Below the pieces are notes generated by a model. It worked only from the letters and a program-made list of their open reading frames with translations. It was not told where the DNA came from and made no database searches. Both the position numbers and the translations under genes were made by a program. DNA of 64,000 bases from Ligustrum vulgare (taxonomy: Eukaryota > Streptophyta > Magnoliopsida > Lamiales > Oleaceae), in the NCBI GenBank assembly GCA_963555705.1, contig OY743169.1:6448014-6512013 (forward strand), read 5' to 3'. Positions 1-64,000 of this stretch are shown one piece after another; position 1 is the stretch's first letter; every line of letters begins with the position of its first letter.

Positions 1-960
1 TAATTAAAAAGTAATTTAAAAAAAAATGTTGTTTATAACTTGTGTTGGTACCCTAAACTATTAGCAGTAACATAAGAGTAACAAAGATTACGAGATTCAC
101 AATAGGATTCTGTGTTGAAAAAAAAAATGATGCCAATTTACTACTTCAAATTAACAATTGGGGCCAATAGTATTAATGAGCGACTTTATGTAAGAATTAT
201 ATTCAGTCGCCGCTGTTTTCCTGCCCACTCCCACCGGCAAAAATGCAAATCCCACAATTCACTGCAAAAGGAAAGTCAAAGAGAAACCCCACACGAGTCC
301 AATTATTTCAGAATATAATTTTTCAATACCAAACAAGTTATAGAAGTATCATACGCACATTTCAATTACAAATTCTCAGTTTTAGATCAAAGTTCATACT
401 AAAAGCTAAATAAAGCAAGCTTCTTTATACTGCTTGGCGTGCTGGTTGATTCAACAGATGCAAACAACATCTTTATTCTGTTCTTTTATTTCATTTATTT
501 AGTTTCAAGAGCATTTGAAGTTGGCCCGAACTTGAAGCTGGAGCAGTTTTTCTCATTACTTCAAGAGCTGGTAATTTATCGAAACGTATCATTATTGCTC
601 GTTTTTACCCTGGTAATTGCTGTCTGGGGTTTTGTTAATTGTAGTCCTGGTTTATGGGTTTTTATGGGGTTATCGTGATCTGGGTTTTTTGAATTTTACT
701 TTCTGCTTTCTTAAGAAATGTTCTGATTCTTGAGCTAGTTTATTAGTGAAATCAAGAATCAAGAAAGGTTTTATTGTTCACTCTTTCTGTATGACTTTAT
801 TGTTTGAGATTACACAGTTAAAATGCTTTTTGCATGTAATAGAAAGGGAAATCGATTAGCAATTTTATGTGTTTAATGTCTGCAAATTGTGTATTTCCGT
901 CATAAGAATGAAAATCCCATCTTGTTTGGATGGTTAGATGTTTGACTCAGCTATGTTTGA

Positions 961-1233
961 TTGGCAAGATTTTCCATGGAAAGTTTCTTCTCCCTCATCC
1001 CCTCTCCAAACTCGTCGACAACCATAGCTGCCACCTCTCGCTTTCACCAAGCTACATCCTCGCCACCAATTCCATCTAAGCAGTTTGTCTCAGTCAAAAC
1101 ACACAACCGTCATCAGACCTTGCCTCATTTCCAGTTCAGCCGGAGATTAACCCCGTTGACAAACCCCTCCCATTGCTGGAGTATGAGAACGAGAAAATGC
1201 CCGCGGAGGTGAAGGCGGTACTGGTAGATTAGC
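961..1233 (+). pseudogene. Gene-like island of unknown origin, frame-shifted
   Basis: This stretch is richer in C and G than its surroundings. It opens with a Ser/Thr/Pro-rich, arginine-containing N terminus (MESFFSLIPSP and following) that resembles a plastid transit peptide. Near 1140-1145 the apparent coding sense moves to another frame, which reads EINPVDKPLPLLEYENEKMP and stops shortly afterwards. I do not recognise the protein. It could be a captured or retrotransposed 5' fragment of a plastid-targeted gene, or a 5' portion of an unrelated gene left in the leader of the GT47 locus. The resemblance to a transit peptide is inference from composition only. Confidence 0.3.
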
Positions 1234-1663
1234 CATGTCGATGAATGTCTCCCATACAGTTTGAACTTATGCTTGTAGATTACTGATTTTTATTGGTGTA
1301 TGAGTGTATCTCGTGTGTGGGTGTTTTGTGCTTTGGGTTCTATCGTTAGTGGGATTTGGAATTGGGAACGGTGATCAGCTTGAGGATTAATGGAGATAAG
1401 AATTTTGTCTCCAAATATTTTGGTTGGGAATAATGATCAATTGGAGGTAAGAATTGATTCTGTAATTCGGGTAATATGAGCCATGGATAAGAATTCTTTT
1501 CCCTGCTGCTGAGATAAGATTTGGGAGATTTTTGTTTTGTATTAGGTTGATTGATGGAGGGTTAATTGAGATTATTGGTGATTTTTATTCTGCTTGTATA
1601 AAATTAGAAGATTTAAGGAGAAATTCAGATTTTTTTTGGAGGTTTTTAGAACGAATGTGGTGC

Positions 1664-1876
1664 TTTACTGATGAAAATAATGTTTATTTTTCATGAAAAA
1701 TAATGTCAACCAAACAGAAAAAGTTGGAAAACTTTCACATTTTTTACCTTGAAATTTAAACCAATCAAACAAAATTAAATGTATTTTCTCAAGAAAATAT
1801 TTTCTGGGCAAATTAATTACCTGGAAAATATTTTCTTTCTACCCATTTTCCATTTTTTCAATCAAACATAACCTAG
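1664..1876. repeat. Partial Tourist-like MITE fragment
   Basis: The segment carries the same wording as the TTA-flanked MITEs elsewhere in the window (8868-9584, 19867-20635, 51150-51678): TTTCATGAAAAATAATGTCA, then TTGGAAAA, then AACCAATCAAACA. It ends with CAATCAAACATAACCTAGG. The left terminus is not clear, so this is a truncated or diverged copy. Confidence 0.45.
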
Positions 1877-2190
1877 GTGTTCGAACATTTGAAATTTGTG
1901 TTCTTCATCCCTTCATAATTTTGTTTGGATGAAGCATTTAAATTTGTTCTAAACTTTCCCTTAGGAAAATAATGCGTAATCTTGCAATCTTTAATCAGTG
2001 AAATTGTTTTCTGTACTTGAATTGTTAATTTATTGTTTTGAACTGTGATGTTTATAAATGATGCTTTTCTTTTATAAGGAGCTGCTTTGAACAGGAATGA
2101 AGTAAATCAGATTTACGAAAATCAAGGCAAAAATTTGCTCCAAAAATTTTGAGGGACGTTGTAAATATTGTATTGATCTTGGAGGTCATT

Positions 2191-5100
2191 ATGGTCTATG
2201 AATTACGCTATGCTTGCTTATTGGAGACGAGGAAATTGCTATTGGTGATGGGAGTGATATTTGCTTTGTTTTTGTTTATTCAGTATGTTGAGCTTCCGTA
2301 CAGAAACATTGTGTCAACTATATTTTCTGCCCATAGATCTCAAGTGGCATCAGCTGGAACCTTTTCAACTGGAGATTCATCTAGTAATCCCAGTGCTTCA
2401 AGAAATCCGATGTATTCGATTGACTTGAATTCGACCAATGTGAATGATGTGCACTTGGTATCCAATGTTACAAAATACTTTGATGGGAACGATAGTAATG
2501 TTAAAGATACTTCTGAATCTGAAAGCAAAAAAAAATCTGAAGAAAACCTTGATGTTGATATTGATCCCGAAGATGAAATTCCTTCCAAGGACTCCTTGGA
2601 AATGAACAGCAGCTCAACAGTTCAGAGTGGGGTAAGAAGTAACAGCAGTGACTTACCAGTTTCAAATAATACTTCTGAAAATAATTCTTCTTTGGACAGA
2701 GGAATTTTTCCAACTCCAACATTGGGGAGAAATGGAGATGCCAATCAGGCTATTCCTCCATTTGTTTTATCACCATCAGTTTCACCATCCCGCTTTATAT
2801 CTTCAGAAAACATGGGTGCAAATTCAATTACTTCCATGATGCCTCACTCTCTGAATAAATCTTCAACGGGCAAAGATGCTGAAAATATACTTCGAAATGC
2901 TGAAAAACCTGGATTACAAAAGGATGACCTTTCCAGTACAATGAGCAATTCTTCTGATAGAAGCACTCCTGCTAAAAGATGGGTCAAGAAACCGCCAGAT
3001 ACAGTAGTTCCGATAAATGAAATGAATGGTATGTTGCTCCAGAGTCGCATATCATATCATACAATGGTATGTATGGGTTCAAGTATAAATTTCCTAGAAC
3101 TGTGTGTTATAGCAAGCAAAATCTGATCTGATATTTTTTCCATTACTTTTTGTGACTTTTCATTTTTATCTGTTTACAGAAACCAAGATGGTCTTCAGCA
3201 GTAGATCAAGAATTACTAAATGTAAAATCTCTGATTGAGAATGCTCCAATTATACGAAAAGATGATAAATTTGATGTTAATCTGTATCGAAATTTTTCTA
3301 CATTCAAAAGGTAATCAAAATAGAAGTTCGAGTTTATTTCAACACGTGATAGGTTGCTATTTGTGATATTTATGTTTTTTAGTGACATATTAAAGTGTGT
3401 TATCAGTTCAAATATGGATGCTAGTTGGAGCTCTTCTAATCCTCACCTGAATTTTGATGCTATATATAATTCATCTCCTTGTATGCATGCAGTGCCCCAA
3501 TACATGTACTTGACCTGTAGATCATAGATTAGACATGATAGCATGAAAACTGAAAAGGTATTTTCATAGGAGTAGTTAAAAGATTTTTTGGACAAACTTG
3601 CTGTTTTCTGCCCATGTGCCTATACCAGACGGCAAGATATATCTTTCTCTGTTTGCTTTGCTCAAAAAATCATAAACCAGGGACCAATATGATGACAATG
3701 GGCCTGGCATGTCGATCTCCGATATGTGTTGGACTCCAACACTCCAGCCTTGATGGCTTACCCATTGTTTCCAGGGAGGTACTGATGTGAGATGGTGTCA
3801 GATGAGTTCGGTAGTGGGTGAAACTTTAGGAAGTAGAGGTGCGCATGCACATGATGGTGTCATGGTGGTGGTATTGCCTTTGAAGTTTTCAATTTGGATT
3901 TGGGGGTAGCTTTTAGCGTGATGGTAAGTTTGTGGACTGTGATTGTATCTGGGGTTGCATGCGTTTTTTTTTTTTTTTTTTGTGAGGTGGGTTGTGGAGA
4001 GTGTTGAGAATTAGGGACCTTAATTCTATTTTTATCAGAAGCAATTAATATGAAGAAAAGAAAAATAATTAAGAAATACAAGATTTATAGAGATTCGCCT
4101 CAATATGAGACTATGTCCTCTTTGCCATTGCAGAAATTCGCTATAATTAAAATAATGTTTTATAAGATAAAACACACACGTATCTTCTCTAATATTTCTT
4201 TTTTTCTCTCTATTTGATGGATGATAACAGTCTAAGGATTGTCCCTGATTTTTAAGATTGAATAGGGCCAAATCCACGTTACACAAGGACTTTAATTATC
4301 TAATAAAGGCAAATCCAAATTACACAAGGATTCCAACTCTTCAATAAGAATAAATCCACATTAGACAATGACTCCAATTCTTTAATAGAATTTTACAATA
4401 ACACAGTCTCCTAAGTTGTCCTTAATTAGAATTTTTGTCCTTATCCAATTATTCAATTGTCACCTTATCCAGTTATCAAATAATTAGGCTCCACTACTTA
4501 ATAGAGGGGAGGAGACAATTCTTGATAGTGAGTGTCTTCTGTTTGCAAGCATTCCATGGGGGTAGGAGAAGGATGTTTGACCACTGGGCTTGTTCAGTGT
4601 TTGAAACCGGCAGCGAGGAGACAACATCCCAACTCACCTAGGGATGTTTAGTTGGAGGTGCAGGGGGGTCACATGCTAAACATGGTGAATTTGCCTTAAA
4701 ACTACCACTAGCAATTAAATAAGCATGTTAATTTATTTTTATCACACACCGAAAGATCACGCTGCCCATTACTATTATTCATTGGATCTATTTTATATCT
4801 TTGAGTTCTATGAATGTACAGATCTTGTATGCCCGAATGTTTGCTAGCCAGGTCTTGAGATTTTTATGATTATCTTTGCCTCAAGAAAAGTCCCATATCA
4901 AGAACTGACTTCACAATTTTGCGTTTAACCAAAGCATATATATTTAATGGTGTGACAAGATTTTGTTTTAAAATCATCACTTTTGCGGGCAATGAAACTA
5001 TTTGCTCGACTAAATTTTCATCCATAATTCCAAGTTATATACAGGAGCTATGAATTGATGGAGCAGACTCTCAAAGTTTACATCTATTCTGAAGGGCAAA

Positions 5101-6412
5101 GACCTATATTTCATCAGCCACCTCTCAAAGGAATATATGCTTCAGAGGGATGGTTTATGAAGCTACTGAAGGCAAACAAACATTTTGTCACTAAAAAACC
5201 CAAAAGAGCTCACCTATTTTACTTGCCTTTCAGTTCGCGGGCACTAGAGGTGACTTTATATGTCCCCGATTCTCATAATCGCAGTAACATGCTTCAATGT
5301 TTGAGTAGCTATATGGATTTGATCACAACAAAATATCGTTTCTGGAATAGAACTGGTGGAACAGATCATTTCCTTGTAGCCTGTCATGATTGGGTATGAC
5401 TCTCACTTGGAATTGAAATTCATTACTTTTTTCTTTTTTGGCATTCAGGTTCAAGGATACAATTTCGCAGATATCATTACAATTACTTTTTGCTATTTAT
5501 AGAATTGGTGGAGCAGATCATTCTCTTCCTTTTCTTTAGAAGAGATCATATTTTTTCTTTTGCCATCTTGCATTTTGTCCATGGACCTGTTACTTAAACC
5601 AACTATAATAAACTAAGCTTTATTTCCAAAAAAAATTGGAGTCGGCTTAGACCTTTACTTAACACCCTGAGCAAAATATCTGTAATTTCTAAGTTTCAAT
5701 ATCGAAATCTTACAGAAATCTATTAACATAGTAAATCTTGTGTTCTCAGGCACCAGCAGAGACCAGGGAGAGGATGGCTACTTGTATTAGAGCTTTGTGC
5801 AATGCTGATATCAAAGAAGGGTTCGAGTTTGGTAAAGATGCGTCTCTTCCGGAGACCTTTGTGCGCTCAGCTCAAAATCCTCTTAGAGAACTTGGGGGGA
5901 GACCTCCGTCCCAAAGACGAATCCTTGCTTTCTTTGCTGGAAACATGCATGGTTATCTCCGTCCCATTTTGCTGAATCACTGGGAAAACAAAGATCCTGA
6001 CATGAAGATCTTTGGTCGGATTCATAAAGTGAAAGGCCAAATGAGCTATGTCCAGTACATGAAGAGCAGCAAGTACTGCATATGTGCCAAAGGTTTCGAA
6101 GTAAACAGTCCTAGAGTGGTCGAGGCCATTTTCTACGAATGTGTTCCTGTTATCATATCAGACAATTTTGTCCCACCGTTTTTTGAGACTTTGAATTGGG
6201 AGTCTTTCGCAGTTTTTGTCTTGGAGAAGGACATACCAAATTTGAAGAACATACTTCTATCCATCTCTAAGAAAAGATATCTGAAGATGCAGCAAAGAGT
6301 AAAGCTGGTACAACAGCATTTTCTTTGGCATACCAGGCCTGTGAAGTATGACATTTTCAATATGATACTTCATTCGGTATGGCACAACCGAGTTTTCCAA
6401 ACAATGAAATAG
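2191..6412 (+). CDS. Exostosin-family (GT47) glycosyltransferase, four coding exons
   Basis: Probable Golgi type II membrane glycosyltransferase of the plant exostosin/GT47 family, which acts on cell-wall polysaccharides or glycoproteins; its substrate cannot be told from sequence. Proposed exons are 2191-3066, 3180-3310, 5045-5393 and 5750-6412. All introns are GT-AG and the frame is kept throughout, giving 672 residues. The ATG at 2191 is preferred because MVYELRYACLLETRKLLLVM gives a short cytosolic tail before the membrane anchor (about residues 13-32). A Ser/Asn-rich stem follows, to about residue 290. The catalytic exostosin domain spans about 338-620 and contains LKGIYASEGWFMK, HLFYLPFSSR, LAFFAGNMHGYLRP, SSKYCICAKGFEVNSPRVVE and CVPVIISDNFVPPFF, all typical of the family. 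Intron 2 is long (1,734 bp) and holds repeats. An upstream non-coding exon probably starts near 2078, after an AG. No break is seen, so the gene looks functional. Confidence 0.9.
4264..4396. repeat. Three imperfect direct repeats of about 42 bp in intron 2
   Basis: Three successive copies of a unit beginning AAATCCA and containing TTACACAAGG (or a variant) and CCAACTCTTCAATAA (or a variant) lie within the long second intron of the GT47 gene. They resemble the repeated blocks seen in old LTRs, but no element boundary was found. Confidence 0.5.
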
Positions 6413-8867
6413 GCGACATAAAGCACTTGCCTTCGAATGTTAGAATTGTACTTGGTATATATACTCCATTGTTATTTCTGAAGCAGACAGTACGTAGCAA
6501 AGATATGGAGATGTTGTCAACTAGGGAATGATTCCATAGTTTCAGCCCTGAGATAAGAATTTTTCTTTTTCTTTTTCTTTTTTTCATTTTTTTTTCCTGG
6601 GTTTAGACAGGCTGAAGTAACTTCTTTTAGCAATGTAAATGTCTCTCCTACCTGTTTTCTTTGCTGTTTGTGCATTTGTCTTTTGAGAGCTGGATGAAGA
6701 TTTATAGTAGCATGTTGCTTTTGGTGCACTGTAACCCCATCTTTGCATGCAGCATGTTTGGTTGTGCTTAAACTTTTAATTTAGGTGAATACAAATGATA
6801 GGATGTAGAAAGAGTGAATTTTAACAAACAATTCAATTCGAACAAGACTTGAGCGAACACTTGAATTTGAAGATTGGGTTGTCATTAAAAAAAAGAGTAC
6901 TTCTAGGGATAGTTTTAATTGTCATTTTTAAGTAATATTGTGATATAACACACATATATTGAGAGATGAAAGTGCAAATTGTGGAATAGTTATTTACATT
7001 ATCTAACGTATATGCGTTATGTCACGATATCAGTTAAATTGTATCATTATCCGTATATTCTCATACAATAAATGTAATAAATTTAGAACAGTCAAAAAGT
7101 GGTGGCAATTCAGCAACCAGGAAAGCACACATGATGTCAAAAGAAGGTTTAATGACGTTAATCTTTTAATATTCCTGTCGGATTTAATTTGTCTGATAAT
7201 TAATAATTTTTTTTTAAGATTTTGAAGGTTTTCCATCCCTTCACAAAATAAAAAGAAAGTATACCACCAAATAGAAAATTAGTGCTTAATTTAGCATTCT
7301 AATAGTTTTATATACTAAGCCCATGTTTGTTAGTAATTTAAAATCAGATTTTAATTTAAGTAAAGTTAACAATCAATCTCAATCACATTTCGTGGGTTCA
7401 CGACTTTTCAACCACTCATTTTATCAACTTTATCAAAATTTACTAAAATCTCATTTTTGTTGTGATCAAAGGATCTAGCATTTAGATATACCCCCACATT
7501 ATTTTCTCGCTTCACATTGCATTAATTAACTTTACTTATTTCACAGGAACGTTTAAACATTCCTTTTGTGTTAGTGAGAATATAATGTAATTTGATCATG
7601 ATATATATTTTCAATCAAAACAGTTGAAAATGAGTTCCAAAAGATACTATCGTCCGATAATTTTGTTGGTTAGACACTACCATTGTGATTTTGAAAGTGA
7701 TAGAATGACAACGCAAGTGACAATGTAAAATGACTTATTTTCACACAATTTAGATGTGATAAGTGAAGCACATCTAACTTATTTACTTTTTGTGGGCTAG
7801 AGTTATTTGCATAACGCTCATTTTCATTAACCACAGTTTTCAAAATATTAAAAATTCGTTCCGTTTGTCATTTCTGAAAACTGTTTCTAAAAATATAAAA
7901 CAGGAAAATATGTTTTGTTTGAAATTTTACGGAATGTTACTTTAACTATTTATAATTAATTTGTTTGTGGGTTAAAAAAAAAAAAATTGTCTTTTGAAGA
8001 TTTTTTACTTTCTATTATAAAAAATTAGCTTATTTAATTTTTATTGGACTAATTTAATAATGACCAGAAAATATTATAAAAATAGATAAAGTCATTAATG
8101 ATCAAGTCTTGAAAATATTATAAAAAATTAGATCACATTTCAAGTCACAATTAAACATGAGTTAATGTAAACAAAATAATCACACAAAGAGTTTAACTCA
8201 ACAAAATAGATGCAACTTGCAAGTGGTCCTAAGCCAAAATAATCACACATAGAATCCTTGTTGAAGGCATTTTTTGAATTATTACCCTAAATGTAGAGTT
8301 TATTAATCCAACCTCATACATAGAAGCAAAATAACTCATGTTTATAATGTTGGAGATTGTATGTTTTTTGCCAATAGATTGTTTTTTGCAAAAAAAATAA
8401 AAATAAAAATAAAATAAAATAAATTTGCCAACACAATAACAAGAAGAATTTCGATTGAAAGTTTTTAATAATGTTGATATTGAATTCAATAAAATTTTAT
8501 TCAAGGCATAGATCCGAGTTAGGATAATTCTTAATTAAAAAAAAAAAAAAAAACGCTTTCCGCATTTTGAAACTTTTTTGTTTAAAATACACTTAAAACA
8601 CCTAAAACGAGGTTTTGAACATTTTGCGTTTTGTGTACAATTTTTTTTTTCTAAATTACGTTTTCGAAAAATGGTAAACAGAACGCGTTTTTAGTATTTT
8701 CGAAAATAAAAACAGAAAACAGCAAAAAGGATAGAGAACAGAGCATCTTTCGGTCTTCAGTATATCTTTTTGTTTCAATTGTTTATTTCTACAAAACGAT
8801 CCCATATGGTATCATAACAAGTCGGGAATTCTACGTGTTAGGTACATATAAAGATGCTATCTAATTA
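6413..8867. other. 3' UTR of the GT47 gene, then gene-free AT-rich sequence
   Basis: The first 300-400 bases after the stop codon are probably the 3' UTR. The remainder has no supportable gene. A MITE-like stretch around 7311-7500 begins AAGCCCATGTTTGTTAG. Around 8540-8740 there is a low-complexity tract rich in GTTTTCGAAAA-type words, like the ends of the 55374-56608 element. Confidence 0.5.
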
Positions 8868-9584
8868 GGGTCCGTTTGATTGTACTATATTTTTCATGGA
8901 AAACACGTTTTCCATCTTATTTTCCAATTTTTGCATCATTTGATTGATTTAATTTTTCATGGAATTTGTTTTCCAACTTTTCTTGATTTTCGAAAAATTT
9001 CTTATTTTGATGGAATTCATTTTCCCACCACTTTAGAGGGAATTGGTTTTCCACCTTAGGTAGAAAATCAGTTTCGCCTCATTTTGTCATTTTTGTTGTA
9101 TTAAATAACTTACATTCGAATTCGGAAAGAAAAAAAAATTACATTCTGTTTGTTAAAAAAAAATTATTTAAAAATATTTTTTTTATGTTTTCGAGTTAAG
9201 ATGTGTAGTTGAAAAGTGGAGAGAGAAAATATGTATGATTAAAAAATAATTTGGGGAATTGTGTTGTTTAAAAAAAAAATTGGAATTCGCCAAACATAGG
9301 CTTAAATTTTTTAATAAGAAATTAATATTATTATTATCAAGTACAAACATATGGAAAATTAAAAAATAATAATAATAATTTTGATTAAAATAGCAAAATT
9401 TTGCTTTATTTTCATGAAAAATAATGTTAATCAAACAACGAAACTTGAAAAATTCTCCACTTTTTCTACTTAAAAAATTAAAACGATAACTTTTAATTCC
9501 CAGAAAAATAAGTTTCCAGGAATTCAATTCCCTAAAATTCGTTTTCTTTCCATCCAAATTTCACCCTTACAATCAAACGCACCC
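8868..9584. mobile_element. Tourist-like (PIF/Harbinger-type) MITE, 717 bp
   Basis: The left end GGGTCCGTTTGATT and the right end AATCAAACGCACCC form terminal inverted repeats. The element is flanked by TTA at 8865-8867 and TTA at 9585-9587, the three-base duplication typical of PIF/Harbinger elements. There is no coding capacity. The same family occurs at 19867-20635, 51150-51678 and 50921-51146. Confidence 0.75.
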
Positions 9585-9587
9585 TTA

Positions 9588-9970
9588 AATCTTAACACCC
9601 TCACCAATATTTCGATCCTTATTTTACAAACTCATTTTTTGAGTAGAGATAACGAGCTCATTTTACATATTAATAGAACATCATATTTAAACACACGAGG
9701 GAACATTTTCCCCTCCCCTTCACTGGGGACGGCCCCACTGCCCCCCCCGGTGAGGGGGTGGGGGTTTTTTTTTTTTTTTTCCTTCCCCAGAAGTCCCCGA
9801 AGAGGGGAAAAACCCCGTTAAACACACTTCTAGTCTAGTATTAAAAAAGATGAAATTTGTTAATAATTAAGTCATGTCGTTCTTGATAGGTAAGTAATAA
9901 TTTGGTTTTTGAAGGGGCCTTAAAATTCGAGTGATTTTGAGAATGTTGGGTAAAGTCACATTTATTGAAA
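9588..9970. other. Spacer with a G/C homopolymer-rich block
   Basis: No gene seen. Bases about 9708-9820 are an unusual run of C, G and T homopolymers (for example CCCCCCCCGGTGAGGGGGTG followed by a long T run). This may be a genuine low-complexity tract or a region of poor assembly. Confidence 0.4.
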
Positions 9971-10810
9971 CTAATAGTAGGAAAGACACGTGCAAAGCAC
10001 GTGACGTGATTTAGTTGTGTTAATTCGCGTGGAATAGAAAGGTGAGTAATTGTTATATGGACATAAAAAAAAAAAGTGTTAAGATTTATAGAATTTGTAT
10101 GGAAGTTGAATTAAATATTTATAGAAAAGTAGATTATTTATTAGAACTGCTTTGATTTGGGTTTATTGTATGTGAATGAGAAGCAAATTATTACATGAAG
10201 ATTGGTAACATGAAGTAACGTAAAAACAATTGTGGCAGTCAGGTAGCCTGTTAATCATTTATAATTTATGTAAAGAAAAACTGAAACCTGGTAGAAGGGA
10301 TACAAGTAGAAAAAAATTGACAGCATAACTTCATGATTTTTCCTGTGAAATGAAATTTAATGTAATACTTATACATATAGTTTCAGTCAGAAGAGTATGA
10401 CAATTGCAAAGTTCAAAAGTGTAGAATGACCATTTTATAGTAGATATAGATTTCAATAAATGAAGTTAAGAAGTAACAGCAAAAGAAAGTTTAAGAAGCA
10501 GATAGATTCCCGTTTAACAAAAGATATATTTATAATAGAGGTGATTCTAATATATTTCTTGCACTGTAGCAAGAAATTTAACAAAATCACACAAGTTTTT
10601 GCAAGTTAAAAGTGCTGGTATTCCCTGAAGCACATTACCAGTGACAGTTCAACTGAACTTATATATGTAGAGTTTTGATAATACAAAATACGAAAGTTTG
10701 AAGATTGATCAAAATATGCATCGATTAGAAGAAATTCTAATCAAGTTTATCGTTCGACTTCTTCTTTGTTGGAGACAATGTGCCATCAGCTCGAAAAAAA
10801 ATGCGCATCA

Positions 10811-11313
10811 CTAGAGGTGGTGAAACAGAATGACAACTGCAGTGCAAGAACTGTTTGATTCAGAGATAATAGGAAGCTGTTCCTCATGGATTGTGCTGTG
10901 AGGTTGCTTGAACTTGTTTGGGACATACTCCTCAAGAGAAATAACCTCAAATTTATGAGTAGAGGTCTGCGAAAATGTAGCTGGTGCTTTGCCACAATCA
11001 ATTGGGCTTTGAGTAATTGGAATTGCTTTGATGTAGAAAATGTATTGGTCATCTATGTCGAGTCTTATGTTTCCCTCATCACCAAGCCTCTGTGGAAAAT
11101 TTGTTATGTTTTGAATGTGAGTTACAATATTGAAACAACAATAGTGAAACATGAATGTTACTGTATATGTGGAAGTAAATGGAGGTACTAACCCCTTTAG
11201 AAATTCTCATCAGTTTAAAAGCTGAGCACTGCAAATAATCTTCAGCAATTTCTCCCATCAGTGAGGATGATAATTTCCCAGTTTCATCTTCTATACAGAT
11301 GTCAGCTCTTGCC
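10811..11313 (-). pseudogene. RPA1-like OB-fold protein, last two exons only
   Basis: Two exon-like blocks are seen on the minus strand. The first (11313-11193, bounded by AG and GT) reads ARADICIEDETGKLSSSLM and then CSAFKLMRISKG. This resembles the C-terminal OB fold of plant RPA 70-kDa-like proteins, where an I.D.TG core precedes a CSA..L block. The second (11089-10811) joins in frame and begins RLGDEGNIRLDIDDQYIFYI, ending at a stop. Possible further exons lie upstream (12959-12909, reading VTKFEDLKELSIRSNVK), but I cannot assemble a full gene. RPA-like genes are common passengers of plant Helitrons, which fits the proposed element. It is probably an incomplete passenger copy. Confidence 0.5.
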
Positions 11314-13874
11314 CTATATAATAAAGGTAATGTTATTGAATTGTCATTTAGTATTAAATTTAAATGAATGATATGTATATTTTATATTTTTTAAACCTGC
11401 CTAATCTGTTTTGATTTTACAGGTTGATAGTTGTATGAGAAATGTTTTAGTTTTGAATTAGTTTATATAAAGGAACAATATAGAGCAAGTTACAATATAA
11501 TGTTAGTAAGTAGTACAATATTGAATAATGTGAAAATTGAAGCGTATTTTAGTTAAAGTTAAATATAGTATCATTTCAAAGAGATAATTAGCAAGAGATT
11601 GAATTATGTGAAAATTAAAGATTATTCTAATTGTGAAGTTAAATATGTTATTATTTGAATGAGAAATGCATTTATAATCTATGTGTATAAAATTTTAAAT
11701 GTAAAATAAAACTAAATGAACATAAAATTATAATTTTTAGCTAAATAACCTAGAGAGTTGTTAAGATGACAAAAAATGTTCAATCAACCACTAATAATAT
11801 GTAAAATGAACATAATAGTTAATATAATCAAGACTCCATATAGGAAGCTCAGAACAAGGGTTTCAAGGTCCCATTATGAAGAACCTACAAATATATCTAG
11901 TATTTGATGTATGTATCACGGAAATTATATAATGAGTAGGGTTCAACTCGGTATGTATATACCTAACAAATTATGATGTTTTGGACTGCGAGGCCAACCG
12001 TCATACAGTCCATAAAGGAGGAAAGCAAATTTAAATTAGCAGTCATGTCAAGAAAATTGGAAATAATGATGGAAAAGAATCCTTATTGTAGTGAAGTGCG
12101 GGTATACTTGATTCAAGTTATCATATTTATGCATGAAGATGCACAGAACTCATAAATGTATATCCATATGTAACTTTTATAATCAAGAAACTTGGCACTA
12201 TTTTAGAATGTGTCACTGGCACATTTCACTTCAGAAAATGATGTGCACTTTCGAGACGAAAAATGCACAATATTTCATGGAAAATGGAATACTACTATTT
12301 TAAAAGGAAGCACAGTTTGGTTTTCAGTTTATTCCTGCAAAAGATTCAAATTATACCAAACAGAAACTGGAAACATAAGATGAAACCGTTATCTTATTTC
12401 CTAGCACCGGAATTATTATCAGTACCTCAAGCAATTATTCAGTATTCGTTTAATCAAAATATTAATACAAGACCGGTTAAAAAATTTCCAAGAAAGTAAG
12501 CTACACTAATGTATGTTTTGGAATTTTGGAATGGGTAAAAGAAAAACTCAATCAAATTTTATTAACATAATAAACCATCAATCTAAGATATACAATTTAC
12601 AAATTAAAATTGCTCATAAGTTTCTTTAATTTTTTCAATAAATGTGAAACAGTGTTTCAGTGTTTCCTTGACCTCCAACAAATCTCAAGCGCATGCAAAA
12701 ACAAAATTGGAGAAATAGTAGATAATATAACAAATTACTAAGCATAATTGAAGTCATTAAAATTTTTGACATGTTTGCCACAAATATGCTCATGAAACAA
12801 ATGTGCATTCAAAATTAATGTGAGCATGAAAGAGGGTTCTGAGCATTATAACAATGTCATTTAAGACCATCTATGAATATTTTGGCAATAGAAAAATTGA
12901 AGAAATACCTTTACATTTGATCTAATGCTGAGTTCCTTTAAATCTTCAAACTTCGTGACCTATAATGCATAGAAGAACACAATTGAATATTTTTAATATC
13001 AGCAACAATGATGGTATATCATGTTTTGGCATAACAATTAAATATGTTATGATTTAATAAAAAATTGAGATGTGATATACCTAAATATAAAAATGTATCT
13101 AAAAAATGTACAGAAAAGGAGTTCATTGGTATAATAAAATGAAGGCTACTGTTAAAATATAGTTATAAAAGGAAAAATTATGATTGCAGAGGTGTATGAA
13201 TAAGAACAAATGAAAATTAGAATACGCTCCTATGAGAATGAAATGACTTATAAGTGGAGATGCAGTTAGACGAACTGTTTGGAGCATGTGAATAACCATA
13301 GAAGAAATGGGTAGAGTACTTGCATCCAACTAATGTGGAATTGAAAAGAGAAGTACAAAACCAATGAAGTCATGAGAGCGATCCTTAATAAAGAGTGAAT
13401 TTTTCAGAAAAAACATGTGCACAAATAAATTCTCTTTCAAAATCAGTATCATCTGCATAAAAGGTTTAAATTACTTACAGGTAAATTTTAATTATATTCA
13501 GGCTCAGCTAAACGTGCGTGTAGAATGAGTTCATTATGAATCAGTAAAATGGTAACATGCCTCTACTTATTGTGAAACAAACTAATTTGAGAGTTAGGCA
13601 ATTAATATCCCAATCTTAGATTAGCAAACTTATCAACTAATTGATATTAATTTAGTATTTAAGAAACATACAACAAAGAATAGTAGGAACCTGATATACT
13701 TTCCTTAAGCATCAACTCTGAAGATTTTTCTTCAATCATCTTAATTTGTACACAACAGGAAAAATAAGGAATTACGTAAATCAATAGAAATAAAAAATTA
13801 CACAACAAATACACATGCAACCTCAACATATGACAACATTTAAAAAACCAGCGAGAAATAGAAAGAAGGCATAC

Positions 13875-13956
13875 CTCAGAATACTACTCTCCAAAGTTGT
13901 CATCCTTCTTGACAGAAAGACCTAGACCAGTCTCATCCTGAACTTCTTTTTTCCCT
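13875..13956 (-). pseudogene. Captured exon of cytosolic prolyl-tRNA synthetase
   Basis: This 82-bp block on the minus strand is bounded by an AG acceptor (before 13956) and a GT donor (after 13875). It reads GKKEVQDETGLGLSVKKDD, then NFGE, a TAG stop, and YSE. Plant cytosolic prolyl-tRNA synthetases have a closely matching segment (ETGLGL, then NFGEWYSE) at the start of the catalytic core. The tryptophan codon has become TAG, so the fragment cannot be translated through. None of the flanking exons of the parent gene was found nearby, which argues for capture of a short genomic piece. Confidence 0.6.
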
Positions 13957-15559
13957 CTGCATAACCAAATCATAATATTTTAAAAGGTAATCTACATTGT
14001 TTATGCAAATATGCACATACCTCCCCATCCTCAATGGAGGAAGAAAACAAGTTCACATATTTAATTGCACTATATTCCTCCTTCTAAAATGGGATATTTC
14101 TTTATGTAGACATGGGAGGAAAAAGAAAAGCTATAGAGAAAAGAAAATTTGAAACTTATCCTCCATGGAAAAACTAAAATAAGTATACCCAATCAAAACA
14201 TGTAAAATTTCAAATCTAGATTTGTAAATATTTTTCGAGTGTCATCCGTCAAATTCCTATTCTTTCCCAATGTTTTCACAATTTGTTGATGTGTTGCAAT
14301 CAAATCTTTTTATATTTCCAATTCCGGTGTAGCATGTTCACAGTCTCCCATATCAAACAACATCAAATCAAATCACTTAAAAAGTCCCACAAATCTTCCA
14401 CCACTAAAATTTTTCCATAAAACCCCTAAAAATGTGTTTCAATAGTGAGATGATTAAATGCGTTATGCGAAAAAACATGAAGAAAATATAAAGAAGTATA
14501 TTTAATTGAAGTGAATGAGTAAAAATTTGGGGAAAAAATAGAAAAAGATAAAAATAATAAATAAAATCTTACAAAATGTTTAAAGAAATGAGAAAAAAAA
14601 AAAAGAAATTGTTAAAAAACAAGACTTGCTTCTATTATAAGTAGTAGAGTAACAAAGTTGGGGAAAAAATATGAAATAAGATTTTACAAAATGTTTAAAG
14701 AAAATAAGAAAAACAACAAGTTTTCCAAATGAGGAAAAATTTAAAAGTTCAGACTATAGATCAAACAAATAAAAATTGTTCTTTATTAAAAATATCCCTA
14801 GGTATAGTTCAATTTAAGTTCATAGCAAAGTAAACACATGAAACAAACACGTGAATTCGTCCTGCAGGTGTTTTCTCGTAATTAATGCACAAGTTACATG
14901 CATTTTGGATGGGCAATATGCAAAGCAAACATATTCTAGCACGTTTAGGTAGAATGATAAAAGAATAGAGCAACAATCTGCAGCTCAAATTCAAGTTTAC
15001 GTCTCTATAAAACATAAGAGGAAGAAGAAATCACTTGGGGAATGACGAGATAGAATAAAATCTAGGCTGCAGGCGTGGAGCAACTGCTGCAAAGAAAACA
15101 CCAAGTGAAGGCTTGGCTGATTGGAATTCCGCTAAACAACCGTGCAGCTTCAGAGTGGCTGGTGAGTTAGGATATTGATTGCAGATCAGAGCAGTGATTG
15201 TCATTATATATGTAAAAAGATTAAATCTGAGTAAGGACCAATGACCACTGGACTTGCTAAAACATATGCTCTAAAAAACTTATGTCAATATACAACTTTC
15301 TCTTGAAAGAGCAGCCTGTTCAACCTGACAAGAGCACTCATGGTTAGACTACATGTTTTAAATGTTAAATTAGTAGGCTAGAAGACTAAATTATTCAAAC
15401 TTATTATAAGGTAAGACTTGCCATTTCGAAACTAACTGTTTGAGCTTCATTATTCAAAACTCATTTCTTATCACAACGAACCAATAACAAATATTTACCT
15501 TGGATATCGCTCCTCACAATCTTTAGTTAACTATTGAAAAATTAGAAGAAGAATAATCA

Positions 15560-15658
15560 CAAAGCAGCCATGATTCAGTCTCTACTCCTTTAACGGATTC
15601 GGCTCCTTTTTTAATCACCTGATCTAATTCCTTGACATGTCCATACATGGAATAGTAT
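15560..15658 (-). pseudogene. Captured exon of an FQR1/WrbA-like quinone reductase
   Basis: The minus strand, starting after an AG at 15660-15659, reads YYSMYGHVKELDQVIKKGAE followed by SVKGVETESW. This matches the N-terminal flavodoxin-fold segment of plant NAD(P)H:quinone oxidoreductases of the FQR1/WrbA type, where YYSMYGH is the FMN-phosphate loop. After about 33 residues the similarity stops, and a TAA follows shortly. Only this piece is present, so it is a fragment. It shares strand with the other captured pieces between 9971 and 16658. Confidence 0.5.
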
Positions 15659-16243
15659 CTGCATCATAAATTGAAGTTTTTTAGCTACAAAATTTTATAC
15701 CTAGAGATTTCAATAGGTAAGTTGTGTCAAACACACAATCTATACTTTCAAAGCTTTAACCGATGCAAGAATCAATATGACATCATCAATAGAACACAAA
15801 CTAATAATCAGTTGCCTTTAGGTCTATGAACAATTAGATACTATTATGATAGTAAAAACAGAATGCTAGATCATACCATAAATGCCATAACTAATCTCGC
15901 ACATCAACAATAATAGTTAAATGCTTATAGAATATTGATAAACCACATCAGTTTGGTATAGAAGAAGAAGAAAAAAAATAAAAAAAGCACTCAAGCAGTC
16001 ACAAGTGCACTTCGAGCTTTCTGTTACTGCTTCAATCCTAATTCATGAACCCATATAAACTTAATTTAACAGAACCTATAAATTAATTCTTCCTATACCC
16101 ATCTTTTACAACTTTCGTAAAAAAGGGGAAAAGATTTACCAATGGCACAAAAACTTGCTATACCTGAAGAAGCAAAAACCTGTAAAGATAAATAACTAAA
16201 TTGATTAAAGGAAAAAAAAAAAAAAACTAACAACAGAAAACGA

Positions 16244-16274
<31 letters not shown>

Positions 16275-16914
16275 GGAACTCAACAATAACGAGAAGAAGG
16301 GGAAAAACCTAAGAATACGAAAGGAAGAGCATACCAAACACGTCGATTCACCGAAATCCCTTTCCATATGTGAACAAAACAACAATAACCATCAGAAAAA
16401 ACGAAAACCACAAAAGACTCAATGAAATCGGACAAGAGATTAATACCTTTCAGTCGATCTCCGACAACAGTTCGTCGACGACCATAGAGTAGAAGAGGCG
16501 CAAACCCTAGGAATTGAAATTTCTGGTACACAGACTCACTGAAAATTCGAAGGAAGCAAAATGGTGAAAGAAATAGTGACAATAGTGAAAGAAATCATAT
16601 GTATAATTGGCCATCGTAAAAGACGCACTTCTCTCCTTAATATAATAACTAAAAGCGTATTTCTGCCTTATGAATAGTGATAAAATGAAGTGCAATTTAT
16701 ATATAATAGTGAAACGTACGTACGATATTTTTCACCATGACCCTATGATGGCTAATGGATCGAGCCACGTACACGTAATTTGTGCACCATGCGACCATAT
16801 TATGGCATGGACCCAATTGAGAAGTCACTTATGCAAATCATTGGACCAAACAATTTACCAAAATTATTTTGCTTGGTCAAGTTGTTGAAGTGTGATAGGT
16901 TGGTCATCAACTAG

Positions 16915-17062
16915 GCCAGTTTGGTAAAAGTTATTTTGTTTATAAACAATGAATTTGATTTTTTGAGATAAAATATGTAGTTAAAAAGTGATTTTAAAAA
17001 TATGTATGATTAAAAATTATTTTAGAAAAATGTATTATTTATAAACAAATCATCAAACACGT
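16915..17062. repeat. MITE-like repeat, ends TTTGGTAAAA...
   Basis: An AT-rich unit of about 150 bp that begins CCAGTTTGGTAAAAG, carries TTTATAAACAATGAATTTGA and ends ATAAACAAATCATCAAACACG. Related copies occur at about 20690-20850, 27432-27600, 31905-32065, 52135-52270 and 62600-62735. There is no coding capacity. The ends are imperfect inverted repeats and no duplication could be assigned. Confidence 0.45.
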
Positions 17063-17214
17063 TGTAAGTGAATCGATTACTACTCCAAATATTTTACATT
17101 GACTCGTGCATTGGTGCATCAAATGATATATTATTATTCATTATATATACACGATGTGATTAAAAAGACTAACTTAGCAAGATGTGTATATGCCTGCATA
17201 AGAGTTCCATTTTC

Positions 17215-17385
17215 TGCTATGTTTGATTGCAAAATTGGAAAATAAAATATTTTTCACCTTTGTGAGGAAAATTTTCTTAGCAAAAGGGTAAGAAAATATT
17301 TTCTTGGAAAATAGGCATATATCTGCTTTATGTAATTGTACCTAGAAAACATTTTCTAGGCTAATTGCTACAATCAAACAAAAAA
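17215..17385. repeat. Diverged MITE fragment
   Basis: It begins CTATGTTTGATTGCAAAATT and ends GCTACAATCAAACA, with inverted internal words TTTTCTTAG/CTAGAAAAC. It resembles the Tourist-like MITE family of this window but lacks clear TTA boundaries. Confidence 0.4.
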
Positions 17386-17579
17386 AATTTTAAATTTTTT
17401 TCTTTGATCTGATATTTTCCTTGAAAATGTTTGCAATAAAACAAATAAGTCTGAATTACAGATATTGAGCATGTTCGGTAATATGAAAAATTTTGGTTTT
17501 TGTGATTTTTTTTATGGATGTGTGGTTTAAAAAAGTTTGAAAAGTAAAAGATTGTGGATTTGAGTAAGAATAGATAGTT

Positions 17580-19860
17580 GAGATAGAGTTTGAAAAGTTG
17601 TGATGAAAATTTTCCCGCAGATTGGTGGAATTGGCAATATTTTTGCTGGTTGAGGTTTGATGAGCTTGCTTTTAGTGGCGGTGGTCTCTTTAAGATGTCA
17701 TTATCTTTTATTTGGAAAAACACATTCTCGAGGGAGGTATTTATTAAGGTGTAATCCTTGAATCTTTCCTGATAAGGTCGAAGTCGGTTTCTCCTCTCTT
17801 TTCTCCGCTTCGGAGTCCTATCCTTTTTTGGAAGCTTTTCTTCTTCCTTCGATGGATTATTCTCCATACCTTCATCATATGTTGGGCCATCTTCATAAAC
17901 TGCCCACCAAAAGCGTGTTTTTGGACGCAGACCGGATAACGCAGCCATGAGTGCAGCGCCATCAAACACTTTTCCATTTCTACTTTTTGTTTGTTAAATA
18001 TTTCCAAGTAACTTTTTAGTGATTCATTTGAGCCCTGTTTGATGGACACAATGCATTCTTTTGGTACTTTCCTCATCATGGCTCCCATGAATTAGCTCAA
18101 ATTTTCCTGCAATGTTTCAGCTAGGACTTCCTTGGAGAAGGGAAATGGAAAGCCCTTGTTAACTCCTTGTGTTACATTTTTTCTCTGGATTCCAATTCCT
18201 AGATTTGTTGTTTCAGGGCTTCTATCTCGCCCATTTCTTGGAGGGACGTTTTCTCCATATCATGAAAAATCTCCGTTCTGGTTAGGGGTGACAAATGGGC
18301 CAGACAGTTCGTGAGCTCGGTTCGGCTCGTGAAAAAACGGACTTGGGCTTGAATCGGACTGAAAACTCGAGTGTTGGATAGTTCGGGTTCGACTCATGAA
18401 GCCCGTGGGCCTGCTCGTGAAAGCCCAACAAGCCGCGAAATAGGCAAACTCATTTCAAGCTCGTCAAGTCCATTTTAAACTCATCAAGTTCGTGTACAAT
18501 TTTAAGTTTTAATATTTTAAATTATTTTAGTATTAGTAGAAAGTTAGAATACAAAAAAAAAAATGAACGAGCCACAAGCCGAACTTGGGCCGGCTCGTAG
18601 GCTGTACCAAACATGACCTTCATGGGCCGAGTCGGCCCGACTCGGCCATTTGACATCCCTAGTTCTAGTCAAGGTTTTTTGAGGCTGCTGACTTGGTTCG
18701 CCTAAACGATCGAATACACTCCTCCTTTTTTGGTAAAATAGGTTTTCTTTGGAGAAACATTTCTTTTTCCTCGTGTTTCCTTTGAGGAGTCCTCTTTAAA
18801 GCTTAAATCCCTTCTTGTTTGTTGTGCATTACGTAAAGGGGATTGCACTTCGAACTCAATTCTGGTAGGTGAAGCAGTTTGTTGATTTTTCTCTAGGCGA
18901 GCTAGCACATTGGCAAAATGATCCAATCTATCAATAATTACGTCAACACAAGGATCTTTCAGTTCTTTGGGTGTTTCTCCTTGATTTTTTCTAAAGTGTG
19001 GGGGAATCTCAATTTTGTGTCTTCTAGTTCTTGCATTGCTGGAATGTTGACTCATTTTTGGATGCTTTTGTCAAGTAAATTGTTTGGAACAAAGCTGTTT
19101 TTTTATTTGTTTTGGAGAAGATGATGTGTGATATAAGTTGGATCGATGGAGAACCTCGTTTCTAAGGGGCATGCCCTTCTTCTAGCGTCAAACTGTTGAA
19201 GTCAAAAATTGTTGCGACACGTAGCAATTAGTCGCAACAATTTTCTTATCAACTTAGATCGGTATTTTTGGTTCTATTGGAAAAATACTTAAAGATAATG
19301 AAATGGAGGAAAATTCGTTATTTCTTGGAATTATTGTAAGAGCATTTTTGCCTAATTTTTGGCATGTTTTACAATGATATAAGCCTTTTTCTATTTATAA
19401 AGAAATCTTTGGGTTTACTGTAACTAAATGAATAAAATAAAGAATTTATACAGTAATCTATACAAATGACGTTGATAACTTTTTGTAGTAAAAAGCCATG
19501 TGATGGTGGGTCCACTGCCAACCTGCATAGTAGGCACTACGTTATAGGAAAATTCTCTTAATCGTTCTGCCCTATGGAATCCACTTTAATTTCTGATCTC
19601 AATGGAGCTCCCTTATGTCCATAATTTACAGACCTTAGAAATTTTCTCCTGGGTGACCAATATATGGAGGCTGTAGGTCTGAGAACAGAGTATCTTCATT
19701 GAAGTTCGTTGTTTAAAATGGAAGGTTCAAGATGGGTCAAGCCCCAGTTGATTTTGAAGCCTTCTTTTATGGGTTGAGCATATGTTTTGCGATTTCAAAC
19801 TGTGCATTTTTGAAATTTTCTCATATCATCATGAGTAATTGGGAAATGACGGAACGAAGA
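17580..19860 (-). mobile_element. Ty3/gypsy remnant: gag and part of one LTR
   Basis: A minus-strand gag is spread over several frames. One block (19055-18702) begins MSQHSSNARTRRHK. A second (18088-17744) contains SIKQGSNESLKSYLEIFNKQ. A third (17969 onward) contains LSGLRPKTRFWWAV and, later, TLINTSLENVFFQIKD and KYCQFHQSAG. These are characteristic of the gag of Tat-type gypsy elements. Upstream, TTGACGCTAGAAGAAGGGC (19171-19191 on the + strand, reversed) is a plausible primer-binding region. It abuts a sequence beginning TGTTGAAGTC at 19194 that is probably the 5' LTR, with a TATA-like ATTTATAAAG inside. The LTR's far end is not certain. No protease, reverse transcriptase or integrase is present, and a hAT MITE (18283-18661) splits the gag. 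Confidence 0.7.
18283..18661. mobile_element. hAT-type MITE, 379 bp
   Basis: The terminal inverted repeats are TAGGGGTGACAAATGGGCC and GGCCATTTGACATCCCTA. The flanks GTTCTGGT (18275-18282) and GTTCTAGT (18662-18669) form an 8-bp duplication with one difference, as expected of hAT elements. The interior is rich in CGGGCTCGTGAAGCCC-like words and codes for nothing. It interrupts the gypsy gag. Confidence 0.85.
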
Positions 19861-19866
19861 AACTTA

Positions 19867-20635
19867 GGCTGTGTTTGAAAGTATTCTTTTTCCATGGAAT
19901 TGAAAAAATTTCCACCCATTTTTCAACTTTTCATGTTTGAAATGTAAAATTTTCTTGGCAACTCCATTTCCTTCCTTTTTCTTCACTCGCGCGTGTTCCT
20001 TCATTTTGTGGAATTGCTTTTGCATGTACTATAATTAATTTTCTAGGGAAAATATTGAACCATTTTCGTCACGTTTGATTATTTTTATTGTTGTAAATTG
20101 ATTTATTTTTTCCTCAAAAATTAACATTATTATTATTATCAAATATAAATGTAACGATCCGGGTCCCACTTAATGGGTTGTCCCGATCGTTAGATGACGG
20201 CGTACTGTCCCCAGTGTATCAATACTAGTCTTTTTAACATGCTTTGTCCTCACTTGCACGCTCCCCGAGAAAACTGGAGTTTCTCCAAGCCAAGCACATT
20301 TAAGTGTGGAGTTTCTAACGATGGACTTCCGAAAAAGAAGGTACACCTTGTTTGTATGAGTAGTACCTATCATTTCTTTTAAACTTTCCTGGCCTGGGGT
20401 GTTACAATAAATGTATGTAAAAATTTAAATTTTTTTTTATTAAAATAGCTAAATTTTGTTTTATTTGCCATGAAAAATAATGTCAATCAAATAACAAAAG
20501 TTGGAAAATTTCTCATTTTTTCCACCCAGAAAATTTAACCAATCAAACACATAAAACATCCAATTCCCAGTAATTCAATTCCCTAAAATTCATTTTCTGT
20601 CCACCCAAATTTCACCATCCCTATCAAACGCAGCC
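19867..20635. mobile_element. Tourist-like MITE interrupted by a solo LTR
   Basis: The ends are GGCTGTGTTTGA and ATCAAACGCAGCC, flanked by TTA at 19864-19866 and 20636-20638. The interior matches the 8868-9584 copy. The element is split by a 257-bp solo LTR (20150-20406), which is therefore the younger insertion. Confidence 0.75.
20150..20406 (-). mobile_element. Cassandra-like solo LTR with 5S-rRNA-like core
   Basis: It starts TGTAACGATC and ends GTGTTACA, flanked by a perfect 5-bp duplication ATAAA (20145-20149 and 20407-20411). Read on the minus strand it contains CATCGTTAGAAACTCC followed by ACTTAAATGTGCTTGG. This parallels the 5S rRNA internal promoter region (CATCAGAACTCC...AGTTAAGCGTGCTTGG), the hallmark of Cassandra TRIM elements. 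The length fits a Cassandra LTR. No second LTR is present, so it is a solo LTR. The 5S resemblance is partial, so an unrelated short LTR remains possible. Confidence 0.5.
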
Positions 20636-20689
20636 TTAAGAAAGTGATCTCGGTTATTAATATTTTTTATCTCCGTTAAAGATTTAGCC

Positions 20690-21139
20690 TTTGTTCGGAA
20701 CTTCCTTGTCGATTATAAACCAATTTTTTTCGGTTTTTGGAATAAGATGTGATTAAAAATTAGAGAGAGAAAATATATGTGATTAAAAAATGGTTTAAAA
20801 AATTATGTAGATTATAAATTGGTTTATAAATCAATTATTTGGTTTTAGTGAATTTCTCTTTTTAATTTTCAATGACGCACTCTTCAAAAAATATCTTTCA
20901 AAATCTCACACTTTAAGTCCTTGTTTGATGTAGATAGTTTTTGATAAAAAGTTGGGTTTTGAAAATTTAATGGTTAAAAAGTGATTTGAAAAGTAAAAAA
21001 TTGTGTACTTGATTTTTTTGGATAACTGAGATTGATTAATGAAGTTGTATTTTTTATATAAAAAAAAATGGGGATGAAGTCTTCATTAATATCTTTCAAA
21101 ATCTCATTATTTATCTCGAAATGGGGTTCAAACAAGAGC
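20690..21139. repeat. Two MITE-like repeats upstream of the DREB gene
   Basis: The first (about 20690-20850) is a copy of the 16915-17062 family, with TTATAAACCAATT near one end and AATTGGTTTATAAATCAATT near the other. The second (about 20918-21139) has imperfect inverted ends GTCCTTGTTTGATG and GGTTCAAACAAGAGC and contains TTTGAAAAGTAAAAAATTGTG. A related unit lies at about 50540-50700. The second lies about 190 bp upstream of the DREB start codon. Confidence 0.5.
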
Positions 21140-21223
21140 TATATATTCCTTCCATTTCTATGCTGTTTTCAACTACTTCGAGAACCTATCTTCTCAATTC
21201 CCCACTTCACCAATGCTCTATAG

Positions 21224-21234
21224 AGTATATATCT
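21224..21234 (+). promoter_or_regulatory. Probable TATA box of the DREB gene
   Basis: GAGTATATATC lies about 95 bp upstream of the ATG at 21329. It is followed by a CT-rich tract (about 21249-21277) typical of plant 5' leaders. No other TATA-like motif lies closer. Confidence 0.45.
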
Positions 21235-21328
21235 GTTTGTGTGTGTATCTTTCTCTTTCTATCTCTCTCTCTCTTTTGCTAGTTTGTGCAACCCACTAGT
21301 ACATTTCCTAGTATAGTAGATTACTAAG

Positions 21329-22090
21329 ATGAGTTCTGAAACTCAGAATTCAGAGCCTGAAACCAGTTCAAACTTATCCTCGTCCTTGTCATCATCTTCA
21401 GGAGCATCTCAAATTCAATCAGCTGCCAATAATTCTTCTGTATACACCCAGCAGAAGCTACCCGCAGAAGCTACCAAGAAAATCAAGAGAAACAGGGATT
21501 CTACCAGCGGCGGTAGCAAACACCCGGTCTACCAGGGCGTCAGGATGCGCAACTGGGGCAAATGGGTATCTGAAATCCGCGAGCCCCGCAAGAAATCTCG
21601 CATATGGCTCGGAACTTTCCCCACACCGGAAATGGCAGCCCGAGCTCACGATGTGGCGGCATTGAGCATTAAAGGAACCTCTGCCATACTCAACTTCCCT
21701 GAACACGCCGGTGTATTTCCTCGGCCGGTTTCGCGTAGCCCACGGGATGTTCAGGCTGCTGCAGCCAAAGCAGCTGCAATGAAGAAGTTTGATTTATTCA
21801 CATCCCCTTCATCTTCATCAAGTAGTTTATCATATTCTTCTTCATTGTCATCTCAGGTTTATTCAATAGACCTTTCCACTACATCAGAAGAGTTGAGTGA
21901 GATCACAGAATTGCCGTGTCTGGGATCTTCTTTTGACTCTCTGGAACTGTGGAATGATTTTGTATACGTGGATAACTCGGTGGTGGACAGTTTGCTGGAC
22001 CCTTCTCAGCCGTGGTTGAGCGGTGGTGATGCTGATGATGGTGGTGGAATTTCCAGCTTCAGCTTTGAATCCTTGCTGTGGAATTATTAA
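21329..22090 (+). CDS. DREB-type AP2/ERF transcription factor (group III, TINY-like)
   Basis: An intronless 253-residue nuclear DNA-binding protein. The single AP2 domain spans about residues 66-124 and includes [20 protein letters not shown], then [19 protein letters not shown] and ILNFPE. Val80 and Glu85 (the V14/E19 pair of the domain) mark the DREB branch, which binds DRE/CRT elements (RCCGAC core). [14 protein letters not shown] after the domain and the C-terminal FESLLWNY point to the A-4 or TINY-like subgroup. A basic patch KKIKRNR (50-56) just before the domain may serve for nuclear import. The N terminus (1-42) and residues 159-180 are Ser-rich, and the acidic C-terminal half probably activates transcription. 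These factors usually act in cold, drought or growth responses, but the stimulus for this gene is not visible. No defects are seen. Confidence 0.93.
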
Positions 22091-23516
22091 TATCTGTCCG
22101 TCTTCATTTTTCATTGAAGGGCAAAACTTTTCTTCCTCGCCCCTCCCCGACAAAACTTTCTTGTGTATTTGCCTGTGATGAAGATCTTCAATGAATCTAC
22201 CTGTACAGGGTTAGACCTAAAAATATCCCTCTACTTTTTGGTGTAATAATCCAATAATAAAATCTCTCGTGTAGTAAGAATGTGTCTTCAATGTCATGAT
22301 CGATGCTTTTTCCCTTTTCATGTGTTACATTGTGAAGGTGGGTGGTTGAGGTCGATTTGTGCGTGTCATTCTTGCACAAGGACCGTACTAATCTTCTCTG
22401 TATTTAATAGCAGACGTCACGATGACGAGACTCGAAAATGATGCATTTACTTAGGTCCACACCCATTAGTTTACCTTTTCATTTCAAGTTACTATTATGT
22501 CCGGTTTGAGATCCATTAAATTCAATTATGCATTTATTCATAAAATAATATTACTATATATTAATCAAAAAAAAAAAAAAAATCGCTACTTTTTTAACTA
22601 CACATTTTCTAAAAATCACTATTTAAAAAATCATTTTTTCAAATAAATAAACTCTTTATAATGAAAATTCAATAGAATTTATCTAACACTGTACAAAATC
22701 AATAAAACTTAAATAATGTAATCTAATCTTTAAATACTGTTAGCCTTTTCAGGCTTGAGCAACCCTATACTAGTTATGCTTAGTGCTTAGTGCTTGTTTA
22801 GTGTACGAGAAATTGAAGACATTTTTAAATATATGATTAAAAGGTAGTTAAAAATGTATGAAGTGGTGGTCCCAAATAATTATGTAGGTGAAAATGAATT
22901 ATTTAGGAAAATTTTGGTAGATTTGTTCTGGACCAGACATGCCCTTGTATCTACTTTTATCCTTCCTCAAAGAAAAACATAAAATGGTGTACAATCCAAA
23001 TGTATCTCTACAAAAAGAGTTCAATTATTGCGTTTACAAATTTCATTGTGGAGAAAGGACGGACGAAAGAAGTCATTTATGACCATACATACATATATGC
23101 ATAGTTCATACATGTGAACATAGATACTTTCCTTAGGAATGCACATCGAACAAAATTTGACTCGAGGCCTAGTCCGTAAAAGTTTCACTTAAACGATCTT
23201 ATATGTGTGATAAACTAATCACTCAATTCATAATGAATGATCATCCATACCAGTTCTATTATGCTACGTCGCAACTTCACAATTTGAATTACTTATGATC
23301 CTTGTACTATAAATCATATCACACTATGACCCCAATACATTGTTTGATATTTTTTCTTCATTTTGCATATTCATCTTTTGTTTTACCAATGTTTTGTCAC
23401 CCAGACAAGTGTTTGCTGCTTCACCAAACAATGCATTTGTTCATTTTAAAAATTTCTTCCAACTGAAACATTCATTCATTTCAAGGGATACACCCATTCG
23501 AATGGTGGCCTCCATC
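22091..23516. other. 3' UTR of the DREB gene and gene-free spacer
   Basis: The 3' UTR probably runs about 150-200 bases past the stop; CCAATAATAAAATC at 22251-22264 is a possible polyadenylation signal. The rest is AT-rich with no supportable gene. Confidence 0.45.
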
Positions 23517-23828
23517 CAGGGGCGGACCCACATAGGGGCCTGTCAGGGCACGTGTCCCAGTAAAAATCTGACCTCTTTTTTTTTGGTTTAAAAATTGTTT
23601 AAAAAAATCTCCAGTTGATTTTTGAACATAGTCATTACCTGATTCCCTAAAATTATATTGGATTATTGTTAATTTATTTGCTCTATGTCTCTGTCTATTA
23701 GGAATGGAGATTTAAATTTTGGTGAATTGAGATTGAGATTGAGATTTTAGAGTTTGGAGTATTGAAAATTTACGATTTTAGGGCTAATATGTATTTACAA
23801 TTATTTATTTGTTTATTTGTATCAGTTA

Positions 23829-24095
23829 TGAAAAAATATTTTAAGCATAAATCCACATTTTCTTCTGATGAGCAAAGTAATGAAAATGAAGTTAGAGATA
23901 AAAGATTTAGGAACTTGGTGAAGAAACTGATGTTGAAATTGAAGATGTGTTTCAACGTCGGGATAATGTTGAGGATGTTAAGAGTGAAATCCTTGAATTT
24001 GATGTAGCAAATATTGAGAAGGATGTACTTAATATTGACAGTGATGTGATTATGGAACGTTACTACAAAATGAAATCGCATAGAGAACAATTATA
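23829..24095 (+). pseudogene. hAT transposase N-terminal remnant (TTF-type zinc-finger family)
   Basis: The reading frame MKKYFKHKSTFSSDEQSNEN matches the beginning of plant hAT-derived transposases of the TTF-type zinc finger family, which open with a K.YFK.KS motif. After about 35 residues the frame changes. The continuation in another frame reads ETDVEIEDVFQRR and later FDVANIEKDVLN before a stop. The zinc finger, catalytic core and dimerisation domain are missing. It sits just inside the CAGGGGCGGA terminus, which supports a hAT origin. Confidence 0.5.
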
Positions 24096-24376
24096 ATAAA
24101 ATTTTAAATACTTTTTCATTTTTGAGTCTTCTTCCTAAAAAAAAAAAGGGTGACTTTGCATTGATGTCTTGTAATGATACTAGTTTTTGCTAATTGACAT
24201 ACTAATTATATAAATTGCAAAGATGTCATCAAGATAAATTTTATTTGTCGATAAACTGCATTCCTATATATCAGGAACTAATTAAATATTCCCAAAAAAA
24301 ATATTATAAAAAACAGGAAATAAAATCGTTTCCCTTATCTGCATTTGTAACCGAAAATTAAAAGAACAATTATCTG

Positions 24377-24560
24377 TCTACGGATATACAGAATTCATCT
24401 ACAAACATTTAAGCAATATTTCAGAGCAAAAAGATTTACGTCAACCTGTCGTGAAGCAAATCAAATGGAGTGAAAAGGCTACATTGTCTTCTACGGATAT
24501 ACGAAATTCATCTAGAAACATTTCAGCAATATTTCACAGCAAAAAGATATACATCAACCA
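24377..24560. repeat. Direct duplication of about 70 bp
   Basis: Two copies of a unit starting TCTACGGATATAC and ending near CAACC (24377-24446 and 24490-24560) are separated by about 43 bp. They differ at several positions. Confidence 0.7.
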
Positions 24561-25140
24561 GAATAAACGTTCCTCCATTAATATTATCTTACTGATTTTG
24601 GCTCAACATCGATTGTGAAAATCAGCATCAACAACGAACTCCATAAACTAGAGGTTCGATTGTGACTTGGATATTTTATCTTTGCACTATATAATCGATA
24701 TGTTATGTTGAATTTCTGCAAATATATTTCTGCATATTCTTCCATAGTGATTACATCAATTTCTAGCATTTGGTTTCAACTCGGAATTGAAAACTACGAA
24801 ATAGTTTTACCTTTACATCACATAAATTTCCCCCACATAGTTCCGTTGTGCAAATGATGCTTCAACATTATGTTGGCGACACTTATGATAATGTGTGAGG
24901 ACATCATAGGGTTAATTTTTTATCTATGGGTGATGAGTGACTCGAATTCTTTATGTTGCAGGCATCGCATGTAATTTTTTTTATTTCTTTTTGATATCTA
25001 ATTTTTTTTATTTCTTTATGTCATTTAATGCATTCAACTTAGATTTAAAAAAAATAATTGATATCATTCCTCATTTATGGACAAGAAAAATTTTCTTGAC
25101 TGATATAAAATGTTGTAGAATTTTTTTTCCTTCCCAACAG

Positions 25141-26093
25141 GAAATGTTGTGGGGTAGGCCATGGAGGCATGAGAGGAAAGCATTTTATGATAAGAATAGA
25201 AACAGGTACAAATTATTGAAAAGATTAATCCATTATCCAGATTGAATTATCAATTAAAACTTCTAGAAGAGGACATGATTGCACGGAGGGGTAAAAATGT
25301 AGTTAAGTTGCAAGAAGAGCCTCAGGATATGAATGTTGGGAAGAAGGAGGGAGAGTTGAAAGTATAAATAGTTGAAAAAAAATTCAACATTTAAGGTAGG
25401 AGATGTGGAATTGGGTAATAAAGAGGTGGATGAACAAGAAGTTAAAATTATTGATGAGGGTATGCATGAATTGAAAGTTGACGAGGTAGAGAATGAAAAC
25501 ATGAAGGAGTTGGTTGAGGCCAAAAATTTAAAAGATGTAGTTGAGCTTGAAAAGGTGGAGTTAGGTGATCAAACTCCAAAATTTGATGAAGAAAAATTGG
25601 AAGTTGGGATAGAAGTTCAAATTTTGAGCTTTGAATTGGAAGATCTACATTGTGGTAGTGATGAGGTAGTACATGAACATGGTGATTCAAATGTGGAGGT
25701 CAGAGATGTGGTTGAGTTTGAAGATAAAAAAATTGAACAAGAAATTGCAAAGGAGGAAAGAGGCGAAGAGAAGAGCCTCGTAGTTCAAGAAGTGGAGTTG
25801 GTGGTGGTTTATCATGAATATAAGGATCCATACCTTGTACCTCATGAAGTTAACATGTCCCTCCCCATTTGTTTAAATCTTTTTTGCAGGTTAATTATGT
25901 TTGGAAACTTCAACCACACTACGTATGGCAAAGGGAGTTCAAGCTCCATCTCTTCCATGTTTTCTAATCAAATGAGCATAATTTATTGAACTCATGGCAT
26001 GGAAGCAGAAATTTTCCGTTTGATCCAGGAGGAGCAGTTGCATTCATGAAAAAAGTTATGATTCGGGACGAATCATCCTAAAGAAGGAGGGTA
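25141..26093 (+). pseudogene. Ty3/gypsy remnant: protease-RT linker and 3' end
   Basis: MLWGRPWRHERKAFYDKNRN (about 25144-25203) matches the LGRPW.(F/Y)DR linker that follows the protease in plant gypsy polyproteins. A Val/Glu-rich frame (about 25372-25840) without similarity I recognise follows. Near 26040-26093 the sequence ATTCGGGACGAATC, then AAAGAAGGAGGG, is the usual end of a gypsy internal region, with the polypurine tract directly before TGATGTGATCC at 26094. Reverse transcriptase, RNase H and integrase are absent. Confidence 0.5.
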
Positions 26094-27233
26094 TGATGTG
26101 ATCCAGAACCTCGATAATACGAATCATAGCAGGCTTGGCGGGAAAATTTAAATATTCAAGCCCAAACAAGAATTCAGCAGGTTCGACGAGCTTTGAAGAT
26201 CAAACTGTGTCGAAAAGAACCAAAAATTATGCAGAAGCAAAGTTACTGCCGTAACCAAATATTCTCACGGCCGTAAGTCACTCTCGGATCAAAATGAAGA
26301 ATTCCAGGTTTTCAAAGTTACGGCCATAAGTATTATGGTCACGGCCGTAATCCTTAAGCAGAAGAATAGTTACGGGCGTAAGTGATGCTGTCACGGTCGT
26401 AAGTTAGGATTTTCGCAAATAATGCGAATTTTTAATTCCTTTTTCAATGATGCAAACCACGTAGCAATTGTAACTACGCAACATACAAAATATTGAAATC
26501 GACCCAAGAACGTCAAGAAACCACGATTTATGGATCCAATTAAAATTAATTGAATCAAGCAACTAATACAATCACAAGGATATATTGACCTCTTGATCAC
26601 AAGCAATATTAATTCTCACCGAGATTTGAACAAACAAGAATAACTCGCAAGTTCGGATTTTATTCAATGAAGAATAAGATTGTGAAAGCAAAATAGCTTC
26701 TCAATTATAATATCAAAGTTGTGTGTTGAATAATGAAAATTACATCCCTATAAATAGGGTCAAAACCTAGCTTAAGAGTTTTAATTATATTAGGAAACAA
26801 ATTGTTAAAAATAAGGAAAATAAAACTCTAGTCGTTAATGGACTCAAAATAGAGTTCTAATTAATCTAAAATAGCTAAAAACTGGAAAATGAATAAAAAT
26901 ACGAAAAAGGAATTAAAAATCCGCATTATTTGCGAAAATCCTAACTTACGGCCATGACAGCATCACTTACGGCCGTAACTGTTCTTCTGCTTAAAGATTA
27001 CGGCCGTAACTTTGAAAACCTGGAATTCTTCATTTTGATCCGAGAGTAACTTACGGCCGTGAAAATATTTGGTTACGGCCGTAACTTTGCTTCTGCATAA
27101 TTTTTGGTTCTTTTCGACACGGTTTGATCTTCAAAGGTCGTCGAACCTGCTGAATTCTTGTTTGAGCTTGAATATTTAAATTTTCCCGTTAAGCCTGCTA
27201 TGATTCGTATTATCGAGGTTCTGGATCACATCA
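26094..27233. repeat. Large inverted repeat with 331-352 bp arms
   Basis: The left arm (26094-26445) and right arm (26903-27233) are inverted copies that start TGATGTGATCCAGAACCTCG on each strand. The loop is 457 bp. The arms repeatedly carry the palindromic word TTACGGCCGTAA or one-base variants, alternating with short spacers. The loop, read on the minus strand, has CCCTATTTATAGGG. There are no coding sequences and no target-site duplication. It could be a foldback transposon, or two LTR copies joined in inverted orientation, since a gypsy-type polypurine tract abuts the left edge. Confidence 0.75.
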
Positions 27234-27431
27234 ACTTGTGTATAAAGTTTTAGAATTTTATTTTAAAAGATTAATCTATTTTACATTTACTAAAAGATGT
27301 GAGTGTTTATCAACATGATAGGCCCAAGGGCGAATACAGTCCACTAAAAAATACAGTTGCAGTTCGCCCTAACTAAAATTTTTTTATCGGTATTCATCTG
27401 TACTGAACAAAGTTTCTGAATCCGCCACTAG

Positions 27432-29375
27432 ATATGCCCCCTTTTTGTAAACTTGTATATAAACAAGTTTATAAATAACACATTTTTTCAAAATATTTTT
27501 TAACTGCACATATTATTTTTAAATTAATTTTTAACCACATATATTACTTCGAAAACATTACATTCTTTGTTTATTAAAAAAAAGACAGACAAAAAAAAAT
27601 TACCAAATAGAGATGTCATGTTATATTAACCTTTTTGGACGAGTTTATAAACTGTGTCTTTTATACTCTTTTGATAGATATTTTTAAAGAACTTGACGAC
27701 AGAAAAGAAAAAATAATAGCAGAATACGCCCAAATAAAATATTACTATTTTAAATTCGGTGAGGAATATTTTTATTGATCTTTACCAATTTAATTTTGAA
27801 TATAAAGTTTTTAGAAATTCCTGCATTTTTTAATTAATTGTGTAAAAATAAAGTCACCCAACAATAAGCAATTTTAAAGAAGATTTTGATTTTTAAAGAG
27901 ATGATTATGATTCAGTTGTTTTTTTTTTTAAATAACGAAGTGTTATTCTGTGTGTTCAATAGTTCCAATTGATAGAGAGGAAAAGGGAAAGTAGCATATT
28001 TTCTTTATTTCTTGCCATTTGCATCTTCTCCAATTATGATATATTATATATAATTATATATACATGGTTTGTAGAATATTGGTGACTAAAAAAACGTGTT
28101 TCGGCCAAGAAGAAGAGTCTAAACATACGGTACAAAACCGAAAAAATGTTGCTAGCATTTTTTACTCGATTGCTGACGAGTCGAGCTATTGACTACACCA
28201 CTTGCCAAGCTAGCTAGATATAAAGCTGTAAGTTCAACTAGAAACTCTCACGAAATATTAGATAGAACCAAAATTTTGGAACACTTGTTCTGATAGAAGT
28301 TTTATGACAATTACAACAAAAAATGGAGTTCAACGAGCACTGCAATGAACAACCTTGATAAGTCATTTCATCAAACAGATGGTACTCAAAATCAAATGAC
28401 TTAGCCTAACTTGAATTCAGGGTTGCATGGCATGGATTGGATCACAATCTAACTAGACATTTTCTTTGCATGGGTGGAGAAGGGGTGGAGGCCACTTGCC
28501 CCACTTCTTGCTGCAAGAACTGGAGAAATTTGGTTTCATTAATTCAGCCATGGAACTGAATCACTTGCAATCAGTAGCAAGTGTTCTTAAATTCTTATAC
28601 CATACAATTATGTAAGCTATGCCTACCTTTAACACTTGCAATACATACATACATACACTGACACATAACACATAACACATACATACATACATACATACAT
28701 ACATACATACATACATACCATCAAAATTCAACCAAAATAAATCCGATAAAAAATACTTCAGGGATCCGGAATAATATAATCACCAATGGAAGTCATTTTT
28801 CTTCCCAGAACCAAGAACACTTTTCCTCGTCATTTCGCTGTAATCACTAAAAAAAAAAAATCTATCAAATTCATATATACTCGCATGTTTCTATCACTAA
28901 TCTCTTTTAATTAACCTTTATTTAAGTGACTTATTTAAGTGAAAGCTAATACCAACTCCACATTCTACAATATCGGCCTAATTTATTTTTAACATTCAAT
29001 TATTTTGATCAAATCTATCAAAGAACGAGTTCCCCGGCATAATGTATTATATTTTTTTTTTTTGAAAATAAGTTATTAATATTATTAATTAATGAGAAGT
29101 AGGGCCACAAGAAATAATTAAAATATATTAATATAAAGCACTTGCTTTCTTTGATACGAATATTGCTTTCTGAATAGGGTAATTGCTGGTGTCCTGCATG
29201 ACAATTTGACATGATAAATAATTGTAGAAGAAAGAAATCTCAATTGGTTCACTAATTAAAGACAATGCTGAAATTATATTATGCTATTTTCGCTTTTAAG
29301 TTGTCACATAATGATTATATGAAAAATCGATTATAATATGTTAGAACGGATCCAGAATTTTTGTTCCATTGGGGC
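27432..29375. other. Gene-free spacer with MITE-like and microsatellite sequence
   Basis: 27432-27600 is a copy of the 16915-17062 repeat family in reverse orientation. A CATA microsatellite lies at 28642-28718. No gene is supportable in the remainder. Confidence 0.5.
28642..28718. repeat. (CATA)n microsatellite
   Basis: A run of ACAT units interrupted by CTGACACATAACACATAACA. Confidence 0.9.
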
Positions 29376-30250
29376 TAGGCTTGGGCAAAAGAACCGGAAC
29401 CAGCAGTTCGGTCCCGGTTTGGTTCAGTTCTATTAGAGTTTTAAACGATTATGATTCTAAAAATAAAGAACCATCGATTCCGATTCTGGTTCCAATTCTT
29501 GGTTCAGAACCAGAACCAAAACAAAATACGATTTTTTTATTTTTTTTAAATATAAGTTTAAAAAATAAAATAAAAATCATCAATTCCTAATCTTAATACA
29601 TGTTATCTGGTCCATTAATCAATATCAATTATCCAACAACTATTAACTCATTAAACATTACAATAACTATAAGCAAAACAAGTAATAAACAAAAAATCAT
29701 AGATCAAAAATCATTTTTCCTTTATTGGTTCTATCGTTCAACTTCAAACCTTCAGTCATCAGTTCTTCAAGAATGAACAAATAATAAATATTCACTTTTC
29801 ATCTTAAAATTAATTGTTATCTTGTTTTCAAGTATTTGCTGGACTTGTGCGAATGTTCCCTGAAAAGGTGGAGAATTACGAGTAGAAATTGAAGAATTTT
29901 TAGAAGGAGCACATACACACCAATGAGAAGATACGTTACTATTTAAAAATGAATGAATATTTTGGTGTCAATGATTTTGAGTGTTGTATTCGCATTTTGA
30001 TCAAAGTCGATGACCTTACCGTCTTACTACTCTTGCCAGCAGGAATCTACCATGGCTCATCACTTAAGTTTGAAAAATTTTAGTTTAGGAAATCGGAACC
30101 AGAACCAAAAGAACAGAACGGTTCGGTTCGGTTCGGTTCCAGTTCGGTTCTTCTCTTGCAAAAAAGAACACTTTTTCAGAAGAACCATCGGTTCTTGGTT
30201 CGGTTCGGTTCCATAGGAACCAAAACCATATGGAACCACGCCCACGCCTA
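29376..30250. mobile_element. hAT-like MITE, 875 bp
   Basis: The terminal repeats are TAGGCTTGGGC and GCCCACGCCTA. The interior is rich in GGTTCGGTTCGGTTCC and its reverse near the two ends. The flanking octamers ATTGGGGC and GTTAGGGT agree at five of eight bases, and all differences are transitions, consistent with a decayed 8-bp duplication. It does not code. Confidence 0.65.
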
Positions 30251-31169
30251 GTTAGGGTGACCGTCCAGAAATTTTGCTCAGTTAGAGCAAACATCAGTCA
30301 AACAACTGTATTGTTTGAGTTCCAACCCAAAAATCTTACAATTTTTTTCCCGACAGATCCAGCAGTCCAACACAAGCGAGAGAGTCAGCTCGCCGGGTTG
30401 TGGATCCATCCTTGATAATATGACTGTTAAAAAAATCACTTGTCATTCAATCTCGTTTTCATGTTATTCAATAAAATATAGTTGCACTTTCGTCTAAACA
30501 TCTTCGTCTCTATTACATTCATCTAATTGGTATTTTGAAAACAAGTTTAATAATCTTTTAGTAGAAGTACTTAACATCATCATCAAGTCCGAATAGGTGT
30601 TAAAATTGCGCACGCGCACGCACATACATCCCCTATAGGGACTACAATTGAGTCGAATTTTCGACCAAATTTTATTCCATAACTTCTTATATTATTTTAC
30701 AAGTATCAAAATTCACAACTCAATCCAGAACCAGATTTGAGATGGTGGTTGGTTGATATGATGATACAATATACACCTTAAATTTATTCTACTACAAGTA
30801 CAATTTTATAATATGAATAATATAATGGACTATTTAGTGGATGATACAATAGGACAAGATTCATAAATGCGAAATTATTAGATATGAGTTATAAGGGCCT
30901 AAGATTTGGTACAACAAACAAAAAGGGAAAGGGATGGCTCACAGCATTGAACCAATGAGTTGGTAATGGTGGCAAGTTGTGGCCTCTCTTGTCAAACATG
31001 CACTTTATTTCATTTTTAAGAAAAAAAAATAATTGGATTAGTTGGATTTATAAGATAAGATTTTATCGTATCTTATGAAATTAAATTAGTGTTTCATTAG
31101 CAGTCATCGATAAGTTGTGTTATGCGTAATTTGTATTCTATAACATTCCGATTTATTCTTTCATCTTAA
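30251..31169. other. Gene-free spacer
   Basis: AT-rich sequence with a short CGCACGCGCACGCAC run near 30608. No gene or bounded repeat is supportable. Confidence 0.5.
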
Positions 31170-31344
31170 CTAGTGAATCACCCGTGCGATGCATGAGAAG
31201 AAACGTCTGAATAAAGATAATTCAATGTGAAATTAGATAAATCATTTAAATAAAATAAATAAATTTCTCAAATAAGAGATAAGATCATCATTTATTGGTT
31301 TCATATGACTACAAATTTTGGAATACTTCATTGTACACAATATT

Positions 31345-33010
31345 GTTTGTTGATTTTGTTGGTCTTCCATTCCTACCACAAATCAACATCTTTAATCCGG
31401 AACGATTTGTCACCCTAGAAATCGTAACATAAAGTTGTCAATGTGTAAATACCAGTCGTTTAAGAAGAAGTTCAACATAGGAGAGTGATTGTCCTTAACT
31501 CTTATTGATAGTCATGACATAGGACATCATCAATGAAAATTATCTTCTTGGAAATCTAATAGGTATCCTAGAATCAGAAGGGCTCAACAACGTCCTTAGA
31601 ATAAAGAACTTGTGTCATGCATTACTGCTAGAAAGAATTTGACCTTCTAGATCATGGTCGCTAAATTTTGTAACTATCAACCTTGTTCCATTGCACAATC
31701 CCTGAGTATGATTAATATTTCTCAGAAAGAGTAATGGATACTGCAAAGGCAAATAAAGAGGATGTACTACGTTTATCCACTGCAATGGTCCACCATGTGT
31801 CCAGGTTGCGTACCAAAATCCACCGTCAATCAATCGGCAATTTCATCGACAACAGGCAAATCATATCGCTCATCATCAGTCGCTCACTGACTAATAAGTA
31901 TAGAGTCTGTTTGTTAAAATTTTTTGTTTAAAAACATGTTTTTTTATATTTTCTAGGTAAAATGTGTGGTTGAAAAATGGAGAGAGAAAATGTGTGTGAA
32001 AAAGTAATTTGGAGAATTGTGTAGAAAAAAATGTTTAAAAACATGTTTGCTAAATAGAGGCTAAGTCTTACATTTGAAGTGTTATTCTCGATCATTTTTT
32101 CTCTAACCGACCAAAACTGCCTTACCAATTTGTTGTACTTGTTTAGCATATCCAGCATATCCTTCAAATCAGAAAACTATACAATCAAGCAACATTGAAT
32201 CTTATGATTCACTCTTATTGGGGGGCATTAAAAGACATAAATTAAAATTTGGACTATTACAATAAAATTATTCGTAAACAATATAAATATATAAGCAATA
32301 AATACATAATACGTACACCCACGACCTTTTTTCTACTTTCAACCTCATTCGCATTATCAACAATGTAAAGTTGAGTAAATTGTGGAGCTGAACCGTTATC
32401 AGGCAACAAACTCTCAACCTTATGACAATTTTGACCGTGTAGTCTGAAGATAGGAGGTCATCTACCATCATTCAGCCCATTATCTATTCCCCCCATAGAA
32501 GTGAACGAAAACATCAAATTATATGTCCAAATGTTATCAACGAAATTCTTAATCATGTCGTCCTTACAATATAACAAATCTTTCAAAATAAGGGGATGAT
32601 CTTTCATAAGAGGAATTTTCACTTTTCCTTGCATACAACAAAGTAGGGATGAACAAATAAGTTGCGAAACCGAACTAAACCTCAACAAATAAAGCACTCG
32701 ATTAGAAACTGAATACTATTATTGAGTTAGTTTCAACTTGAAATTTTAGACGAATGTGACCATGAACTCGCTTTGGAATATACTAATTCATTCGTTGGAA
32801 ATCCGCGGTGTCAAACTGCACCAAACCACAAAAAATGGTTTGCTTTCGTTTTGTTTAGAAAATAAAATGGTTTAGTTTGGAAAAATTTCAAAGCGTTTTA
32901 AATGGTTTGGTTTGAAATATTACTACAAACTGTCCAAAACAAACTGTGTTCACCCCTACAACAAAGTGAGAACTTCGGATTACGACATGTTTTATAACGC
33001 TTATCTACTC
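31345..33010 (-). pseudogene. Helitron RepHel gene with large internal deletion
   Basis: The N-terminal Helitron-like domain is recognisable in several frames: CCMQGKVKIPL, then YNLMFSFTSMGG, then PPIFRLHGQNCHKVESLLPD, FTQLYIVDNANEVE, DMLNKYNKLVRQFW, and finally HPLYLPLQYPLLF (near 31750). In the same frame the next residues are LRNINHTQGLCNGTRLIVTK, which belong to the C-terminal part of the Pif1-type helicase. About 31435-31345 then reads YVTISRVTNRSGLKMLICG, the last helicase motif. The HUH endonuclease (Rep) and most helicase motifs are missing, so the protein would be inactive. Frame changes and stops occur throughout. Confidence 0.8.
32644..32958. mobile_element. hAT-type MITE, 315 bp, inside the Helitron gene
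   Basis: The ends are TAGGGATGAACAAATA and GTGTTCACCCCTA, with a perfect 8-bp duplication CAACAAAG (32636-32643 and 32959-32966). It interrupts the Helitron N-terminal coding sequence between the codons for SLCC and MQGKV, so it is younger than the Helitron insertion. Confidence 0.9.
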
Positions 33011-34172
33011 TCACCTTGAATCAAAAATTTTCCTTGCAAAATGAACGCTTAAATATAGGATCTTCAATGTCCATATATTCTGAACAATTAAATAATATAT
33101 GAAAAGGTTAATAATGTAGATCATGAGTATAAAAGATAAGATTCAATGTTTTGACTATTGACAATAGAAAACAATACATATAAAAAACGAATTCGATAAT
33201 CATAAAAAGAAGAAATTTATCATCTCAATTTTTAGTTAAGTAAATAGGGAGACAATTTATTTATTGTAGTAGAAATTTAAGAATAATAAATATTGAATTA
33301 AAATATAACAATTAATATCATAACGTAGTTAATTATTTTTAAAATTCAGAGTAATAGTTAGGACAAAAAATAATTAATAACTATATCATTTCAAAACAAT
33401 ATAAATAAATTTATTAACCGTTAATGTTAAAAAATGTGATATGAGACTTTCTGGAATAAAAAATTAAATAATAATTAAACGTAATTGTAAATAAAATTAT
33501 TTTGATAAATAATCTAATATAGAAAAGAACGTTATTATGTATATGTAACAAAGAACTTAAAAGTAGGATTATTTATAATAAAATCTAATACAACTTGATT
33601 AAATATTCGATATAAATGAAAATGAAAATTCGACGTTGAATTTGTATGACTGAACAAAATTATTTATCTATAAGATTAAGACCGATAAAATATCACAATC
33701 ATTATAAAAAATTATTTACGTATTAAATGTAACTTTCTATAAAAATACTCATTAATTTAATAAAAAGCAATGCAAAGAAGCTAGAATTGTAGATGTACTA
33801 AATAACAAAAAAAAATAATAATAAGATTTTGTATAAAAAAAATTATATCATAGGGTTTATTTAGTATTAAATGTGTAATATAACTTCGATATAATTTTGA
33901 AGTGAAAAATTTATATTGAATTTGTATGACTGAACACAAATACTTATTTGTATGATTCAATCAAAACATTAAGAGTTCAAAATAATTTTATGAAAATATA
34001 GAGGTTTAAATACAAATAATCAAATATAAATAAGTAAAAAATTCTCCATAAAAATTCTTTATAATTAAGCATCATTCCACATTGGTCAAAAATAGCAACA
34101 GTGTGAACACAATAAAAGCTGAGTTTTCCCACCAAAACTCAGCTACTTTTATATATTATATAGAAATATAGA

Positions 34173-34931
34173 TATTAATATGTACACAGAGGCGGAGCCA
34201 ACTAAGGCCCAGCGCTGGCACTTGACCGCGTTGGACTTTAGGTCGTCGTTTAAATTTTTAATTATGCCCGCACTGAACTGAGTTGTGCGTCACCATTTTT
34301 AAGCATTTTAGTTGCAGGTGGAAGGAAGGAGGAAGATGAAAGAGAATTTCTAAAATATCGTGTAGCCAATCTTTTTGTCTTGAAAAGTGGTATTTTTTAA
34401 TAATAATATTTTTTTATTTAACTGTTTGAGCAAGAGTTTTGCATATAGTTTGACTTTTCTTTCAGCGAAGTCTGCTACTGTCATCCTCCCTAAAAATGTA
34501 CTTTATTTATCTGGAGAAAAATTAATTTATTTGAATAAGGTTTTAAATTTTTCATTCTTCGCATTACTAGTTTCTTTCACTCGCTCGGACCCACGAGATA
34601 TAAATGTCCTAGAAATGGACATATGAGAGCATCCAAGTAGATATTGTCAGAGCTAAAAAATAGGTGCTATTTGACAAATATTAATTGAACTTTTTGTGAA
34701 TGTCTAATAAATAGAAATTGAGACAAAGAAATAACCTCCAATACATTATATCTACATCTCAATAATGATGCTTATATGACATTTACATGTTTAAAATAAA
34801 ATTATTTAATACGTAAATATTCAAATGAAATTGCCATATGGACCTACGTGTGCAGTGTTGCTTGAATTATGAGTGGGCCTTCACTAAAGTTGCTTTGTGT
34901 GTGGCTGTTAATTGTTTGAGGAGACAATATC
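34173..34931. other. Gene-free spacer with a hAT-like end
   Basis: CAGAGGCGGAGCCAACTAAG at 34191 resembles a hAT terminus of the CAGGGGCGGA type, but no partner end was found. The target-site copy of the following LTR element is ATATC at 34927-34931. No gene is supportable. Confidence 0.45.
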
Positions 34932-35455
34932 TGTGACGACCCGAATTCTCGACCATTCGAGTGCCACTAAAAGTGACTCATATCATATTATCGAGACTTA
35001 AATAGTAATGTAAAATTTTTCAAAAGAATAATTAGAATCCCATAATTTTATTTCATGAATAAAAATAAAACATAATTTTCTTACATAAAGTTCAACATAA
35101 TTATCTCATCAATCTTAACCACTTTTGCCACTTCCATGTTGACCGCCTCGAACCTTCAATTATCTGAAAATGGTAAATATCGTGGAGTGAGATTTATAAA
35201 ATCCCAGTAAGTATACCAAGCATAATTTTCTTTTGAAAGCATATGGATCATTTTCATCATAACATAGGATAGGATCGAAATCCTCATAAACATAGAGAGA
35301 CACAAGAATTTTACCGAACTTAGATGGCAAGAATTCTTATGTGTAGCGCTACTAAACTCCGGTCCCCTTAGCATAATCATAAACATATCATATGGGACCC
35401 ATAGCAATCTTGTGAGATTGATTTCATAGCAATGATCCAAACATTTTCGTAAAAA

Positions 35456-35790
35456 CATAAGGTATATTTACTTTTCATAAAAACATACTTACTTTTCTTA
35501 AAAACATAAGGTATTTTACTTTTCATAAAAAACATACTTACTTTTCTTAAAAACATAAGGTATTTTACTTTTCATAAAAACATACTTACTTTTCTTAAAA
35601 ACATAAGGTGTATTTACCTTTCATAAAAACATACTTACTTTTCATAAAAACATAAGGTATACTTACTTTTCATAAAAACATAAGGTAATACCTTTCATAA
35701 AAACATACTTACTTTTCATAAAAACATAAGGTATATTTACCTTTCATAAAAACATACTTACTTTTCATAAAAACATAAGATATACTTACT
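35456..35790. repeat. Minisatellite within the LTR
   Basis: Alternating units of TTTTCATAAAAACATACTTAC and TTTTC(T/A)TAAAAACATAAGGTA. The matching array in the other LTR (about 42143-42424) is shorter by one 49-bp double unit. Confidence 0.9.
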
Positions 35791-36011
35791 GTTTAAAAGA
35801 TTAAAATGAAGTGTAGTAGTAAATGGACCAAAACTTTCTTGATCACCTTGAATTTCTCTTACTTGTGAATTTTGTCAAGAGATTGGAAATAAGTGTATAT
35901 GTGTAGAGTTGTGTGTAAAAGAGATGGATTTATATAGATGTGTAAAGTTGGCATAATGTAAACATCATCATTCAATTCTATTAATTTTAACACATCCTTT
36001 TCTTAAAGTAA

Positions 36012-36437
36012 AGCACCATTCATATACTTTTCCATATTTATACAAATATTATGCTCTTCATGATTACATATAATGGAGTCTTATCAACCATTCATATACT
36101 TTTCCATATTTATACAAATATTATGCTCTTCATAATTACATATAATGGAGTCTTATCAACCATTCATATACTTTTCCATATTTATACAAATATTATGCTC
36201 TTCATGATTACATATAATGGAATCTTATCAACCATTCATATACTTTACCATATTTATACAAATATTATGCTCTTCATGATTACATATAATGGAGTCTTAT
36301 CAACCATTCATATACTTTTCCATATTTATACAAATATTATGCTCTTCATGATTACATATAATGGAATCTTATCAACCATTCATATACTTTACCATATTTA
36401 TACAAATATTATGCTCTTCATGATTACATATAATGGA
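36012..36437. repeat. 72-bp tandem array within the LTR, about six copies
   Basis: Each unit contains ATGCTCTTCATGATTACATA and ACCATTCATATACTTT, with alternating TTCCATA and TACCATA variants every other unit. Because 72 is a multiple of three and one frame lacks stops, the array reads through as a repeated peptide; this is not evidence of a gene. The same array occurs at about 42651-43075 in the other LTR. Confidence 0.92.
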
Positions 36438-36801
36438 ACCTCTCATGCTTGCATATATTTTCTTAATTTCAAAAATAAAAATAATTTGTCATGATTAAGG
36501 TCTAAATAAATTTTAACATCCAATTAAGTCCCTAAATTTACAATTTGAGGACTGAAATTGATGTTTTGAAAGTTGAGGGACTAAAATCAATACTTTTGAA
36601 AATAATACTTTGAATAATTAATTCAAATAATATAATTTTAGAAATTCGGACATTTAATTTAAAATCGAACAATCTCGATATTTCTTGACTTGGCTAGACG
36701 AACACGTCGCGGTGTTAACTTCAAAATAATGGGTGAAATAGTAGCGACACGATTTTCTATTAAAATAATTATTAATCGCGTAAAAATTCTTGATCGCTAC
36801 A

Positions 36802-36818
36802 AACTTACCCCCTTAAAA
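36802..36818 (-). other. Polypurine tract of the LTR element
   Basis: Read on the minus strand, AAGGGGGTAAGTT lies directly before the 3' LTR. This is the expected position for priming of plus-strand DNA synthesis. Confidence 0.65.
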
Positions 36819-37596
36819 TAATTTCGTCCTCGAAATTAAACTTACTTGATCTTTGATATCTGGATATTTAACCAGAACTTCTTCTTCTTTATCTTATGTA
36901 GCATCATCGCTACCATATTTAACCCACTGGACTTTGACTAAAAGCATCTCTTTGTTTCTTAAGAACATGGACTTTTCTATCAATAATAGACATATGTGTC
37001 AACTCAAAAATTCTTCTGAATCATAAGTGACTGAAATTCATCATTCTTTGAATTCTAAAAACAACATAACTTATTTCATAATCTTCATACAGTATCACCT
37101 TCAGTTCTCATCATCACATTATTTCTTACAATCATCTATTGTACTTTTATACTCAAATGACCTTACGTCTATTATCATTATCTTACATAATCGCAAACAT
37201 TAAATCACATGTCTCCAATTTCTCATTTTTTGAAAAAATGGCTATTCCTCAAATGGCATCTCACTATCACTTATTCAATAATCCAAAATAACATCACGTC
37301 TCATTACTAATTTCTGTAAACCCAAAAAAAAAATTCTTTCTCTTATACATACTTATGAATTCTGATTCAATACGGTCCTTATTTTACTTTCCACGTATCA
37401 TCACACTATACCATGATTATCATTATTATAACAAAATATCAGTACCCATAATCCAAGAAAATATTCCAAATCTCCAATCAAATCTCATTTATCAATATAA
37501 TTAACACCGCATTAACTCTGTCTCCTCTTTTCATAAAAATAATCCCTGCTTTCTTGCTGGAAACCAAAATCACGCGGATTCACTCAGATCCTTTAT

Positions 37597-37608
37597 GCTT
37601 TTAAATAG
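37597..37608 (+). promoter_or_regulatory. GCTTTTAAATAG motif before the cysteine-rich ORF
   Basis: It lies about 33 bases before the ATG at 37641. A near-identical motif, GCTTTAAATAG, lies at 38404-38414 before the LOG ORF. It could be a TATA box or, if the cassette is virus-derived, a relic of a subgenomic RNA promoter. The sequence alone does not decide between these. Confidence 0.35.
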
Positions 37609-37640
37609 TTCATGCTGGGAAGAGGTTGAATCATCAAACA

Positions 37641-38192
37641 ATGGATATCATTCTTTCTAACATTCGCAAGTATTATTCCAATCTTCCTATGAATGATCTG
37701 AGAAAAATTTATAGAATTAGGCTCGAAAGATTGAGGTTGCTGATGGCTCATGGTATTCCAGAAGATGTTCGCTGGTTGATCGAAGCAAAAGTTCGACTAG
37801 CTGGTGAATTACCATCGACATTTCCAAAACATATGCCTGGTTTAGGCAAAAGCACGTTTGCAAAGAAACGAAGAGCAAAAAGACTGGGTGGTTGCTACAA
37901 ATGTGCTCGTTGGAACTGTAATACTCGTTGCAAATCAGTAGGATATTCTTCTACTAATCGGGATGATAAAATCGAATTCATAAAGGGTGGACTGAGTAAG
38001 GAGTCTTTGGATGATATTCGACTGACTCTTGAGATGCACCCAAGTGGTTATGTGCAACGTGAACTTCTCTCCTTATACGCTCAGTTTAACGAGGACAAAA
38101 ATCATTATAGTCTCCAAAATATAATAGCAAAAGATCCTGTTTGCCAGTCTGTTTTACAAAATGAGGCTTCTGGCAGTTCAGCAATGATATAA
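37641..38192 (+). CDS. Virus-like cysteine-rich nucleic-acid-binding protein
   Basis: An intact 183-residue ORF whose first ATG is at 37641. Residues 70-82 form a basic patch (KSTFAKKRRAKRL), followed at once by four cysteines, C85-x2-C88-x4-C93-x3-C97 (CYKCARWNCNTRC), and then an IEFIKGGLS segment. This order of an arginine/lysine-rich run, a compact Cys cluster and an F(I/V)xxG tail is the signature of the nucleic-acid-binding proteins at the 3' end of carlavirus and vitivirus (Betaflexiviridae) genomes, some of which suppress RNA silencing. Those proteins are usually near 100-130 residues; here an extra N-terminal helical, Arg/Leu-rich section (1-55) and a C-terminal tail are present. It lies 296 bp upstream of the LOG ORF on the same strand, inside an LTR element of opposite polarity. 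No stops or frameshifts. The family call is by motif; a plant zinc-binding protein of convergent form is the alternative. Confidence 0.6.
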   Translation: MDIILSNIRKYYSNLPMNDLRKIYRIRLERLRLLMAHGIPEDVRWLIEAKVRLAGELPSTFPKHMPGLGKSTFAKKRRAKRLGGCYKCARWNCNTRCKSVGYSSTNRDDKIEFIKGGLSKESLDDIRLTLEMHPSGYVQRELLSLYAQFNEDKNHYSLQNIIAKDPVCQSVLQNEASGSSAMI

Positions 38193-38403
38193 GGTAAATC
38201 TTTTGATACGCATTTAAAATATTTTGCTGTTTTCTTTCACGCGTTTTGGAAATAAAATATATTTTCCTTTCTCGAGGTTTGATAAAGCTGGAAATAATTC
38301 ACCGAAAGGTGATATCTTTGGTAAAATAGTCAAAAGTTGTCCGATTTTGTCAAAAGTAAATCTTTACTTTTTCAGAATCAATCAAAAACAGTAAATTTTT
38401 CTG

Positions 38404-38414
38404 GCTTTAAATAG
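38404..38414 (+). promoter_or_regulatory. GCTTTAAATAG motif before the LOG ORF
   Basis: It lies 75 bases upstream of the ATG at 38489 and matches the motif before the neighbouring ORF at 37597-37608. It is placed well for a TATA box, with a CT-rich leader downstream (TCTTCTTCGTAAGTTTTTCC). Confidence 0.4.
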
Positions 38415-38488
38415 CCAAACATATTTCATAGTTCAGGCATCCCAAAATCACATCTTCTTCGTAAGTTTTTCCTTCTTTACTATCAAAG

Positions 38489-39142
38489 ATGGAAGCACGA
38501 AATCTTCGACAGATCAAAACTATTTGTGTATTTTGTGGATCAAAAGTAGGGAAAGGCTTCGGTTATCTAGAAGCGGCTGTAGATCTTGGAAAGAAACTGG
38601 GGGAAAAAGGTATCACTCTTGTGTATGGGGGTGGTATCAGTGGTCTAATGGGTTGTGTTTCCCAATCTGCTCTTGCAGAGAAATCAAAAGTAATCGGTGT
38701 CATACCTGTCCCTTTGGTAGATGTTGCAGGAAAAACACGAGGGCATGAAGTTCAAACCTTATCCATCCATGAACGCATAACTTGTATGCTATATGGTTCT
38801 GATGCCTTTATAGCCCTGCCCGGAGGTTTTGGTACCTTAGAAGAAATCTTTAACATTACCTCGTGGGCTCAACTAGATCTCCATACTAAGCCTATTGGGC
38901 TTCTGAATGTTAACAATTTCTTTGATGGTTTGTTAACCTTTCTTGATTATTCTGTGGAACAGGGATTCATCTCTCCATTTTTCAGAAGGCTTCTTATTTC
39001 TGCTCCTACTATTGATGAACTACTGGATAAGCTGCAGTCATATATCTCAATACAAGATCCAGCAGGAGTTAAGATAGATTGGTCGCAAGGAAGGGGAATC
39101 AAGCGAAAATGGAGTCCGGTTAATGTAAATTTAACTCTGTGA
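38489..39142 (+). CDS. LOG-type cytokinin riboside 5'-monophosphate phosphoribohydrolase
   Basis: An intact, intronless 217-residue ORF. LOG enzymes release active cytokinin bases from their nucleotides in one step, in the cytosol or nucleus. The family motifs are clear: TICVFCGSKVGK (11-22), LVYGGGISGLMG (44-55), VIGVIP (68-73), FIALPGGFGTLEE (107-119, the PGGxGTxxE phosphoribosyl-binding motif), and WAQLDLHTKPIGLLN followed by GFISP. Length is normal for plant LOG. The segment after the conserved HER (94-96) reads ITCM where plant LOG proteins normally have KA(A/E)M, so an active-site edge has changed. Plant LOG genes normally have several introns, so an intronless copy implies an RNA intermediate or a non-host source. 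It lies antisense within an LTR retrotransposon, downstream of a virus-like ORF. It is probably expressible, but activity is uncertain. Confidence 0.9.
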   Translation: MEARNLRQIKTICVFCGSKVGKGFGYLEAAVDLGKKLGEKGITLVYGGGISGLMGCVSQSALAEKSKVIGVIPVPLVDVAGKTRGHEVQTLSIHERITCMLYGSDAFIALPGGFGTLEEIFNITSWAQLDLHTKPIGLLNVNNFFDGLLTFLDYSVEQGFISPFFRRLLISAPTIDELLDKLQSYISIQDPAGVKIDWSQGRGIKRKWSPVNVNLTL

Positions 39143-39151
39143 ATCTTAGAA

Positions 39152-39378
39152 TAGGTGGGGGTAGAGTACGGAGTATTCTCACTCTCGAGACACCCCTCCA
39201 TTTACTAGGATTTCTTAATGTTTAAATCTTGTGTGTACCTCAAAGGTTCCAGGTGGTAGATTACGGAGTATTCTTACTCTCGAAACACACCTCTTTGAAG
39301 GTTTTTTCTTTATATCCTCAAAAGATCAGAGGTGGTAGGATACGGCTACTCCGGAAACACATCTCTCATTCTGAGGAT
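39152..39378 (+). repeat. Three related hairpin-like repeats downstream of LOG
   Basis: Three units (39152-39202, 39240-39300 and 39319-39378) share GGTGGTAG(A/G)(G/T)TACGG, then ACTCTCGAAACAC (or variants). In each, a GGTG-containing left arm can pair with a CACC- or CACATC-containing right arm; the second also pairs CAAAG with CTTTG. They begin 10 bases after the LOG stop. Their role is unknown; a structured 3' UTR is a reasonable guess. Confidence 0.6.
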
Positions 39379-39464
39379 CTTTCCATGTTTTTCTCTTATG
39401 CTTTCATGTGTTTCATGTATTTCCTTTCCAGTGTGACTCTTGTGTGTTCTCCTTATGAGAAAAT

Positions 39465-39470
39465 AATAAA
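39465..39470 (+). terminator. Possible polyadenylation signal of the LOG transcript
   Basis: AATAAA in AAATAATAAAATCTC, about 320 bases after the LOG stop codon and beyond the three hairpin-like repeats. Confidence 0.4.
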
Positions 39471-39504
39471 ATCTCTGCTATCATCTTCTAAATCTCGTTT
39501 GTGA

Positions 39505-41604
39505 TGTAAATGAACTTGCATGTCTAACCTTAATTCCTTTAGTGGATGCTTATCATATCATGCTCTTAATTCCAAATGATAAAATTCTGGACAGAGTCTC
39601 CCTTGTAATTTGGACTTATCCAAACCATAAGCATACTTCATAACTCACAATAATAACTAACTCCACATTTGATCACAACGATCTAAAAATTGACCACAAT
39701 TTCATCAAACTTCAATATCATAAAAAATATTCCAGAAAATCAATTCATAATTCCTCAACATAGAAATTTCAAATCATAGTCGTCAATATCACAATATCAC
39801 TTTCTTCAATACCTTAATTGGCTCAAAAGATTACTCATACTTATAAATATAAGTCATAAATCATATTCCCAAAATTTAATCACAAGGCCAAAGTTCATAA
39901 TAAATTTCTCTTCAATATAGAGGCATAATTCACTTACTCAACATAATATCCATTACTTAATTCCCAATAACCAAATATTTAAATCTCTAACTTCATAATG
40001 CTTCTCATAAAAGTCTCATTAAAATCATATCACTTACAATCTTAACATCTCATAAAACTTCATAAAATTGGCTCGCTATTTCTCATTAAATCTAAATGAT
40101 AGATAATCTGAACATATTTCTAATCATTTCTGTTGACTTCTCATACTTAGTGCCATGTCTAAAATCAATTATGCAAAGTCCATCTAGGGTTCATCATTTC
40201 TAACTCGAGGACAACAATTATTTTGAAAATCATTCTTAAGTCATATTATTCCCATTATGCTCAACACCCGTTCTCTTTCTTTCTTTTCTTTCTGATTTTT
40301 TTTTTCTTTTCAGAATTGAAACTTGAAGAGTGGTACCAATAATCATCCACAGTTTTTCCTTGCTTTTAAGCAAAGGTAGTGATAAAGGGATAAATTATTG
40401 AACCGAAAATCGAAACTTGAAGAGGAAGTACTAATAACCATCCACAGTTTTTCCCTTGTTTTTACACAAAGGTAGTGATAAAGGGATAAATTATTGTACG
40501 AATTCATTATTAATTTTGTTTGTTTAATATATTATTCCATATATTTTTGGCAAAAGTTACGAACCAACTTATTTTTCTAATTTAGTCAGTCTTACTAAGC
40601 TTAATATGAACCAAAATTCATATCAATATCCTCTATGTCTCATGATTCTACATTAAAAGGAATAAATTAGAATTCAGGCTTCTATCAATTCATATCATAC
40701 TCAACATGTATATTTCACTTAAAGATTCATAATATATGAAGATTTCATACTTAACATGTCTTAATAAAATCGTAAATGACTTGCAAAGCATATAACATAC
40801 CTGGTTCGAGGAGTCAATACGTGGAGAGTGACATAGTAGAGTGATGAGTTAAAATATTTCATATAATCTTATTTTCCTTTAATCAACAATAATTTAATGT
40901 GGTTGTATCCAAATCAACATTTTCTTGAATCATAATTCCTAATTAATCACAGTCTTCAAAACAAATTCAATATCGATATAGTAATTATCTCCCCATCAAT
41001 AATTAATAACTTAACCCAAATAAAATTTATCGTCAAATCTTATTTTCCTTTAGTCCCCGAACTTCTAGAAATTTATCAAAGATATCAATATAAACATCAT
41101 ATCACTAACTAATTATATTCCATAAAATTTTCAGGACATTACAAACTCCCCTGCTTAAAATGAATTTTGTCCTTGAAATTCGCACATCAAATTTCATCAT
41201 GCTTTTCAAAATCATAACCATACTTGACATGTGAAAATTCAAATTTTCTTATCATAAAGCAAGCTTTTAAAGTCATGCCAATAGACTAACTTTTCATTTC
41301 ATCACATGTGTAAAAAATGTGCAAATCTTTACATTGTTTTAAACTCATAAATCTTATAAAATAATTAACCCAACTAAAATTTCAAGGTCAAATACATTAA
41401 AGAAGAAACTAAACTCTAGAAAATTTTGAAAATATGTCTTTGAAAAATAATTTCCCAGATTTTTTTTATATAATGAATAGTGATTTCGTTCACTGTTCAT
41501 CATGAATAGCACGTCGTTTTACTGTTCACGTGAATAGTGATTTTTTTTTTTTTTTTTTAAGAAATAAAATTTCAAAATCTACAGAATCGTTTTTAAAACT
41601 CTTT
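39505..41604. other. Interior of the LTR element without ORFs
   Basis: About 2.1 kb of very AT-rich sequence with no reading frame of note on either strand and no gag or pol motif. It includes a direct duplication at 40317-40495. Confidence 0.6.
40317..40495. repeat. Tandem duplication of about 90 bp
   Basis: Two units (40317-40400 and 40411-40495) share GAAACTTGAAGAG, CATCCACAGTTTTTCC and GGTAGTGATAAAGGGATAAA. Confidence 0.85.
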
Positions 41605-41616
41605 GCTCTGATACCA
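41605..41616 (-). other. Primer-binding site, initiator tRNA-Met type
   Basis: GCTCTGATACCA on the + strand is the reverse of TGGTATCAGAGC. It lies two bases from the LTR starting at 41619. This fixes the polarity of the retrotransposon as minus. Confidence 0.92.
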
Positions 41617-41618
41617 AC

Positions 41619-43439
41619 TGTGACGACCCGAATTCTCGACCATTCGAGTGCCACTAAAAGTGACTCATATCATATTATCGAGACTTAAATAGTAATGTAA
41701 AATTTTTCAAAAGAATAATTAGACTCCCATAATTTTATTTCATGAATAAAAATAAAACATAATTTTCTTACATAAAGTTCAACATAATTATCTCATCAAT
41801 CTTAACCACTTTTGACACTTCCATGTTGACCGCCTCGAACCTTCAATTATCTGAAAATGGTAAATATCGTGGAGTGAGATTTATAAAATCCCAGTAAGTA
41901 TACCAAGCATAATTTTCTTTTGAAAGCATATGGATCATTTTCATCATAACATAGGATAGGATCGAAATCCTCACAAACATAGAGAGACACAAGAATTTTA
42001 CCGAACTTAGATGGCAAGAATTCTTATGTGTAGCGCTACTAAACTCCGGTCCCCTTAGCATAATCATAAACATATCATATGGGACCCATAGCAATCTTGT
42101 GAGATTGATTTCATAGCAATGATCCAAACATTTTCGTAAAAACATAAGGTATATTTACTTTTCATAAAAACATACTTACTTTTCTTAAAAACATAAGGTA
42201 TTTTACTTTTCATAAAAAACATACTTACTTTTCTTAAAAACATAAGATATTTTACTTTTCATAAAAACATACTTACTTTTCTTAAAAACATAAGGTGTAT
42301 TTACCTTTCATAAAAACATACTTACTTTTCATAAAAACATAAGGTATACTTACTTTTCATAAAAACATAAGGTAATACCTTTCATAAAAACATACTTACT
42401 TTTCATAAAAACATAAGATATACTTACCGTTTAAAAGATTAAAATGAAGTGTAGTAGTAAATGGACCAAAACTTTCTTGACCACCTTGAATTTCTCTTAC
42501 TTGTGGATTTTGTCAAGAGATTGGAAATAAGTGTATATGTGTAGAGTTGTGTGTAAAAGAGATGGATTTATATAGATGTGTAAAGTTGGCATAATGTAAA
42601 CATCATCATTCAATTCTATTAATTTTAACACATCCTTTTCTTAAAGTAAAGCACCATTCATATACTTTTCTATATTTATACAAATATTATGCTCTTCATG
42701 ATTACATATAATGGAGTCTTATCAACCATTCATATACTTTTCCATATTTATACAAATATTATGCTCTTCATAATTACATATAATGGAGTCTTATCAACCA
42801 TTCATATACTTTTCCATATTTATACAAATATTATGTTCTTCATGATTACATATAATAGAATCTTATCAACCATTCATATACTTTACCATATTTATACAAA
42901 TATTATGCTCTTCATGATTACATATAATGGAGTCTTATCAACCATTCATATACTTTTCCATATTTATACAAATATTATACTCTTCATGATTACATATAAT
43001 GGAATCTTATCAACCATTCATATACTTTACCATATTTATACAAATATTATGCTCTTCATGATTACATATAATGGAACCTCTCATGCTTGCATATATTTTC
43101 TTAATTTCAAAAATAAAAATAATTTGTCATGATTAAGGTCTAAATAAATTTTAACATCCAATTAAGTCCCTAAATTTACAATTTGAGGACCGAAATTGAT
43201 ATTTTGAAAGTTGAGGGACTAAAATCAATACTTTTGAAAATAATACTTTGAATAATTAATTCAAATAATATAATTTTAGAAATTCGGACATTTAATTTAA
43301 AATCTAACAATCTCGATATTTCTTGACTTGGCTAGACGAACACGTCGCGGTGTTAACTTCAAAATAATGGGTGAAATAGTAGCGACACGATTTTCTATTA
43401 AAATAATTATTAATCGCGTAAAAATTCTTGATCGCTACA
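41619..43439 (-). repeat. 5' LTR of the retrotransposon (element sense is minus)
   Basis: 1,821 bp, TG...CA, about 99% identical to the 34932-36801 copy by eye. It is followed by the ATATC target-site copy at 43440-43444. Confidence 0.95.
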
Positions 43440-43444
43440 ATATC

Positions 43445-44831
43445 AATTTTGCACAAAGTGAGGGAAATGGAGGCGTGGGGTGTATTGAATTGTCAAATCA
43501 GCATGTCAACATGATTTCTAAATTAGACATGGGTGTTGACAATGTATAATTATTTTTCCGTCATGTCAGCATGACACGGGAGCACTGGAGAACCAAAAAA
43601 AAAAAATAGACACTGTCTAATTTAATGATGTGACAGACTTTTTATAGTTAGATATCTTCTTATTGGAGATTTTCTAATGGAAGAGTACAAGCTCAAAATC
43701 ATCAACCACACTCCCTTGACTCTACACCCTTATTTGGTTTAGATTAAAATTAGATTTTTAGTAGATAATGATAAAGTTAACGAGATACGTGGTTAAAAAT
43801 TGTAGACTACATAGAACAAACCATGATGATTAGAAGGGAGAGAGGTCGGCAAGGTTCAAGTAGCCGAAATTATATCCCTCAATTATTTATTTGAAAAAAA
43901 AGAACATTTTTATTATTACATTTCATTTCATTCTTATCAAGATTCTTCAATTAAAGTAATCTAGGATAATGACTTGTTAGATTAATGTGATATGTACAAC
44001 CATTGACTTTGCATGCTTCCAAAATATATTAACAAAATTATTTACATTTTTTGTAATAATTTTCTCTCTATAGAATCCACATAAAAAAATAAAGAAAAGT
44101 AATAAAGGGAGTCCAAGACATCATTGGACCGATTTGCCCAAATAAATCTTAACCGGCAAGCAAATAAGAACAAAAACGTGCATGTACAGACTACAGTGTA
44201 ATAAACAAATATTTGGTGTGTCCCTTATATATGGTTCAGACTTCAGTGGTTTGCTACAGTGTTAGTCTGGTAGAGGTCAAATAAGAACAAAAACCATGGT
44301 TTGCTACCGTGGTAAAGGTCAAAAATTGTAGGCGGCTTTATGATGAGATTTATTGGTGGGTCCCATGTAGTCAACGGTACTGTAGCAGAAATTGGCAAAA
44401 AAAAATGGTATTAACTGGTGGCCAATCAGAAGCTTAATGTCATCATGAAATTGATTATATTAAGCCCCTGTTTGATAAAATTTGTTCATAAAAGTGACAT
44501 TTTATTCAGCAATTTTTAAAAAGGTCAAAAAATCTGGCTAGTCAAAAATTCATTACTCATCATTTTTTACTTTTCAAAATATTGTCACGTCATTATTTAT
44601 AAACAAGTATTATCAACTTTTAATCCAAAAAAACAAAGATCAGTGTAGAACACGATTCACGAGAACTACAAAAGAAAGGATTAATCTATTCAGATGAGGG
44701 GTTCACGAATATTTTATTATGTGTGAACCCACTTCCCATGTAAGGATTAGTCAACGTGTTTGTACAAATAACCTGACTAAGAAAGAAATGAAAAGCTTTG
44801 GACCGGTATATCTAAAAGTCTATGCAATATG
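43445..44831. other. Gene-free spacer between the two LTR elements
   Basis: AT-rich with no supportable gene. Short fragments of MITE-like families begin around 43735 (TTTGGTTTAGATTAAAATTAG) and 44465 (CCCCTGTTTGATAAAATTTG). ACAGTGTTAGTCTGGTAGAGG near 44260 precedes a short repeated phrase (ACAAAAACCATGGTTTGCTA). Confidence 0.45.
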
Positions 44832-44836
44832 AATAT

Positions 44837-45080
44837 TGTAGAAAACTACACGTATATATATTCTTATATATGTTCAACCAATTAATCAAGAAGAAAAGAA
44901 GAAGAAGAAGAAAGAAAGAGAGATGCGAGGCAACCCTAAAACGAATTGTCAAGAAAAATATATTGAATTAATCATAATATTCAAAACTATATATAAACAC
45001 AATACAATCTAAACTAGGAAAGCTATAATTAGGAAAGCTACTATAATTATAATAAACTAATTATACTAATTATTCTAACA
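44837..45080 (-). repeat. 3' LTR of the copia element
   Basis: 244 bp, TG...CA. A GAAGAAGAAG tract differs in length from the other LTR. Confidence 0.93.
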
Positions 45081-45093
45081 TCCCCCCGCAAAC

Positions 45094-48000
45094 TCATGAT
45101 GCTATAGCAAGCAGCAGCGAGAGTTCGTCAAGTAAGAATCGAAAGCGGTGAGTCGGATGGGACTTTGTGAAGAAGTCTGCTAGCTGCAACGAGGAAGAGA
45201 CAAAAGGTAAGGCAATAATCACATGCTGAAGATGATGACGAACAAGATGACAGTCAATCTCAATGTGCTTCGTACGCTCGTGGAACACAGAATTGTGTGA
45301 GATTTGTATGGCACTCTTATTGTCACAATACAAGGGGGTGGAAGAGGAAAGGTGAACACCCATATCTGCAAGTATCCAACGTAACCACACAATCTCAGTA
45401 GTAGTGGAGGCCATGACACGATATTCTGCTTCAGTAGATGAGCGAGAAACTACTGATTTCTTCTTACTTTTCCAAGAGATAAGAGAATCATCCAAAAATA
45501 CACAAAAACCAGTAGTGGACTTAAGATCAGTTGGGTTCCCAGCCCAATCTGCATCGGAGTAAGCACGAAGCTCTAAAGAGGAGGTCGTTGGGAATAAAAG
45601 ACTCTGAAAACAAGAACCACGGAGATAGCGCAAGATCCGAACAACCGCTGCCCAGTGAACCATGGTAGGTGCTGAAACAAACTGACTAACAACATGCACA
45701 ACATAAGCAATGTCAGGCCTAGTGATGGTAAGATAAACAAGAGAACCAACAATAGTGCGATATAAATCAGGATCTGTTAATGGTTCACCATTAGAAGGTG
45801 AGTAACGAACATTAGTCTCAATAGGAGTATCAGCTGTTTTAGTATCAGTAAGACGAGCACGCTCAATGACATCTAAGGCATATTTAGACTGAGAGAGCAT
45901 ATAACATCTAGGAGAAGAAGCAACCTCAATCCCTAGAAAGTAGGATAAGTGACCCAAATCCTTCATTTCAAAAAGACGAGTCAATTCAGATTTTAGAATA
46001 GTTATCCCCACAACATCATCACCAGTAATGATCATGTCATCAACATACAACAGAAGGAGGATACGACCAGCTGGAGTAGACCTGCAGAACAAGGCGGAAT
46101 CATGATGGCTAAATGTAAAACCAAGAGAGAGAGAACAACTGTAGAGAACCTCTCAAACCAAGCACGAGGTGCTTGTTTGAGACCATATAAAGCTTTCTTG
46201 AGTTTGCAAACAAATCCGGGAGAATGAGGAACACCAGGTGGAGGAACCATATAAACATCTTCTTGAAGATTTCCATTCAAGAAGGCATTTTTAACATCCA
46301 TTTGAGAGAGACTCCACTGACAAACAGAAGCAACTGCGATAAGTGTACGTACAATAGTCATTTTTGCAACAGGGGCAAATGTCTCCTCAAAATCCAAGTC
46401 ATACTGTTGAGAAAATCCCTTAGCAACCAATCGAGTCTTATAACGCTCAACTGAACCATCAGATTTAGTCTTAATTTTATAGACCCAACGAGATCCAATA
46501 GCATGTTTACCCAGTGGTAAGGAAACTAATTTCCAAGTGTCTGTCTTATGTAGAGCAGAGAGTTCATCAGTCATAACCTGTTGCCAAAGGGGATCTAAAG
46601 CTGCTTCTTTATAGGAGGAAGGTTCAGAAAGCTTATGAATGGAAGACAAGAAACAAAAAAAGGATTCAGAGTAACAAGAATAATCAAAATCAGGTAAGTG
46701 AGTAGATTTACGTGTACGTTGAGGATATCGAGGAGGGGGAGACAGGGGATTCTCAGACTCAGATGGTGCTTGGGGAGCCATAGGAGAATGAAGGACATTC
46801 TGAGATGGCGCATGTGTACCTGTAGCATGTGACGAAAATGGAGAAGAGATAGTAGGAGTGGGTGTAGGTGGTCTAGCAATGTCGTCGGTGAATGGATCAA
46901 TACAAATGAGATCTAATGTAGTCATGTGAGAAGTATTATCAGTAATAGAAAAGAATGTAATGTGTTCAAGAAACACATCATTACGAGAGACATATAACTT
47001 GTGACTAACAAGATCAAAACATCGATAACCTTTTTGTCCCTCACCATATCCTAAGAAGACACAAATAGCTAAACGTGGAGTTAATTTACTACGTTCTGCT
47101 GTGGGACGAAGAACAAAACAAGTGCACCCAAAGACTTTTAAGATAGAATAATCAGGAGAATAACTAAACAAAGATTGAAATGGTGACAAACCAGATGTGT
47201 GAGAAGATGGTATCCTATTAATCAAATAGACAGCGATGAGAACGGTCTCTCCCCAAAATTCACTAGGTACCTTGGCAGATAGAAGAAGGGAACGAGCAGT
47301 TTCAATAATGTGTCTATACTTACGTTCAGCAACACCATTCTGTTTAGGAGTATCAGTACAGGAAGTTTGATGGATTGTACCATCAAGAGCAAGCAACTCA
47401 CGAAAATCAGTAAAAATATATTTCCCACCCAAATCACATAGAAAACATTTAATGATAGCAGAATGTTGAGTTTTAACGAGTACTCTGAATGAACGATAAA
47501 TAGAAAGAAATTCAGAACGTCGCTTCATAAGATATACCCAACAGTAACAACTACAATCATCAATAAAGGAAACATAATATCTGGACCCTCCTTTAGTAGA
47601 AACAGGAGGAGGGCCCCACACATCTGAGTGCACAAGATCAAATGATGCAACAGAAGAAGAAACACTACGAGGAAAAGGTAAAGCAGAGAATTTAACAAGT
47701 TTGCAACCACTACAATCAGAAATGTCATGAGGTTTCAAGTCTCCTAAACAACATTTAGAAGCTAAAAATTTTAAACGACTAGTAGACACATGTCCAAGGC
47801 GAGAATGCCATAAATAGAAATTAGAAGAAGAAGAATTCAAATGAAACAATGATAAGTCAATACTAGAGGCTGCAACATGCGCTGGTTTCAGACTATCCAG
47901 AACAGAAAGTCCGCTCTGCCTATGGCCTATCCAATCAGCTTCTGAGACTGCGGATCCTGTACATAATAAGAAGTAGAAGTAAAGTGAACAGAATGTCCAG

Positions 48001-49234
48001 AATCACATAATTGACCAATAGAGATAAGATTTAAAGTAAGATCGGGAACACAATAGACATCTGAAAGAGATAGATTAGAAGTATGAACAGAACCAACGTC
48101 TGCTAAAGACAACGGGGAGCCATCAGCAGTCATAACAGATGTAGACGACGTAGAAGGATATAAAGAGTCAAAAAGTGATGAGTTAGAAGACATATGCTTG
48201 GAAGCACCCGAGTCAAAAATCCATGAGGAAGGTTTACCTGAGGAATTCTGAGAGGACAAACCTACATGAGTAGAGGCAGACATGGCATGTGGCTGGGAGG
48301 CTAAAAACTTCTAAAACTGCTCACTAAGATCAGTTAACCTGGAATCAGATGAGGGTGGTGGTCCAAGTATAGAGGAGCCAATAGATGGAACAACCGCTGC
48401 TGTGTGAGCATTGGATCTATAAGACTGCTGCGGTGATGAGTAATAACTCTGCTGCTGTGACTTCAACAATTTAGGACATTGAGCCTTCCAATGTCCCTTT
48501 TGTCTACAAAAACTACAAACATCATTTGGGACCCGTACATGTCCTTTGGTTCAATTCTGTGTAGATGGTACAGCTAAAACAGAAGTCCCAGAATGTGAAA
48601 GAGATACATCTTCAGTAAGAGATTTCAACCGTGTCTCCTCAGCAACAAGTTCACTAACAACTGAATCAATAGATGGAAGGGGAGTACGATGCAAAATAGA
48701 ACATCTGAGCCCCTCAAACTCACTACGAAACGCCATCAAAAATTGAACTAGTCGTTGCTCCGCTCTATAGGTAGTATAATCCTCACATGCTTTCAATCCT
48801 ACTGGTTCAGTAAGAGCTAACTCATCCTAAATTAATGTCATAACAGTATAAAAATCTAGAATGCTCATATTCTTTTGTTGCAATGCCCGAATGTCAATCT
48901 CTAACTGATATCGTTTTCCAAAATTAGATTTAGTGTACAACTTCTGTAAATGGTCCCAAACCTCCTTTGCTGTTTCATACTTAGCCAACTGTGTACCAAT
49001 ACTATGTTCAGCGGAATTATTTATCCACGTAAGAATTTTTGAATTATTTGAATCCCAGGTATCTAACACAGTTGCATAATTTGCATCATTGGTTCCCGAT
49101 TTGTCAATTGTTCCACTTACATAACCCCACATCTTTTTACCCTTAAGAAAGTGTTTTATAACATGACTCTAGTAAGCATAATTTTTACCATCCAAACGCA
49201 CATTAATAGCTTGAAGAGAATCATCAGATACCAT
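45094..49234 (-). pseudogene. Copia gag-pol polyprotein, several breaks
   Basis: The order is copia: gag, protease, integrase, reverse transcriptase, RNase H. Gag starts at 49234 and runs through MWGYVSG, with a CCHC knuckle (CSFCRQKGHWKAQC, near 48510-48470). The protease has WIFDSGASKHM. The integrase shows WHSRLGHVS, DLVHSDVWGP and NGVAERK. The reverse transcriptase has NAFLNGNLQEDVYM and LLLYVDDMIITGDD, and RNase H has AYSDADWAG, STEAEYR and DNKSAIQI. Breaks: TAG stops replacing probable Trp codons near 49171 and 48829, a TGA near 48550, a TAG and frame change near 47926, and a two-base CT expansion near 46135 that shifts frame inside the reverse transcriptase. It cannot make a full polyprotein. 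Confidence 0.92.
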
Positions 49235-49644
49235 GATAAGCGAAAGAAAACGATACTAACCAATAAAGTGAAGCAGAGCAGTTTATAAAACAAGCAGATA
49301 AATTCAAACCAACACCACGGAAAGGTAGAAAATGAGAAGTCGATCACTTTTCCGTCAGCCGCGTCTCCAGAAACCCCTCCACGCGCCCCCACGCGCCATC
49401 GCAGTGTCCGGCCAACCGTCTCACGCTCCTCCTCAAACCGGCGCGTGACACCACACACGCCGCTCCGATGGATGCGCCGACGTCTTCTGAGTCAGAATAT
49501 GGTATTGGTTCGTCGAAATACCTACTGTAGGTGCCTCGAAAATAGTGAAAACAGTGACGATTTAGGGTTTTGAGGCGAGGAAGAAAAAACTGCACAATTA
49601 TTTCGTTTTTCAACAACAATTTGATTCAAATTGCTCTAATACCA

Positions 49645-49897
49645 TGTAGAAAACTCAATGACACATATATATATTCTTATATATGTTCAACAAATTAATC
49701 AGAAGAAAAAAAGAAAAGAAGAAGAAGAAAGAAAGAGAGATGTGAGGTAACCCTAAAACGAATTGTCAAGAAAAATATATTGAATTAATCATAATACTCA
49801 AAACTATATATAAACATAATACAATCTAAACTAGGAAAGCTATAATTAGGAAAGTTACTATAATTATAATAAACTAATTATGCTAATTATTCTAACA
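49645..49897 (-). repeat. 5' LTR of the copia element
   Basis: 253 bp, TG...CA, adjacent to the primer-binding site at 49633-49644. Confidence 0.93.
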
Positions 49898-49902
49898 AAT
49901 AT

Positions 49903-50920
49903 CATGTGATAGAAAATAAAATAAATTCTTTTTATATCAGAAAATCATATTCGATAAAATAAATTTACTATTTGAGAATCAAAATGTTCATACAAACACA
50001 CTATTATACTATTTTTCCCTTTAGGCAACAAACTTGATCTTGTCATTTTTCATCAATTAACACCACACGCGCGAAACAATTGTAAACAACATTTTTCACA
50101 ATTTGGTTGCCGCTAAACTGTCTTAATTGGAACATGTTGATTTTTAACTTTTCATTTTAGTTGAACACATATCTCCAACGAAAAAACGTTAAAATAAAAT
50201 AAAAAATAAAAAGGGACCTTTCGTTCTCCTTTATGATTATATACATGACTCTCATGTATTTAATTTCATGTAGCTAGTTCTTCATTTTCGAGAAATCAAA
50301 GTAGTTGTTTCAAAGAGGACCACAAGACGATGTAACATCTGACTGTTTTTGTGATGAAAACTTATTGTTCAATTACAAAAAAAAAAAAAAATCAAGTGCT
50401 AACTTGCTCATTTTTAAAGAGCATATATGGACAAATTTTCTAACAATACATTAGGGATCATACCATAATCAAATTTAGTTAGACATCGACTCAAGAAGAA
50501 AATTGTTCTAGATTTCTGATATTATTATATCAAATAAAGTGTGTGTTTGGTTTTAGTTAAAACGAGTTTTTTTTTGAAATGAATAGTAATTTTTAGGAGG
50601 ATGATGGTTGAAATTTAATTGAAAAGTCAAATATTGTGAGCTTGACTTTTAATGAATAGTTGAGATTGAATACTGTAGAAAAATGATTTTTTTTTTTTTT
50701 ATGAAAACCAAAAAAGCGCAAAATTATTCTAGCATTCAAAAAAGTAATTGTCCCTTCATTAATTTGCCAAATTATTATGTACAAAAATATAGCAGAAAAT
50801 ATATGTCGGTAAGAAAAAAAACGTATAGATTCAATTGTTAATATAAAATTCAGCAAGAAACAAGTAATGTCAGACGATTGATTAATCAATCGGTATATTA
50901 TGCTCGTACAATTTATTTAA
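49903..50920. other. Gene-free spacer
   Basis: AT-rich. A MITE-like unit related to the one before the DREB gene lies at about 50540-50700 (GTGTGTTTGGTTTTAG at one end). No gene is supportable. Confidence 0.45.
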
Positions 50921-51146
50921 GGATGTGTTTAATTGATACAAGACTTTTTTCATAGAAAATGTCTCATCGTCACCATTTTCTTTTTTTATGGTGTTTGATG
51001 GTAACATTTACCTTGAAAAATATTTTCTAGCTTAGGCAAAAAACCTTGAAATCAACGAAAATCAATTCCTTAGAAGGGTGTGAGAAAATGTTTGTTATGA
51101 AATTACAATTCATTCTTCTTTTCCACCTATGCAATCAAACACATCC
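50921..51146. mobile_element. Short Tourist-like MITE, 226 bp
   Basis: The ends GGATGTGTTTAATTG and CAATCAAACACATCC are inverted repeats. The left flank is TAA and the right flank TTA, so the duplication is imperfect. The right flank TTA is also the left flank of the next MITE. Confidence 0.65.
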
Positions 51147-51149
51147 TTA

Positions 51150-51678
51150 GGGTGCGTTTGATTCGACATATTTTCCATGGAAAATATGATTTTCCACTTG
51201 ATTTTCCAACTTTGCGCTGTTTGGTTGCCTAAGTTTTCCATGGAATTCATTTTTCCACTTGCCTCGAAATTCGGTATTTTCCTTGTTTTGGATGAATTCG
51301 TTTTTCAAGGGGGGAGAAGGTTTTATTTTTCATGGAAAATCTTATACCATTTTTGTTACGTTTGATCATTTTTGTTGTTATTAATTGATTTATTTTTTTC
51401 TCAAAAATTAACATTATTATTACTAAGTACAAACTTGTTAAAAAATGAAAATAAAAAATAAAAAATATTATAATAGCTAAACTTTACTTTATTTTCCATT
51501 GAAAATAATGTCAATCAAACAACAAAAGTTGAAAAATTCTCCACTTTTTTTACCTAGAAAATTAAATCAATCAAACACATTAAATTTTCAATTTCCAGGA
51601 ATTTAATTCTCTAAAATTCAATTCTTTGGAATTTTTTTTTTTTTCACCCAAATTTCACCTTCGCTACGAAACGCCGCC
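51150..51678. mobile_element. Tourist-like MITE, 529 bp
   Basis: It begins GGGTGCGTTTGATTC, ends GAAACGCCGCC, and is flanked by TTA (51147-51149 and 51679-51681). The interior matches 8868-9584, including AATAATGTCAATCAAACAAC. Confidence 0.78.
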
Positions 51679-51681
51679 TTA

Positions 51682-54600
51682 ATTTAAAAGTGAGTAAGCA
51701 GAACTAGAAAACGTACGTGTCAAGAAATTAATGAACCCCTAATTCTTTCACCTGGATATATATTTTGTTTTGTAGTGGATGAGAGTGTCAATCGTCAGCA
51801 AAGTATATGTACAGCTGATGCATTAGGGCTATGACTCTAATGTCGGGTTGGTGAAAACTAGCTTGTGTGGTGGAGACATAAAATGAGGCCCATGTCACTG
51901 CCAAAAGTGTGACCCCCAAGATATTAAAATGAAAGCAACATGCCACAAAATTTTAAGCTAGTTGTCTATAGTTATCAACTTACATAATGTTCATCGCTTA
52001 CCTCAACTTGAAACTCGCTTGAATTTTTATCGGTTTGACAAGACTTAGCTTACACCATCAAGCCTTATTAAGAAGGGTGGCGCAAACCAAGACCGGAACC
52101 AATAGTTGAAAAGGGAGTAGGTCGTTCTTAGCCTCTGTTTGGTAAAAGTTTTTGTTTATAAATAAAGAATTTGATGCATGTTTTCGAGTAAACCATGTGG
52201 TTGAAAAGTAATTTTAAAAAATGTAATCTGTTTAAAAGTGATTCGATCATTTATAATCAAATTAGTTTCTTATCACCCAGATAAGGGTGGGATGCTACCC
52301 AATCGGCCACATCTGATGCAAACCTTTATTTATTAGTTAAGACTTTCATCTTTAATCGACGTACATGGGAAATACAAATACTTGTTTGATCTTTAGGTGG
52401 ACCTAGTTGATCGTCTGATATATATACAATATTAAGACTTTATTTTTCATTATAAAAAGTCTTGGTTAGGATTTAACACTTTTGACACAGTTTTCTTTGC
52501 CATGAATTGCATTCATAGGCCAGCGTGGACGACTAACTAGACCTTCCGGCAATTAATGTTGATCGTGTTTAAAGCGAGTTGAGCGACTCGATACATTTCA
52601 CACTTGTATAGTATAACTGGCATATCCAGAGTTGAATGTCATGCATGCAAATCATATAAAGGAACTGTCTTTTTCATTCATTTAGTGCATTTTGTCCTCG
52701 TAAAAACTTTTGGGGGACATGTATAGATGAAATTCAACTGGAAAGTGGGTACCACGGGTAATAACATTTGACTCTTTTATGGCGCAAAGTGCGAAACACT
52801 TGTCTGAATTTGAGATTTCAGACTGACTAGAGTGGCCTGCATGACTTCTGATGACAGGCTTTTGACAGGGACACGCATGTAGTAGTTTAGCTATCGTTAG
52901 ATATTGGATTCAGAGCCATACATGTAATTTTTAAGATCCAAAACGAACAATATACTTTTAAAAAATTGTACATTTTATACTAAAAGGCCCAGATTAAAAA
53001 AAAAAAAAAAAAAGTTGGATGGACCCTTTATATATATATATATATATATATATATGGGCCCTTATTTTTTTGAGGCCCAAAGCACCAGCCTGATTTGACT
53101 AGTCCCAAGTTTGGCTCTGACTGGATTCATACTTGGCGTTAGGAGAACGTCCCAAGAGTGAGACTCATTCTCCGAGCTTTGAACTTCTTTTTCGATATAT
53201 TCCCCAGAGGAGCTCACCCTAGAATGAGAAGTAATGAAATCCGCAGGACTCGGACTCCATATAAAATTATGACATATTCGAGATGTTGTATTGGAAAAAA
53301 AAAATTCATGACCTATGTGTCCAAGTTTCGCCCGAATAATTCTGGAGAGATCAGCCTTCTCCCGTGATTCGTCTTTCATACAAATTCGAATGCGGATACA
53401 GTCTAAGCATATTTAGAATAGACATTCAGACAACTGTTCTCCTCTCCATAGACTCTTACGTCGTGCAGACAAGACCTTCGAAGGGCCGACATAGCACGAC
53501 ATATCATACCTGCCTCTATGCAAGCACTTGTCTTCTAACATTTAAATATTGTATTCCAAGAGTCAAAATTCGAACTTCCGATCCTCTTATTAACCTTCTC
53601 CTGTTTTACCGTTGCATCATGTCCATGAGGCTGTATTAGACAATATTATGTATATGAACTCGAGCCTAAGCCCAAATCAGATCATGTAAGTGATATGTAT
53701 GTGAAGTTTGTAATGGGCTTTTGGTCAAGATCATTAACTGGGGTACAAAAATATTTAAGTCAATTGTAAGCCCAGGCTTGGAAATTGGATAGGTATTGAT
53801 GTGGGTGCGGAGTTATTGAACAATGAATGAATTAGCTCAATTATCAGCTTGGATTTAAATTTTTCTATATGAAAGATGATTACTTAATTGTCACTTTTTC
53901 AGTAATAATAATTAAGAAAAAAAGTTACACATAAAATATATAGTATCCCATGCACATGCATTACATATTTTGATATTTGATGCAGAAAACTTCTTGATAC
54001 TTTTGTATCTGATTTTACCTTCTTCATTTTTTATTTTTTATTTTTTATTTTTTATTTTTTTGAAAATTATACATATCTTTTCATTGAAAATTAATATTTT
54101 ACCATTTACATCCTTTATAATTTTCTAAAAACTTACCCCCTCCCCCCTCCCCAAATTTAAAATCAATATTTCGATTTTTCATTAAGATGAACATTTTGTG
54201 GGCTACATAACATACTTGTTACCAATAATTAAAAAAAAAAAAAAAAAAGAAGAAGAAGAATTAGTCTATTTGACCCCAAGAGTGACGACACACTCACGTG
54301 GCAAGTGTGGGGTGCTTATAGCGTTTTTGAAAAAAAATAAATTAACATTCTAGTGTTTGAAATGGCAAGGGGAAAACATGGAGCTAAAAAATGGAGTTTG
54401 GTTAAAATAGGATGAATTTCATAAAGAAATATTAAAACTGATCAGTAATCATCTTGAAGAATAGAAATGGGGTGTATTTCAGCTTTGTTAACAAAAGTGC
54501 TTTTTGCAATTTCCACTAACTTGATTCCTTGTAGAAATGAAGTGAGTACAAGTTCCTCAGTATGTGAGGTTTTAATTATCAATGCACATGAAAGGAAAGA

Positions 54601-54794
54601 TGAAGGTGAAAGGCTGTTATTCCATTTATTTATTTCTTATCTAAATGTGAGAGCATGATTTTTAAATGTAGAAAATAATGGGACAAGTTAATGACATGGT
54701 CAAATATTGTCAACTATAAACTCGACTTTAGATTTAAAATTGCTCGATGTCCCATTCCTCCTACATGTAGGGAAATACCCTCATATCGTACAAT
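51682..54794. other. Gene-free spacer, about 3.1 kb
   Basis: It includes a copy of the 16915-17062 repeat family at about 52135-52270, A-runs at 52995, a TA microsatellite at about 53030-53054 and a GAA run at 54250. Short reading frames around 53060-53640 have no recognisable domain. No gene is supportable. Confidence 0.45.
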
Positions 54795-54810
54795 TCTAAT
54801 TATTGAAGCT

Positions 54811-55048
54811 CGCCCCCGAGGCATAACTCAGCTTGTTAAAAGGTGAGAGTGAAAAATATCAGCTGAGCTGGCAGCTGCAAGGTGGAAGTTCGAATACTAC
54901 ATTTGGTAAGGATGAGTCTCCTTACAAGCGCAGTTAAACAACAAGCTCTCAACCTTGCTCTACCAAAGTACATCTCGCGATTTACATCATTTACAAATCT
55001 TCAGAGAAGGGGTTGTACGGCTCCTAAGGTTGGAATTCAACCTTTTTT
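54811..55048 (+). mobile_element. tRNA-derived SINE, 238 bp
   Basis: It is flanked by a perfect 16-bp duplication TCTAATTATTGAAGCT (54795-54810 and 55049-55064). The A-box-like GCATAACTCAGCTTGTTAAA lies at 54821-54840 and the B-box-like AGTTCGAATAC at 54887-54897, the RNA polymerase III promoter arrangement of plant SINEs. It ends in a short T run (TTTTTTT). There is no coding capacity. Confidence 0.8.
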
Positions 55049-55064
55049 TCTAATTATTGAAGCT

Positions 55065-55373
55065 GGCTTAAGAGTATCTTGCCTGGACGGATTCAGGGTT
55101 ATTTTTATGGGGGGCTGAAACTTAACTTTGAGGGGGGTTCAGGGACAGTGCCCCCGAAATTCTTTTCCCGTACATTACTTTAGTATAAAATTTATATAGT
55201 TAAAAAGATATGTTAATATAATATATGATGTAAAAGTGATTCAAAAAAAGCAAAAAAAGGGGGGGGGAACTTGATTTCCCATAAAAAGGAATAAATTTAT
55301 AATTCTGAAAAAATTCGTCGATATGCAAATATTGAGCTGGAAAATGTTTTAGGTCATTTTTGAAAAATATAAT
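55065..55373. other. Spacer with a hAT-like remnant
   Basis: GGACGGATTCAGGGTTATTT, then GGGTTCAGGGACAGTGCCC, at about 55087-55160 resembles the outer part of hAT-type elements (GGCGGATTCAGG words). No gene seen. Confidence 0.35.
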
Positions 55374-55681
55374 GCCATGTTCTCTTTGCTGTTTTCGGTC
55401 CTTTCGAGTTTTCGATTTTTGGAAATATCGAAAACCCATTCACTTTGCCCATTTTCATAAACGCGTTTTCCAAAACACCAAAAAAATACACAGAAAACTC
55501 AAAATGAGTTTATTGCGTTTTGGATATTTTGTGCTAAAAAATCCAAAACGACCAAAACGCGCATTTTGGATTTTTTTTTTTTTTTTTTTTTTTGCGCAAA
55601 TGTGAGACACTTCCTTCACTTGAAGTTCTTATATTATTTTGTCATTATATATAGATCCATGTTAAGATTTTTTTTTCGTAA

Positions 55682-55727
<46 letters not shown>

Positions 55728-56143
55728 TTAAATGTGAGACACTTCCTTCACTTGAAATTCTTATATTATTTTGTCATTATATATAGATCTATGTTAATAT
55801 TTTTTTTTGTAAATTTTTTTTTTATTTTTTTTTATTTTTTTTTGTAAATGTGAGACACTTCCTTCATTTGAAGTTCTTATATTATTTGGTCATTATATAT
55901 AAATCCATTTTAAGATTTTTTTTTTATTTTTTATTTTTTTTATTTCTTTGTAAAAGTGAGACACTTCATTCACTTGAAGTTCTTATGTTATTTTGTCATT
56001 ATATATAGATCCATTTTAAGATTATTTTTTTTGTAAAATTTATTTATTTTTTGGTAAAAGTGAGACATTTCCTTCACTTGAAGTTCTTATGTTATTTTGT
56101 CATTATAGATCCATGTTAAGATTTTTTTTTGTAATTTTTTATT

Positions 56144-56185
<42 letters not shown>

Positions 56186-56608
56186 GTTATTATTATTATT
56201 AATTTTTGGGTAAATGTGAGACACTTCCTTCACTTGAAGTTCTTATATTATTTTGTCATTATATATAGATACATGTTAAGATTTTGTAGGTATGAGGTTA
56301 GATTTTTGTTTAGTTGAAACAATATTAATGATGAATTTATTGATATAGAAAACTAACTGATTTATTAACATTAAAATTAATGTAATTCAACAAATCAACC
56401 ATTTTTTACATATAAAATATCACAAAATAAATATATCAAAAAATTACAAAGTAAACGCATTTTTCAGTTTTCTATTTTTGAAAACAGTTTTCCAAAATCA
56501 CAAAGAGAACATGTTTTCAGCAATCCCAAAACAAACAACCAAAATCCAAAATTCAAAACAAAATCCAAAACTCAAAATCCAAAATCGAAACACAAAGAGA
56601 ACGACCCC
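55374..56608. mobile_element. TIR element containing a tandem array, 1,235 bp
   Basis: The inverted ends are GCCATGTTCTCTTTGCTGTT and CACAAAGAGAACGACCCCTA. Inside each end are words such as TTTTCCAAAACACC and TTTTGAAAACAG. The interior holds six copies of a repeat (55595-56290). No target-site duplication could be assigned, and the superfamily is unknown. Confidence 0.55.
55595..56290. repeat. Six-copy tandem repeat with variable T/ATT spacers
   Basis: Each copy carries GTGAGACACTTCCTTCACTT, then GAAGTTCTTATATTATTTTG and a TATAGATCCATGTTAAGAT-like tail, about 85 bp. Copies start near 55600, 55733, 55849, 55955, 56060 and 56215. Between them are poly-T and (ATT)n runs of different lengths, so the period varies from about 105 to 155 bp. 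Confidence 0.9.
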
Positions 56609-56752
56609 TAAATTTTGAGGGTGTTTATAAATCTGTTAGAAAAAAGAAGCGTAGTTGTGAAATTTCCCCAGTTTGCAAAGCGTTTGGGCTTATGTTTGGG
56701 AAATTGGGCTGCAAAATGGACTACAAAATGGGTTGAAAGACCTAAACCTGAC

Positions 56753-57388
56753 TAGGGCTGTCAATGGATTGAATTTCTATCCGAATCCGATTCGAAATCC
56801 AATGAAGTTAATGGGAGATGAATTTAAGGTCTTAGTCCGATAACCCGATAAAGATCCGAAGCCTATAATCCGTTAACTAAATAGAACAAATATGGATATA
56901 AGTCAATCTGATCCGATAACAATCTGATCTGAATTTTTTATAATAATATAATATATTTTATATATTATTATATAATTTTATTCCATATAATTTTATTTTT
57001 ATTTTAAGCCTTGTAATGTATTTTATATAAAGTATAATTTTAATATAATATTATTTTATATTATAATATTCATTTTAAAACTTTTAATATATAAATCTTG
57101 TTATAATTTTTCGAGATATTATGATTTTATTTTTTTATGAATGATATGAAATTATAATTAATTATATGAGTAAATTTTTACTCATTAATATGTAAACATT
57201 TTAAAAAATTATGCTAAAAATAATTTGGGATCGGATAATCGGATCGGATATTTGATAAGATAGCAAACGGATATGGATTTAACTATCAAATATCCGTCGA
57301 ATTATCGAATCGGATCGAATTTACGAATTATTTTTATCGGGTCGGATAAAGGCAGATCCAATCTATATCCAATCCGTTTACACCCCTA
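56753..57388. mobile_element. hAT-type MITE, 636 bp
   Basis: The ends TAGGGCTGTCAATGGATTG and AATCCGTTTACACCCCTA are flanked by a perfect 8-bp duplication AACCTGAC (56745-56752 and 57389-57396). The interior is rich in GATCCGATAA-type words and codes for nothing. Confidence 0.9.
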
Positions 57389-57396
57389 AACCTGAC

Positions 57397-58107
57397 TGGA
57401 CGACTTTGATACATGACTAATACAACATAAAAAAGGGTTAATTACACAAATTACTCTTTAAACCAATCAAACTGATATTTACTAGACAAGAATTTTTTTT
57501 CTGAAAAATACGAACTATCTCCCCCAAGCCTACTACCGTTGTCTAGCGTCTGCACAAACTCCCCACTGTCACCAGACGACTGCCACCACCCGGACGAACA
57601 CCACTGAAGCACTGCTTCCACCACCACCACCACCTACACCGAACCACCACCACAGCGCCAATGAACCACCGTTGCCCTCCCAGTGCCCATTGCTGAATTT
57701 ACAAATTATTTTCCTAGTCACTCCACCATTCAAACACTGTCGCCGACCTTGGACGCCTTCTGTGGACGCCGACCATTGACCCCTCTTCAGGTCACCTCCA
57801 AAGGTGATTTCCAAGAGAGAAAAATTGGATTTGAGGCGATTTTCGTCAGACAAAAAAATCAGACCTAATATTTCGTATTTCAAATTAGCATCTCAAATTC
57901 CCTGCTGTGTTTGGCCTTTGGCAATGATGATGGTGGACTGTGTTGTGGTTCGCACTTTGCATTTGGCGATGATAGTTCTTGTATTTTTTCGAGCAAATAT
58001 GCCAATATTCCAGAAAATTCGTCATGGCTGCAATTTTTCGATGTGCTAAACATCCACCAGATGATAGTGTAGAGAATAGTATAGGGAAAGTGTTTGATTT
58101 TATGTCT
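57397..58107. other. Gene-free spacer with a CCA-rich tract
   Basis: 57580-57660 is rich in CCACCACCA, which creates spurious Gly/Trp/Val-rich frames on the minus strand. No gene is supportable. Confidence 0.45.
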
Positions 58108-59330
58108 GAAACAAAGTATCATAAAAATTTGTGAAGTATCATACTATGATACTTAAAAAATAGTAAATAGTGTATGAAAAGTGTTTAGTTTCGTAAAGTA
58201 TCAAGCTGTGATACTTCAAAAAAAAAAAAATGAATGAAAACTGTTTTATTTTATGTTTGAGATAAAGTAGGGGTAGAATCGGAACCAATATGACCGAACC
58301 GGAACCGAACCTAAAAAATCGAAACTGTATGATTTTAAAAAAATTAAAATAGGAAATCGGTTTTGGAATCGAGAACCAATCGATTCTCGATTCTGCTTTT
58401 AGAATCAAAAAACCGAAGTTAGAACCGATCTTTTATCCTTATTTTTTATAGTTTTAATTGATTGTCCTAAAACTAAAAATCAAAAATAATTTGTAATTTT
58501 TTGGGTAAAGTGAAAATGATTAAATTCTTTTTATGAAATTTGTTACATCTCTACCTCATTATAACCTTTAACTTCACACTTTGACTAAAATTCTTAGTAA
58601 ATGAAAATAGAATGAGATTAACTTATTAATAAGTGAAGTTGTAAATGACCACGATGGAGTTAAATATTTAAATATAAATATAAAATAATTAATAATAATG
58701 CATTTAAAAATCATGATTCATCCCACAAGTTTATGCTCGAAAAACCTTCCAGGTCATTTACTTCTTATTTTGGTTTATGAATATCTTCTGTTTTATGAAG
58801 AGTTCTATGCTTTTTTCGGGGTGAAAGGATTTTCGAAATCCTTGATCTTGGTATATTCGGTAGAAGTTTATTTCAGGTTATTGACTCGCTTCTCAGGCCT
58901 GATACTCATCGATAAGGTCCCCGAAAAATAATTATTATTGTAGAATCGAATTAGAATTGAACCCGAACCAAAATCGAATGGTTTGGTTCTGGTTTGGTTC
59001 GTCCGATTCAATGAAACCGAATTGTTTCATTTTATAAGAATCGAAAAGTATGGTTCGGTTCCGGTTCTTGAGATATCCGAACCGAACCACCCAATGCCCA
59101 CCCCTAAGATAAAGTATCATAAAAAATTGTAAAGTATCATACTCTGATATTAAAAAAAATTGAAAAGTATCATAAGTATCATACCGTGATACTACAAAAA
59201 ATAGAAAAAATATCATAAGTATCATACTGTGATACTAAAAAATATTGAAAAGTATCATAAGTATCATACTATGATACTAACATAATCATAAGTATCATAG
59301 TATGATACTAACCTACTTGAGAAATATCAT
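58108..59330. repeat. Palindromic minisatellite split by a MITE
   Basis: Units built from AAGTATCATACTATGATACT with short A-rich spacers occur at about 58108-58230 and again at 59107-59315. The hAT MITE 58268-59106 was inserted into this array. The units are themselves near-palindromes. Confidence 0.85.
58268..59106. mobile_element. hAT-type MITE, 839 bp
   Basis: The ends TAGGGGTAGAATCGG and AATGCCCACCCCTA are flanked by a perfect 8-bp duplication AGATAAAG (58260-58267 and 59107-59114). The interior has GGAACCGAACC words near one end and GGTTCGGTTCCGG near the other. Confidence 0.92.
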
Positions 59331-60042
59331 AAGTGTTTTTCAGTTTTTACAATTTTATTACAAGTAATTTTCAAATTTTATAAAATTGAACTAAATTTCA
59401 ATTTAATCTCTAAAAGTATGGTATTTTTGTGAACACCCATAAAAAAAAATTTGGACTTACAAAGTGGGATGGATTTGGGCCTTACTACAGCTCTGTCCAG
59501 CCACCCCTTGCATTCGTCTATGCTATCTTGTCTAATCCATCTCCCCGACTTCTATCACCTTCAACCTTAATGCCATACATGAGACTTCACACATTCTCAT
59601 GCCTGACCTTTGTACCTTGACGATCTCGTAATTTGTCTAAGAGGGTACAGTAATGCCCTAATCTTGGGCTTAATCTAGCCTAGCCTAAGTACAGGTAACA
59701 AGTGTTGGGAATTAAATATTAATTCCCTCTTCTTTAATCTACAAGATAGTTTGTTTATATTCAAAGTAATAATAAGAAAACAAAAAAATAAATAACAACG
59801 CAGAAATTTTGGATCGTCAAAACCTTTCATTATATATTAAATTCTTACAAATATATAGACTTTCACTCACCAACTCAATCTCAGAGACCAGAAAATACTA
59901 ATAAATGGCTAATATCTAATCATAAGTTTCTACGTCTTGAATTATCGCACAAGAAGTTGCAAAAAACTATAAAAACAAAGCTCACAATTTTCTCTCTATT
60001 TTGTCACAATATGACACTCTCAAAGTACAATTAATTGGCTCC
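59331..60042. other. Gene-free spacer
   Basis: AT-rich with no supportable gene. The left target-site copy of the solo LTR (GCTCC) lies at 60038-60042. Confidence 0.45.
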
Positions 60043-61617
60043 TGATAAGTGTGCATTTTACACACTTATTGTGCTTTTAAATAGACAATTTAATTGACAA
60101 ATTGAGCAAATATTTACTTATATATTGTGTTTATCTTGTACAATTAGGTACAACCTCAATTGGAAAGTAAATGGACAAGATTGGAGTGCAATCAAGCTAA
60201 AAGAGGAGCAAATTGGATGTCCAAGGACCTAATTGAAAGAAATCAAAAGTTCGGGGACTCAATTGCAACATCTCAGAAAGTTGGAGGACTAAAGATACAA
60301 ATATTTCAGGGGCATATTTGTAATAAAATTCAAAATTTGAGGACTAAATTGAAGAAGACCAGAAGTTGGAGGACCCAATTGCAAATCATTGAAGGACGGG
60401 GCTGCCGGTGAACCACGCGATCGCGTGGTTATACCGGGTCGTGTTCGCGAAGTCAGCCTATAATCCAACCCGAGAGTTTGCAAGTCCACCATGCGATCGC
60501 GAGTCATTAAACCATGCGATCGTGTGGTCAAAAAACTGGGCGATAATCCGGGCCGACCCGGTTCGGCCCAAATGCTGAGGACGCGGATCTAGGCGATTTT
60601 TGGGTATATTTGGGCCTTTTTTTTTGCTAGGGTTTGGGAGTTCTTCTTCACTTTTCATCTTCAAACCCTTTTCTCTCTTTTCTTTTTCTTTTCTTTGTTT
60701 TTGATTTAGTTTGTAAATTAGTTTGTAGTTTAGTTGTGTTTCTAAGTTACTAGCACCATTTGGATCAAAGAAGCAAGAAGTAAGTGGAAATACAAAGCAT
60801 TGTTGAAAGATTCTTGGAGCAAAAATCAAGGGAAGTGTTGTATTTCATTTTTCTTGTATTTTTATCCTTAATTTCTATATTTTGTGATGTATTTTCATAA
60901 ACCTTATCTTTTGTGGAATATTTATATAATGGGCTAGTTGTTTTATGTTGGGATGATTGATGTAGCTTAACTTAGTTTAAGTAATTTTAATGTTTGTTTA
61001 TTAATGTTGAGCTTATTTCATGTGTGTTTGTTATTGAGATTATTCCATGTGTTTGATTGATCACCAAATATATGTTTTGTGAAGTGTATGATAATCGAGA
61101 GATATTATGCATTTTAGACCAAATAACAAATGCTCTAGGTTCTTGTTAAGGATAGAGATATACCTTAAACCTTAGATGATCAATTGAGCTATTTTCACAA
61201 AGAGTTAATGCAATTGATTGAGCTTTAATCGACATAGAGATATAGTAGGTTAAACCAATTGATTAGGGTTAATTTCACTCGAGCGAGGTAATTAGTTAAG
61301 CTTGGAAAATCGGGTCTAACATTGTAAATGAGTAATTTATTAATTTGCATGTGTTGAGAAATTACTTAAGCAAGAGTTAAGTGAAATCATGAATCCCAAC
61401 TATTTTATCGTCCATTTTCCTTATTTTAATTCGGTTTAGAATTTACAAAAATCCAACTTTTAATTGTGTGCTTCCGTTTATTGTTAGAATTAAATTAATT
61501 AAAGTTGTATAATCTAAAGTAAACATTCCTCGTGGGATCGAAAATCCGGACTCAAAAAGTCCATTTTATTACTTGTACGCGATCCGTGCGCTTGCGGTAC
61601 ACTATTTTGAGCGAACA
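60043..61617 (+). mobile_element. Solo LTR, 1,575 bp
   Basis: It begins TGATAAGTGTGCATTTTACA and ends TTTTGAGCGAACA, with a perfect 5-bp duplication GCTCC (60038-60042 and 61618-61622). No internal region or second LTR is present, so the original element was lost by LTR-LTR recombination. It contains a 20-bp perfect palindrome (60411-60430) and a CT-rich tract near 60645-60700. The family could not be named. Confidence 0.88.
60411..60430. repeat. 20-bp perfect palindrome
   Basis: AACCACGCGATCGCGTGGTT, within the solo LTR. A related, imperfect CCATGCGATCGCG...CCATGCGATCGTGTGG pair follows at about 60488-60528. Confidence 0.95.
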
Positions 61618-61784
61618 GCTCCTTATATTAACACACATATTTATAGGTGTAACAACTCTAAAATATGTATAATATATATTTGTGTCCAAGAAAGTTTTCT
61701 TGTTGAAGTAGAATACTAAAAAAAGAGAGAGAATAAATCTGCGCACAATATTTCCATAATTGAGACAGAATTCGTCCAAAAGGT

Positions 61785-63086
61785 TTTTTCACCCATACGA
61801 TGTACGAAAATTATTATCCGCAATATCGATTTCAATAAGTATTAGTAAAATTTTAATGCTTATATATAATCAACACATATAAAAATGCATAAAATAATTG
61901 TCTGTTACAATAATTATTAGAATTTAAAAAATAATTAAACTATTCAAATTATTAAAAATTTCTTTGAATAGTAAATGTCAATTTATATATTTAAATAATA
62001 AATTATTACTGATTTTAATAATTTTTATGAATTATTATTAATTTCATTGGGAATGGAAATTTAGTAGTTTTTTTTAATGGTATATCATATTTCATATACA
62101 GTGCTTTTATGACCATAAAAATTTTTCACCCGCCATTTGTCAATGGGATCGAATGTCGACGGGGCCCATCGGGCCTCGCCTGATACTCCCCCAATAGGGG
62201 GTGACACATGCGTTCACTGGGGGCATTATATAATATCTGGTTTGATGTAAAATTATGTATACGAATATTGTTGCATGTGAAATGTATTAGTATATTTTTC
62301 TTAATTTCTACATTTCCCTCCCTATTTAACATACTTCTCAATTTTCATTAAAAAAATCAATCAAAATAATTTGAAAATAAGTAGTCAAAATAATAATTTT
62401 GAAAATCTCGTAATTATCATGATACGACACCTAGTAAAGTAGGAGATCATGAAATTATACCGAAAATCTTATACCCTATAATCTTTAAAAGTTTATTAAA
62501 ATTATGAATGATTAAAAAATATTAATCATTCTATTAATATTATTAACTAAAAAAAAATCAAAGTATTAACTCTTCAATAATAGCATTCTTTCAATAACTT
62601 TTTTTTTTAAATTATTTATAAGAAGCACATTTTTTCAACTCACTTTTTAACCACATATATCTTTTCAAAACTATTTTTCAATAACACATTTTATCTCGAA
62701 ATATAAATATGGTCGTTGAACGGAGGCTTAATTTATTAAAATAATTAATAATAATATATATATTTTAGAATTATGTTTTGTAATATTAAAGATGATAAAT
62801 GATTTGACCATTAATAATTAAAACACAATTTTAATACTGATGGCTACACATAGAATTTATAATATTAAGAATAAAAAATAAATAAATAAATAAATAATAA
62901 TTTTAATACTGATAACTAAAAATATTGATTGAACTCATTCAATATTAGTATTAATAATAAAAATAATTATAACCAAAATATATAAATAATAATAACATCA
63001 TATTAATTATTTACTATAGTAATAAAACATAAAGAATTTAACAATTAAATTCTGTCAAATTATCCTACTTTTATATATAGTATAGA
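61785..63086 (-). mobile_element. Helitron-like element A, about 1.3 kb
   Basis: The minus-strand 5' end TCTATACTATATATAAAAG begins at 63086 and is preceded by A. Near the other end, CACCCATACGATGTACG (61790) is a transition-decayed form of the 3' hairpin CCCGTGCGATGCACG seen in related elements. The exact 3' base is uncertain. No coding capacity; a GC-rich insert lies at about 62130-62225. Confidence 0.55.
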
Positions 63087-63087
63087 T

Positions 63088-63771
63088 ATTTACCAGTACG
63101 ATGAATTGAAATTGCTCACCGTAATATCGATAAACATTCATAAAATTTAATGATTATACATAATCAATACAAATACAAAAGATATAAAAATAATTTTCTA
63201 TTACAACAATTATTAAAATTTAAAAATAACATTATTAATCCAAATTATTGAAATCTTCATAATGATAAATGTCAATTTATATATTTTAAAATATATATAT
63301 AGATATATATATACACACACACACACATATACAACTACTGATTTCAATAATTTTTATAAGTTACTATTGACTTCATTAAAAATGCAAATTTTGTAATTTC
63401 TTAATTGTATATCATGTTTGATGATAATTATGAGTACAAATATTGATGTTTGTTCAAGATATCAACATATTTATTATAATTTCTGCATTTGCCTTTCTCA
63501 GTTCTCATTCAAAAGTACCAATCACAATAAGTCAATAACTATAAATGTGTTTAATCTTAAACAATCAAATATACGACAATTGAGCAACGTTAAAGATCAA
63601 GAAATTATTATATCATATAATTTTTGCACAATTATTAAAATTAAAAAATATTAATCATTATTTAGTATCCTAATTTTGTATTTACATTTGGAGACAACTA
63701 CTTTGCATTCACACTAATCTCATTTTGCATTCGTACTGACCAAATTATTCTACTTTTATATATAGTACAGA
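63088..63771 (-). mobile_element. Helitron-like element B, about 0.68 kb, abutting element A
   Basis: The minus-strand 5' end TCTGTACTATATATAAAAG begins at 63771 and is preceded by A. The far end (CCAGTACGATG, about 63092) lies immediately next to the 5' end of element A. Its first 300 bp on the + strand parallel those of A (CGCAATATCGAT vs CGTAATATCGAT, and TATATAATCAACACATA vs TACATAATCAATACAAA). A TA/CA microsatellite lies at about 63290-63330. Confidence 0.55.
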
Positions 63772-64000
63772 TATCACACAACACGACACCTTACTTACAT
63801 AGACAAAAGAAATGACCTAATGGGCCTTTATTCATTTATAAAGCCCGATTCCATTACCTCACTTGGTCTCTCAATCATACGCCCAAAATTTCAATTGCAA
63901 TTAATTTGGGTCAATATCCATCAATCGCTACTAGAATTTTACATTCTGCATACAAAATGTATTTGTTAGGAAAGCTTTTTATTTGTGAGTAAAAGCTTTT
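63772..64000. other. Window edge, no feature seen
   Basis: Short AT-rich sequence; nothing supportable. Confidence 0.5.

What the first reader, a model, noticed from the sequence alone, without database searches (positions are those of the whole stretch)
34932..43439. LTR retrotransposon carrying a virus-like zinc-binding gene and a LOG cytokinin gene on its antisense strand
Seen: perfect 5-bp duplication, matched LTRs, initiator-Met primer site on the minus strand, no gag-pol, and two intact same-strand ORFs in antisense. Known: the first has the signature of betaflexivirus nucleic-acid-binding proteins, and the second is a LOG enzyme that activates cytokinins. Inference: a mobile cassette joining a virus-derived gene and a hormone-activation gene has been packaged into a non-autonomous retrotransposon. 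It may come from a virus that itself carried LOG, or from two separate captures. I do not know a described element of this make-up.
Basis: partly seen in the sequence, partly recalled or inferred. Interest (0 to 1): 0.92.

Follow-up and report, generated by a model that had tools for sequence, protein, structure and literature searches.

The report
Jumping genes sharing a virus-hormone cassette
A plant jumping element carries, back to front, a pair of working-looking genes, one resembling a plant-virus silencing suppressor and one resembling a hormone-activating enzyme, and unrelated jumping elements in the same genome carry the same pair, which suggests that such elements trade a ready-made tool kit for manipulating their host.

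Summary
Window 34932-43439 is one recent insertion of a pol-less LTR retrotransposon on the minus strand: TSD ATATC, LTRs differing at 14 of 1821 sites plus one 49-bp gap, tRNA-Met type primer site, PPT. On the plus strand it carries two intact ORFs: an NABP-like gene (Pfam Viral_NABP and Carla_C4, both above cut-off) and a LOG gene.

It is no one-off. The pair is a ~2.1-kb cassette with TATA-like boxes. It sits in three LTR families of this genome that align with each other only in the cassette: copia-gag elements, short-LTR elements and the window's family. NABP lay beside LOG in 20 of 20 fetched loci. Between-family dN/dS is 0.08-0.19, so both proteins are under selection. NABP relatives occur in Orobanche, Striga, Populus, Citrus, Acer and Xanthoceras. 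The nearest LOG relatives separate from cellular LOG1/3 and mostly end in a basic, EAR-like tail (94 of 120 versus 0 of 120).

LOG domains in Citrus and Populus gypsy elements are in print. I found no report of the viral partner, the cassette or its sharing. Function (silencing suppression plus cytokinin activation) is inferred.

The parts
34927..34931 (.). target site duplication ATATC (left copy)
43440..43444 (.). target site duplication ATATC (right copy)
41619..43439 (-). 5' LTR of the element (1821 bp, TG..CA)
34932..36801 (-). 3' LTR of the element (1870 bp)
   Evidence: 99.2% identical to the other LTR outside one 49-bp gap
41605..41616 (-). primer binding site TGGTATCAGAGC (tRNA-iMet type)
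   Evidence: tRNA identity recalled
36808..36814 (-). polypurine tract AAGGGGG
37407..39477 (+). NABP-LOG cassette: stretch shared with family A (about 235 bp before the NABP start to 335 bp past the LOG stop); against family B the shared stretch is shorter (about -46 to +262)
37600..37608 (+). TATA-like box TTTAAATAG, 41 nt before the NABP start codon
   Evidence: such a box at -53 to -39 in 20 of 20 loci with a usable start; shuffles mean 0.7, max 4
37641..38192 (+). NABP-like ORF, 183 aa, basic stretch KKRRAKR and Cys cluster
38406..38414 (+). TATA-like box TTTAAATAG, 83 nt before the LOG start codon
   Evidence: such a box at -85 to -75 in 19 of 20 loci with a usable start (absent in L016); shuffles mean 0.9, max 4
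38489..39142 (+). LOG ORF, 217 aa, uninterrupted, PGGFGTLEE motif, C-terminus VNVNLTL
39153..39197 (+). 3'-region repeat unit 1 (GGTGG..GTAGAGTACGGAGTA..)
39251..39293 (+). 3'-region repeat unit 2
39330..39366 (+). 3'-region repeat unit 3
39465..39470 (+). AATAAA poly(A)-like signal near the end of the stretch shared with family A
   Evidence: family A copies shown read AATAATAATATC there
36015..36437 (.). 72-bp tandem array in the LTR (also 42653-43075); a 49-bp array at 35444-35682 and 42131-42369

Best explanation
A recent insertion of a high-copy, pol-less LTR retrotransposon that carries an antisense accessory cassette of two protein genes. Shown: the element, the intact genes, the cassette's recurrence in three LTR families of this genome that share nothing else alignable, and purifying selection on both proteins. 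Inferred: (i) the cassette is its own transcription unit, both genes having a TATA-like promoter read against the element; (ii) it spread between element families by recombination or template switching and was kept because its proteins help the elements; (iii) the NABP works as its betaflexivirus relatives do, as a nuclear, zinc-binding RNA-silencing suppressor and transcription regulator, easing silencing of the element and of the partner elements that supply reverse transcriptase; (iv) the LOG enzyme releases active cytokinin and, through its basic EAR-like tail, may act in the nucleus with TOPLESS-type corepressors, favouring dividing or meristematic cells where new copies reach the germ line. 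Elements without pol are mobilised in trans by autonomous copia or gypsy relatives.
For: Structure and age. Pfam: Viral_NABP 29.3 bits (cut-off 23), Carla_C4 27.3 (20.9), Lysine_decarbox 114.9 (27); of 16 aligned NABPs scanned, 15 match Carla_C4 and 14 Viral_NABP. Foldseek against viral models: 13 of the 15 best rows are proteins of betaflexi- or allexiviruses, 11 of them named nucleic-acid-binding protein or RNA silencing suppressor (2 rows unnamed), though none of 26 rows is significant. NABP adjacent to LOG in 20 of 20 loci fetched for LOG: 12 family A, 7 family B, 1 family C. Cross-family alignment confined to the cassette in the nine cross-family pairs examined, bar short pieces next to it (identities). 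dN/dS between families (AC, BC, AB): LOG 0.134, 0.084, 0.091; NABP 0.170, 0.173, 0.191. TATA-like boxes at near-fixed distance. The nearest LOG relatives: one side of a 100/100 split against cellular LOG1/3, C-terminal LxLxL in 94 of 120 versus 0 of 120. [quoted passage not shown]
Against: No expression, enzyme or silencing data. The NABP-virus match is distant; the NABP model has mean pLDDT 63 and no Foldseek hit passes 0.001. The window's own tail (VNVNLTL) does not meet strict LxLxL, so the EAR reading is weak for this copy. The cellular comparison covers LOG1/3-like proteins only, and the 120 LOG relatives were not each shown to lie in elements. The 20 loci were my choice among the 150 best-scoring LOG matches, which favours intact LOG (NABP was not selected); even so 7 of 21 collected LOG frames are short. 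Exact TSDs were found for only 4 of 12 family A loci (several are arrays or cut copies). No autonomous partner was identified. The 3' repeat region does not fold better than shuffles (z -0.21).
Confidence: 0.6

Rival explanations
1. Passenger capture: two host or viral transcripts were picked up by chance and ride along without function, as in transduced gene fragments of Bs1-type elements.
For: Plant LTR elements do pick up host sequences (PMC7264820, passages).
Against: Full-length frames in 14 of 21 (LOG) and 20 of 21 (NABP) collected copies and dN/dS 0.08-0.19 between families; the same gene pair in three LTR families; NABP relatives in several eudicot orders.
Confidence: 0.05
2. A virus with the gene order NABP then LOG existed, and its 3' end was captured whole by a retrotransposon; the cassette is a viral module rather than two separate captures.
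For: NABP is the 3'-terminal gene in carlaviruses (recalled); the order NABP-LOG is also seen in three fused Orobanche gene models and one of Citrus; the stretch shared by A and C ends near a poly(A)-like signal.
Against: No viral contig with the NABP; five LOG-bearing viral contigs match at only 29-42% identity. I expect the collection to hold few plant RNA viruses, so this is weak. Separate TATA-like boxes suggest DNA-based expression.
Confidence: 0.15
3. Single ancestral acquisition: all carrier families descend from one cassette-bearing element, and everything but the cassette has diverged beyond recognition.
For: Families B and C form their own clusters and A the remainder on the unrooted cassette tree, as descent would give; A and C share the primer type.
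Against: The non-coding 3' region (84-90%) and the spacer (73-79%) are alike across families while LTRs and other sequence are not alignable; family B has a different primer site, and A has a copia gag absent from the window element.
Confidence: 0.15
4. The antisense transcript itself, not the proteins, is what matters: it makes double-stranded RNA with the genomic transcript and tunes element activity.
For: Proposed for antisense ORF elements in general (PMC7264820, passages).
Against: Protein-level purifying selection and conserved protein motifs across eudicots are not explained.
Confidence: 0.05
5. The LOG acts other than by making cytokinin: as a nucleotide hydrolase on other monophosphates, or as a scaffold whose EAR-like tail recruits a corepressor to element chromatin or silencing factors.
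For: Basic and LxLxL tail present in most of the nearest LOG relatives and absent in LOG1/3-type cellular LOGs; long branch to cellular LOG.
Against: PGGxGTxEE motif kept in 113 of 120 of those LOGs, so catalysis is probably kept.
Confidence: 0.3

Closest known systems
Ty3/gypsy elements of Citrus and Populus with a YgdH (LOG) domain (PMC9289625, section 12 and passages; Steinbauerova et al. 2011, not seen)
   Same: LOG-family gene carried by plant LTR retrotransposons
   Different: Reported as a domain in gypsy-type consensus sequences; the paper reports its 15 extra domains in gypsy as opposed to copia. The NABP partner, the two-gene cassette, its presence in copia-gag elements and its exchange are not mentioned in the parts I read
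Plant elements with antisense additional ORFs (Grande, RIRE2, Retand, PvRetro13; PMC7264820 and PMC11963269, passages)
   Same: Conserved ORFs antisense to the element, on the 3' LTR side, with their own promoter in Grande
   Different: Those ORFs carry Transposase_28, SMC-like or no known domains; here one gene is of viral NABP type and the other of an enzyme family, and unrelated families share them
Bdelloid rotifer LTR retrotransposons with shared ORF3 types (PMC5408684, passages)
   Same: Extra enzymatic ORFs exchanged between highly diverse retroelement types
   Different: Different genes (DEDDy exonuclease, GDSL esterase), animals, not a two-gene antisense cassette
Betaflexivirus/carlavirus cysteine-rich proteins (e.g. 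chrysanthemum virus B p12; PMC7588395, PMC12172455, passages)
   Same: Pfam families Viral_NABP and Carla_C4; basic stretch followed by a Cys cluster
   Different: Carried by a retrotransposon, longer (183 aa; the viral rows are mostly 69-157), distant in sequence
VANC anti-silencing proteins of Arabidopsis VANDAL transposons (PMC5735166, PMC10398659; starts of abstracts in a search listing)
   Same: Transposon-encoded counter-measure against host silencing (here inferred)
   Different: Sequence-specific anti-silencing proteins of another transposon class; no sequence comparison made here
TR-GAG elements
   Same: Family A here: LTRs, gag, no frame long enough for pol (name and definition recalled; only a search listing seen)
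   Different: Carries the antisense cassette; the window's own element lacks even gag

Membership tests
LTR retrotransposon | two matched LTRs in direct orientation, TG..CA | tested here: met
LTR retrotransposon | target site duplication | tested here: met
   ATATC both sides
LTR retrotransposon | PBS after the 5' LTR and PPT before the 3' LTR | tested here: met
LTR retrotransposon | own gag and pol (autonomous) | tested here: not met
   no open frame of 130 aa or more inside but the two antisense ORFs; no gag match
TR-GAG | gag present, pol absent (definition recalled) | tested here: not met
   window element has no gag; family A has a copia-type gag and no further frame of pol length
Retand / Tat lineage with antisense ORFs | Transposase_28 antisense ORF; non-Met PBS | tested here: not met
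   PBS is tRNA-Met type, which non-chromovirus gypsy elements do not use (PMC6317226, passages); no Transposase_28 in either ORF
Viral NABP / carlavirus cysteine-rich protein | match to the curated profile above cut-off | tested here: met
   PF05515 29.3 over 23, PF01623 27.3 over 20.9
Viral NABP / carlavirus cysteine-rich protein | basic stretch and zinc-type Cys cluster | tested here: met
   basic motif in 103 and Cys cluster in 109 of the 120 listed relatives
Viral NABP / carlavirus cysteine-rich protein | common fold | tested here: inconclusive
   model pLDDT 63; 13 of the 15 best Foldseek rows are betaflexi-/allexivirus proteins but none significant
Viral NABP / carlavirus cysteine-rich protein | silencing suppression and nuclear activity | not testable with these tools
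   needs bench work
LOG cytokinin-activating enzymes | Lysine_decarbox profile and PGGxGTxxE motif | tested here: met
   114.9 bits over 27; PGGFGTLEE
LOG cytokinin-activating enzymes | nearest relatives with solved structures are plant LOG-family proteins | tested here: met
   best match At2g37210, 7e-56 (its name LOG3 matches and recall)
LOG cytokinin-activating enzymes | phosphoribohydrolase activity on cytokinin ribotides | not testable with these tools
   needs an enzyme assay
Bianca (Ty1/copia) for family B | PBS complementary to half tRNA-Ile | tested here: inconclusive
   CGTTATCAGCACGAG at the LTR end in 5 of 7 loci, variants in L010 and L026; fits the recalled tRNA-Ile; PMC6317226 (passages) gives this PBS class to Bianca; no tRNA sequence compared

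The most novel reading that the evidence does not exclude
Plant LTR retrotransposons of different lineages share and exchange a two-gene host-manipulation module: a virus-type silencing suppressor/transcription regulator plus a nuclear cytokinin-activating enzyme with a corepressor-recruiting tail. The elements both disarm silencing and push cells towards division, the retroelement counterpart of a viral virulence region, kept under selection across eudicots.
Probability: 0.35. Interest if true: 0.92.

Novelty: new variant of a known kind. Interest (0 to 1): 0.8.

Why it matters
What antisense extra ORFs of plant retrotransposons do is a standing open question (PMC7264820, PMC11963269, passages). 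Here both proteins belong to families with known activities and are under purifying selection, so direct assays (silencing suppression, cytokinin release, corepressor binding) can answer it. It would also show that plant retroelements of different lineages pass accessory genes among themselves, that one such gene is of plant-virus type, and that some annotated LOG and viral-NABP-like genes in plant genomes are probably transposon genes.

Tried and rejected
Viral carrier: scans of viral contigs with the NABP (single sequence and profile) gave no relative; with the LOG profile, five contigs at 29-42% best-segment identity, not followed. Plasmids, with the NABP: none. RNA family in the element: one sub-threshold match only. 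Structured 3' region: it folds no better than shuffles (z -0.21), and nine repeat units gave 6 predicted pairs, 3 with any change on both sides; not claimed. NABP fold search: model too weak to rest on. The residue count around the HxRx site used a poorly set pattern and is not used. Autonomous partner of the window family: not reached. Assembly join rejected: further copies with the same build.


Full report
THE ELEMENT. Window 34932-43439 is a single LTR retrotransposon insertion read on the minus strand. LTRs are 1870 and 1821 bp, differ at 14 of 1821 aligned sites and by one 49-bp gap, and are flanked by a perfect ATATC duplication. A 49-bp tandem array lies in the LTR. With a recalled rate of 1.3e-8 per site per year the K2P distance of 0.0077 means about 0.3 million years. 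On the minus strand the LTR is followed by GT and TGGTATCAGAGC, and AAGGGGG precedes the other LTR. The 4817-bp interior has no gag or pol: its only open stretches of 130 aa or more are the two plus-strand ORFs, and a copia gag from a relative finds nothing there.

THE TWO GENES. ORF 37641-38192 matches Viral_NABP (29.3 bits, cut-off 23) and Carla_C4 (27.3, cut-off 20.9); ORF 38489-39142 matches Lysine_decarbox (114.9, cut-off 27) and is closest among solved structures to At2g37210 (7e-56). Of 16 aligned NABPs, 15 match Carla_C4 and 14 Viral_NABP. A model of the NABP is weak (mean pLDDT 63.3). Of 26 Foldseek rows against viral models none reaches 0.001, yet 13 of the 15 best are proteins of betaflexi- or allexiviruses, 11 of them named nucleic-acid-binding protein or RNA silencing suppressor; the other two rows are unnamed.

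NOT A ONE-OFF. The genome (1.385 Gb, unnamed) returns 150 scored LOG matches out of 7995 first-look candidates; in 149 of 150 the matched domain has no stop (these are the best-scoring ones, so biased). I chose and fetched 20 of these 150 places as 10-kb stretches. All 20 have an NABP beside the LOG, in L026 only its last third and in L013 in two pieces. All-against-all comparison sorts them into three groups. A, 12 loci: a copia-type gag frame in most (Retrotran_gag_2, 7e-25 in L013), LTRs of about 1.8 kb where both are whole, a tRNA-Met type PBS in 10 of 12, and no further frame of pol length; exact TSDs in 4 of 12 (ATTAA, GCCTT, CCAAC, CCCCC), the others being arrays, cut copies or without one; L011 has no LTR pair in its stretch. 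B, 7 loci: terminal repeats of about 175-260 bp, a PPT of the AAGGGGGA kind, exact TSDs in 6 of 7 (CTTGC, TAAAT, TTATC, GAATT, CAAAA, TATAT), and the primer site CGTTATCAGCACGAG in 5 of 7, which fits half tRNA-Ile (tRNA recalled; PMC6317226 gives this class to Bianca, a copia lineage). C: L027 with the window's element; L027's LTR matches the window's only in part, so C is a loose family. The stretch of L028 (B) also holds a piece of the window's LTR and a broken gag, both outside the B element. Where an exact tRNA-Met PBS is present (11 of 20 loci, L027 included), LOG lies on the opposite strand.

A SHARED CASSETTE. In nine cross-family pairs compared at word size 7, alignment covers the cassette only: from about 235 bp before the NABP start to 335 bp past the LOG stop between A and C; about -46 to +262 between B and C; and from about +250 to +43, in two pairs about -250, between A and B; a few short pieces just outside, at 68-76% identity, repeat or extend the upstream stretch. 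In 14 loci (7 A, 5 B, 2 C) LOG is 89-90% identical between families, NABP 82-89%, the first 262 bp of the 3' region 84-90%, and the spacer 73-79% with many gaps. Non-coding parts of the cassette are thus alike while LTRs and the rest are not alignable, which favours exchange over simple descent. On an unrooted cassette tree of 18 of the 21 loci (three were dropped by the script's filters) B and C each form a cluster and A the remainder. TATA-like boxes stand 39-53 nt before NABP in 20 of 20 and 75-85 nt before LOG in 19 of 20 loci with a usable start, against shuffle means of 0.7 and 0.9 (maximum 4); copies are related, so this shows conservation, not independent events. The A-C shared stretch ends near a poly(A)-like signal.

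SELECTION. Among frames of full length (LOG 14 of 21 collected, NABP 20 of 21; shorter frames dropped), mean dN/dS between families is 0.134, 0.084 and 0.091 for LOG and 0.170, 0.173 and 0.191 for NABP (AC, BC, AB), with mean dS 0.37-0.66. LOG was used to choose the loci; NABP was not.

THE WINDOW'S OWN FAMILY. The LTR search scored 40 of 6114 candidates and shows several pairs spaced about 6-6.9 kb, the window's own spacing being 6.7 kb. Of the six loci it delivered outside the window, L045 and L047 carry an NABP 93 and 95% identical to the window's, L044, L046 and L048 carry matching interior on the other side, and L049 shows neither within its flanks. A cassette search scored 40 of 3794 candidates, all 40 at 93-100% over nearly the whole 2071 bp.

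ACROSS PLANTS. NABP relatives (269 proteins, best 120 listed) occur in Orobanche, Striga, Populus, Citrus, Acer and Xanthoceras; three Orobanche gene models and one of Citrus fuse NABP and LOG in this order. LOG relatives (5121, best 120 listed) include clusters with many members in Reevesia, Populus and Xanthoceras. That these copies lie in LTR elements was not tested here; for Citrus and Populus it is in print that gypsy-type consensus sequences carry a LOG (YgdH) domain (PMC9289625, section 12 read).

THESE LOGS DIFFER FROM CELLULAR LOGS. In a tree of 59 proteins the window's LOG with 35 of its nearest relatives and 23 cellular LOG1/3-type LOGs separate with 100/100 support (bootstrap not fully settled; a midpoint root puts two Xanthoceras-type relatives on the cellular side). 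94 of the 120 nearest relatives have LxLxL in the last 16 residues, typically KKRKLDLTLRL, against 0 of 120 cellular ones. The cellular set is the best 120 of 7998 matches to LOG3, so other LOG classes are not covered. LxLxL as an EAR (TOPLESS-binding) motif is recalled. The window copy ends in VNVNLTL, a degenerate form. The PGGxGTxEE motif is kept in 113 of 120 (cellular set 108 of 120).

HOW IT MOST LIKELY WORKS. Inferred: pol-less elements moved by autonomous partners carry an independent antisense transcription unit. [quoted passage not shown] The LOG would release active cytokinin. Together they would relieve silencing and favour dividing cells. The structural and selection claims I hold at about 0.9; the functional scheme at about 0.35-0.45.

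NOVELTY. Searches of the held library found the LOG domain in gypsy elements but, in listings and the passages read, no report of an NABP in a retrotransposon, of the pair, or of its sharing between families. Most subscription papers are not held (Steinbauerova 2011 was not seen), so absence from print is not proven. Sharing of extra ORFs between retroelement types is known in bdelloid rotifers (PMC5408684, passages). Hence: new variant of a known kind.

Noticed in passing
window 44837-49897: Another LTR-type element next door: ~250-bp direct repeats (93%) and minus-strand frames with gag_pre-integrs, rve and RVT_2, the RVT_2 domain split between two overlapping frames (copia type).
   Followed up: partly
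window 5735-6409 and 21320-22087: Host-type frames: Exostosin GT47 and an AP2 domain.
   Followed up: no
window 26094-26445 and 26903-27233: Inverted repeat pair of about 350 bp, 90% identical, some 460 bp apart.
   Followed up: no
window 39153-39366; also in the family A and B loci compared: Three ~40-nt related units downstream of LOG with a very conserved core (GTAG..TA.GG..GA.A.AC), each between short complementary-looking flanks; no Rfam match and no significant fold.
   Followed up: partly
L015 6007-6423, L017 6355-6771, L022 3502-3930, L023 6137-6556: In several family A copies a further open frame of about 140 aa lies just upstream of NABP on the same strand; not searched.
   Followed up: no
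G000 C9:20014811-20029273 and C16:40316459-40332791: Tandem arrays of the family A type gag with 3.4- and 3.9-kb periods, too short to hold the cassette with full LTRs: perhaps gag elements without the cassette.
   Followed up: no
e.g. C2:24821734-24846566, C11:32533948-32548484, C17:243997-256293: Carrier elements often stand in head-to-tail arrays (period about 6-7 kb), as LTR-LTR recombination would make.
   Followed up: partly
L013 9147-9998: Transposase_28 frame beside a family A element, the antisense ORF type of Retand elements.
   Followed up: no
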